Translations under genes and position numbers: made by a program
NCBI GenBank assembly: GCA_019115845.1
Contig: DXCU01000095.1
Location: 1 to 41,571 of the forward strand
Source of the DNA: Candidatus Rubneribacter avistercoris
Lineage (GTDB): Bacteria; Actinomycetota; Coriobacteriia; Coriobacteriales; Eggerthellaceae
Direction: 5' to 3'
Length of the DNA: 41,571 bases
The notes under the pieces: generated by a model
Seen by the model: only the letters and a program-made list of their open reading frames with translations
Told to the model about the DNA's origin: nothing
Databases searched by the model: none
In this document: positions 1 to 41,571 of the stretch, in pieces
Numbering within the stretch: the stretch's first letter is position 1
Layout of the letters: every line of letters starts with the position of its first letter

Positions 1-76
1 CTGCGCCCTCGCAGGCGCCATCGCCCTCCGCGTCGTCTTCTACGAGCTGGGGCTTTCGGTGTTCATGTTCTACTAG
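1..76 (+). CDS. DmsC-type membrane anchor subunit, C-terminal end only
   Basis: Only the last 24 codons and the stop are present; the gene begins outside the window. The visible residues end in LRVVFYELGLSVFMFY, identical to the end of the anchor encoded at 34085-34954 and close to the one at 26082-26951. These anchors are DmsC-family integral membrane proteins that pass quinol electrons to a ferredoxin subunit. A molybdoenzyme cassette like the three further right therefore probably lies just upstream. The stop codon is followed by a hairpin and by sequence that matches the region after the anchor remnant at 29018. Confidence 0.85.
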   Translation, partial: CALAGAIALRVVFYELGLSVFMFY

Positions 77-93
77 CATTCACCCCCTCGCAT

Positions 94-130
94 CCGCGGG
101 AGCCGCATGGGCGCGCCCGTCCTCCTGCGG
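94..130 (+). terminator. Hairpin after the partial anchor gene
   Basis: Arms CCGCGGGAG (94-102) and CTCCTGCGG (122-130) pair over nine positions with one G-T wobble. Hairpins with almost the same arms follow the anchor gene at 26951 and the anchor remnant at 29018, which supports a role at the 3' end of the transcript. No run of T follows, so intrinsic termination is not assured; it may instead protect RNA ends. Confidence 0.5.
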
Positions 131-165
131 ACGCGGGGGAGGGGGCTCCCCGCCCCCTCCCCGGG

Positions 166-181
166 CGCCTCGCGCGAGGCG
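166..181. repeat. GC-rich palindrome related to parS, site 1 of copy 1
   Basis: CGCCTCGCGCGAGGCG is a perfect 16-bp palindrome. Its position within the duplicated block matches the parS-like site at 29115-29130. It keeps the palindrome while changing outer bases of the parS consensus, so binding by ParB is doubtful. Confidence 0.35.
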
Positions 182-223
182 GGATCGCGCGGGGCGGGCG
201 CAACGGCGGCGGCGCGTCCCGGA

Positions 224-239
224 TGCTTCGCGTGAAGCG
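224..239. repeat. Degenerate parS-like palindrome, site 2 of copy 1
   Basis: TGCTTCGCGTGAAGCG lies in flanks that match those of the perfect parS-type site at 29196-29211 (GGATG before it; a CTGGGCGCC-type sequence and a GTGAC repeat after it). Compared with the consensus, matching T-to-C and A-to-G changes occur on the two arms, so symmetry is kept. Confidence 0.4.
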
Positions 240-259
240 TTCTCCCCCTGGGCGCCCGG

Positions 260-360
260 AGCGTGACGTTATCCCCGTCCTGCGTCACCGAGCGTGACGT
301 TATCCCCGTCCTGCGTCACCCTCTGCGTCACCCTGCGTCCTGCGTCACCCTGCGTCACCC
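260..360. repeat. GTGAC-type palindromic repeats, cluster 1
   Basis: The unit GAGCGTGACGTTATCCCCGT followed by CCTGCGTCACC occurs twice in tandem and then decays into short TGCGTCACCC units. Read on the other strand it gives GACGGGGATAACGTCAC, the form seen at 27031-27186. The ends GTGAC and GTCAC are complementary, so each unit is an imperfect palindrome. Confidence 0.75.
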
Positions 361-444
361 GGCTCGCCGCGGGGCCCTCCGATCCGTGCGCCCGGCCCGC
401 AGCCTCTCCGCCAAGCCGCCGCCGATGCGGCCGGGCGCTTCCGC

Positions 445-605
445 AGGTTGGTCACAAACCGCGTCCTATGGCACGCACGGGGCCGGTTTCGCGTCCTCCG
501 CGCCCTTCGTGTTCGGAGAAACCCCAGGTCGTGGAAAACGCGCGACCCGCCGATGCGCCGAATTGGCCCTTCGGAGTGCCACAGGGCGCGGTTTGTGACC
601 AACTT
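445..605. repeat. Inverted-repeat element with 101-bp core, copy 1
   Basis: The left arm (445-474) and right arm (576-605) are inverted repeats matching at 27 of 30 positions by my count. They contain TTGGTCACAAAC on the left and GTTTGTGACCAA on the right, and enclose a 101-bp core (475-575). A second copy lies at 35075-35235 with the same arm and core lengths. There the core aligns only as its reverse complement, while both outer flanks align in the same orientation. No recombinase gene is in the window. Confidence 0.8.
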
Positions 606-716
606 GCGGGCGGCGCCCCGCCGGATCGTCCGCCGGAGGGGCCGGACGCCGCTCCTCCGGCGAACCCCGCACGCCCCGCGCGGCCGCTCCCCGGCGCCCC
701 CGAGCGAACACCTCCC

Positions 717-794
717 CGAGCGCCCCGCGCGGGCGCGGCCTCCCTCCCCGAACCCCCTTGCAAACGGGAAGGCCGCCTCCGCGCGGGGCGCTCG
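717..794. repeat. Long hairpin with conserved loop, copy 1
   Basis: The outer stem pairs CGAGCGCCCCGCGCGG (717-732) perfectly with 779-794. An inner stem pairs GCGGCCT with AGGCCGC. The loop reads CCCCGAACCCCCTTGCAAAC. Copies with nearly the same loop lie at 27215-27296 and 35372-35460, and a looser relative at 12081-12138. Stem bases differ between copies 1 and 3 but remain paired. Confidence 0.75.
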
Positions 795-867
795 GCCCCT
801 CGGTCCGACCTCTATCCCGACGCCCAGCCCGGTCCAGCCCGGACTCGGCTCGGCCTCGGTCGCGAAC

Positions 868-1030
868 CTCGTCCCCCCGCTCTCCTCCCACCCCCCGCCT
901 GCTCTTCGCCCTTCGCCTGCCCTTTGGCCTCTCCCCGCTCGCCAGCCCTGCCCGCCTCTCACCTCCCCGCTTGCCCCCCTCCTCCTCCCTCCGCCCGTCC
1001 GCGTCCTCTCGGCACCCCGCGCCACCCAAT
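868..1030 (+). other. C-rich polypyrimidine tract in the leader of the DmsA-like gene
   Basis: From 871 to 1020 I count 27 purines in 150 bases, so about 82% of the strand is C or T, far from the even strand composition of the neighbours. It lies directly upstream of the molybdoenzyme gene. A C-rich, G-poor transcript would suit Rho loading; a DNA structure is the other possibility. Neither can be decided from sequence. Confidence 0.4.
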
Positions 1031-1115
1031 TCTGTGTGGAATCGGTTCCTGCCCAACCCGTACCATGCCCCCATCGCGCGACGGCGCGACGTTGGACGAG
1101 AGAAACGGGGGAACC

Positions 1116-3572
1116 ATGGAAGGGAACGCAACGCGCGGCCCCATAGAGTTCGTGCGCGACGGCAAGCTCACGCGCCGCACGTTCATCAAAGGAGTGGGCT
1201 GGATCACCGTCGTCTCGGCGCTCGGCGCCGGCTTGGCGGGGTGCGCGCCACAGGGTCGCGAGGACGACGCATCTACAGACGGTTCGCAAGATGCAGGCCA
1301 AACCCAGGGCGAAACCACCTACTCCTACGCCTGCTGCAGCTACAACTGCACGTCGCGCTGCCTGCTGAAAGGGCATGTGCGCGACGGCAAGCTGGTGGCG
1401 GTGGAACCGGGCGAGATGCCCGGCCGACCCGACTACGCCAACGCCTGCCTGCGCTCCATGTCCTACATCGAGCGGGTGCAGGACGAAAGCCAGCGCGTCA
1501 TGTACCCCATGAAGCGCATCGGCGAGCGCGGCTCGGGCGAGTTCGAGCGTATCAGCTGGGACCAGGCCATGGACGAGATCGCCGAGCGCATGGAGGAGTC
1601 GAAGGAGAAGTACGGCTCTACGGCCTGCTCGTTCTACGCGTTCACCGGCAACCAGTCGAAGCTGGCCATGCAGTCGGCCACGCGGTTTGCCGGCTGCTAC
1701 GGGGGCGCGGTGTACGACATCGAGGGCATCATGGGCGACCACGGGGCGTCCATGGGCATGCAGATGGTCTACGGCGTCATCCGCGGCGCCCACGACACGC
1801 GCGACTACGAGCAGAACTCCAACATGATCGTCATCTGGGGTCGCAACCTGGCCGACACGCACACAAGCGAGCTGCGCTACATCGTGCGCGCCCGCGAGCG
1901 CGGCGCCAAGATCGTCTACATCGACCCACGATTCAGCTCCACGGCCACCATCGCCGACCAGTGGATACCTATCAAGCCCGGCGGCGACTCGGCGCTGGCC
2001 TTGGGCGTGATGAACTGGATCATCCAAAACGACCGCCACGACAAGGAGTTCCTCTCCAAGCACAGCTGCGGCTCGCTTCTCGTGCGCGATGACGACGGGA
2101 AGTACCTGCGCGGCGAGAACGACGCCTACCTGGTGTGGGACCCCGCGCAGAACAAGGCGGTCCCCAGCGACACGGAAGGGGTGGACGCCCCCATCGAAGG
2201 CTCCTTCCAGGTTGACGGCGTGGCCTGCAAGCCCGCGTTCGTCCACCTGCGGGAGCGCGCGGCGGAGTACACGCTCGAGCGCACGAGCGAGCTTACGGGC
2301 GTGCCCATCGACGTGATAGAGGCGTTCGCTCGCGAATACATCGACGCCCAGCCCGCCGGCATCCGGATGGGGCAGGGGATGCAGCGCACGTTCAACTCGT
2401 ACCAGTCGTTCCGCACGGTGGCCACGCTGGCTGCGGTGGCCGGGTACGTGGGCGTGCGCGGAGGCGGCGCGTCGCATGCGGGCGGCACGAAGGCGAACAA
2501 GCCCGTGCCCGGCGAGACGGCCCCGGAGTTCAACTACGACGAATGGGTGGACACCGGCGACAACAAGTCCACCATGGTGAAAAGCTCGCTCGTCTACCAG
2601 TGCGCCGTCGATCACGACCCGGTGCCCATCGACTTCATGTGGTTCAGCGTGTCGAACTTCCTCAACCAAAGCCCGGACGCGCATCGCATCATCAACGAGG
2701 TGTTCCCCAACATATCCACCATCGTGGTGGCCGACCCCTGGTGGACCTGGACGGCGAAGTACGCCGACTACGTCCTGCCCGCAACGTCGCTGTGGGAATA
2801 CTGGGACCTCTACGACCGCGCGCCCTGGGTGTTTCTGGTCAAGCCCGCCATCGAGCCTTTGGGCGAGAGCAAGTCGGACTGCGAGATGATGACCATGCTC
2901 GCCGAGCGCGTGGGCCTGGGCCATCTGTGGAGCAAAACCCCCGAGGAATGGGTGCGCAGCTTCCCGAACCCGGAAAGCTCGGCGTTTAAGGGCTTTGACT
3001 TCGACGAGGCCGTCAAAGAGGGCATGTGGGGCATGCCCACGGGCATCTACGACGAGCCGCTCATCGTGTTCGAGGACCATCAGTACTCCACGCCCACGGG
3101 CCGGTTCGAGTTCTACACCGAGGACATGGTGGAGTTCGGCGAGGAGGTTCCCGTCCACACGCCGGCGCTGGAGGCGTCCAACCCGGAGCTGGCCGCGAAG
3201 TACCCGCTCATGCACCTGACGTACCACGACCGCCTGAACGTTCACACGCAGCATTTCAACATCGCGTCGCTCGATGCCGTCCAGGCAGAGCCGATGCTGC
3301 AGATCAACCCTGCAGACGCCGAGCCGCGCGGCATACAAAACGGGGACATGGTGCGCCTGTTCAACGACCGCGGCGAGGCGAGCATGCGCGCGTTTGTGAC
3401 CGAGGGCATCATGCCCGGCGTGACGGCCGCTCCCGCCGGCTGGACGCCCGAGCGCACGGCAAGCGGAAGCCACCAGTTCTTAAGCCATCTCACGTTGAGC
3501 CCGGCCGAGGAGCACTATTCGCAGACGAACAGCGCCTTCAACGACATCATGATTGAAGTTGAGAAGGCTTGA
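1116..3572 (+). CDS. DmsA-like molybdopterin oxidoreductase, Tat lipoprotein
   Basis: This is an 818-residue catalytic subunit of the DMSO reductase superfamily, probably acting outside the cytoplasmic membrane. The Tat motif TRRTFIK (residues 19-25) precedes a hydrophobic stretch and a lipobox, LAGC (Cys43). An N-terminal [4Fe-4S] motif is formed by Cys74, Cys78, Cys82 and Cys111. The ACLRSMS segment and the later order of domains match DmsA more closely than the three larger enzymes to the right. The start is chosen because GGGGGA lies six bases upstream and the signal peptide follows. The ferredoxin gene begins 10 bases after the stop, but no anchor gene follows. Where DmsA has GDYS, with Ser as Mo ligand, this protein has GDHG (Gly210), so DMSO need not be the substrate. 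Substrate unknown. Confidence 0.88.
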   Translation: MEGNATRGPIEFVRDGKLTRRTFIKGVGWITVVSALGAGLAGCAPQGREDDASTDGSQDAGQTQGETTYSYACCSYNCTSRCLLKGHVRDGKLVAVEPGEMPGRPDYANACLRSMSYIERVQDESQRVMYPMKRIGERGSGEFERISWDQAMDEIAERMEESKEKYGSTACSFYAFTGNQSKLAMQSATRFAGCYGGAVYDIEGIMGDHGASMGMQMVYGVIRGAHDTRDYEQNSNMIVIWGRNLADTHTSELRYIVRARERGAKIVYIDPRFSSTATIADQWIPIKPGGDSALALGVMNWIIQNDRHDKEFLSKHSCGSLLVRDDDGKYLRGENDAYLVWDPAQNKAVPSDTEGVDAPIEGSFQVDGVACKPAFVHLRERAAEYTLERTSELTGVPIDVIEAFAREYIDAQPAGIRMGQGMQRTFNSYQSFRTVATLAAVAGYVGVRGGGASHAGGTKANKPVPGETAPEFNYDEWVDTGDNKSTMVKSSLVYQCAVDHDPVPIDFMWFSVSNFLNQSPDAHRIINEVFPNISTIVVADPWWTWTAKYADYVLPATSLWEYWDLYDRAPWVFLVKPAIEPLGESKSDCEMMTMLAERVGLGHLWSKTPEEWVRSFPNPESSAFKGFDFDEAVKEGMWGMPTGIYDEPLIVFEDHQYSTPTGRFEFYTEDMVEFGEEVPVHTPALEASNPELAAKYPLMHLTYHDRLNVHTQHFNIASLDAVQAEPMLQINPADAEPRGIQNGDMVRLFNDRGEASMRAFVTEGIMPGVTAAPAGWTPERTASGSHQFLSHLTLSPAEEHYSQTNSAFNDIMIEVEKA

Positions 3573-3582
3573 AGGGGGAATC

Positions 3583-4149
3583 ATGGCTGAGAAACAGTAC
3601 GGCATGCTCATTTACACGGGCCGGTGCGTGGGGTGCCAGACGTGCGTGGTCGGGTGCAAGATCCTGCACGAGTGCCCCGGCGGCGTGTACCTTGGGCGCT
3701 TGGAGACGGTCGGCTCGGAGGAGAACTACCACGTGCAGGGCACCTATCCCAACGTGAGCGTCACGTTCCGGCCCCACCTGTGCAACCACTGCGCGAACCC
3801 GCTGTGCGTGGCGAACTGCCCGACGGGGGCCATGGCCAAGCGCGACGAGGACGGCATCGTGGAATCCGACCCGAACGTGTGCATCGGCTGCGGCACGTGC
3901 GTGCAGGCGTGCCCGTACGGCGCGCCCGTGCTGGATGAGGAGCGCGGCATCGTGCGCAAGTGCGATCTGTGCCGCCCGCGCATCGAGCAGGGCGAGGAGC
4001 CCTTGTGCGTGGCCAGCTGCCCGGCCGAGGCCCGCGTGTACGGGCTGGTGGGCGACCCGTCTGACGAGCTGGCCGCGCTCGTTGCCGAGCGGGGCGGGGA
4101 GGTTCTTTTGCCCGAGGAGGGCACCGAGCCTTCGGTGTACTACTGTTAG
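3583..4149 (+). CDS. Four-cluster ferredoxin subunit (DmsB/NrfC type)
   Basis: This 188-residue protein has four cysteine groups typical of DmsB-type electron-transfer subunits: CVGCQTCVVGC, CNHCANPLCVANC, CIGCGTCVQAC and CDLCRP...CVASC. It has no signal peptide, so it would be co-exported with the Tat-borne catalytic subunit from the gene just upstream, as known for this family. ATG at 3583 is chosen because AGGGGGAA lies directly upstream; an earlier in-frame ATG at 3553 lies inside the preceding gene and lacks such a site. The protein ends in VYYC. No anchor gene follows, so the electron source is open. Confidence 0.88.
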   Translation: MAEKQYGMLIYTGRCVGCQTCVVGCKILHECPGGVYLGRLETVGSEENYHVQGTYPNVSVTFRPHLCNHCANPLCVANCPTGAMAKRDEDGIVESDPNVCIGCGTCVQACPYGAPVLDEERGIVRKCDLCRPRIEQGEEPLCVASCPAEARVYGLVGDPSDELAALVAERGGEVLLPEEGTEPSVYYC

Positions 4150-4159
4150 ACTGTGCGCA

Positions 4160-4193
4160 GGGCCGGGCTGTCCGAAGGGAGGCGGTCCGGCCC
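4160..4193 (+). terminator. Possible weak terminator hairpin
   Basis: GGGCCGG (4160-4166) and CCGGCCC (4187-4193) form a 7-bp stem shortly after the ferredoxin stop codon. No T run follows. It may separate the enzyme genes from the Crp-like regulator. Confidence 0.3.
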
Positions 4194-4324
4194 CGCGGTG
4201 CCGTAAGATCCGCCGGGCGAGGGCGGGGCAGGCGGAACGTGCGCCGGAGGCGGGCGACGCGCATCGCGCGCGAGGCGCGCAAGCGCGTGTGGGAGCGAGG
4301 ATCACGGGGGATGGAGGCGGTTTC

Positions 4325-4987
4325 ATGACACCGCAGTTCATAGACAAGAAACGGTATCCGGTCGTGTTCTCGACCGATCGGCTGCTTGCGCAAGGCGAGC
4401 TTCGCTTCTCGCGGCGAAGGTTTGAGAAGGGGTCGTGCGTGTTCAGGGAGCAGGAGCGCCACCCGTTCACTTACCATATGGTGTCCGGCCTGGTCAGGCT
4501 GCATCTCACCTCTCCTGACGGCGGGGTGAAGACGCTGTTCTACCATACGGACGGCACTCAGTTCGGCTTTCAGGGGTTCAAGCGCGACGGCCTGACCAAA
4601 TCGACCGCCGTCGCCGTGGCCGACACGGAGCTGCTTGAAATACGGTTCTCGGACCTGCTGGCCTACTGCGACGTGCACACCGAGTGCTACCTGGCCTATC
4701 TGGAGTACCTGTTCTCCATCATGAGCTCTCAGACCGACGAGATAGCGAGCCTGTCCTTCGAGACGGGCCTGCATCGCTTGGCGGGGCTGCTGCGCTCCAT
4801 GGCGCTGGGGGGCAACGCGGAGATCCCGTACTCCATCGACGAGCTGGCGGAGATGGTGGGCGCGCATCGCAACACGGTGAGCAACGCGCTCGCCCACCTG
4901 CGGGGGCTGGGGCTGGTGTCGGCGCGGACCCGCCCCATCGCGGTGGCGGACGTCGAGGGCTTGAGCCGCTACGTCGACGGGCTGTGA
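4325..4987 (+). CDS. Crp/Fnr-family transcription regulator
   Basis: This 220-residue protein has an N-terminal cyclic-nucleotide-binding-type beta domain (about residues 20-140) and a C-terminal winged helix. The recognition region is YSIDELAEMVGAHRNTVSNA, the usual Crp-family HTH pattern. The N-terminal cysteine cluster of Fnr is absent, so it should not sense oxygen through an iron-sulfur cluster; the ligand is unknown. ATG at 4325 follows GGAGG at a normal distance. It lies between the molybdoenzyme pair and a transporter gene that starts four bases after its stop, suggesting that it controls one or both. Confidence 0.85.
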   Translation: MTPQFIDKKRYPVVFSTDRLLAQGELRFSRRRFEKGSCVFREQERHPFTYHMVSGLVRLHLTSPDGGVKTLFYHTDGTQFGFQGFKRDGLTKSTAVAVADTELLEIRFSDLLAYCDVHTECYLAYLEYLFSIMSSQTDEIASLSFETGLHRLAGLLRSMALGGNAEIPYSIDELAEMVGAHRNTVSNALAHLRGLGLVSARTRPIAVADVEGLSRYVDGL

Positions 4988-4991
4988 GGCC

Positions 4992-6437
4992 GTGAGCGGG
5001 AGGGGAGGCCGCCGGTTCGCAGGACGGCTTGCGAGGCGGCTGGCAAGGCGGTCTGCGGGACGATCCCGGGCCGCCGCGCGTCAGCCTGCCGAGCAGCCTC
5101 GGGCCGCCCGCCAGCCTGCGAGGAAGCCTGCGGAGCAGCCTCAGGGCGCCTGCCAGCCTACGGAGCGACCCCGGGCCGCGCGCCGGCCCGCAGGGCGCTT
5201 CGGCATGGGGGCGGTGTTCTTCGCGGGCTTTCTGATGTACGCCTGCAACAACGCGGCCGTGTCCGTGGCGCCGGTGCTCGTGCTGGACCTTGGCGGTGAC
5301 GCCGTCTTCGCGGGCGCGCAGGGGACGGCCTACGTGCTGGCGGCCATCCTGATGCGCTTTTGGTTCGGCCCTTTGGCCGATCGGGTGGGCGAGGGGCCGG
5401 TCATGGCGGCGGGGGCTTTGGCGTTCGCGGTCGCTATCCCCCTGCTTGCGGTGTGCGAAAGCCCGTGGCAGGTGCTCGGCTTGCGAATCGCGCAGGCTGC
5501 GGGCCTGGCGGCCTTCTTCCCCAGCGCCACTGCGGCGGTCATGCGCCTTGCCCCAACGGGACGCGCGGGGGCGTGTTTGGGGTGGTACCGCACGCTTTCC
5601 TCGGTGGCGCTTGCGGCGGGACCGGCCCTCGCCTTCGCCGTGGCGGCTGCGGCGGGAACGGGGCCGTGCCTGGCGGTTCTGGGCGTCTGTTCGGCCGCGG
5701 CGCTCGCAGCCGTGCTGGCGGCGTGCGCGCGGGGCGCGCTTTCGCGCACGCCGGGGACAGGGGCGTTGCCCGGAACCGAAGCTTCCGGGGCGGCCGGCAG
5801 CGGCCCGGCGGAACCCGAGGGGCCCAAGGAGTCCAAGGGCCGCAGCGCCCTGCGCAGGGCGCTGCGCTGCGCGCCGAGGGCCGCTCCCGCCGTGCTCGCG
5901 GGCTCGTTTCTGGCGGCGCTGTGCTATGGCTTGCAGGCGAACTTCCTCGGGGCGCATCTGGAGGCGGCCGGGATGGCGTCGGAGGCGAGCCTCGCGTTCG
6001 CCGCCGTGGGGGCGGGCGGCGTCGTGGCCAACCCGGTGGCGGGGCGTGTGGGGGACGCGGGCCGGAAGGGCGCGGCCGCGCTGGTCGGGCTGGGCCTTCT
6101 CGGCTTGGGAACCATGGGGCTGGGGGCGTCGCCGCAGTGCGCGCAGGCGCTGCTGCCGTCCTGCGCGCTTGTGGGCGCCGGGTACTTCGCAACGGTGACG
6201 AGCGCGCTGCTCGTGCTTGCGGACCGCATGCCCGCCGACGCGCGATCCACGGCCGCCTCGCTCCAGCAAAACGCGATAGACGCGGGAATGTGCCTGGCGG
6301 GAGGCGGATTTGGCGTGCTCGTCTCCTACGCGGGAGGCTCCGAGCCGGTGTTTGTCGGGTGGGGTGCGCTCGTGTGCGCGTGCGCCGCAGCCGGCTGGCC
6401 GGCCTTCGCCTGGCTGCGGCGCACGCACGGGCGCTAG
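4992..6437 (+). CDS. Major facilitator superfamily transporter
   Basis: This is a 481-residue membrane protein with about 12 hydrophobic spans. It carries the MFS loop signature FGPLADRVGEGP after the second span and the related VANPVAGRVGDAGRKG in the second half. The annotated GTG at 4992 lies four bases after the Crp-like gene, so the two are probably co-transcribed. The first 70 residues are a low-complexity Arg/Ala/Pro stretch of degenerate repeats (QPAEQPRAARQPARKPAEQP). ATG at 5205 (residue 72, just before the first span) is an alternative start. Its stop overlaps the stop of the convergent flavoprotein gene in the shared tetranucleotide CTAG. Substrate unknown; import of a respiratory acceptor or export of its product would fit the context. 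Confidence 0.8.
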   Translation: MSGRGGRRFAGRLARRLARRSAGRSRAAARQPAEQPRAARQPARKPAEQPQGACQPTERPRAARRPAGRFGMGAVFFAGFLMYACNNAAVSVAPVLVLDLGGDAVFAGAQGTAYVLAAILMRFWFGPLADRVGEGPVMAAGALAFAVAIPLLAVCESPWQVLGLRIAQAAGLAAFFPSATAAVMRLAPTGRAGACLGWYRTLSSVALAAGPALAFAVAAAAGTGPCLAVLGVCSAAALAAVLAACARGALSRTPGTGALPGTEASGAAGSGPAEPEGPKESKGRSALRRALRCAPRAAPAVLAGSFLAALCYGLQANFLGAHLEAAGMASEASLAFAAVGAGGVVANPVAGRVGDAGRKGAAALVGLGLLGLGTMGLGASPQCAQALLPSCALVGAGYFATVTSALLVLADRMPADARSTAASLQQNAIDAGMCLAGGGFGVLVSYAGGSEPVFVGWGALVCACAAAGWPAFAWLRRTHGR

Positions 6438-8065
6438 GCGCCGAGTATCTCCTGCGCCACGTACACGCCGGACCCCAAGGCCAGGCCCACCGACGCGCCC
6501 GGGTTCGTGTAATACGGCACGCAGTAGGCGCTGCCTTGGTCGACGCCGGCCACGTACAGGCCGGGGATGGGGTTGTTGTTCGCGTCCATGGCGCGCAGAT
6601 GGCTGTCCACCTTCACGCCTCCGTTCGTGCCCCAGGCGCTCGGCACGTACTCGAAGAGGTAGAACGGCGCGGTCCTCACCGGCTTGAGGAACGGCGCGCT
6701 CTTGCCGAAGTCTCCGTCCCTGCCCGCATCGCAGAATCCGTTGTAGCGTTCGACCGTTGCCTCCAGGGCGTCAAGCGAGAACTTCTCGGCCAGCTCGGCC
6801 ACAGTGTCGGCCTTGAGCGCCCAGCCCTCGTCGATGGCCTGCTGCAGGTGCGCCTCGGCGTTTTCCGGCGTGGTCTTGTAGTAGTCGGCCTCCGGACCGG
6901 ACACCCAGCTTTCGGGCTGGCCCAGGTACGCGTAGATGCCCTCGTTCTTCACGGCCTCGTAGTAATCGGAGTCCATCACCACGTACGCCTTGCCCGCGCG
7001 CACAAGCGCCTCGCCGCCGATGGCCAGCGGGAACTGGGCGATCTCCTCCTCGTTGATGAAACGCTCGCCCGCTGTGTCGGTGTACAGGCCGCCGAACAGC
7101 CAGTACCCGTAGTGCTCATTGACGTTGGTCCAGTCCTCGTTGAAGGGGCTGCCCTGCGTGGCCGCCGCCACCGCGCCGCATTCGTTGCCCAGCACGGCGA
7201 AGTTGCGGTCGAGCGCCCCGCCCGCGTCGAGCACCATCTTGATGCCCGTGCCGTCGGATATGGAGTTGCCCAGCGAGAACACCGGCGTGTTGAACACCTG
7301 CATCTGCAGGTCCTCGCCGCCCAAGAACCCGCCCGTGCACACCACCACGTTCGGCGCCAGCACGTCCACGCCCGCGTCGGTCTGCAGCCCGCGCACCGCG
7401 CCGTCCTCGATGATGATCTTCTCGCCGCCCGTGCCGTACAAGAACTCGCCGCCTGCGGCTTCGATGGCCTTCACGAGCGGGGCCACACGCTCCTCCCCCT
7501 CGCTTTCAAGGTAGTGGCGGGCGCGGAACCCGTTGCCGTACACGTCGGGCCACAGCGACATCGGCATGCCGAGGTCGATCATCGAGTTGAGCGCTTCGCT
7601 CGTGCCTGCCAGGCAGTTGCGCAGAAGCGCGCCGTTCACGCTCGCGCGCGAGAAGTCGTACATGTAGCCGAACAGGGTGTCGAGCGTCACCGTCTGGCCC
7701 TCTTGCTCCTGCAGCTTCGTCTCGCAGGCGGCCGGGCCTCCGCACATCGCAAAGTTCGACATGGCAGCCGACGGGGCCTTCTCCACCACGATCACCTTCT
7801 TGCCCGCCTCGGCCAGCTTGAGCGCGGCCATGAGGCCCGTCGCGCCCGCTCCCACAACGCACACGTCGCATTCCTTCGTCTGGCTCCCCTCGACGCGCGG
7901 GATGGCCGTCTGCCCGCTTTGGTCGGCCGGGCTTGCGGTTGCGTCCTCGCCCGCTGCGGCGGTCTCCTTCTGCTGCGGCGAGCAGCCGGCAAGACCCGCT
8001 CCGGCTGCGAGCGCCCCCATGGCGCTCAGTCCCAAGAACGCGCGACGATCCATGGATGTCTTCAT
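6434..8065 (-). CDS. Tat-exported FAD-dependent reductase, fumarate-reductase-like
   Basis: This is a 543-residue flavoprotein of the FAD-binding-2 (fumarate reductase/succinate dehydrogenase flavoprotein) type. A twin-arginine signal, MDRRAFLG, runs into a lipobox, GLAGC (Cys28), so it is probably a lipoprotein outside the membrane. The dinucleotide fold is VVGAGATG (residues 70-77). The C terminus has the usual PGLYVAGVDQGS and NPGASVGLALGSG motifs. No haem-binding CxxCH and no FMN-binding domain are present, so electrons must come from a separate protein. AGGAGGAGGA lies just upstream of ATG 8065. It diverges from the LuxR-type regulator at 8346, the likely regulator. Family members reduce fumarate, urocanate, acrylates or related enoates; which one applies here cannot be read from sequence. 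Confidence 0.85.
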   Translation of the reverse strand: MKTSMDRRAFLGLSAMGALAAGAGLAGCSPQQKETAAAGEDATASPADQSGQTAIPRVEGSQTKECDVCVVGAGATGLMAALKLAEAGKKVIVVEKAPSAAMSNFAMCGGPAACETKLQEQEGQTVTLDTLFGYMYDFSRASVNGALLRNCLAGTSEALNSMIDLGMPMSLWPDVYGNGFRARHYLESEGEERVAPLVKAIEAAGGEFLYGTGGEKIIIEDGAVRGLQTDAGVDVLAPNVVVCTGGFLGGEDLQMQVFNTPVFSLGNSISDGTGIKMVLDAGGALDRNFAVLGNECGAVAAATQGSPFNEDWTNVNEHYGYWLFGGLYTDTAGERFINEEEIAQFPLAIGGEALVRAGKAYVVMDSDYYEAVKNEGIYAYLGQPESWVSGPEADYYKTTPENAEAHLQQAIDEGWALKADTVAELAEKFSLDALEATVERYNGFCDAGRDGDFGKSAPFLKPVRTAPFYLFEYVPSAWGTNGGVKVDSHLRAMDANNNPIPGLYVAGVDQGSAYCVPYYTNPGASVGLALGSGVYVAQEILGA

Positions 8066-8267
8066 GCCTTCCTCCTCCTGTTCGATACCGTGGGCGCCGT
8101 GTGCGCCAGTCCGCCGGCCGCCCGGATCCGCAGGGGATGCCGCGCGGTCCGGCGTCGGCCCTCTTCTCCGAGGGCGTCCGACCGATCCGGCCATGCCGCA
8201 TTCTAGGCAGGGTGTCGGCCGCGCGCATCGCCGCAAAGAGAGGCGATGCCTCTTTCCAGGGAAAACA

Positions 8268-8293
8268 GCGGTAAAATCACCGCAACGAGGTGA
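8268..8293. promoter_or_regulatory. Two overlapping dyads between flavoprotein and LuxR-type genes
   Basis: GCGGTAAAATCACCGC (8268-8283) has 5-bp arms. It overlaps TCACC-7-GGTGA (8277-8293), which shares the TCACC half-site. They lie in the 280-bp divergent intergenic region about 50 bases before the LuxR-type start. This suits an operator bound by that regulator; no direct evidence. Confidence 0.4.
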
Positions 8294-8345
8294 TGGTGCG
8301 AACTGCGGCGTCCGCTATCATCGTCTTGCGTTCGAGAGGAGCAGC

Positions 8346-9857
8346 GTGGCACGCACGAGCACGAAAACGACGGGGATCGACCGCTTCGCAGCGATGCTGG
8401 AGCCCGCTTTCCCCTTGCGCATGCTCGGCTTCGGCCTCATCTACGCATGGAGCACCTGCATCTGGGATCTGCCGTTGTTGGGCGCGTTCGCCAATGGGCG
8501 GCCGCTTCAGGGCGATGCGGCCTGGGTGCTCTCCGCGGCCATCACGCCCCTTGCGTGCATCGTCGGAAGCCTGGTGGGCCGCACGCGCGAGCTGGCGGCC
8601 GTTCGCTCGATGTTCGTGCTCGGCCCTGTGCTGACGGCTGCGGGCACCCTGTTCGCCGTCGCGTGCCCCTATCTCGGCGGGGTCTTGCAAACCGCTTCCG
8701 TCGTGCTGGCCGGCGTGGGCACCGGCGTGGGTCCGGTCGTGCTCATCCTTTTGTGGGCTTGCCTGTTCGCGCGCACGGAGACGGGAATCGTGGAAACCGT
8801 CGTGCCCGCCTCGTTTGTGGCGACGCTGTTGTGCGCGCTCGCCATCCCCAGCTTTCCTCCCGCAGCGTCCGTCGCGGTGGTCACGGCGCTGCCGCTGGCC
8901 TCGGGCGCGCTTCTGCTGCTGTCGAAGCGGGCGCTCGACACCGGCTCAGTGCCGAGGGAAGATCTGGGCGGAGATGTGCGGATGGGCGTGAAACGAGCAA
9001 ACATCGCACGCATGTTTCTCGTCATCTTCGCGGTGTACGCCATCGGCTGCCTGCTGCCCGCCGCTTCGAATCTGGAGGTGACGGCGGCAGCCGAAACCGC
9101 GGCCACCATCGTGGGCATGGTGTTCGCGGTTGCGCTTTCGGCGGCCATCGTGCTGTTCTCGCGGCGCATCAACCTCGAAGCGCTGTTTCGTTGGATAACC
9201 GTGCCGTTCGTGTTCGCCATTATCTGCACGGCTCTCGGCACGCTGGAAACGCTTGCGCTGTCGCGCGTTTTGGCGAATGTCGTGTTCACTGGCATCGAGA
9301 TCATCATGGTCTTGTACTTCGTCCGCCTCGCGCAGAAAACGGGGCGTACGTCCACCTTCTTCGTGGGCATTGGCGAGTGCGCGGCGTATGCGGGCGTGCT
9401 CGTCGGGTATGTTGCTCAACCGCCCATTGAGGCGCTCCTGGTCGGCGGCGTGGTGGATGCCAAAACGTTCTGCCTGCTGCTTGTGGGCGTGTTCGTCGTC
9501 GTCACGTTGCTCGTGCCCCGACGCGACGCCACGCTCGACGCCGCCGGTGCCGATGCCGACGCGGAGACGCGTTCTCCCGCCGAGCCTCATGCCGCCGCGA
9601 CGGCAACCGCGCAAGCTGCGGAGACGACAGCGCAGCGCCGTGCTCGCATCGCGCGCTCCTATGGGTTGTCGAATCGTGAGACCGAGGTGTTTTTGCTGTT
9701 GGCGCAGGGTCGCAGCCGCCCGTACATCCGCGATGCCCTGATCTTGTCCAAGAACACGGTGGCCACCCATATCCGCCATATCTACGAGAAGCTGGGCATC
9801 CACTCTCAGCAGGAGCTGATCGACTTGGCTGAGGACGAGCCGGCGAGCCGCCTTTGA
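8346..9857 (+). CDS. LuxR-type regulator with multi-span membrane domain
   Basis: This is a 503-residue protein. About residues 18-395 are a polytopic membrane domain with roughly 12 hydrophobic spans, and the last 65 residues are a LuxR/GerE helix-turn-helix (LSNRETEVFLLLAQGRS...NTVATHIRHIYEKLGIHSQQ). An Ala-rich linker joins the two. The GTG start at 8346 follows AGAGGAG. Proteins of this design are widespread in Eggerthellaceae and are known there to regulate adjacent respiratory-type reductase genes. By position it should control the divergent flavoprotein, sensing its substrate from the membrane. The ligand is unknown. Confidence 0.88.
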   Translation: MARTSTKTTGIDRFAAMLEPAFPLRMLGFGLIYAWSTCIWDLPLLGAFANGRPLQGDAAWVLSAAITPLACIVGSLVGRTRELAAVRSMFVLGPVLTAAGTLFAVACPYLGGVLQTASVVLAGVGTGVGPVVLILLWACLFARTETGIVETVVPASFVATLLCALAIPSFPPAASVAVVTALPLASGALLLLSKRALDTGSVPREDLGGDVRMGVKRANIARMFLVIFAVYAIGCLLPAASNLEVTAAAETAATIVGMVFAVALSAAIVLFSRRINLEALFRWITVPFVFAIICTALGTLETLALSRVLANVVFTGIEIIMVLYFVRLAQKTGRTSTFFVGIGECAAYAGVLVGYVAQPPIEALLVGGVVDAKTFCLLLVGVFVVVTLLVPRRDATLDAAGADADAETRSPAEPHAAATATAQAAETTAQRRARIARSYGLSNRETEVFLLLAQGRSRPYIRDALILSKNTVATHIRHIYEKLGIHSQQELIDLAEDEPASRL

Positions 9858-9859
9858 GC

Positions 9860-9890
9860 AAAGCGTCGCCTGCGGCTTAATCGGCGCTTT
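9860..9890 (+). terminator. Possible terminator after the LuxR-type gene
   Basis: AAAGCG at 9860-9865 pairs with the end of GGCGCTTT (9883-9890), with further pairing across a small bulge. It starts three bases after the stop codon. No T run follows. Confidence 0.3.
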
Positions 9891-10050
9891 CGCATCCTTC
9901 GTCCGGCCCTCTTTTCCCGTCCGTTGTCAAACCGCCGTTGGCATGGGTCGCCCGCACTCGCGAGTTGGTCATTGCCGCAGCAGCCGCGCATCGGATGGCT
10001 TCGCGATCTTTTTCGGAGACGTGGATCCCTCGCCTCTTGAAAACGCGGAG

Positions 10051-10079
10051 GGGGACCCAGCGCTGCATGCCGGGTCCCC
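10051..10079. terminator. Hairpin between convergent genes
   Basis: GGGGACCC (10051-10058) and GGGTCCCC (10072-10079) form a perfect 8-bp stem with a 13-base loop. It lies between the ends of the LuxR-type gene (+) and the helicase-like gene (-), so it could end transcription from both sides. Confidence 0.5.
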
Positions 10080-10108
10080 TTCGCGCCCCGCCTTTTCGAA
10101 AGCGTCCC

Positions 10109-11977
10109 TTACGCCTCGCCGACGATCGTGGCCAGGAAATCGCTGGGGGCGATGGTGCACACGCGCACGCCGTCGCGGAGTTTGATGCGGTCGATCTTCA
10201 GCTTGAGGACGCTCGCCGATTCAAGGTCGGTGGAGGCGAAATGCGAAAGCGCCAGCGCGCGGTTCGCCTTCCCGACAAGCGCGTACACGCGGCGCGCGTC
10301 TGCGGCGTGCGTCTTCTCCTGCTTGTCGAGCGGCATCACGGTGGCGTCGAAGTAGTCGCGGCAGGGGATGAACCCGTTCACGAACCCGGCGACCACCAGC
10401 ACGTCGGGCGAAAGCCCCGCCATCAGGTCGTACGGCACAACGGCCACGGCATCGCCGCCCGAGAGCGCGGGCATCGTCAGGCGCTTTCGGGCGCGCTGCG
10501 CCATGGAGGAGGCGTCGTCGGCCTCTCCGTCTGCAAGGCAGAGGGCCGCCACCGCTCCCGGAGCCGAAGCATCGGGCGAGCCGGACACCGCGCGCGCCAA
10601 CGCGTCGAGCAGCGCGCGGCCGGCAAGCCCCTGCGCTTGGGAGATCAACTCAAGCCCCGCGCGCCGCGCATCCGCGACGCGCTGCATGCCCACGGCGTGC
10701 GGCGCGTCCCCGCCGTCCGCGGCGGCCAGCGCCTCCACAAGCGGCAGGCCCTGCTCGCGCAGGCTGGCGAACGCGGCGCTGTTCAGCAGGTAGTCGCCGA
10801 AGCCGCACCAGCAGCGCCACGCCGTGGCGTCGTCCGGGTCCGCCACCAGGTTGAGCGCGGTCAGCACGCGCGCGGGAACGCAGCGCTCCAGGTCGCGCGC
10901 ATCGCCCCCGATGGGTTGGCGGCTCGGCAGCGTCTTGGCGCGCAGCCCGCGCGCCTTGAGCGTGGCCGACACGTTGCGTGCCCATACGTCGTTGGGCACG
11001 GCCACCGCCACGCGTGCGGCAGGCGTGCCCGCTTCCACCGCCTCGGCTGCGTAGGCGGCCGCGCGCTCGAATTCGGCGGCGGGGTCGCTGCAGGCCAGCA
11101 CGTCGAGCGCACCCTCCTCGGCCTCGTCGAAGGCGGGAAGGACGCGCCCTTCGAACACAGGGTCGGCCAGCACGTTGGCGGCCGCGCGCGCTGTCGCCCG
11201 GCCGCGCCTGCACGCGCCCAGCTCCACCAGCTGGGCGTCTGGGTGGCGCTCGGCGAACTCGTCAAGGCCGGCCGCGTAAGGGTAGGAGTCGAAGGTTTCC
11301 ACGCACGCGGCAGGGTCGCTCGCCACGGCCACGGACTTCTCGGCCGCCAGCTCGGCCAAAAGCTGCGAGGCGCGGCTTAGGCACTGGTAGTCGTCCACCA
11401 GCACGTGCGCGAAACGGTGCGCCGTGCGCACGGCCTCGCTTTCGCGCAGGCAGTTGAGCGCGAGGTTGGCCGCCTCCGGCTCAATGACGGCGCGCATGAA
11501 GCCCAGGTTGTCCTTGAGCAGCCCGTGCAGCGTCGCCTCTTCGCCGGGCAGAAGCCAGTCGGGATCGTCGTCGGCCAGCTCGGTCCACGAGCGGTAGAAG
11601 AACTTGAGCATCTCGCGCAGCCGCTTCGGACGCAGGCCGCTCACCTTCAAGTCTTCCAGCAGGAACTTCTCCTCCACTGCGGTCAGCAGGCGCGCGTCGC
11701 GCCCCGTGAGGGCGCGCGATTCCTCGTTCGCCAGCACCTCGAGCGCGAACGCGCGGGGCGTGGTCGCGCGCACGCCTTCGGCCGCCTCTCCCATGCGCTC
11801 GCGCAGCCGCTCGGCGAACGCGCGCGCCGCAGACGGCGTGGCGCAGAACACGGCGACGCTTTCGGCCCCCTCGGCCGCCGCCAGCTGCGCGGCGCGCTCG
11901 ACGAGGTGCTCGGTTTTGCCGGTCCCTACACCGCCGACGATGCGGACGGCCTCGGTGACGGTGGATGCGTGAGTCAT
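10109..11977 (-). CDS. UvrD/Rep-like superfamily 1 helicase-family protein
   Basis: This 622-residue protein resembles UvrD/PcrA-type helicases or AddB-like relatives. The P-loop is GGVGTGKT (residues 15-22). The Walker B region is HVLVDDYQ (about 191-198), where canonical family members have DEYQ. A motif IV-like LGACRRGRAT follows, and near the C terminus LVVAGFVNGFIP matches the UvrD motif V region. It is shorter than typical UvrD proteins. The Glu-to-Asp change in Walker B may lower or abolish ATP hydrolysis. AAGGA lies upstream of ATG 11977. It is the last gene of a minus-strand run but is separated from the NapH-like gene by two hairpins, so it is probably transcribed separately. Role in DNA repair or recombination is inferred. 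Confidence 0.7.
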   Translation of the reverse strand: MTHASTVTEAVRIVGGVGTGKTEHLVERAAQLAAAEGAESVAVFCATPSAARAFAERLRERMGEAAEGVRATTPRAFALEVLANEESRALTGRDARLLTAVEEKFLLEDLKVSGLRPKRLREMLKFFYRSWTELADDDPDWLLPGEEATLHGLLKDNLGFMRAVIEPEAANLALNCLRESEAVRTAHRFAHVLVDDYQCLSRASQLLAELAAEKSVAVASDPAACVETFDSYPYAAGLDEFAERHPDAQLVELGACRRGRATARAAANVLADPVFEGRVLPAFDEAEEGALDVLACSDPAAEFERAAAYAAEAVEAGTPAARVAVAVPNDVWARNVSATLKARGLRAKTLPSRQPIGGDARDLERCVPARVLTALNLVADPDDATAWRCWCGFGDYLLNSAAFASLREQGLPLVEALAAADGGDAPHAVGMQRVADARRAGLELISQAQGLAGRALLDALARAVSGSPDASAPGAVAALCLADGEADDASSMAQRARKRLTMPALSGGDAVAVVPYDLMAGLSPDVLVVAGFVNGFIPCRDYFDATVMPLDKQEKTHAADARRVYALVGKANRALALSHFASTDLESASVLKLKIDRIKLRDGVRVCTIAPSDFLATIVGEA

Positions 11978-12080
11978 GGACGTGGTCCTTCCCGGTCGGG
12001 TCGTATCGTGTCGAACCTCGATGCGATTCTACGTTTGCGGGAAGCGGCGCCCTCGTTACGGGGAGGGGGAGGGGCGCTGC

Positions 12081-12138
12081 TTCCCGGCAGAAGGCGGCTC
12101 GCCCCCGAAGCCCTTGCCAAGCCGCCTTTTGCCGGGAA
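12081..12138. repeat. Long hairpin, relative of the conserved-loop family
   Basis: Arms 12081-12099 (TTCCCGGCAGAAGGCGGCT) and 12120-12138 pair at 18 of 19 positions. The loop, CGCCCCCGAAGCCCTTGCCA, resembles the loop of the hairpins at 717-794, 27215-27296 and 35372-35460. It lies between the NapH-like gene and the helicase-like gene on the minus strand. Confidence 0.6.
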
Positions 12139-12160
12139 CCGCCGTCGCTTGCGCGACGTT

Positions 12161-12197
12161 CGCGGGCGCGACCGCTGCAGCTGCGACCGCGCCCGCG
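12161..12197 (-). terminator. Terminator-like hairpin after the NapH-like gene
   Basis: CGCGGGCGCG (12161-12170) and CGCGCCCGCG (12188-12197) form a perfect 10-bp stem. On the minus strand it begins 10 bases after the NapH-like stop codon. No T run follows. Confidence 0.45.
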
Positions 12198-12207
12198 GAG
12201 GAGGGGC

Positions 12208-13257
12208 TTACGGTTTCGCCGCGCCCGCCCCGGCGCCCTCGGACGCTGCGGCATCCAGGCCGCCGCCCGCCGCGTCGCCCGCTTCGGGGCCGTCGGCGCG
12301 CTTCTTCGGCAAAAGCGGCATGGTGATGGCGTTGGTGGGGCAGGCGTCCACGCATGCGCGGCACTTCGTGCATTCGGACCAGGCCGCTTCGGACAGCTGC
12401 GGGTGGCGCGGGTCGATGCCCTCGTCGCAGGCGCGTCCGCAGGCGCCGCATGCGGTGCCCTTGGCCGTCTCAAGGCACTTGGCGTCGTCGATGGCGGGGA
12501 CGAAGGTCTTGTTCGCCTTCCCGATCAGGCTCATGAACGCCGAGAGCGGGCACAGCTTGTGGCACCACTTGCGGAACAGCACCACCTCGGCTATAAGCAG
12601 CGCCGGGACCACGATGATGGACCAGGTCACATCGCCGTGCGCGAACAGGTTGATGACCAGCAGGATGGTTGCGAAGGTAAGCCCGATGGGGCAGATCAGG
12701 CAAAACACCGGGAATCCGAACACGGCCGCCGACAGAAGCGCCCCGCCCAACACGAAATGGCGCGCGTCGGGAGCCGAGCCGCGCTTGGCGGCGCACGACG
12801 CGCAGCCGCCCTCGCCGCCCTTGGAGCAGGAGGCCGAAAGCGAGGCGCGCTCGGCCTCGGTCAGGGGCGCGGCGGCCCCGGAGTCGGCGGCCTCGGAATC
12901 GGCCGCCTCGGAGCCGGCCGCAGCCTTCGCGCCGGCCTTCGCCTTCTTCCCGCCTTTCTTGGAGAACAGCCCGCGCACTTTCTGCACGAGCGGCACCGGG
13001 CACATCCACCCGCAGAACGCGCGGGCGAACAGGATGATGAGCAGCACCATGATCGCGAGCGAGATGACGGCGCGCGGCACCATCATCTTGGACGCCAGCA
13101 TGGTGCCGAGCGCGCCGAGCGGGCAGAGGATGGAGATGTCCCAGAACCCGGGCGCCGATATGGTGCCGATGCCGAGGTTCGTTACAAATCCGACGGCCAC
13201 CACCACCACGACGGCCGTGGCCACGAGGGTGCGAAGCGTTTTCGACTTCATCTTCAT
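12208..13257 (-). CDS. NapH-like membrane iron-sulfur protein
   Basis: This is a 349-residue membrane protein of the NapH/4Fe-4S-binding quinol-oxidising type. About four to five spans are visible, with the family's membrane-side motifs CGWMCP, CLICPIG and WCHKLCPL. A C-terminal pair of ferredoxin motifs follows: CGACGRACDEGIDP and CTKCRACVDACPTNA. Two low-complexity segments are odd: an Ala/Lys/Glu-rich insert after the second span, containing CSKGGEGGCASC, and an Ala/Gly-rich tail. NapH partners NapG in moving electrons from quinol to periplasmic reductases. Here the NapG-like gene ends nine bases upstream, but no NapA or NapB is present. ATG 13257 follows AAGGTG. Confidence 0.85.
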   Translation of the reverse strand: MKMKSKTLRTLVATAVVVVVAVGFVTNLGIGTISAPGFWDISILCPLGALGTMLASKMMVPRAVISLAIMVLLIILFARAFCGWMCPVPLVQKVRGLFSKKGGKKAKAGAKAAAGSEAADSEAADSGAAAPLTEAERASLSASCSKGGEGGCASCAAKRGSAPDARHFVLGGALLSAAVFGFPVFCLICPIGLTFATILLVINLFAHGDVTWSIIVVPALLIAEVVLFRKWCHKLCPLSAFMSLIGKANKTFVPAIDDAKCLETAKGTACGACGRACDEGIDPRHPQLSEAAWSECTKCRACVDACPTNAITMPLLPKKRADGPEAGDAAGGGLDAAASEGAGAGAAKP

Positions 13258-13266
13258 AAAGGCACC

Positions 13267-13944
13267 TTACCCTTCCACTTCGTCGAGCGGGTGGACGACG
13301 ATAGCGCGCGCGGTGGCGCCCTCGGAGATGGACCCGTTCTGCAGCGACACGCACACGCTCTCGCACGCGCCGCATCCGTTGCACTTGTCGGCGATCACCA
13401 CGGGGCGGTTGTTCTCGTCCAGCTCCATGGCCTCGTAGGGGCAGGCGTCGTAGCAGAACCGGCAGCCGATCAGCTTGTACGCCAGGCACCAGTCCGTGTT
13501 GATGACCGCCTTGCCGATGATGGTGTTCTCGGCCGTGGCCCCCTCGGGCAGCTTGAGCGCCTCGATGGGGCACGCCTTCACGCACAGCGGCACGCCGTCA
13601 TGCTCCTCGGCGCACCAGTCGCACCAGTTCGCGGAGAAGTCGAAGGTGGGCGTGCGCATGTTGAGCAGGCCGTCTTCGATGTGCGCCGGGGCTATGACGT
13701 CGCGCGGGCAGATCTCGTAGCACTTCTCGCAGCGGATGCACGCCGATACGAGGCGCTCCTCGTCCTGGCCTCCCGGTGGGCGGATGATGGACTGCGACCC
13801 AACGTACTTGAGGCCGCCGAGGCCCAGCATCACGGCCGCGCCGCCCGCGCCCAAACACAGGGTGCGCCGCGTCATGCCGGCGTAGGTTTTCTCCTTCTGG
13901 GGCGCGCGGGCGCTTTCGGCGTCGGCGCGCGGTTCGTTGCTCAT
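13267..13944 (-). CDS. NapG-like four-cluster ferredoxin, Tat signal
   Basis: This 225-residue protein has a Tat-type motif, TRRTLCLG (residues 25-32), before a hydrophobic segment, so it is probably exported or membrane-tethered. Four cysteine groups follow: CIRCEKCYEICP, CDWCAEE...CVKACP, CRFCYDACP and CNGCGACESVC. NapG family members pair with NapH to form a quinol dehydrogenase; the gene order here, NapG-like then NapH-like, agrees. ATG 13944 (MSNEPRAD) is chosen over an upstream start at 14016, which would overlap the end of the chaperone gene, because GGAG lies at a suitable distance. Confidence 0.85.
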   Translation of the reverse strand: MSNEPRADAESARAPQKEKTYAGMTRRTLCLGAGGAAVMLGLGGLKYVGSQSIIRPPGGQDEERLVSACIRCEKCYEICPRDVIAPAHIEDGLLNMRTPTFDFSANWCDWCAEEHDGVPLCVKACPIEALKLPEGATAENTIIGKAVINTDWCLAYKLIGCRFCYDACPYEAMELDENNRPVVIADKCNGCGACESVCVSLQNGSISEGATARAIVVHPLDEVEG

Positions 13945-13996
13945 CTCGTCTGCTCCTCTCGTCGGTGCGCTTGGGCCTGTCGTGCGCATGCTTCCG

Positions 13997-14716
13997 TCAG
14001 TCCTCGTCCTCCGCAACCACGTCCTTGAGAAACGCCCGGTCGGTCTCCAAAAACCCGTCTGTCAGAAACGCGAGGCCCTGGTAGAGGTCTGTTTTGGCGA
14101 ACCGCTTCATGTCGGAGGTCATCATGGGGGCCCAGGCCGCCAGATGGTCCTCCAAAAAGTTCCTCTGCGTGGTCAGCAGCGCCACCGCCTCGTCCTCGTC
14201 GCCGGCGGCCAGCGCGTCGGCCGTGCGCTTGGCCAGGATCTGCTCGAACTCCAGCTCCAGCGCTATGTGGTCCTCGCCCTCTTTCCAGCTGTCCTGCTTG
14301 TCCAGGCCGGCGCTGCGGTAGATGGCCAGCACCTCGTCGCGCGCTTCCTGCATGAGCAGGCGCTTTTCGGAGGTGTAGACGCTCTCGAACGGGTAGGCGG
14401 CCGAGAACGCGTCAACGCCGTGCCCGATGAAGGTGCGCACGTAGTCCACGGCCAGGTCGGTCAGGCTGTTCTCCCAGACGTTGCTCATGAACTTCGCCAT
14501 CAGGCGGTAGCCCTCGTCCACGTTCTTGTTGCCGGTGCTGGCGGGGAAGCGCATGCCGCGCAGCTCCTGCAGAAACTCCTCGTCCACCTCCACGCGGTAG
14601 AGGCGCGAGAGCAAGCCGTAGGTTGCGGCGCGCTGCTCGTTGAGCTTGATGAGGTCGGAAAGCGTCGCCTCGTCGGCGGCTTGGGCGCCCTCGGGGGCAT
14701 GGGTGGTTTCGGCCAT
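13997..14716 (-). CDS. TorD/DmsD-type molybdoenzyme chaperone
   Basis: This 239-residue, all-helical protein has the features of TorD/DmsD/NarJ chaperones: an N-terminal helix, LNEQRAATYGLLSRLYR, then FIGHGVDAFSAAYPFESVYTSEKRLLMQEARDEV, where the P-x-ES-x-Y segment is typical of the family. Such proteins bind Tat signals of molybdoenzymes during cofactor insertion. No catalytic subunit is encoded within this operon, so it may serve one elsewhere, such as that at 1116. ATG 14716 follows GAGGAG; the upstream gene stops three bases before it, so the two are tightly linked. Confidence 0.8.
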   Translation of the reverse strand: MAETTHAPEGAQAADEATLSDLIKLNEQRAATYGLLSRLYRVEVDEEFLQELRGMRFPASTGNKNVDEGYRLMAKFMSNVWENSLTDLAVDYVRTFIGHGVDAFSAAYPFESVYTSEKRLLMQEARDEVLAIYRSAGLDKQDSWKEGEDHIALELEFEQILAKRTADALAAGDEDEAVALLTTQRNFLEDHLAAWAPMMTSDMKRFAKTDLYQGLAFLTDGFLETDRAFLKDVVAEDED

Positions 14717-14719
14717 GGT

Positions 14720-15595
14720 CTACTCCTCGTCGGTCGCGGCGGTCTGGGGCTGGAAATCGTCGGCGACGTCGGCCAGCATCTGCAGGCCCGCTTCGCCGAT
14801 CTCGGTGGTGATCCAGGCTTTCTTCCATTCAAGCGCGTCGCACTTCTCCAGCTTGTCAACGAAGTGCGCCACGTAGAGCCGGGGCTTCTGCACAAGCGGG
14901 TCGTCGTCCACGGCCTCGCCTAGGGCTTTCGTGTTCGAGCCGCCCTCGGCTGCGCACAGCGTGAGGATGCGCTTGTAGATGGGCTGGTAGAGGGCGTCTT
15001 CGTCCAGCAGCGCGCGCAGGCGCTCAAGCGGCTTGTCGGCCTCCACGGCCGCGGCTCCGGCGTCGGTGGTCGACCAGAACACCTCCACAGGCTCGCCGGC
15101 TTCCAGGTACTCCACGCCGTCGACCACAACCACCTGCGGCTGCGCCTCCACGTCGTCGGCAGGGGAGCCGTCGGCCGTGATGCGCTCGATGGCGCCGGCC
15201 TTCTCAAGCAGCGAGCACAGGTTGGCGGCCGAGTACACGGAGAAGTTGTTCTGCTGCATCTCGTCCACCAGGGCGTTCACCTCGGCGACGGGACGCGGTT
15301 CGGCGCAGAAGGCCAGGATGCCCAGCAGCACCTTGCGGCGCGGGGCCATGGAGGCGATGAGGTCGTCCGTGCGCTCCTCGGCCGTGCGCGTGTCGGGCGC
15401 GGGGCCGGTGGCTGTGGCAGGGTCGGGCGCGTCGCCGGCCGAGGCGACGGCGGCCGAGAACTCGCCGGATCCGGCGTCCTGCTCGTCGTCTTCCGATTCC
15501 GCATCCTCTAGCGGATCGAACTCGTCGTAATCGGATTCAAGGGAAAGATCGAATTTGGTGGATTCTTGCGTCATGTTCCGCCCCTCGTCAGACAT
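14720..15595 (-). CDS. Conserved-type protein with winged-helix-like middle region
   Basis: I do not recognise this 291-residue protein with certainty. Residues 1-75 are acidic and disordered-looking. A middle segment (about 80-145), RRKVLLGILAFCAEPRPVAE to NLCSLLEKAGAIERI, looks like a winged helix. A second helical region follows and ends WITTEIGEAGLQMLADVADD, also wHTH-like. It heads the chaperone/NapG/NapH run, so a regulatory or adaptor role for that module is an inference. ATG 15595 with AAGGTG upstream is used; ATG 15574 with GAGGGGC upstream is equally possible. Confidence 0.65.
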   Translation of the reverse strand: MSDEGRNMTQESTKFDLSLESDYDEFDPLEDAESEDDEQDAGSGEFSAAVASAGDAPDPATATGPAPDTRTAEERTDDLIASMAPRRKVLLGILAFCAEPRPVAEVNALVDEMQQNNFSVYSAANLCSLLEKAGAIERITADGSPADDVEAQPQVVVVDGVEYLEAGEPVEVFWSTTDAGAAAVEADKPLERLRALLDEDALYQPIYKRILTLCAAEGGSNTKALGEAVDDDPLVQKPRLYVAHFVDKLEKCDALEWKKAWITTEIGEAGLQMLADVADDFQPQTAATDEE

Positions 15596-15638
15596 CGTTT
15601 GCACCTTACGGCGCCCCGCGCGTGACGCACGGCGCCGC

Positions 15639-15658
15639 GAACCTCACCCCTGAGGTTC
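15639..15658. promoter_or_regulatory. Perfect dyad upstream of the chaperone/NapGH operon
   Basis: GAACCTCA-CCCC-TGAGGTTC has perfect 8-bp arms and lies 44 bases upstream of the first gene of the operon (minus strand). It suits an operator for that operon. Confidence 0.45.
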
Positions 15659-15784
15659 CCACTTTTGCAAACAATGTCCGCGTCGCACGCTCAGATGGTG
15701 CGGGCGGACTCCCCGGCTCCGTATGATAGGCCGCTGCGTGCAGGGTGTCAAGGTAGTGATTGCGCCGTGCGGGCGCTGCGAAAT

Positions 15785-15814
15785 TTGCTAAATTGTAGTT
15801 TAGTAAAGTATAAT
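15785..15814 (+). promoter_or_regulatory. Promoter with overlapping dyad for the ATPase gene
   Basis: TTGCTA (15785-15790) and TATAAT (15809-15814) are separated by 18 bases in a stretch much richer in A+T than the surroundings. A dyad, CTAAA-6-TTTAG (15788-15803), overlaps the -35 side, suggesting repressor control. Confidence 0.6.
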
Positions 15815-15848
15815 TTAGAAAAATGCAACCAAGGGAAAGCGGGACGCT

Positions 15849-17258
15849 ATGGCGTTTGTTGGCAGAGAGCGGGAACTGGAAACTCTTGAGAGGCTCTACG
15901 CGACCGACATGTTTCAGATGCCCGTTGTGTACGGGCGCCGTCGTGTGGGGAAAACGAGCCTTATTGGCAAGTTCGTCGAGGGCAAGCCGGCGGTGCTGTT
16001 CACGGCGCGGGAGTCAAGCGCGAAGGAGAACTTGACGGCGTTGAGCAGGGCTGTTCACGAGTTCGTTTCAGCGGATGGCGCGCGGTCGCTCGATACGCCA
16101 GCGCCGGTGTATGCAACGTTTGGAGAGGTCATCGACCAGGTGTTTTCGCTTGCTAAAACTCAGCGCATAATATTTGTGATCGACGAGTACCCCTATCTTG
16201 CGCAAAGCTATCGTCCTTTATCGTCGTTGCTTCAAGAAAAAATTGACCAAGCGAAAGAAAGCAGCAAACTGTTTCTCGTGCTGTGCGGGTCGTCCATGAG
16301 TTTCATGGAGCATCAGGTGCTTGGCGGTAAAAGCCCATTGTATGGTAGGCGTACAGCGCAACTGAAGGTGGAGCCGTTTGACGTGTTTGATGCGAAAAAA
16401 CTGCTGGAAGGCGTTCCTGCCGAGGATGCAGTTGCCTGGTATGGCATGGTCGGTGGCGTGCCGCTGTATGTGGAACAGCATGACCGCGCGTTGACGCTTG
16501 AAGAAAACATCGCGGAGAATATTTTGCGTGTTGACTCCTTCCTGTTCGGCGAACCTGAATCGTACCTTCAGCAAGAGCTGCGTGATCCGGCGATGTACAA
16601 TGCCGTGGTTCAGGCCATTGCTTCGGGCATTGGCAAGCCTGTCGAGATTGCCGATGCGGCGGGCATTGCTTCGGCGGCGCTTGCCAACTACCTGAAAAAC
16701 CTTATGGAATTGGGAATCGTGCGCAAAGAGCAGCCGGTTGTTGGCGCGAATCGGAAGAAAGTTCGCTACCGCCTTGCCGATAACTTGTTCCGTTTCTGGT
16801 ACCGATTCGTGCCGCGCTATCTCACGCCACTGCAGGCCGGCCGCGCCAATGAGGTTGCGCATCTAATCGCGCAGCGCCATCTTTCAACGTATGTAGGTGC
16901 GTCGTTCGAGGGCGTGTGTCGGCAATGGTTGCTGCGCCACATGGATGGTGCGCTCGTGCCCCATCTGGTTCTTGACGCGGGAAGTTGGTGGGGAAACGAT
17001 CCTGCGCTCAAAGAGCAGGCGGAGATCGACATTGTGGCGCCATGCGATGACGGTACGACGATTTTCGCCGAATGCAAATGGCGCAACAAGCCTACCGACG
17101 TGGATGTTCTGGAAACGCTGGAGCATCGCAACACCCTGGTGCCCGCTCAAAAACGCTCTCTGTACGTGTTTTCGAAAACCTTCTTCACCGATGCATGCAG
17201 AAAACGCGCGGCCGAAACAGGCGCCACGCTCGTAAGCCTGTCAGATATGGGATTGTGA
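15849..17258 (+). CDS. AAA ATPase fused to a PD-(D/E)XK-like domain
   Basis: This 469-residue protein belongs to the archaeal-type ATPase_2/DUF234 group. The P-loop is YGRRRVGKTS (residues 28-37) and Walker B is IIFVIDEYPYL. A winged-helix-like region follows (about 240-310). The C-terminal domain carries EIDIVA (Asp394) and AECKW (Glu408, Lys410), the spacing of a PD-(D/E)XK nuclease-fold site. The gene has clearly lower G+C and more A/T-ending codons than its neighbours and has its own A+T-rich promoter, so horizontal transfer is likely. Function is unknown; a defence or DNA-transaction role is only a guess. Confidence 0.8.
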   Translation: MAFVGRERELETLERLYATDMFQMPVVYGRRRVGKTSLIGKFVEGKPAVLFTARESSAKENLTALSRAVHEFVSADGARSLDTPAPVYATFGEVIDQVFSLAKTQRIIFVIDEYPYLAQSYRPLSSLLQEKIDQAKESSKLFLVLCGSSMSFMEHQVLGGKSPLYGRRTAQLKVEPFDVFDAKKLLEGVPAEDAVAWYGMVGGVPLYVEQHDRALTLEENIAENILRVDSFLFGEPESYLQQELRDPAMYNAVVQAIASGIGKPVEIADAAGIASAALANYLKNLMELGIVRKEQPVVGANRKKVRYRLADNLFRFWYRFVPRYLTPLQAGRANEVAHLIAQRHLSTYVGASFEGVCRQWLLRHMDGALVPHLVLDAGSWWGNDPALKEQAEIDIVAPCDDGTTIFAECKWRNKPTDVDVLETLEHRNTLVPAQKRSLYVFSKTFFTDACRKRAAETGATLVSLSDMGL

Positions 17259-17335
17259 TGCGCTTATCTTCCAGCTTGACGTGCATCTCTGCCGTAAATC
17301 ATTCCGCTCGCGCCATAGCGCCATAACGCCATAAC

Positions 17336-17372
17336 GGGCCGTGCGCAGCATGAATCGTGCTGCGCACGGCCC
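17336..17372 (+). terminator. Strong hairpin after the ATPase gene
   Basis: GGGCCGTGCGCAGCA (17336-17350) pairs perfectly over 15 bases with 17358-17372 across a 7-base loop. It lies 78 bases after the ATPase stop and ends just before the next promoter. No T run follows, but the stem is very stable. Confidence 0.6.
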
Positions 17373-17373
17373 G

Positions 17374-17403
17374 TTGACAAACGATTTCCGGTTGCGCGAT
17401 ACT
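17374..17403 (+). promoter_or_regulatory. Sigma-70-like promoter for the unknown gene at 17448
   Basis: TTGACA (17374-17379) matches the -35 consensus exactly. GATACT (17398-17403) is an acceptable -10 box, 18 bases away. The start codon lies 45 bases downstream. Confidence 0.55.
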
Positions 17404-17447
17404 TGCGTGCGGGGCAAGGGGAAGAACACGTGGAGAAAGGAACGTTT

Positions 17448-18221
17448 ATGGCTGCCATGATTCGACCCTCGCTGATTTTGAGGATGGACCTCGACGAGCG
17501 CGCGTACTCGGACGAGGTCGTTGCGGAGATCAAGCGCTCGTATTCCTACGTTGCGCCTTCCGTGGTGTCCTCGCATGCGGCGGGGGAGGGCGCACCTGAA
17601 AACGTGCTGCGCCTTGCCGTCAAGCTGCACCGCCCGTACTGGGACAAGAACGATCCTGCGGCACAGGAGCTGTGGGAGGGCGTTATGCCCAAGTGGCTGC
17701 GCAACATGTTCTCCAAGGTGTCCAACACGGTGGTCGCCAGCAACCGGGTGCGTGCCGGGCAGGGCGCAGACGGTTTGGATTACGCTTGGGCCGAGGTCGA
17801 GTTCGGCGACAACGTCCTGGTGGCGTTCAGGGCCGCGTCCGATTCGTCGGTGCCTGAGGGAGCCGTGGAGGACATCGATCAGGTGCGCGACCTCATGACG
17901 TCCGGGGCGTTCGGCGATGCGAAGGTGGCGTGCGTGCGCATCCCGTCGCTTGCCAGCTACGAGGCGCAGGTGGCGCAAGCTGCGGCAGAGGCCGCGGCCG
18001 CCGCGCAGGAGGAGGCCGCAGGGGCCGAAGAAGCTGGCGAAGGGGCCGACGGTCAGGCGCCGGAGCAGCCCGCCGCCGAGGCGGATGTGCCCGCCGAGGC
18101 AGTGCCCGCGAAGCAGCCCGCCGCCCCGAAGATCGACGCCGACCGCACCGTCTGGGGCATCGAGTACGCCGACGGCTCCGTGCGCGAGTTCGATTCGGCC
18201 TCGGGGTCGTTCATGTCGTAA
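17448..18221 (+). CDS. Protein of unknown function with Ala/Glu/Pro-rich linker
   Basis: I do not recognise this 257-residue protein. Residues 1-165 look like a compact soluble domain (for example LRLAVKLHRPYWDKND and WAEVEFGDNVLVAFRAASDS). A low-complexity stretch rich in Ala, Glu, Pro and Gln runs from about 175 to 228. A short C-terminal module, TVWGIEYADGSVREFDS, closes it. There is no signal peptide or membrane span. ATG 17448 is chosen because AAAGGA lies seven bases upstream. It has its own promoter and a hairpin after it, so it is probably monocistronic. Confidence 0.65.
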   Translation: MAAMIRPSLILRMDLDERAYSDEVVAEIKRSYSYVAPSVVSSHAAGEGAPENVLRLAVKLHRPYWDKNDPAAQELWEGVMPKWLRNMFSKVSNTVVASNRVRAGQGADGLDYAWAEVEFGDNVLVAFRAASDSSVPEGAVEDIDQVRDLMTSGAFGDAKVACVRIPSLASYEAQVAQAAAEAAAAAQEEAAGAEEAGEGADGQAPEQPAAEADVPAEAVPAKQPAAPKIDADRTVWGIEYADGSVREFDSASGSFMS

Positions 18222-18254
18222 GCCGCAGCGTTTCTGCACGAAAGAGCAGTTAAA

Positions 18255-18286
18255 AGGCGCGCCCGGTCACCCATCCGAGCGCGCCT
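18255..18286 (+). terminator. Terminator-like hairpin
   Basis: AGGCGCGC (18255-18262) pairs with GCGCGCCT (18279-18286) shortly after the stop codon of the gene ending at 18221. No T run follows. Confidence 0.45.
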
Positions 18287-18416
18287 CTGCGCGTCGCGCA
18301 TGTGCGATCGCCGCCCTTCGCGCAAGCTTGTTGGCGGCATCGCGCGAGAAGCGCGCCACCTGATTTAGTTGACTCACTTTCTTCGGTTATGCTTTTCGCT
18401 GTACTGGTGGCTGTTG

Positions 18417-18478
18417 GCTACGGCAACGACTACAGCTGCAGCTGCGGCAACGGCTACGGCTGCAACTGCGGCAACGGA
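18417..18478 (+). repeat. Degenerate hexanucleotide repeat upstream of the glycosylase
   Basis: Six-base words GGCTAC, GGCAAC, AGCTGC and GGCTGC repeat about ten times just before the glycosylase ribosome binding site. In one frame they read as a Gly/Asn/Cys/Tyr repeat; in the glycosylase frame as Ala/Thr. I see no separate gene. Confidence 0.5.
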
Positions 18479-18491
18479 AAGGGAAAGGCCC

Positions 18492-19148
18492 ATGGCGGAC
18501 GAGGTACGCTATTTCGAGTACGGGGAGGAGGAGACGTCCTACCTGTCCGCGCGCGATCCGCGGATGGCGGAGGTCATCCGCGCGGTGGGGCACGTGCGGC
18601 GCGAGGTGCGCCCGGACCTGTTCTCCGCGCTCGTGCACTCCATTGTGGGGCAGCAGATTTCCACGAAGGCGCAGGAGACGGTGTGGCAGCGCGTGGCGGC
18701 GCTGCTTGGCGAGGTGACGCCCGCGTCCGTGGCGGCCTGCCCCGACGACGTGCTGCAAAGCACGGGCCTGTCGTTTCGCAAGGTGGGCTACATCAAGGGT
18801 GTGGCCGAGCGCGCGCTGTCGGGTGAGCTGGACTTGGAGGCGCTGCGCGAGCTTCCCGACGACGAGGTGTGCCGCCAGCTGTCCGCGCTGCCCGGCATCG
18901 GCGTGTGGACGGCCGAGATGCTCATGACGTTCTCGATGCAGCGCCCCGACATCATGAGCTACGGCGACTTGGCCATCCAGCGCGGCCTGCGCATGGTGCA
19001 CCACCATCGGCGCATCACGCCCGCGCTGTTCGCGAAGTACCGCCGCCGCTACTCGCCCTACGGCACCGTGGCCAGCCTTTACTTGTGGGCTGTTGCCGGC
19101 GGCGCCGTTCCCGGCCTGCGCGACTGGGCTCCCAAGCGCGCACGCTAG
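18492..19148 (+). CDS. DNA-3-methyladenine glycosylase II, AlkA-like
   Basis: This 218-residue HhH-GPD protein excises alkylated bases. The domain begins at LVHSIVGQQISTKAQETVW; the helix-hairpin-helix is LPGIGVWTAEM (about residues 133-143); the catalytic Asp is Asp159 in SYGDLAIQRG. It lacks the N-terminal domain of E. coli AlkA, as do many short family members. ATG 18492 is chosen because GGAAAGG lies upstream; an earlier in-frame ATG at 18369 would add the low-complexity Ala/Thr repeat. No sign of an operon with its neighbours. Confidence 0.85.
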   Translation: MADEVRYFEYGEEETSYLSARDPRMAEVIRAVGHVRREVRPDLFSALVHSIVGQQISTKAQETVWQRVAALLGEVTPASVAACPDDVLQSTGLSFRKVGYIKGVAERALSGELDLEALRELPDDEVCRQLSALPGIGVWTAEMLMTFSMQRPDIMSYGDLAIQRGLRMVHHHRRITPALFAKYRRRYSPYGTVASLYLWAVAGGAVPGLRDWAPKRAR

Positions 19149-19337
19149 CGCCGCGTGGACGGCGCGCGCAGGGGGCGCCGTGCAAGCGGGGGACGCTCTA
19201 CGGGGAGGGGCGTCGCGCGGGCAGGGGACGGCGTGCTGTTGGAGGGTCGTGCGGATGGGCGCGACGGGGCGAATGGACGGCGCGACGGCGCGCGTCTGGG
19301 CCGCTGCGGAGGATTTCGCGGCTTCCCTCCCGCTTTC

Positions 19338-19368
19338 TTGCGCATGGCGGCGTCATAACGGCTATACT
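19338..19368 (+). promoter_or_regulatory. Possible promoter for the multi-cluster ferredoxin gene
   Basis: TATACT (19363-19368) is a good -10 box 40 bases before the start codon. The best -35 candidate, TTGCGC (19338-19343), is weak and 19 bases away. Confidence 0.4.
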
Positions 19369-19407
19369 GGTGCGTGCAAGGGGGTAGACGAGAAAGAGGG
19401 TGTAGTC

Positions 19408-20592
19408 ATGGCTCACGTGACGAATTTCTTCGGTCTGCTCGAACAACTGCAAAGCGCCGACATCACGGTTCATCAGAACCGCTGCGCTGTCGTGCGCAAT
19501 CGCAACGCAACGTGCATGAAATGCGCCGAGGTGTGCACGTCGGGGTGCATCTCCTACGACGACAACGAGCTGATCATCTCCCCCGAAAAGTGCATCGGCT
19601 GCGGAACCTGCGCCACCATCTGCCCCACCTGCGCGCTCGAAGCTCACCGTCCCAACGACGCCGAGCTTTTGCAGTCGTGCCTGTCGGCTGCGCGCGCCGC
19701 AGGCGGCGAGGTCATCATCGCTTGCGAGCAGATACTCGCCGCCGCCGAGGGGCTCTACGACCCTGAAAAGGTGGTGGGCGTGGGGTGTCTGGGCCGCGCG
19801 GAGGAGAGCCTGCTGGTCGCGCTGGCCGGTGCGGGCGTTTCGCATGTCAGCTTGGTGCAGGGCAAGTGCGCGTCGTGCGAGCATGCCGTGGGGCTGGAAA
19901 CCGCGCAGCTCGTGTGCGACACCGCTGCCGTGCTGCTGGAAACCTGGCACAGCGACATGGGCGTGGACATCGTGGAGAAGTTCCCGTCCGTGGCGCGCCT
20001 GGCCAAGGACAAAGGCTACGACCCCAGCCGCCGCGGCTTCTTCTCCAGCGTGCGGGACGAGGCGAAGGCGGCGGCTGCCACCACGGCCGACTTCGCCGTG
20101 AAGGACGCTCTGGGCGTGGAGGACGCGCCCGCGCCCAAGTACGTCAAGGTGATGGACGACGGCACGTTGCCGCACTTCATCCCCGACCGCCGCGAACGCC
20201 TGCTCGACGGCCTGGCGGCGCTCGGCGAGCCCGAGGACGTGATGATCGACACGCGCCTGTGGGGGCATGTGATCATCGACGCGGAGAAGTGCTCGTCGTG
20301 TCAGATGTGCGCGACGTTCTGTCCCACGGGCGCCATTGCCAAGTTCAAGGACGCCGACGGCACGTTCGGCGTGGAGCACGCGCCGGCGGACTGCGTGAAA
20401 TGCCGCTGCTGCACCGACATCTGCCCCGAAGGCGCGCTCACGCTGTCCGAGGAGGTGTTCGCGGTGGACCTGATGAACGGCGCGAAGGAGCGCTACGAGA
20501 TGAAACCCATGAAAAACCCTCCGGGCAACCCGCATCAGATCTGGCATTCCATGCGCGATTTGCTGGGTTGCGATCAGGTGTACGAACGGTAA
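19408..20592 (+). CDS. Multi-cluster 4Fe-4S protein, stand-alone
   Basis: This is a 394-residue soluble protein with ferredoxin motifs at both ends. The N-terminal pair is CMKCAEVCTSGC and CIGCGTCATICPTC. The C-terminal pair is CSSCQMCATFCPTG and CVKCRCCTDICPEG. The middle (about residues 80-180) is a separate domain with VVGVGCLGRAEES and GKCASCEHA, which adds further cysteines. There is no signal peptide, so it is probably a cytoplasmic electron carrier or adaptor. ATG 19408 follows AGAGGG. It converges on a LuxR-type regulator gene and shares a hairpin with it. Partner unknown. Confidence 0.75.
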   Translation: MAHVTNFFGLLEQLQSADITVHQNRCAVVRNRNATCMKCAEVCTSGCISYDDNELIISPEKCIGCGTCATICPTCALEAHRPNDAELLQSCLSAARAAGGEVIIACEQILAAAEGLYDPEKVVGVGCLGRAEESLLVALAGAGVSHVSLVQGKCASCEHAVGLETAQLVCDTAAVLLETWHSDMGVDIVEKFPSVARLAKDKGYDPSRRGFFSSVRDEAKAAAATTADFAVKDALGVEDAPAPKYVKVMDDGTLPHFIPDRRERLLDGLAALGEPEDVMIDTRLWGHVIIDAEKCSSCQMCATFCPTGAIAKFKDADGTFGVEHAPADCVKCRCCTDICPEGALTLSEEVFAVDLMNGAKERYEMKPMKNPPGNPHQIWHSMRDLLGCDQVYER

Positions 20593-20603
20593 GGGACATG
20601 CAC

Positions 20604-20643
20604 GGGCGCCGCGCGACGCAGCATCCGCAAACGCGCGCCGCCC
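20604..20643. terminator. Hairpin between convergent genes
   Basis: GGGCGCCGCGCG (20604-20615) pairs with CGCGCGCCGCCC (20632-20643) at 11 of 12 positions. It fills the 62-bp gap between the ferredoxin gene (+) and the LuxR-type gene (-), so it probably ends both transcripts. Confidence 0.5.
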
Positions 20644-20654
20644 GCGCCGCGCCC

Positions 20655-22151
20655 TCATTCCTCGGTGCGTTCCACCAGGTCCATAAGCTCTTGCTGGGAG
20701 TGGATCTCCAGCTTCTGGTAAATGTGCTGGCGGTGGGTGGAAACGGTGCTCCTGGACAGATAGAGGTGCTCCTGCACGTAGGGGAGGTTGCGGCCTTTGG
20801 CCAGCATGACCATGATCTCGCCCTCGCGCTCGGATAGTCCGTAGCGCTCGATGACGCGCAGGCACTTCGCGCGGAAGCGCTGCTTGCGGGCAAGCGGGAT
20901 GATGTCCATGGCTTTGACCAGGTCGGTTCCCGTGAACACTCCGTTGCTCGCCAGCAGCAGGGCCAGCGCCGCCGCCAGCATGACGGGAAACGTCGTTTCC
21001 AGCGACAGTCCGGCGCCGTGCAGCACGTAGCGTCCCAGCAGCATGCCGAGCAGCGGCCCTAAGGCCCATGCCCCTCGCACGAAGCCGAACGTGCGCACGC
21101 GCGCCTGCTGGTAGCGTCCGCACACGCTGGCCGTGATCGTCCACATGAACATGCCGAAGCACGTGTAGCCTGCTGCGTTCACGGCGTAGGGCAGATGCAC
21201 GCCGACCTGCGGGTAGAGCAGGGGCAGGGGAAGCAGCAGCGTGCCCATCATCAGCAGCACGACCAAAGCGTGGTAGGCGTTTCGGGCCATGTGCTCGGCC
21301 TTGGAGGCCAGCAGCGCCAGCGCTATGGCCACGGTTCCGGCGGTCACGCCGAACGAGGTGAGGGCCTGGATGAACGCGTACGGGGTGGCTCCGTTGTTGG
21401 CGATGCCCATCTGCATGTAAAGGGTGCGCGTCGCCTCGTTGGCGAACCCCACCAGAAACGAGGCCAGCGCCAGCTTTGCCGTGAGCTGGCGCCATTCGCC
21501 GCGCTCCTGCGCATCGTCTAAGGGTCGCTGATCGGAAAGCGCGCAGGGCTCCTCCCGCTCGGCCGGGCGCACGCCCCTCATCCCGTTTGCCAGCAAGACG
21601 GCGGCGATAGGCGGCATGCTGGCGCTGAACAGGCACGCCTCAAGCGGCTGGAACAGCACCGACAAGGCGAACAGCAGTGTGGACAACGTGCTGCCCACCG
21701 CTGCGCCAATGACGATGCTGCGGGTGGTCATCAGGCTGAACGCCATGCCGAACTCGAAGAGGAACAACCCGGAGAACACGCCCGAAAGCACGCCGGAGGC
21801 GTACAGGGCCACCTCGCCGGCCAAACCTTCAAGACCTGCCAGCGGCATGACGAGCGTGGAGGCGGTCACGCCCAAGGGCAGCGCGAACCGCGTCGCGCGC
21901 CGCTCGAGGAGAGAACCCGTCGCTCGATCAAGGCCGCCTGCTGTGAACAGCGTGAGCGATACGGCGATGATGGAGACAAGGTAGACGGCGTCGAGCAGCG
22001 TCTCGCTGTGGGTGTAGCTTGCGAAGAGGCTCAAGCTTTTGAAGTTCATGGACACCCAGGACATGGTGCAGGCGAGCGCTACGCCCACGGTAAGCTCGGC
22101 AGCCGTTGGCCATGCGTGCGGATGCGTTGCATGATCGCGCGTCTTGGGCAT
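20655..22151 (-). CDS. LuxR-type regulator with multi-span membrane domain
   Basis: This 498-residue protein has about 12 hydrophobic spans (residues 20-430) and a C-terminal LuxR/GerE domain (LSEREGEIMVMLAKGRNLPYVQEHLYLSRSTVSTHRQHIYQKLEIHSQQ). A soluble loop of about 30 residues (REEPCALSDQRPLDDAQERG) splits the membrane domain in the middle. ATG 22151 is chosen because GGGAGGGGG lies just upstream. It diverges from the cassette starting at 22426 and is its likely regulator; the repeated GCATCGTG sites in the gap are candidate targets. Confidence 0.88.
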   Translation of the reverse strand: MPKTRDHATHPHAWPTAAELTVGVALACTMSWVSMNFKSLSLFASYTHSETLLDAVYLVSIIAVSLTLFTAGGLDRATGSLLERRATRFALPLGVTASTLVMPLAGLEGLAGEVALYASGVLSGVFSGLFLFEFGMAFSLMTTRSIVIGAAVGSTLSTLLFALSVLFQPLEACLFSASMPPIAAVLLANGMRGVRPAEREEPCALSDQRPLDDAQERGEWRQLTAKLALASFLVGFANEATRTLYMQMGIANNGATPYAFIQALTSFGVTAGTVAIALALLASKAEHMARNAYHALVVLLMMGTLLLPLPLLYPQVGVHLPYAVNAAGYTCFGMFMWTITASVCGRYQQARVRTFGFVRGAWALGPLLGMLLGRYVLHGAGLSLETTFPVMLAAALALLLASNGVFTGTDLVKAMDIIPLARKQRFRAKCLRVIERYGLSEREGEIMVMLAKGRNLPYVQEHLYLSRSTVSTHRQHIYQKLEIHSQQELMDLVERTEE

Positions 22152-22287
22152 GCGTGCCCCCTCCCCCTCGCACTTCGCCCGACAGGCCAAAAGGGCCCGC
22201 GTCCTCCGATGGATATTGTAGCGCCTGATGCGCCCCGCCGTCTCATCGTTTACGAAGGTTGAGGGAATTGTTTTTCAGACATGCAAT

Positions 22288-22330
22288 GCATCGTGCCTGT
22301 TCAAGCGGCATCGTGTTCATCGCACGATGC
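22288..22330. promoter_or_regulatory. Repeated GCATCGTG sites in the divergent gap
   Basis: GCATCGTG occurs at 22288-22295 and 22308-22315, exactly 20 bases apart. Its complement, CACGATGC, at 22323-22330 forms a perfect 8-bp-arm dyad with the second copy (7-base spacer). Same-face spacing plus a dyad is typical of an activator operator. The LuxR-type protein encoded next door is the obvious candidate. Confidence 0.5.
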
Positions 22331-22425
22331 GCGAGGAGGCAAAAATGCGCTCTGCGGCCGATCCGTTTTCAGCGCCTGTAACCTTAAGGTGGGCGCGTCT
22401 TGGAATGACGACGAGAGGAGGAGGA

Positions 22426-25398
22426 ATGGGCAAACTGTCCATGACGCGTCGAACGTTCGCGAAGGTTGCGGCCGTCACGGCCGCCGCGCTCGGCACGGCG
22501 TCGACGGCTGTCGGCCAGGCGCTCGCCGAGCAAGGCGGTGCGGTATCTGCGAACGCAGGCGAGGTCAAGCACATCCGCTCGGCTTGCCGCGGCTGCGGCA
22601 AGATGGAGTGCGGCGTGTGGGTGACCGTGCAGGACGGGAAGGTGATCAAGTCCGAAGGCGACGAGAGCGCGTTCCAATCCGCCGGCAACCACTGCGCCAA
22701 GGGCCAGGCGTCGTTGCAGGCGGCCTACCATCCCGACCGGCTGCGCTACCCCATGAAGCGCACGAACCCCAAGGGCCAGGAGCCGGGCTGGGAGCGCATC
22801 AGCTGGGATGAGGCGTACAAGCTCACCGTTGACGGCATCCACGCCAATCAGGAGAAGTACGGCAAGGAAACGTGCATCTTCATGGGCGGCACGTCGCGCA
22901 TCTGGTCGATGGCGCCCTATGGCGCGTTCAAGCAGTGCTTTGGCAGCCCCAACGGCATCCAGGCCAACGAGATCTGCAAGGGTCCGCGCTTCTACGCCAC
23001 CAAGCTCAACGACTCGAACGCGTACAGCTGGATGGAGACGGTGGGCCGCCCGCGCGTGTACGTGCAGTGGGGCGGCGCGTCGGAGCTGTCCAACTACGAC
23101 GACAGCTGCCGCGTGACTGTGGAGGTGGCCACGCGCGCCGACACGCACATCATCGTGGACCCGCGCCAGACCAACCTCGGCAAGGAGGCCGACATCTGGG
23201 TGAACCTGCGCCCCGGCACCGACGGCGCGGTGGCCAACTGCTGGGCCCAGGTGATCATCGAGAACGACCTCATCGACGATCTGTACGTGCGCAAGTGGAT
23301 GAACGCGCCCATGCTGGTGGTGGAGGAGGAGTCCTTCGTTCCCTCGGTATGCTCCTCCGACGCGCAGACCGACCACATCATAACGCGCCTGTTGAAGGAG
23401 TCCGACCTGGTGGAAGGTGGATCCGACGGCCGCTTCATGGTGATCAACGAGCTGACGAACGAGCTGTCCTGGTACGATGCCACCTCCGACAACCCCGGCT
23501 GGGAAGGCGAGGACTGGTCGCCGGCCACGAAGGGATTCGAGCCGCACCAGCCCGGCCTCGACGCGTCCGGGCAGTCCCAGGGCTTCGTCATCGACCCCAC
23601 GCCGTTCCCCGACGGGCTGTATCCGGCGCTGTTCACCGAGGAGGGCGGCCGCGAGGTCACGCTCAAGGACGGCACCGTGGTTCATGTGCGCACCGTGTGG
23701 GAGCGCTACATCGAGTTTCTGGAGGACTACACGCCGGAGAAGGTGGAGGAGATCTCGGGCGTCGCGGCCGACACGCTGCGCGAGGCGGCCATCGCCTACG
23801 CCACGCGCGTGGACCCCTCCACCGGCTACGGCAACGGCGGCATCCAGTACATGCTGGCCCCCGAGCACGGCTGCAACTCCGTGCAGAACCAGCGCGCGTG
23901 CGACCTCGTGTGCGGCATCACGGGCAACATGGACGTGCCGGGCGGCATGCGCGGCTCCACGCCGGGTTGGCCGTACTTCGACCTGGCCATGTGCAATCCC
24001 GACTCCAAGGAGATCCCGTCCTACGATTCCAGCAAGATACTCGGCGGCGAGAACTTCCCGATGATCGCCGCGGACTGCAACCCCAGCTGGGCCGACGCCA
24101 CGAGCATCTATGACGCCATCGAGAGCGGAAAGCCCTACAACGTGACCTGCGGCATTGGGCAGACGGGCGACTTTATGAACCAGTCGAACTCCATCTTTGC
24201 CGCCGAGCAGCTGGTGAAGCTGGACTTCTGGTGTTCCATCGATCTGTGGCACACGCCCTGCGTTGACCTGGTGGCCGACGTGGCCATGCCCGCCGCGCAC
24301 TGGATGGAGCTCGACTGCATCCGCAAGAGCCAAGGGTCCTCGGGCGCGTTCGGCGCCACGGTGAAGGCCGTGGACCCGCCGGGCGAGGCCAAAAACGACT
24401 TGGAAATCGTTGTGGGCATCTTCAAGGCCGCGGGCGTGCCGTACTTCGACGAGGCCAAGCACGGTGCGAAGTGGCTTGAAGGCGACGAGGCCGTGAAGCA
24501 TTGCAACGAGATTGGCTTGGCGAACTTCCGCATTCCCGATTGGGAGGATTACAAGGCCGAGTTCCAGGAGAAGGGCTGGTTCGACTCCAAGATTGAAAAG
24601 CCCGAGGAGTGGGGCACCTATCGCCGCTACGAGATTGGCAACGGCCGCATCTCCGGCGGGTTCCCGCCCCAGCCCACGCAGCGCCAAGGGTGGAACACCA
24701 CCACGCACAAGCAGGAGATTTGGTCCACGGTGCTGGAGTCGTGGCTGGTGAACGGCGTGATGAACGACGGCAAGCCCGAGAAGGTGTGCTACACCGACGA
24801 TGACTTCGCCGCCGACGAGGTGTTCCCGAAGTACTGGGAGGCGCCGCACGGCCCGGTGGCCGATCCCGACCTGTTCACCGACGAGAACTCCTTCCTCATG
24901 ACCACGGGCCGCCGCCAGGGCACCTACTTCCACTCCGAGCACCGGCAGCTGCCGTGGTGCCGGGAGCTGTGGCCGGTGCCGCGCCTGGAGATGAACCCGG
25001 TGGATGCGGAGCGGTTGGGCCTGGAGCAGGGCGACTGGGTGTGGATCGAGACGGATCAGCACAAGATTCGCGAGGTGGTGGACCTGTACTACGGCATCGC
25101 GCCCGGCGTGGTGAACGCCGAGCACCAGTGGTGGTACCCCGAGCTGTCCCAACCCGACCACGGCTACAAGCTCTCCGGCGTGAACTGCCTGATCGACCGC
25201 CATGCGCAGGACCGCATCTGCGGCTCGTCCAACCTGCGCGCCTACGGCGTGAAGGTGTACAAGGCCACGCCCGAGAACTCGCCGTTTGGAAACCCCGTGC
25301 CTTGCGGCGACGACGGCACGGAGATCATCCACACCTGCGATGACCCGCGCCTGAAGGAATGGCTGCCCGACTACGACTCTGCGAGGGGTGAGGCATAA
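22426..25398 (+). CDS. Molybdopterin oxidoreductase, catechol-dehydroxylase-like, cassette 1
   Basis: This 990-residue catalytic subunit is exported by Tat (TRRTFAK, residues 7-13, then an Ala-rich hydrophobic stretch ending near QALAEQ; no lipobox). The [4Fe-4S] motif is Cys54, Cys57, Cys62 and Cys90 (CRGCGKMEC and GNHC). IISWDEA-type and YHPDRLRYPMKR segments and a C-terminal molybdopterin-dinucleotide domain (FHSEHRQLPWCRELWPVPRLE) follow. Cys184 in ANEICKGPR is a candidate Mo ligand, kept in all three cassettes. Length and motifs fit the Eggerthellaceae group that includes dopamine and other catechol dehydroxylases; the substrate itself is not readable. ATG 22426 is chosen because AGGAGGAGGA adjoins it and the paralogues begin alike. 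The ferredoxin gene starts directly after its stop. Confidence 0.85.
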   Translation: MGKLSMTRRTFAKVAAVTAAALGTASTAVGQALAEQGGAVSANAGEVKHIRSACRGCGKMECGVWVTVQDGKVIKSEGDESAFQSAGNHCAKGQASLQAAYHPDRLRYPMKRTNPKGQEPGWERISWDEAYKLTVDGIHANQEKYGKETCIFMGGTSRIWSMAPYGAFKQCFGSPNGIQANEICKGPRFYATKLNDSNAYSWMETVGRPRVYVQWGGASELSNYDDSCRVTVEVATRADTHIIVDPRQTNLGKEADIWVNLRPGTDGAVANCWAQVIIENDLIDDLYVRKWMNAPMLVVEEESFVPSVCSSDAQTDHIITRLLKESDLVEGGSDGRFMVINELTNELSWYDATSDNPGWEGEDWSPATKGFEPHQPGLDASGQSQGFVIDPTPFPDGLYPALFTEEGGREVTLKDGTVVHVRTVWERYIEFLEDYTPEKVEEISGVAADTLREAAIAYATRVDPSTGYGNGGIQYMLAPEHGCNSVQNQRACDLVCGITGNMDVPGGMRGSTPGWPYFDLAMCNPDSKEIPSYDSSKILGGENFPMIAADCNPSWADATSIYDAIESGKPYNVTCGIGQTGDFMNQSNSIFAAEQLVKLDFWCSIDLWHTPCVDLVADVAMPAAHWMELDCIRKSQGSSGAFGATVKAVDPPGEAKNDLEIVVGIFKAAGVPYFDEAKHGAKWLEGDEAVKHCNEIGLANFRIPDWEDYKAEFQEKGWFDSKIEKPEEWGTYRRYEIGNGRISGGFPPQPTQRQGWNTTTHKQEIWSTVLESWLVNGVMNDGKPEKVCYTDDDFAADEVFPKYWEAPHGPVADPDLFTDENSFLMTTGRRQGTYFHSEHRQLPWCRELWPVPRLEMNPVDAERLGLEQGDWVWIETDQHKIREVVDLYYGIAPGVVNAEHQWWYPELSQPDHGYKLSGVNCLIDRHAQDRICGSSNLRAYGVKVYKATPENSPFGNPVPCGDDGTEIIHTCDDPRLKEWLPDYDSARGEA

Positions 25399-26082
25399 AT
25401 GACGCAGTACGCTATCCTGACCGACCTCAACAAGTGCGTCGGCTGCCTTGCGTGCTCCATAAGCTGCAAGGTCATCAACAACGTGCCGGTGGGCTCGTAC
25501 TGGAACAAGGTGCTGCGCGTGGGGCCCAATCCCCGCGTCGAAGGCGGCCAGTGGCCCGACGTGTACACCTACTTCCTGACCGTGCAGTGCCAGCACTGCG
25601 AGAACCCCGAGTGCGTTGCCGTGTGCCCCACGGGAGCCTCGCACAAGCTTGAGGACGGCACGGTGCAGATCGACAAATCGAAGTGCATAGGCTGCCAGTT
25701 CTGCGCCATGGCCTGCCCGTATAACGTACGCTACCTGAACGAGGAAGAGCGCGTGGTGGAGAAGTGCACCCTCTGCGAGCAGAAGGTCGCCCAGGGGGAG
25801 CTGCCCCAGTGCGTGGCGCAGTGCGGGGGTCGCGCGCGGTTCTTCGGCGACGCGGAGAAGGGGCTGGAGAGCTTCGAGGCGCCGGCGTGCGACTTGTCCG
25901 ATCCCTCTTACGAAGCGCAGGCGGCTGCCCGTGTGACCTTGGGAGAGAGTGTGGGCGAGAGCTGCGAGTATCCGGTGAAGCCCTTTACCGACGCCGAGGT
26001 GCACCGCCTGCCCGACGTGGGCAACAAGCCGTCGTTCGTGTACATCCTGCGCAAGGAGAAATGGCAAGGAGGGGGAGAGTAA
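25399..26082 (+). CDS. Four-cluster ferredoxin subunit, cassette 1
   Basis: This 227-residue DmsB-type subunit has four cysteine groups: CVGCLACSISC, CQHCENPECVAVC, CIGCQFCAMAC and CTLCEQ...CVAQC. It would carry electrons from the anchor to the catalytic subunit. Its ATG directly follows the TAA of the catalytic gene, and its own TAA overlaps the ATG of the anchor gene by one base (TAATG), so the three are translationally coupled. Compared with cassette 2, it has about 18 extra residues after the last cluster (APACDLSDPSYEAQAAARVT). Confidence 0.9.
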   Translation: MTQYAILTDLNKCVGCLACSISCKVINNVPVGSYWNKVLRVGPNPRVEGGQWPDVYTYFLTVQCQHCENPECVAVCPTGASHKLEDGTVQIDKSKCIGCQFCAMACPYNVRYLNEEERVVEKCTLCEQKVAQGELPQCVAQCGGRARFFGDAEKGLESFEAPACDLSDPSYEAQAAARVTLGESVGESCEYPVKPFTDAEVHRLPDVGNKPSFVYILRKEKWQGGGE

Positions 26083-26951
26083 TGGAGCTTCAGTGGCCTC
26101 TGATCTTGTTCACCACGCTCGTGGCGTGGAGCGCGGGGCTCTTTGGAACCCAAGCGTTGCTTGCCGCCGGTGAGCATGCGAAAAAGTCCCAGATGCCGGC
26201 GTGGATTGCGAGTGCCGTGCTGCTGGCTGCCGGTGGGATTGCCGTGTTTTTCCACCTGGAGCACTGGGAGCGCATCTTCAACGGATTTGGGCATTTGACC
26301 TCCGGCATCACCCAGGAGCTGATCGCCATCGTGGTGCTGGCTGTGGTTGCCATCGCCTATCTGGTGCTTATGCGTCGCAGCGACGACGGCACGAGCGTGC
26401 CGAAGTGGCTCTGCTGGGTGTCGGTTGCCGTGTGCGTAGTGTTGGTGGCCGTCATGGCGCACTCCTACACCATGGCCGCCCGCCCCGCGTGGGATTCCGT
26501 GCTTTGGATCCTTTACGTGCTGGGTAACGCGTGTGTGCTAGGACCGTGCACGATGGCGCTTATCATGGCTGTAGTGGGCGATGAGGTGGCTCCCGCCGGC
26601 CTTCCGGTTCTGGTGGGTGCGGCAGTCTCTCTTGTGACGGCTATCGCTTTCGCCGCTTTCCTGCAGGCAAGCGCGGGTTCTTTCACCGAAGTGGGCTACT
26701 ATTTCGACCCGACGCATCCTCTGGCTGGCATGGCTGATGCTGCGGCTCTCGTGTCCGCCCAAGCCCCGCTGCTCTGGGCCGGTGCCGTGGTTGTCGGTGG
26801 CGTGCTCCCGCTGGTGGCAGCCTTCATGGGTAAGAAGTCCGCCAACTGGAAACTCTGGGGTACGGTCGCCGTGGTCTGCGCTCTCATAGGCGCCATCTGC
26901 CTCCGCGTCGTATTCTACGAGTTGGGCCTTTCCGTGTTCATGTTCTACTAG
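26082..26951 (+). CDS. DmsC-type membrane anchor, cassette 1
   Basis: This 289-residue protein has eight clear hydrophobic spans, fitting the DmsC family of quinol-oxidising anchors. It starts in the TAATG overlap with the ferredoxin gene. It is the same length as the cassette 2 anchor and very similar throughout; the first 90 residues differ at only a few positions. However, this copy uses many more A/T-ending codons, so the two have diverged mostly at silent sites. It ends in the shared sequence VVFYELGLSVFMFY. Confidence 0.9.
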   Translation: MELQWPLILFTTLVAWSAGLFGTQALLAAGEHAKKSQMPAWIASAVLLAAGGIAVFFHLEHWERIFNGFGHLTSGITQELIAIVVLAVVAIAYLVLMRRSDDGTSVPKWLCWVSVAVCVVLVAVMAHSYTMAARPAWDSVLWILYVLGNACVLGPCTMALIMAVVGDEVAPAGLPVLVGAAVSLVTAIAFAAFLQASAGSFTEVGYYFDPTHPLAGMADAAALVSAQAPLLWAGAVVVGGVLPLVAAFMGKKSANWKLWGTVAVVCALIGAICLRVVFYELGLSVFMFY

Positions 26952-26960
26952 GAACTTGCG

Positions 26961-26999
26961 CCCGCAGGAGTTGAGCGAGCGCGCCCATCCTCCTGCGGG
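26961..26999 (+). terminator. Hairpin after the cassette 1 anchor gene
   Basis: CCCGCAGGAG (26961-26970) pairs perfectly with CTCCTGCGGG (26990-26999), nine bases after the stop codon. The same arms follow the anchor ends at 76 and 29018. No T run. Confidence 0.55.
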
Positions 27000-27030
27000 T
27001 GCACCTCCCTCCCAAGCGCCCCGCGCGACA

Positions 27031-27186
27031 GAGCGTGACAGAGGACCGTGACAGAGGACGGGGATAGCGAGCGTGACAGAAGGAGCGTGACAGAAGGACG
27101 GGGATAACGTCACCGAAGGACGGGGATAACGTCACCCTCTGCCATAGCGTGACAGAGGGACGGGGATAACGTCACCCTCTGCCATC
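27031..27186. repeat. GTGAC-type palindromic repeats, cluster 2
   Basis: Units of the form GTGACAGA-GGACGGGGATAACGTCAC occur about five times, complete or partial, some followed by CCTCTGCCAT. They are the reverse-complement form of the units at 260-360 and 29234-29283. Confidence 0.8.
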
Positions 27187-27214
27187 AGACCCGGATACCC
27201 CCCAGACTCCCCCC

Positions 27215-27296
27215 AAGCGTCCCGAACGGGTGCGGCCTTCCTTCCTCCCCAATCCCCCTTGCAAACAGGAAGGCCGCTTCCGCCCGGGGCGCTTGT
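27215..27296. repeat. Long hairpin with conserved loop, copy 2
   Basis: CAAGCG at 27215-27220 pairs with CGCTTG at 27291-27296. An inner stem pairs GCGGCCTTCC with GGAAGGCCGC. The loop contains CCCCAATCCCCCTTGCAAAC. The middle of the outer stem has mismatches not seen in the copies at 717 and 35372. Confidence 0.7.
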
Positions 27297-27422
27297 GCGT
27301 TTGCGTTCGCCATTGCATCAAGAAGGTCATCCGGCTTTCGGTTTTGTCGCCGTGTTCGTACCCCGTGGCATTTTGTTTTATCGATTTTGCATTTTGTAAA
27401 AGCCAAAACAGCGTCGCAATAC

Positions 27423-27436
27423 CGGAATGCATTCCG
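27423..27436. promoter_or_regulatory. Perfect 14-bp palindrome of unknown role
   Basis: CGGAATGCATTCCG is followed nine bases later by a further half-site, ATTCCG. It lies in the A+T-rich stretch about 225 bases before the TetR promoter. It could be an operator or a remnant of inserted DNA; no further support. Confidence 0.3.
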
Positions 27437-27633
27437 TGAAATTCATTCCGTTATTGCCCGGGTGCTCGGCAAGGCGATTAGGGTGATCGCGCTTGATCCG
27501 CGCAGCGCAGCGCAGGGCTGACGGCAGACGGCATCGAGGCGGTTTCGGCGCCCGTGCGGCTTGCCGGGCAGGACGCTGCCGCGCCGTTCTCCGTCATTGT
27601 CCGCGTGCCCGGTTTGCGACTTTGCGGCAGGTT

Positions 27634-27685
27634 TTGGCCGCCTCCTCCTTTTTCGCTATAATAGGCTACATTACGTTAGCCTATT
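27634..27685 (+). promoter_or_regulatory. Promoter and TetR-type operator
   Basis: TTGGCC (27634-27639) and a perfect TATAAT (27657-27662) are 17 bases apart. A dyad, AATAGGCTA-8-TAGCCTATT (27660-27685), with perfect 9-bp arms overlaps the -10 box. This is the classic layout for a TetR repressor controlling its own operon. Confidence 0.75.
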
Positions 27686-27697
27686 GGAGAGGGAATC

Positions 27698-28321
27698 ATG
27701 CGAGATGGGAGACGAACAGATACGCGCGATCGTATCTTAGATGCCGCACTCGACCTTATGAGCGGATGCGGGTACGACGGCGTGTCGGTGCGCGACATCG
27801 CAGATGCCGTTGGCATCAAGGGCGCGTCGCTCTACAAGCACTTTGAAGGGAAGCGAGAGGTGTTCGATGCGCTGATCGCTCGTGAAATTGCGGCTCTTGA
27901 GAACACGCTGCGCGAACTCGGCGCAAACGCAACGTTGGACGACAGCCCTGAGGCATATGCCTCAGACGACATGCCGGAGCTGGAGGAACTCGTTTGGCGG
28001 AGTTACCTGCCGTTTTTCTGTGACGAGAGAATACGGAAGCTGCGCCGCATGCTTGAAGTGAGCCGATATGCCGATGAGCGGTGCGCGACCTTGTATAGAA
28101 CGGTCTTCGCAGAGCGTCCTCTTGCCTTGCAGGAACGCATCTTTGGCAGGCTTGTTGAAAAGGGCGCGTTTAATCAGTGCGATGTTGCGCTTGCGGCACG
28201 GCAGTTCCATGGACCCATGCTGATGCTGATGAATCTCGAAACCAAGCCGGACGAGGCGCGAAAGTTCTGCATTCGGCACGTAAGGGCATTCAACGAGCTT
28301 CATAGAGGGGGCACGCTATGA
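27698..28321 (+). CDS. TetR-family transcription regulator
   Basis: This 207-residue protein has an N-terminal TetR HTH (residues 9-55: TRDRILDAALDLMSGCGYDG, then VRDIADAVGIKGASLYKHFE) and a helical ligand-binding domain. ATG 27698 follows GGAGAGGG. Its stop overlaps the start of the flavodoxin-like gene (ATGA), so the two form one operon behind a dyad operator. Base composition is lower in G+C than the flanking respiratory genes, suggesting acquisition. The ligand is unknown. Confidence 0.88.
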   Translation: MRDGRRTDTRDRILDAALDLMSGCGYDGVSVRDIADAVGIKGASLYKHFEGKREVFDALIAREIAALENTLRELGANATLDDSPEAYASDDMPELEELVWRSYLPFFCDERIRKLRRMLEVSRYADERCATLYRTVFAERPLALQERIFGRLVEKGAFNQCDVALAARQFHGPMLMLMNLETKPDEARKFCIRHVRAFNELHRGGTL

Positions 28322-28854
28322 ACGAAGCGGTGGTGTACTGTTCGCAGACCGGGTTCACCGAGAAGTACGCACGGTGGCTTGCCGAGGAATTGGACTGCGT
28401 TGCAACTCCGTTTCGGATGCGTTCGGATGTGGACTTAGACACAACCGATCTGCTTGTTTTTTGCAGCTGGTTTCATGCTGCGTCAATCAAGGGAGCTCGC
28501 TGGCTTAAAAAGGCTATGGAGTCGCACCCGAATCTGTCGGTGATCGTGCTTGCCACCGGCGCAACGCCCATGCCGGGAGCGGGCTGGTCAACCAAGGACA
28601 GCATCAATGAAGCGTTTGCGCGCACGTTTCCGAAAAGCGAATACCCTGATCTGCCATGCTTCTACTGCCACGGCGGATACGATTTCGACAAGCTAGGCGC
28701 AGCGGACAAGCTTGCCATGCGCATGTTCTGCAAAATGCACGACAAGAGCGAAGATCCCAAGGAGAGAGAAACGCTCGCCATCATGCGCAAAGGCTTTGAT
28801 GGCACGAGACGCGAGTATCTTGCACCTCTGCTGGAATACGTGAGGACGCTGTGA
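28318..28854 (+). CDS. Flavodoxin-like protein
   Basis: This 178-residue cytoplasmic protein begins VVYCSQTGFTEKYARWLAEE, the flavodoxin phosphate-binding loop pattern (S/T-x-T-G-x-T). FCSWFHAASIKGARW and VIVLATGATPMP, where flavodoxin-fold proteins bind FMN, follow. It most resembles flavodoxin-domain proteins of the HemG-like/Flavodoxin_5 type. It is coupled to the TetR gene by a four-base overlap and probably expressed in response to that regulator's ligand. Codon use matches the TetR gene, not the flanks. Confidence 0.75.
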   Translation: MNEAVVYCSQTGFTEKYARWLAEELDCVATPFRMRSDVDLDTTDLLVFCSWFHAASIKGARWLKKAMESHPNLSVIVLATGATPMPGAGWSTKDSINEAFARTFPKSEYPDLPCFYCHGGYDFDKLGAADKLAMRMFCKMHDKSEDPKERETLAIMRKGFDGTRREYLAPLLEYVRTL

Positions 28855-28894
28855 GGGACGGTCGGGGAAGCGCCAAGTCGTAGCGAGGACGGCC

Positions 28895-29018
28895 AAGCAG
28901 GAGGTCCGGCGACTGGAAACTCTGGGGGACGGTCGCCGTGGCCTGCGCCCTCGCAGGCGCGGTCTGCCTCCGCGTGGTCTTCTGCGAGCTGGGACTCAGC
29001 GTGTTCATGTTCTACTAG
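28895..29018 (+). pseudogene. Remnant of a DmsC-type anchor gene, last 40 codons
   Basis: From about 28895 the sequence matches the end of the anchor genes: GRRSGNWRLWG is here RRSGDWKLWG, and the end is EL-GLSVFMFY and a stop at 29018. No start or upstream part is present. A Tyr-to-Cys change in VVFCELG suggests decay. The downstream sequence (CATTCACCCCC...CTCGCATCCGC) matches that after the partial gene at 76, not that after 26951. The TetR-flavodoxin pair lies immediately upstream, so it probably replaced the rest of the gene. Confidence 0.8.
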
Positions 29019-29038
29019 CATTCACCCCCCCCTCGCAT

Positions 29039-29075
29039 CCGCAGGAGCGACGCGAGCGCGCCAATCCTCCTGCGG
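29039..29075 (+). terminator. Hairpin after the anchor remnant
   Basis: CCGCAGGAG (29039-29047) pairs with CTCCTGCGG (29067-29075) without mismatch. It corresponds to the hairpins at 94-130 and 26961-26999. It may now end the TetR-flavodoxin transcript. Confidence 0.5.
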
Positions 29076-29114
29076 GTGCGTGGGAGGGGAGGCGCCCCCT
29101 CGCTTCTTTTCAGG

Positions 29115-29130
29115 CGTTTCGCGTGAAACG
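29115..29130. repeat. Near-consensus parS-like site
   Basis: CGTTTCGCGTGAAACG matches the parS core GTTTCACGTGAAAC at 13 of 14 positions. It lies 81 bases before the perfect site at 29196. Confidence 0.5.
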
Positions 29131-29195
29131 AAACCGCGCAGCACCTCCTCTGCTTCAGGCAAGGCAAGGCGCCGTGGCGGCAACGCCCCCCCGGA

Positions 29196-29211
29196 TGTTT
29201 CACGTGAAACA
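29196..29211. promoter_or_regulatory. parS: Perfect parS-type ParB-binding palindrome
   Basis: TGTTTCACGTGAAACA is a full 16-base match to the established ParB-binding parS consensus, and palindromy extends three bases further on each side. It is intergenic. No parA or parB gene lies in the window, so whether it is part of the chromosome-partition region or an isolated site cannot be told. Confidence 0.75.
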
Positions 29212-29233
29212 TCCTCCCTCTGGGCGCCTGGCG

Positions 29234-29283
29234 GAGCGTGACGTTATCCCCGTCCTGTGTCACGCCCGTCCTGTGTCACGCCG
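29234..29283. repeat. GTGAC-type palindromic repeats, cluster 3
   Basis: One full unit, GAGCGTGACGTTATCCCCGT then CCTGTGTCACG, is followed by a partial unit, CCCGTCCTGTGTCACG. Same orientation and same position after the parS-type site as at 260-360. Confidence 0.75.
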
Positions 29284-29353
29284 CACCATGCACGTGGCCG
29301 ACTTCCTGCTGTCGGAGGCGTGGGGGTAGGGCCGCGCTCGCGCAGGCGCGCCG

Positions 29354-30289
29354 CTACTCGGCGGCGTCCTCGCGCTTCTTGCGCTTCTCGATGAGCGCTT
29401 TGGCCTCGTCCACGGCCTCGAACAGGCTTGCAAGGCGCGCCTCGTCGCTGGGCTTGAACACGAGGTAGGCGACAAGCTGGGCGTCCTCGCTGTCGATGGG
29501 CACGCAGGCGCGCCGTCCCGTCTCCAGCAGCAAGCCGATCTGCTTCTGGGTCCTTTTCCAGATGAGCACGCTTCCGTCGAGAGGCGTGCTGAAGAACTCC
29601 ACGTCGTTGAGCGACGAGACGGGGCGCGTTTTCGGGGCGAACCCGTGCGCGCGGCACAGCGTCTCGATCTGCGTCCAGGCGGGGTTCGTCTTGTCGCTCA
29701 CGAACTTCACGAGCGTCTCGTTTTTGAGGTCGGCCCAACCGACGCTCCGACGCCGCGCCAGCGCGTGGTCCGATCCGACGATGGCCACAAGCGGAGTGGC
29801 GACGAACGGCCTCAAGGCAAGCCCCCGCTCCTCAACCTGCACGGGGTTCGCGTAGTCCACGAACAGGTCGATCTCCCCGCGTTCCAGCAGGTCGGCCGCA
29901 TCATGTCCGTCGTCGCGGGCGAACGCGAGGGGAGGGCGGTGGGAGCTGCGGGCCAGCATGGCTGTCATCGACATGAGCGTGGCGACGTCGGCGTCCTCGA
30001 ACCGCCCGCCTATCTTGAGGGGGTGCGCGGCTTTCAGCTCGTCGAAGGAACGCTTCATCTTGTCGTACTGGCTCACGATGATGGCGCACGTCTCGAAGCA
30101 CATGCGCCCCTCTTCGGTGAGCTGGATGTTCTTGCGGGTGCGCTCGACAAGCCTCACGCCCAGCTCGCGCTCGAGGGCGGCCAGATGCTTGCTCAGCGCG
30201 GGCTGCGTGATGTTCAGGCTGTTCGCAGCCTCGGTGAAGTTCAGGCATTGCGCCAGCTTGAGGAACTCTCTGCCGTGTTCGATGTTCAT
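29354..30289 (-). CDS. LysR-family transcription regulator
   Basis: This 311-residue protein has the LysR winged helix at its N terminus (FLKLAQCLNFTEAANSLNIT, then QPALSKHLAALERELGVRLVERT). A two-lobed periplasmic-binding-type effector domain follows, from about residue 90. A charged tail, IEKRKKREDAAE, closes it. ATG 30289 follows AAAGGGGC. It diverges from the cassette 2 catalytic gene and is its likely regulator, so this cassette is controlled by a soluble sensor where its two paralogues have membrane LuxR-type ones. Confidence 0.88.
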   Translation of the reverse strand: MNIEHGREFLKLAQCLNFTEAANSLNITQPALSKHLAALERELGVRLVERTRKNIQLTEEGRMCFETCAIIVSQYDKMKRSFDELKAAHPLKIGGRFEDADVATLMSMTAMLARSSHRPPLAFARDDGHDAADLLERGEIDLFVDYANPVQVEERGLALRPFVATPLVAIVGSDHALARRRSVGWADLKNETLVKFVSDKTNPAWTQIETLCRAHGFAPKTRPVSSLNDVEFFSTPLDGSVLIWKRTQKQIGLLLETGRRACVPIDSEDAQLVAYLVFKPSDEARLASLFEAVDEAKALIEKRKKREDAAE

Positions 30290-30365
30290 AGCGCCCCTTT
30301 GAACCCCCTTGCCAGCATTCTACCATGCGCGTTCCCGCGACAGGCGCCCCGCCCTTCCAGCATAC

Positions 30366-30394
30366 CCGTTTGTCATGATGCGATAACGAAACGG
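30366..30394. promoter_or_regulatory. Candidate LysR-binding dyad
   Basis: CCGTTT (30366-30371) and AAACGG (30389-30394) are inverted around 17 bases in the 283-bp gap between the LysR gene and cassette 2. A further pair, ATAACG and CGTTAT, flanks the same area. Size and place fit a LysR site, but short dyads like this arise by chance. Confidence 0.3.
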
Positions 30395-30572
30395 CATGCA
30401 TACTCGACAAACCATCATGGTCATCAGGCGTGACGGCCCGAAACGTTATTTCCCCATCCCGCAGAGGCCTGCCATGCTTGAAACATGAGGGCGCGGTGCG
30501 GCCGGAGGGGGAGGATGCGTCCGGACGCGCGTGGCGCCCCGACGGGCGACCCAGGAAGATGAGGAGGAGAGC

Positions 30573-33452
30573 ATGGGAAAACTCACCATGTCGCGCCGGA
30601 CGTTCGTGAAGGTTGCGGCCGTCACGTCCGCGGCGGGCGCGGTGGCGGGCGCGTCGCCGGGCCTGGCTGCGGCCGAGACGCCTGCCGACGCATCCGGGGA
30701 GGTCAAACGCATCCGCACCGGCTGCCGCGGCTGCGGCAAGATGGAGTGCGGCGTGATCGCGGTCGTGCAGGATGGGCGCGTGGTGCGCGTTGAGGGCGAC
30801 CCCACGGCGTTCCAGTCCATGGGCAACTGCTGCACGAAGTCTCAGGCCGCCGTGCAGGCGGCGTATCATCCCGACCGGCTGCACTACCCGATGAAGCGCA
30901 CGAACGACAAGGAATCGGACGATCCCGGCTGGGTGCGCATCAGCTGGGACGAGGCCATTTCGACCATCGTGTCGAAGTTCGACGAGCTGCAGGCCAAGTA
31001 CGGCGGCGAGAGCCTGTTCGGCATGTGCGGCACCTCGCGCGTGTGGTGCATGTTCGGCGCGTCGAACGGCATGTATCTGTGGGATTCCCCCAACATCGTG
31101 CAGGCGTGGCAGATCTGCAAGGGGCCGCGCCACTTCGGCACGCTCATGTGCTCGAGCTTCGCCGACAGCTGGATGGAGACGGTGGCGCATCCGGACGTGT
31201 ACGTGGCCTGGGGCGGCGCGTCGGAGCTGTCCAACTACGACGACAGCTGCCGCACCACGGTGGACGTGGCCACGCGCGCGAGCACGCACATCTGCGTGGA
31301 TCCGCGCGAGACGAACATGGGCAAGGAGGCCGACCACCAGCTGCACCTGCGCCCCGGCACCGACGGCGCCATGGCGCTGGCCTGGACGAACGTGGTCATC
31401 GAAAACGAGCTGTACGACGATCTGTTCACGAAGAAGTGGACGAACGGGCCCTTCCTGGTGGTCGAGGACATGGAGCCGAGCGGCTGGCTGGAGGCGTCGC
31501 CCATCGTCATGACGCCCTTCGAGCTGAAAACCCGCCTGCTCAAAGAGTCCGACCTGGTGGAGGGCGGCAGCCCGAAGCGCTTCATGGTGTGGGACAACCT
31601 GGCCGGCAAGCTCACGTACTTCGACGCCGAAACCGGTTTCTGGGAGGGCGAGGAGTGGACGCGCCCCACGGCGGGCAAGGAGGCACAGCAGGAAAACCTG
31701 GCGCCCGGCCTGCACCAAGGGTTCGTCATCGACCCCACGCCGTTTGATCCGGAGATAGACCCCGCCCTGTTCGGCGAGTTCGAGGTCACGCTCAAAGACG
31801 GCACGACGCACACGGCCCGTCCCGTGTTCGAGCTGTACGCCGAGCGCGCCGCCGAGTACGATCCGGACACCGTTGCCGAGATCACGGGCGTGCCCGCCGA
31901 CGCCATCCGCGAGGCGGCGCTCGCCTACGGCACGCGCCTGCATCCCGAGAAGGGCTACGGCAACGGCGGCATCCAGTACATGCTGGCCACCGAGCACGCC
32001 AACACCGCCATCCAGAACGTGCGCGCGCTCGACTACCTCACGGCCATCACCGGCAACTACGACACGCCGGCCGGCCAGCGCGCCTCCACGCGGGCGCCCA
32101 TCGAGGGCGGCCAGATGGGGTTCGCGAACAACGGCTCCGGCATGCCCATGCTCTCGCCCGGCCAGATGGACAAGCTGCTGGGCAGCGACGACATCCCGCT
32201 TCTGCAGTGGTGGGGCATGTGGGCCGACGCCACCGCCACGTGGAACGCCGTGCTCACGGGCGACCCGTACCCGGTGGTGGGCGCGTTCAACTCGTCGGGC
32301 AACTTCATGAACCAGTGCAACACGGGCATGGCCTGGGAGGCGCTCAAGAAGCTCGACTTCTACGTGGAGGCGAACCTCTGGCACACGCCCGGCGGCACCA
32401 CCTGCGACATCGTGCTGCCTGCGGCGCACTTCCTGGAGCTTTCCAGCCCGCGTTCGTCGCAGGGCGCGTCGGGCGCGATGGGTGCCACGGTGAAGTGCAT
32501 CGATCCGCCCGCCGAGGCGAAGTTCGACGGCGAGATCATCGAGATGCTCTACAAGGAGAAGGGTCTTCCGTACAACATCGTTCCGGGTTTCCCGGAGTAT
32601 CCCAGCGTGGAGGAGATGCTCGACATGGCCGTGGCCGGCTTCGAGCCGAAGGGCTGGAAGGTGTTCGAGGAGCGGTTCCAAGAGCACGGTTGGTGGGACT
32701 GCAAGGAAACCGAACCCGAGCTGTGGGGCACGTACCGCCGCTACGAAACGGGCGCCATGCGTGCGCGCAACGCGGGCGGCTTCGTGGGCAGCCAGGGCGA
32801 TTGGCTGCCCGGCTTCTACACGCCCACCAAAAAGATAGAGATCTGGTCCACGGTCATGGAGTCCTACCACCCCGACGGCCAGTGGAACCTGCCCACGTAC
32901 ATGGAGCCGCCGCACAGCCCGGTGAGCGATCCGGACATGTACGCGGAGTACCCGCTCATCATCACCACGGGCCGGCGCATTCCGGTGTACTTCCATAGCG
33001 AGCACCGGCAGCTGCCCTGGTGCCGCGAGCTGTGGCCGGTGCCGCGCGTGGAGATCAACCCCGACGATGCGGCGGAATACGGTATCGAACAGGGAGATTG
33101 GGTGTGGATAGAGACGCCCTACGGCAAGATTCGCGAGGTGGCCGACCTGTACTACGGCGTGCGCAAGGGCACCATCAACTGCGAGCACCAATGGTGGTTC
33201 CCCGAGCTGGAGCAAAACGGCAAGGGGCACGAGCTGTGCGCCGTGAACCACCTCATAGACCCGTGGGCGCGCGATCCGCACTGCGGCGCATCCAACTTGC
33301 GCGCCTACCTGGGCAAAATCTACAAGGCCACGCCGGAGAACTCGCCGTTTGGCAATCCGGTACCCTGCGGCAACGACGGCACGGAGATCATCCACGACTC
33401 GTCCGACCCGCGCTTGAAGGAATGGCTGCCCGTCTACGAAGGGAGGGAGTGA
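30573..33452 (+). CDS. Molybdopterin oxidoreductase, catechol-dehydroxylase-like, cassette 2
   Basis: This 959-residue paralogue of the enzyme at 22426 has a Tat motif, SRRTFVK (residues 7-13), with a cleavable-looking signal ending near AAAETPADA. The [4Fe-4S] ligands are Cys51, Cys54, Cys59 and Cys87. Cys182 in WQICKGPR is the candidate Mo ligand. The C-terminal domain contains FHSEHRQLPWCRELWPVPRVE and ends KATPENSPFGNPVPCGNDGT, as in cassette 1. The middle differs most, which is where substrate choice would lie. ATG 30573 follows GAGGAGGAG. The ferredoxin gene starts four bases after the stop region. Catechol-like aromatic reduction is a family inference; the substrate is unknown. Confidence 0.85.
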   Translation: MGKLTMSRRTFVKVAAVTSAAGAVAGASPGLAAAETPADASGEVKRIRTGCRGCGKMECGVIAVVQDGRVVRVEGDPTAFQSMGNCCTKSQAAVQAAYHPDRLHYPMKRTNDKESDDPGWVRISWDEAISTIVSKFDELQAKYGGESLFGMCGTSRVWCMFGASNGMYLWDSPNIVQAWQICKGPRHFGTLMCSSFADSWMETVAHPDVYVAWGGASELSNYDDSCRTTVDVATRASTHICVDPRETNMGKEADHQLHLRPGTDGAMALAWTNVVIENELYDDLFTKKWTNGPFLVVEDMEPSGWLEASPIVMTPFELKTRLLKESDLVEGGSPKRFMVWDNLAGKLTYFDAETGFWEGEEWTRPTAGKEAQQENLAPGLHQGFVIDPTPFDPEIDPALFGEFEVTLKDGTTHTARPVFELYAERAAEYDPDTVAEITGVPADAIREAALAYGTRLHPEKGYGNGGIQYMLATEHANTAIQNVRALDYLTAITGNYDTPAGQRASTRAPIEGGQMGFANNGSGMPMLSPGQMDKLLGSDDIPLLQWWGMWADATATWNAVLTGDPYPVVGAFNSSGNFMNQCNTGMAWEALKKLDFYVEANLWHTPGGTTCDIVLPAAHFLELSSPRSSQGASGAMGATVKCIDPPAEAKFDGEIIEMLYKEKGLPYNIVPGFPEYPSVEEMLDMAVAGFEPKGWKVFEERFQEHGWWDCKETEPELWGTYRRYETGAMRARNAGGFVGSQGDWLPGFYTPTKKIEIWSTVMESYHPDGQWNLPTYMEPPHSPVSDPDMYAEYPLIITTGRRIPVYFHSEHRQLPWCRELWPVPRVEINPDDAAEYGIEQGDWVWIETPYGKIREVADLYYGVRKGTINCEHQWWFPELEQNGKGHELCAVNHLIDPWARDPHCGASNLRAYLGKIYKATPENSPFGNPVPCGNDGTEIIHDSSDPRLKEWLPVYEGRE

Positions 33453-33455
33453 CCC

Positions 33456-34085
33456 ATGACGCGCTACGCTATCGCCACCGACCTGAACCGCTGCGTGGGG
33501 TGCCTTGCATGCTCGGTCGCGTGCAAGGCGGTGAACGACGTGCCGGTGGGCAGCTTCTGGAACAAGACGCTGCGCATTGGGCCGAACGCCTCCATCGAAG
33601 GGACGGGGGACGCGGCTTCCTATATGTACTTTCTGACCGTGCAGTGCCAGCACTGCGACCATCCCGAGTGTGTTGAGGTGTGCCCCACGGGCGCCTCGCA
33701 TAAGCTTGAGGACGGCACGGTGCAGATCGACAAGAGCAAGTGCATCGGCTGCCAGTTCTGCGCTATGGCCTGCCCCTACAACGTGCGGTATTTGAACGAG
33801 GAGGAGCGCGTGGTGGAGAAGTGCACCTTATGCGAGCAGAAGATAGCGCAGGGCGAACTGCCGCAGTGCGTGAGCCAGTGCGGCGGCATGGCGCGCTTCT
33901 TCGGCGACCTCGATCAGGGGCTGGAGAGCTTCGAGGGAGCCGAGAACGGCACCGAGCGCATCAAGCTCGGCGAGTTCGCGATGCCGTTCTCCGATGCCGA
34001 CGTGCATCATCTGCCGAACGTGGGCAACAACCCGGCGTTCGTGTACATCCTGCGCGATCACGAGTGGATGGGAGGGGGAGAGTAA
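33456..34085 (+). CDS. Four-cluster ferredoxin subunit, cassette 2
   Basis: This 209-residue DmsB-type protein has cysteine groups CVGCLACSVAC, CQHCDHPECVEVC, CIGCQFCAMAC and CTLCEQ...CVSQC. The segment LEDGTVQIDKSKCIGCQFCA is identical in all three cassettes. It is shorter than the cassette 1 protein after the last cluster. ATG 33456 follows GGGAGGGAG. Its stop overlaps the anchor start (TAATG). Confidence 0.9.
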   Translation: MTRYAIATDLNRCVGCLACSVACKAVNDVPVGSFWNKTLRIGPNASIEGTGDAASYMYFLTVQCQHCDHPECVEVCPTGASHKLEDGTVQIDKSKCIGCQFCAMACPYNVRYLNEEERVVEKCTLCEQKIAQGELPQCVSQCGGMARFFGDLDQGLESFEGAENGTERIKLGEFAMPFSDADVHHLPNVGNNPAFVYILRDHEWMGGGE

Positions 34086-34954
34086 TGGAGCTTCAATGGC
34101 CTTTGATCCTGTTCACCACGCTGGTGGCGTGGAGCGCGGGGCTGTTCGGGACGCAGGCTGTGCTGGCGGCCGGCGGGCGCGCCAAGAAGTCCCAGGTTCC
34201 GGCTTGGATCGCGTCGGCGGTCCTTCTGGCCGCCGGCGGGATCGCGGTGTTCTTCCACCTGGAGCACTGGGAGAGGATCTTCAACGGCTTCGGGCACCTC
34301 ACGAGCGGGATCACCCAGGAGCTCATAGCGATCGTGGTGCTGGCGGTCGTGGCGGTCGCCTACCTGGTGGCGATGCGCAGGAGCGACGACGGCGCCACCG
34401 TCCCGAAGTGGCTCTGCTGGGTCGCGGTCGCCGTGTGCGTGGTCCTCGTCGCGGTCATGGCGCACAGCTACATGATGGCCGCCCGCCCCGCCTGGGACAG
34501 CGTGCTGTGGGTCCTCTACGTGCTGGGCAACGCCTGCGCCCTCGGCCCCTGCGCCATGGCGCTGATCATGGCAGCGGTCGGCGACGAGACGGCGCCCGCC
34601 GGCCTGCCGGCCCTCGTCGGCACGGCGGTCGGAGCCGTGACGGCCGTGGCCTTCGCCGCCTCCCTGCAGGCCAGCGCCGGCGCCTTCGCCGAGGTGGGCT
34701 TCTACTTCGACCCCACCCACCCCACGGCCGGCATGGCGGATGCTGCAAGTGTGGTGGCCGCCCAGGCGCCGCTCCTCTGGGCGGGCGCCGTGGTGATCGG
34801 CGGCCTGGTTCCGCTGGCCGCCGCCTTCATGGGCAGGAGGTCCGGCAACTGGAGGCTCTGGGGCGCCGTGGCCGTGGCATGCGCCCTCGCGGGCGCCATC
34901 GCCCTGCGCGTGGTGTTCTACGAGCTGGGCCTCAGCGTGTTCATGTTCTACTAG
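34085..34954 (+). CDS. DmsC-type membrane anchor, cassette 2
   Basis: This 289-residue, eight-span DmsC-family anchor is the partner of the ferredoxin encoded just before it. The protein is very close to the cassette 1 anchor, and its C terminus equals that of the partial gene at 1-76. Codon use is strongly G/C-ending, unlike the cassette 1 copy. The family takes electrons from menaquinol at the outer membrane face; that role is inferred from family membership. Confidence 0.9.
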   Translation: MELQWPLILFTTLVAWSAGLFGTQAVLAAGGRAKKSQVPAWIASAVLLAAGGIAVFFHLEHWERIFNGFGHLTSGITQELIAIVVLAVVAVAYLVAMRRSDDGATVPKWLCWVAVAVCVVLVAVMAHSYMMAARPAWDSVLWVLYVLGNACALGPCAMALIMAAVGDETAPAGLPALVGTAVGAVTAVAFAASLQASAGAFAEVGFYFDPTHPTAGMADAASVVAAQAPLLWAGAVVIGGLVPLAAAFMGRRSGNWRLWGAVAVACALAGAIALRVVFYELGLSVFMFY

Positions 34955-34962
34955 GCCCCGGC

Positions 34963-35002
34963 CGGAGGGGGCGCCGCGCGGGGCGGGGCCGCGCCCCCTC
35001 CG
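34963..35002 (+). terminator. Hairpin after the cassette 2 anchor gene
   Basis: CGGAGGGGGCGC (34963-34974) pairs perfectly over 12 bases with GCGCCCCCTCCG (34991-35002), eight bases after the stop codon. The arms differ from those after the other anchors. Confidence 0.6.
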
Positions 35003-35074
35003 CCCCGCCGCAGGATCCCTCCGGCCCGCGCCCTCCCCGCCAAGTCGCCGACGACGCGGGTCGGTCGCTTTCGC

Positions 35075-35235
35075 AAGTTGGTCACAAACTGCGCCCTATG
35101 GCACTCCGCGCGCCTGATCCGGCGCGTCGGTGGGCCGCACGATTCTCGCGACCTGGGGATTCTCCGGGCGCGAGGGGCGCCGAGGGCGCGAAACCGGCCC
35201 CGCGCGTGCCACAGGGCGCGGTTTGTGACCAATTC
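35075..35235. repeat. Inverted-repeat element with 101-bp core, copy 2, core flipped
   Basis: Arms 35075-35104 and 35206-35235 correspond to those of copy 1 at 445-605. Left arms of both copies read CCTATGGCAC and right arms (complement) CCTGTGGCAC, so arms stay with their flanks. The 101-bp core (35105-35205) matches copy 1 only after reverse complementing, at roughly three of four positions. Confidence 0.8.
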
Positions 35236-35344
35236 GCGGATGGTACCCCGCCGGGTGGCGCTCTGCCGGGTCGTTTCCGGCGGGGTCCGGGCCTATGGCA
35301 GAAGACGGGGATGCTGTCATCCAGCCGCCCTGACATCGTTCGAC

Positions 35345-35361
35345 CCTGACGTTATCCCCGG
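35345..35361. repeat. Partial GTGAC-type repeat unit
   Basis: CCTGACGTTATCCCCGG is a single worn unit of the family seen at 260-360, 27031-27186 and 29234-29283, eleven bases before the hairpin element. Confidence 0.5.
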
Positions 35362-35371
35362 CCTCTGTTGC

Positions 35372-35460
35372 ATCCCAAGCGCCCCGAGCGGGTGCGGCCT
35401 TCCCTTCCCCCAATCCCCCTTGCAAACAGGAAGGCCGTTTCCGCTCGGGGCGCTTGGGAT
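35372..35460. repeat. Long hairpin with conserved loop, copy 3
   Basis: The outer stem is perfect over 20 bases (ATCCCAAGCGCCCCGAGCGG with 35441-35460). An inner stem, GGCCTTCC/GGAAGGCC, follows, and the loop is CCCCAATCCCCCTTGCAAAC. It lies between two convergent transcripts and could end either. Confidence 0.8.
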
Positions 35461-35485
35461 GCGGCGCGCATGCCCGCCGCGAGCA

Positions 35486-36268
35486 TCACGGCTCTCTGCT
35501 CATGTTGTCCCACGTGTCAATTGTTTCCACCATGCAGAAATCGACGAAGCTATCCAGGTCGCCTTCCTCGCAGAATGCGTCAAGTGCGCCGTAGTAGGCC
35601 ATTCTGTTCTGCTCGTGCACAACGAGCGGAGGGCAGCCCGTCTTGATGAGGCAGATGTTCTGGAGAAGCCGCGCGCATCGACCGTTGCCGTCCGCAAAGG
35701 GATGGATTTCAACCAGCTTGGCATGTGCGTAGCAGGAGACGATGAGGCGGCTGCGGACGCTTTCCCGCGCTGTTGGGAAAAGCTCCCTGTTCACTTCGTC
35801 AAGGAGTTCCCGAACCGCGCCCTCCACATCTTCGGATGCGTACCCGACGTTGCCGGCGACGACGTAGTCCCCTCGCTTGAACGTGCCGGGGCGCTCGCCC
35901 TTGGCCCATCTTGCCTCGTCGTACGTTCCTGCGGTCAGCGTGGCGTGCGCGCGCAGAAGGTCGGCAGGTTCCAGAGGGGCATGCGAAGCGCTCAGATCCA
36001 GCGCCTCCTGCCAGGCGGTTTTGAGATTCGCGATTTCGAAGATAGTCCTCGGGTCTCCGGTGAACCCTACAATGCGCCCGTGTTCGAAGATTTCCTTGGT
36101 GTCGTGATAGGTGATCTCGTCGTTTTCGATTTTGCCCGAGTTGTACGAGAAGGCGAGCGGGAAGGATTCCTCCAGATAGAGGCGCCGGTCAACGTCGGCG
36201 AGCGCGCGCCACCACGCCGCGATCTTGCTGTAGGCGTTTTGGATTGGCGGGGGAGCGTTGCCGGTCAT
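35486..36268 (-). CDS. Fic-family AMP transferase-type protein
   Basis: This 260-residue protein has the full Fic catalytic motif HPFADGNGR (residues 189-197), with His189 as catalytic base. An N-terminal SGKIEN (residues 44-49) fits the inhibitory (S/T)xxxE(G/N) motif of class II Fic proteins, so it is probably autoinhibited. The N-terminal IAAWWRALADVDRRLYLEESF also suits Fic/DOC proteins with an attached N-terminal domain. ATG 36268 overlaps the stop of a small upstream gene (ATGA). The target protein is unknown. Fic proteins usually transfer AMP, or other nucleotide parts, to hydroxyl side chains. Confidence 0.88.
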   Translation of the reverse strand: MTGNAPPPIQNAYSKIAAWWRALADVDRRLYLEESFPLAFSYNSGKIENDEITYHDTKEIFEHGRIVGFTGDPRTIFEIANLKTAWQEALDLSASHAPLEPADLLRAHATLTAGTYDEARWAKGERPGTFKRGDYVVAGNVGYASEDVEGAVRELLDEVNRELFPTARESVRSRLIVSCYAHAKLVEIHPFADGNGRCARLLQNICLIKTGCPPLVVHEQNRMAYYGALDAFCEEGDLDSFVDFCMVETIDTWDNMSREP

Positions 36269-36486
36269 GATCGGCCGGCCTCCAGGTAGTCGGAAAGGCG
36301 TGGTTTTCCTTTGCGGTTTGCGGGTGTGGCGGTTGGGCGCGAATGGCCCTTGCGCTCCCCGCTTTGGGACAGCAGTCTGATGTCCCCCCGTTTGCATGCG
36401 GCGGACAGGCTGCCGAACGCGGTGATATGGCGCAGAAGCTGCTCGTCGGTGAGCATGATTCCGTCCTTGTCTACCCAAATCCTCAC
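36265..36486 (-). CDS. Small protein coupled to the Fic gene
   Basis: I do not recognise this 73-residue protein. It starts with GTG after GGAGG at good distance, and its stop overlaps the Fic start by four bases, so it is real by context. The first 40 residues (IWVDKDGIMLTDEQLLRHIT, then AFGSLSAACKRGDIRLLSQS) look helical; the rest is basic and ends KPRLSDYLEAGRS. A TATGAT box on the minus strand (36528-36533) could be its -10. Its size and coupling suggest a partner or modulator of Fic, but Fic already carries its own inhibitory motif. Confidence 0.65.
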   Translation of the reverse strand: MRIWVDKDGIMLTDEQLLRHITAFGSLSAACKRGDIRLLSQSGERKGHSRPTATPANRKGKPRLSDYLEAGRS

Positions 36487-36639
36487 GCAACGCCTCCTGC
36501 CTTGCCTTGCTTCGTTCCGTCTGCGCTATCATACCTCCGCAACAGCGGCCCCTGGCGACCGACGTATAAAAATCACCACCTGGCGCATCCCCGCGCATCC
36601 GAAAGCATTCAGGGATCCAGCGCCCTTTCTGCGCGCAGG

Positions 36640-38067
36640 CTAGCGGCCCTTGGCCTGCTCCTTCTCTGTGTCAAACAAATCCAGCAGCTCCTGGCGGGTG
36701 TGGATGCCCATCTTCTGGTAGATGCGTCGCAGGTAGGTGTTCACGGTGCCCTGCGACACGTACAGCTCCTCCGCCGTCCGCTTGATGCTGCGGCCTTTGA
36801 CAAGCTGCGCCATCACCTCGGTCTCCCGCTCGGAGAGCTTGTAGCGTCCGGACAGCTGCGCGATCACGGAAGGTTTAGCTTCCTCGCGAGGCTCGTCGTG
36901 CGCTGCGGACTCCTGCTTCGCGTCGTTGCGCACGATGAGGCATACGGCAAACCCCAGCACCGCGACAATCTGGCACGCGAACACCAAAACGAACAGCTCC
37001 ACTGCGAACACGTCGTCGGCGCGCGAGCTGGCGAACGTGAGCACGAGGAAGTTGCTCGCGGCCGACGCGACGGAGTACACGCTCCTGCCGAACGCGAACA
37101 GCTGGATCACCGAGCAGGCGTAGTGCTTGGCCACCACGATGAAGGCGACGACGAACACGAGGTTGTAGCAGGCAAGCCCCATGGAGCTTAACGTGGCCTG
37201 CTTGTCGGGCAGCGCGAACGCGACGGCGAACACGCCTGCGCACACGATGAGCGACACCAGGGGCAGGGGCGAGAAGCTGTTCGCCTGCGTCTTTCTGAGC
37301 AGGTAGCTTTGCGCGAAGGTGATGGCGGACGCGGCGAGCAGGGTAAGCCCTATCTCGGCCAGAAAGAAGAAGTAGAACGGCGTTGAAAGCTCGTCTGCCC
37401 TTGTGAACCGCGTGAGCGAAAGCAGGATGCCCGAGGCCACGCAGAACAGCCCCGTGGTCGCAAGGACCTCGGCGATCGTCGGCGCCCGCGCCCCCTCCAC
37501 GGCTATCGGCGCGGAGGGCGAGGTCTTGTTGGCATGCAGGATGGCCGCCAGATGCGCGAGCGGCAGCGCCACGAACAGCGCGTAGCGCAGCGGCAGGGGC
37601 GCCCAGAGCAGAAGGGCGGTGCCGATGCCGGTCACGGACAGGATGCCCGGGATCTTCTTGACGATGATCTCCAAATCGAAGTCGGAGAGCACTTTGAGCC
37701 AGGAGACGAGCAGCACGTCGAGCAGCACGTGGGTGGCCAGCGAGGCGGCGTGCCGCAGCGTCTCGCCGCGGTCGGTGGACACCATGACGAGCGATCCGGC
37801 AAGGGCAAGAAGCGTGGCCGCCGCAACGAGGGGCGGTTTGGTGGCAAGGGGCGCCAAGCGCTTGTGGAACAGCCCCACGGCCGCCATGCACGCCGCTATG
37901 ATGAGCGGCGAGAAAAACGAGAAGAACACCGACGGAGAGACGCTGGCCGACTGGTTCTGCACGAACGACCCGTGAAGCGTCACGTACACCCATGTCGAGT
38001 ACAGCCCGAATCCGTAGAGGACCGTCGCCTGACGGTCGATCTCGTGTTGCCGCAACGATGCGCGCAT
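36640..38067 (-). CDS. LuxR-type regulator with multi-span membrane domain
   Basis: This 475-residue protein has about 12 hydrophobic spans over residues 10-390, a short charged linker (NDAKQESAAHDEPREEAKPS) and a C-terminal LuxR/GerE domain (LSERETEVMAQLVKGRSIKRTAEELYVSQGTVNTYLRRIYQKMGIHTRQ). ATG 38067 follows GGAGGGGG. It diverges from the cassette 3 catalytic gene and is the likely regulator of that cassette. It shares little sequence with the other two membrane regulators outside the HTH, in line with a different ligand. Confidence 0.88.
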   Translation of the reverse strand: MRASLRQHEIDRQATVLYGFGLYSTWVYVTLHGSFVQNQSASVSPSVFFSFFSPLIIAACMAAVGLFHKRLAPLATKPPLVAAATLLALAGSLVMVSTDRGETLRHAASLATHVLLDVLLVSWLKVLSDFDLEIIVKKIPGILSVTGIGTALLLWAPLPLRYALFVALPLAHLAAILHANKTSPSAPIAVEGARAPTIAEVLATTGLFCVASGILLSLTRFTRADELSTPFYFFFLAEIGLTLLAASAITFAQSYLLRKTQANSFSPLPLVSLIVCAGVFAVAFALPDKQATLSSMGLACYNLVFVVAFIVVAKHYACSVIQLFAFGRSVYSVASAASNFLVLTFASSRADDVFAVELFVLVFACQIVAVLGFAVCLIVRNDAKQESAAHDEPREEAKPSVIAQLSGRYKLSERETEVMAQLVKGRSIKRTAEELYVSQGTVNTYLRRIYQKMGIHTRQELLDLFDTEKEQAKGR

Positions 38068-38158
38068 GGCCCCCTCCTGCTCTCGCCCATCCCGGTGCCG
38101 ATTGTATCACCGCGCAGCCTCGCGGCCGCTCTGGCAAAGGGTCGAATCCGCGCGCCCA

Positions 38159-38203
38159 GGCAGTTTCATAAGATTTCAGGACAAGGAACCGGCAGTTCAT
38201 AAG
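38159..38203. promoter_or_regulatory. Direct repeats in the divergent gap before cassette 3
   Basis: GGCAGTTTCATAAG (38159-38172) and GGCAGTTCATAAG (38191-38203) are near-identical. Their CATAAG ends are 31 bases apart, close to three helical turns. They lie between the LuxR-type gene and cassette 3 and are candidate activator sites. Confidence 0.5.
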
Positions 38204-38321
38204 CTTCGTGAGACGCGGTTTTCCCGTTCGGCGCGTAGGGTTTGGCATGCGGAGGCCGCACGGGCAGCCGCCGGGACGGCCCGCTTCGCGGGGCGCTCCC
38301 GTTGGAAGAGGAGAGGAGGAC

Positions 38322-41183
38322 ATGGCCATGATGACGATGACGCGCCGGAGCTTTATCAAAGCTGCGGCCGTGACGGCTGCGGCGGCGTCGCTTTCTTCGG
38401 GAGCGGCCGCGCAGGTGGCGCTCGCGGAGACGGATGCGCCCGCAGCTGCAGACGTCAAGCGCATACGCTCGTGCTGCCGCGGCTGCGGCAAGATGGAGTG
38501 CGGCGTGTGGGTGACCGTGGAGAACGGCCGGGCCGTGAAGGTGGAGGGCGACGAGAGCGCGCCGCAATCGAGCGGCAACTGCTGCGCGAAGTCGCAGTCG
38601 TCCATTCAAGCGGCCTATCACCCCGACCGCCTGCGCTACCCCATGAAGCGCACGAACCCCAAGGGCGATTCCGACCCGGGCTGGGTGCGCATCAGCTGGG
38701 ACGAGGCGTACGAGCTGTGCTACCAAGGGCTCAAGCAAATCTACGACCGCGACGGCAACCAGGCGTTCACGTTCATGACGGGCACGAGCCGCCAGTGGGG
38801 CATCGCCGCGCCGATGTTGGAGAAGCTGGTGGACGGCATCAACGACATGGGTGCCAACCAAATTTGCAAGGGACCGCGCCGCGAGGCGGGTGCCGTGACC
38901 ATCGAAGACGGCATCCACTTCGAATCGCTGGTGGACCGCCCGCTTGTGCTGGTGCAGTGGGGCACCGACCAGACGCAGTCCAACTACGACGACTCGTGCC
39001 GCACGGCGGTTGAGGCGCTCACAAGGGCGCAGACGTTCATCAGCGTGGACCCGCGCAAATCCAACATGGGCAAGGAGGCCGACTACCACCTGGCCCTGCG
39101 CCCCGGCACCGACGGCGCGCTGCTTATGGCGTGGACGCGCATTGTCATGGACGAGCAGCTCTACGACGATTTGCTGGTGAAGCGCTGGACGAACGCGCCC
39201 TTCCTGTACTGCGAGGACATCGAGCCCACGGGCTGGACGGGCGTGACCGGCATCAACGACGCCGCGTGGTTCGAGGTGAAGACGCGCCTGCTCAAGGAGT
39301 CCGACCTGGTGGAGGGCGGCGACCCCAAGAAGTTCATGGTGTGGGACAACATCAACGGCCGCCTGACCTACTTCGACGCCAACGAGGAGGGCGAGCACGC
39401 CGGCATGTGGGAGGGCCAGACTGAGCACGACATCCCCACCACCGGCTGGGAGTACGAGCTGGGCGGCTGGGTGCCCGATCCCGTTCCGTTTCCCGTGGAC
39501 ATCGACCCGGCGCTCTGGGGCGAGTTTGACGTCACGCTCAAGGACGGGCGCACCGTGAAGGCCGTGCCCGTGTGGCAGAAGTATTGGGACGAGTGCGTGG
39601 ACGAGATGACGGTGGAGCGGGCCGCGGAGATTTGCGACCTCGACCCCGACCTCATCCGCGAGGCATGTCTGGCGTGGGCCACGCGCATCGACCCGCGCCG
39701 CGGTAACGGCGGCCTTAACACGCAGCTTGCTCCTGAGCAGGTGGGACGCGCCATCCAGAACTTCCGCACCGCCTACATCCTGTCCATCATGACCGACAAC
39801 TACGACACCCCCGGCGGCAACCGCGGCGAGACGACGCGCACCGTGTCCTCCGGCTCCGCCTCGGTTCCCGCCCCTGGCGCGCGGAGCACGCAGTCGAACT
39901 GGGAGAAGCGCTCCCGGTGCGCGGGTGCTGAGAAGTTCCCCATGACGCGCTGGTGGCATACGTGGGTTGACTGCACGTCGGTGTGGGACGCCATCCACAC
40001 GGGCGAGCCGTACCCCATCAAGGGCTGCATCTGCTCCACAGGCAATTTCATGAACCAGTCCAACGCCACCTACGGGTTCGAGGCGCTGGGCAAGCTGGAG
40101 TTTCTGATGTACATCGACCTGTGGCAGGCGCCGGGCACCGCTATGGCGGATGTCCTGCTGCCGGCCCAGCACTGGCTGGAGGTGCCGGGATTCCCGCGCG
40201 CGTCGCAGGGCGCGTCGGGCGGTCTGGGGCTGACGGCGCACTGCATCGAGCCGCCGGCCGAGACGAAGTTCGAGGAAGAGATCATCTGCTCGATGTACAA
40301 GAAATTCGGCGTGCCGTTCTACGACACCAAAGACGGCGGCGACGCGTGGGATCGCCCGATTGACGCCTGGTTGGACGCCTCCGTGAAGAGCATCGGCATG
40401 ACCTGGGACGAGTTCTACACCAAGTTCCAGGAGGAAGGTTGGATCGACTGCAAGGAGTTCTACCCCGAGCGCTGGGGCACCTACCGCCGCTACCTGATGG
40501 GTTATTTGCGCGGGAAGGACTCCACGCCGGTGCAGAACATTCCCGGTATGGACACGCCTACGATGAAGGCGGAGTTCTGGTCCACCATCATGGAGAGCCT
40601 CATCGACAAAGAGGAGCTTCCGCATTACGAGGAGCCGCCGCTTTCGCCGGTAAGCACGCCGGAGCTGTTCGAGGAGTACCCGCTGAACGCCACCACGGGC
40701 CGGCGCATCCCGGTGTACTTCCATTCGGAGCACCGCCAGCTGCCGTGGTGCCGCGAGCAGTGGCCGGTGCCGCGCATGGAGATCAATCCCGCGGACGCCG
40801 CGGAGCTGGGCATCGAGCAGGGGGATTGGTGCTGGATCGAGTCGAAGTGGGGCAAGATCCGCCAGACGGCCGACCTCTGCCACGGCGTGAAGCCCGGGGT
40901 GGTGAATCTGGAACACACCTGGTGGTATCCGGAATTGAAGCAGGCCGACAAGGGATACGGGCTTTCGTGCTGCAACTGCCTGGTGAACAAGGATGCTCAA
41001 GACCCCATCTGCGGCTCCTCCCAGCTGCGCGCCTACCCCGTCAAAGTCTACAAGGCCACCCCGGAAAACTCTCCCTTTGGTAGCCCCTGTCCCTGCGGGG
41101 AGGATGGGACGCCGATCATAGCCGACTCGTCGGACCCGCGCTTGAAAGAGTGGTTGCCCGTATACGAGGGAAGGGAGGAGTAA
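38322..41183 (+). CDS. Molybdopterin oxidoreductase, catechol-dehydroxylase-like, cassette 3
   Basis: This 953-residue paralogue has a Tat motif, TRRSFIK (residues 7-13), and an Ala-rich signal ending near QVALAETDA. The [4Fe-4S] ligands are Cys52, Cys55, Cys60 and Cys88, with an extra Cys51 beside the first. Cys182 in NQICKGPR is the candidate Mo ligand. The region after it (REAGAVTIEDGIHFESLVDR) is unlike cassettes 1 and 2, whose counterparts read SWMETV and GGASELSNYDD. The C-terminal domain contains FHSEHRQLPWCREQWPVPRME. ATG 38322 follows GAGAGGAGG. The ferredoxin gene begins three bases after its stop. Substrate unknown. Confidence 0.85.
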   Translation: MAMMTMTRRSFIKAAAVTAAAASLSSGAAAQVALAETDAPAAADVKRIRSCCRGCGKMECGVWVTVENGRAVKVEGDESAPQSSGNCCAKSQSSIQAAYHPDRLRYPMKRTNPKGDSDPGWVRISWDEAYELCYQGLKQIYDRDGNQAFTFMTGTSRQWGIAAPMLEKLVDGINDMGANQICKGPRREAGAVTIEDGIHFESLVDRPLVLVQWGTDQTQSNYDDSCRTAVEALTRAQTFISVDPRKSNMGKEADYHLALRPGTDGALLMAWTRIVMDEQLYDDLLVKRWTNAPFLYCEDIEPTGWTGVTGINDAAWFEVKTRLLKESDLVEGGDPKKFMVWDNINGRLTYFDANEEGEHAGMWEGQTEHDIPTTGWEYELGGWVPDPVPFPVDIDPALWGEFDVTLKDGRTVKAVPVWQKYWDECVDEMTVERAAEICDLDPDLIREACLAWATRIDPRRGNGGLNTQLAPEQVGRAIQNFRTAYILSIMTDNYDTPGGNRGETTRTVSSGSASVPAPGARSTQSNWEKRSRCAGAEKFPMTRWWHTWVDCTSVWDAIHTGEPYPIKGCICSTGNFMNQSNATYGFEALGKLEFLMYIDLWQAPGTAMADVLLPAQHWLEVPGFPRASQGASGGLGLTAHCIEPPAETKFEEEIICSMYKKFGVPFYDTKDGGDAWDRPIDAWLDASVKSIGMTWDEFYTKFQEEGWIDCKEFYPERWGTYRRYLMGYLRGKDSTPVQNIPGMDTPTMKAEFWSTIMESLIDKEELPHYEEPPLSPVSTPELFEEYPLNATTGRRIPVYFHSEHRQLPWCREQWPVPRMEINPADAAELGIEQGDWCWIESKWGKIRQTADLCHGVKPGVVNLEHTWWYPELKQADKGYGLSCCNCLVNKDAQDPICGSSQLRAYPVKVYKATPENSPFGSPCPCGEDGTPIIADSSDPRLKEWLPVYEGREE

Positions 41184-41186
41184 GAG

Positions 41187-41571
41187 ATGACCCAGTACGC
41201 AATTGTGACTGACTTAAACCGCTGCACGGGGTGCCTCGCCTGCGCGGTGGCCTGCAAGGTGGTGAACGGGGTGCCCGTGGGAAGCTACTGGAACAAGGTG
41301 CTGCGCATCGGCCCCAACCCCAAGTGGGAGGGAGCCGTCAACCCCGACGTGGAGCTCTACTTCCTGCCGGTCGGCTGCCAGCACTGCGAGGAGCCCGAGT
41401 GCGTGCGGGTGTGCCCCACCGGGGCCTCGCACAAGCTCGAGGACGGCACCGTCCAGATCGACAAGTCCAAGTGCATCGGCTGCCAGTTCTGCGCCATGGC
41501 CTGCCCCTACAACGTCCGCTACCTCAACGAGGAGGAGGGCGTGGTGGAGAAGTGCACCCTCTGCGAGCAGA
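41187..41571 (+). CDS. Four-cluster ferredoxin subunit, cassette 3, cut by window end
   Basis: The first 128 codons are present. Cysteine groups CTGCLACAVAC, CQHCEEPECVRVC and CIGCQFCAMAC are complete and the fourth begins (CTLCEQ). It is closely related to the ferredoxins at 25399 and 33456. ATG 41187 follows GGGAGGAG. An anchor gene of the DmsC type is expected just outside the window. Confidence 0.9.
   Translation, partial: MTQYAIVTDLNRCTGCLACAVACKVVNGVPVGSYWNKVLRIGPNPKWEGAVNPDVELYFLPVGCQHCEEPECVRVCPTGASHKLEDGTVQIDKSKCIGCQFCAMACPYNVRYLNEEEGVVEKCTLCEQ

Follow-up and report, generated by a model that had tools for sequence, protein, structure and literature searches.

Chromosomal ParABS systems of Bacillus, Caulobacter and Streptomyces combine a 16-bp parS site, a ParB protein with R173 and G201, a cluster of sites at dnaA-parAB and the condensin SMC-ScpAB. 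Published parS numbers range from one to about 20-23 per chromosome, with the sites near the origin (PMC7333895; PMC10197239), and experiments in two model bacteria, Pseudomonas and Caulobacter, found that extra parS are tolerated only up to ~600 kb from the origin (PMC7333895; PMC5098823). Why the number of parS varies and why the sites cluster at the origin are questions raised in reviews (PMC7333895; PMC5098823). Wider distributions are found in related systems: the ParB-family protein Noc of Firmicutes has many NBS sites across the chromosome, with a different sequence and with Q173/R201 in the protein, and P. aeruginosa ParB contacts 7-bp half-parS sites chromosome-wide. A dispersed, fixed motif can also double as a hairpin stem, as in Neisseria, where DNA uptake sequences are placed in terminator hairpins.

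Several Eggerthellaceae share the 16-bp site, the R173/G201 ParB, the dnaA-parAB cluster and SMC-ScpAB with the classical chromosomal systems, but carry 20-148 exact parS copies; in the genome mapped below, half of the copies lie beyond the origin domain. ParB contacts are predicted to be chromosome-wide here, as with the P. aeruginosa half-sites; by contrast, the sites are full palindromes, in numbers well beyond chance expectation, and half-sites show no enrichment, with GTTTCAC/GTGAAAC heptamers outside full sites being fewer than expected in a 0.8-Mb stretch (26 vs 57). The many-site pattern resembles Noc/NBS, yet a Noc-type second ParB (Q173 K179 K184 R201) is absent from the genome under study, whose sole ParB_N match carries R-A-E-G at the corresponding positions. 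Unlike the Neisseria uptake sequences, the motif is parS itself, and terminator-like stems surround only a subset of copies. No report of such an expansion, for parS in Coriobacteriia or for this 16-mer, was found in the open-access literature.

The window, the whole 41,571-nucleotide stretch analyzed here, makes up the whole of C75, one of the 104 contigs in the 3.22-Mb draft genome of a gut bacterium. At 29196-29211 it holds TGTTTCACGTGAAACA, which has no mismatches to the parS consensus, and 81 bases upstream, start to start, lies CGTTTCGCGTGAAACG (29115-29130), with three mismatches; the perfect palindrome and its near-match are thus as the initial annotation had described them, and so is their intergenic position, between a 178-aa plus-strand ORF without an NCBIfam match (28318-28854) and a minus-strand LysR-type regulator gene (29354-30289). 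A third, degenerate copy, TGCTTCGCGTGAAGCG (224-239; four mismatches), which that annotation lacked, lies inside another copy of the repeat block discussed below. The chance expectation for parS matches with up to three mismatches in the 41.6-kb window is 0.05. The perfect site is the center of a 22-bp palindrome, GGA-parS-TCC (GGATGTTTCACGTGAAACATCC; 29193-29214), which can fold as a hairpin on either strand; its added arms are only 3 bp long and no T-run follows, so that features of an intrinsic terminator are missing at this site. Neither a ParB nor a DnaA gene is present in the window, in line with the earlier remark that parAB was not in view; the sole ParB_N match of the genome falls on contig C11 and the sole Bac_DnaA match on C9.

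Genome-wide, TGTTTCACGTGAAACA occurs in 104 exact copies, or 117 with up to two mismatches, against none for a reversed control pattern. The density of exact sites is highest on the contigs with dnaA and the sole ParB gene (per 100 kb, ~21 on C8, ~54 on C9 and ~70 on C11), and copies continue on the others, the window among them with one exact site in 41.6 kb, or 2.4 per 100 kb. The initial annotation had left a choice between an origin-proximal region and an outlying ParB site. Judged by site density, as the draft assembly gives no direct position for the contig, the latter fits, the value of 2.4 being like that of the scattered background in the complete relative described below, and the former is disfavored. 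An even spread of many identical palindromes, which was to count against a ParB site, is found in part: the copies are many, but their spread is uneven. On C9 and C11 (L048, L050 and L051), parS is present in most origin-near intergenic gaps, and the same gene junctions hold at least one parS in related genera, the exact number varying.

The chromosomal distribution can be followed in a complete relative, G005, a single contig of 3,377,915 bp with dnaA at 2.288 Mb, on which all 108 exact sites are placed. Thirty-eight of them lie within 100 kb of dnaA, and density peaks over the nearest 20 kb to one side, at 65 per 100 kb; most of the remaining chromosome has 1-5 per 100 kb, and a stretch from +0.5 to +0.8 Mb is empty. 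The fraction of intergenic gaps with parS falls from 80% at less than 10 kb from dnaA to 26% at 10-50 kb, 11% at 50-100 kb and ~2% beyond 300 kb. Even so, 55 of the 108 sites fall beyond the 20% of the chromosome taken as the origin domain, and the terminus half holds 37. GC skew, followed in sampled stretches, switches sign near 2.2 Mb and again at 0.3-0.6 Mb, in agreement with the origin and terminus positions. Six exact parS occupy 7.4 kb (C1, 610953-618348) near the point opposite dnaA, the presumed terminus. The region at 2.19-2.39 Mb (L056-L065) includes a short masked N run, in which a feature could be missed. Partial hits from a further four high-copy genomes, mostly single-contig ones, are likewise scattered.

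Across 122 Eggerthellaceae genomes, copy numbers fall into two groups, one low, for the most part 0-14, and one of about ten genera that include members with 20-148; among 396 genomes of the phylum, none outside the family exceeds 21. Exact counts are 122 in Rubneribacter badeniensis, 109 in Eggerthella sinensis, 107 in Adlercreutzia faecimuris, 63 in Gordonibacter sp. An230, 47 and 39 in the Adlercreutzia sp. strains ZJ176 and ZJ473, 21 in Raoultibacter timonensis, 9 in Paraeggerthella, 2-4 in other Adlercreutzia and 3-5 in Slackia. High-copy species thus stand beside sister species with 2-5 copies. A single ancestral gain is disfavored: the ParB tree, in which many branches are poorly resolved, calls for at least four changes between the high and low copy states.

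The window organism belongs to the Eggerthellaceae, its ParB being nearest to that of R. badeniensis (93% identity). Its motif SKGRST...ITAGHARA places R173 and G201, and the four specificity positions read R-A-E-G, in the numbering of PMC7383237, to which residues were assigned by motif and not by structure. The CTP-binding GERRW motif and the ParA-binding GLGRGL N-terminus are intact. The earlier reading of the 16-mer as parS is supported by these retained parS-reading residues and by the density peak at dnaA-parAB. A changed ParB in high-copy species is ruled out, the DNA-reading residues being the same in high- and low-copy species, and ScpA is found in three high-copy genomes. A different ParB type occurs in termite-gut type Coriobacteriales MAGs (L035, L036, L038 and L041), which have Q, or in some another residue, at the 173-equivalent position, keep G201 and lack the canonical 16-mer; three of the four have ATTTCACGTGAAAT or TTTTCACGTGAAAA palindromes near parAB. 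These palindromes are in keeping with the rule of PMC7383237, by which adenine at position 1 is read by Q173, and the Q-type proteins depart from the description of R173, in the same paper, as absolutely conserved in ParB.

In sampled stretches of the window genome and G005, 154 copies are exact vs 18 with one mismatch, and the flanks resemble each other for no more than a few bases (A at -1, A or G at -2, then mostly G or C), identity between copies being at background (0.26-0.27) beyond 8 bp. In a 0.8-Mb stretch picked blind to the sites, the 16-mer is the commonest 16-bp palindrome, with eight copies vs at most two for any other; together with the chance expectation and the reversed control, this ranking rules out chance palindromes. 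Coding constraint is ruled out: by a purpose-written codon-usage gene caller, whose calls are approximate, only nine of the 154 copies lie in coding sequence (~94% intergenic), though 55-79% of bases are coding. For the whole set, the unrelated flanks likewise rule out an origin as decayed copies of a single long mobile element, an explanation accepted for the block in the window. An exact core in unrelated flanks is not what neutral decay of old repeats would produce; it fits selection for ParB recognition or copying over a very short range. The most plausible reading is that the copies are ParB sites that have multiplied across the genome and are maintained by selection.

The window copy has a history of its own. 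Both sites are held in an intergenic repeat block (29090-29263, plus strand) that recurs in the genome, with a 93% identical copy on C41 and shorter ones on C98, C36, C91, C72 and at 218-288 of the window, at least seven relatives being recognizable. Here copies share sequence well beyond the 16-mer, as the set as a whole does not. Several block copies have imperfect sites, including the near-match, whose counterpart on C41 is TGTTTCACGTGAAACG, with one mismatch; the near-match would thus be the second site of the duplicated block in decayed form, and the many sites with 1-4 mismatches in the block family point to weak constraint there. A GTGACGTTATCCCCGTCCTGTGTCAC-type intergenic repeat (29236-29281) adjoins parS. 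Repeats with the core GTGACGTTATCCCCGTCCT..TGTCAC, often in tandem, occur at 29236-29281, 250-340 and 27030-27180 of the window and at ~30 other places in the genome; they adjoin parS in places and stand elsewhere without it.

Upstream of the site lies an orphan C-terminal end of a DmsC/NrfD-like membrane subunit (28897-29018, plus strand; 39 aa, ending in FMFY and a stop). This 39-codon tail is 86% identical to 34833-34954, the end of an intact gene (34103-34954); the DmsC/NrfD label derives from a context of molybdopterin oxidoreductase genes, NCBIfam models giving no match. Similar 3' ends are seen at four places in the window, 28897-29018 (the orphan), 26835-26951, about 34834-34956 and 1-75, which suggests recombination or gene conversion among the ends of DMSO-reductase-type operons. 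At the orthologous locus, the LysR gene is conserved, with 80% DNA identity in the closest relative, and parS is absent within the 1.5-kb flanks in R. badeniensis and Gordonibacter sp. An230. This absence, together with the duplicated block and operon tail, makes it most likely that the window copy is a recent gain: an operon end was duplicated, and the site came with an intergenic block derived from the 3' end of an operon of the DMSO-reductase type. Its restriction to one species suggests turnover of individual outlying copies within a set that is maintained overall.

Taken together with the intact ParB, the sequence data make it probable that ParB genuinely recognizes the 16-mer throughout a greatly expanded parS set, outlying copies included, with a predicted role for ParB and SMC. 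ParB-CTP clamps would be loaded at every copy and slide over nearby DNA; ParA would move the dense array at the origin, which would act as the centromere, and outlying copies, that of the window among them, would seed smaller ParB patches able to load SMC-ScpAB and to help compact or bridge distant DNA, to the benefit of the cell. A stronger proposal, put forward tentatively and at somewhat less than even confidence, is a distributed centromere in several Eggerthellaceae genera, in which ParB, and by way of ParB also SMC-ScpAB, would be loaded at ~100 parS chromosome-wide, terminus included.

The main rival is passive spread, in which parS joined short palindromic intergenic repeats of a REP/MITE-like kind, ~20-30 bp long and frequently paired at a spacing of 34-36 bp, and multiplied along with them, the outlying copies binding ParB with neutral or mildly harmful effect. 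The block that carries the window copy and its relatives, the lack of conservation of this outlying site in close relatives and the great differences in copy number between related species all accord with it, as do pairs of sites spaced at 34-36 bp that recur in two genera. In G005, parS flanks share other common intergenic repeats, and a part of the outlying copies, lying in or beside shared repeats, may have spread by repeat copying; these repeats, however, stand at varying distances from parS. The excess of exact over one-mismatch copies in flanks unrelated beyond 8 bp and the strong peak at dnaA also weigh against passive spread, which is unlikely as a full account but may be the origin of the copies even if selection keeps them.

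Many copies form the tips of longer hairpins, which suggests a second or other use. In the window genome, 33 of 54 copies have at least four extra base pairs beyond parS, vs less than 1% in the control, and perfect stems reach up to 12-17 bp past parS in some; RNA folds have z down to -8.8, and at C37:2746 the arrangement GCCTGGGA-parS-TCCCAGGCGTTTTTT is terminator-like, with TTTTTT behind the stem. Convergent gene gaps are over-represented among the locations. The palindrome could be the apex of intrinsic terminators, ParB binding away from the origin being incidental. Yet a terminator needs no fixed 16-mer, the gradient toward the origin is left unexplained, and most outlying copies in G005 have 0-4-bp arms and no T-run, several of them between divergent genes; the window copy is likewise short-armed. 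This explanation is improbable, and still more so is use of the outlying copies by another DNA-binding protein, such as a regulator with a parS-like operator. A single ParB facing more than 100 sites, and their intergenic position, might call for such a protein; against it, the motif agrees with the ParB consensus at every one of its 16 positions, density is greatest around dnaA-parAB, and the genome search for a Noc-type second ParB gave none.

The spread of sites to the terminus is not predicted by current ideas on where parS is tolerated. Natural genomes with at least 100 perfect sites, terminus included, provide a ready-made test of the tolerance rule, and low-copy sister species (2-5 copies), with nearly the same DNA-reading residues in ParB, provide its natural contrast; genetic tools exist for Eggerthella lenta (PMC9734109). 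The system can also be used to probe how cells with many loading sites divide ParB and condensin among them, and whether the chromosome arms stay aligned. If the expanded set does act as a distributed centromere, chromosome segregation and folding in these Eggerthellaceae would not depend on one zone at the origin, whereas in Pseudomonas and Caulobacter the zone in which extra parS are tolerated is narrow.
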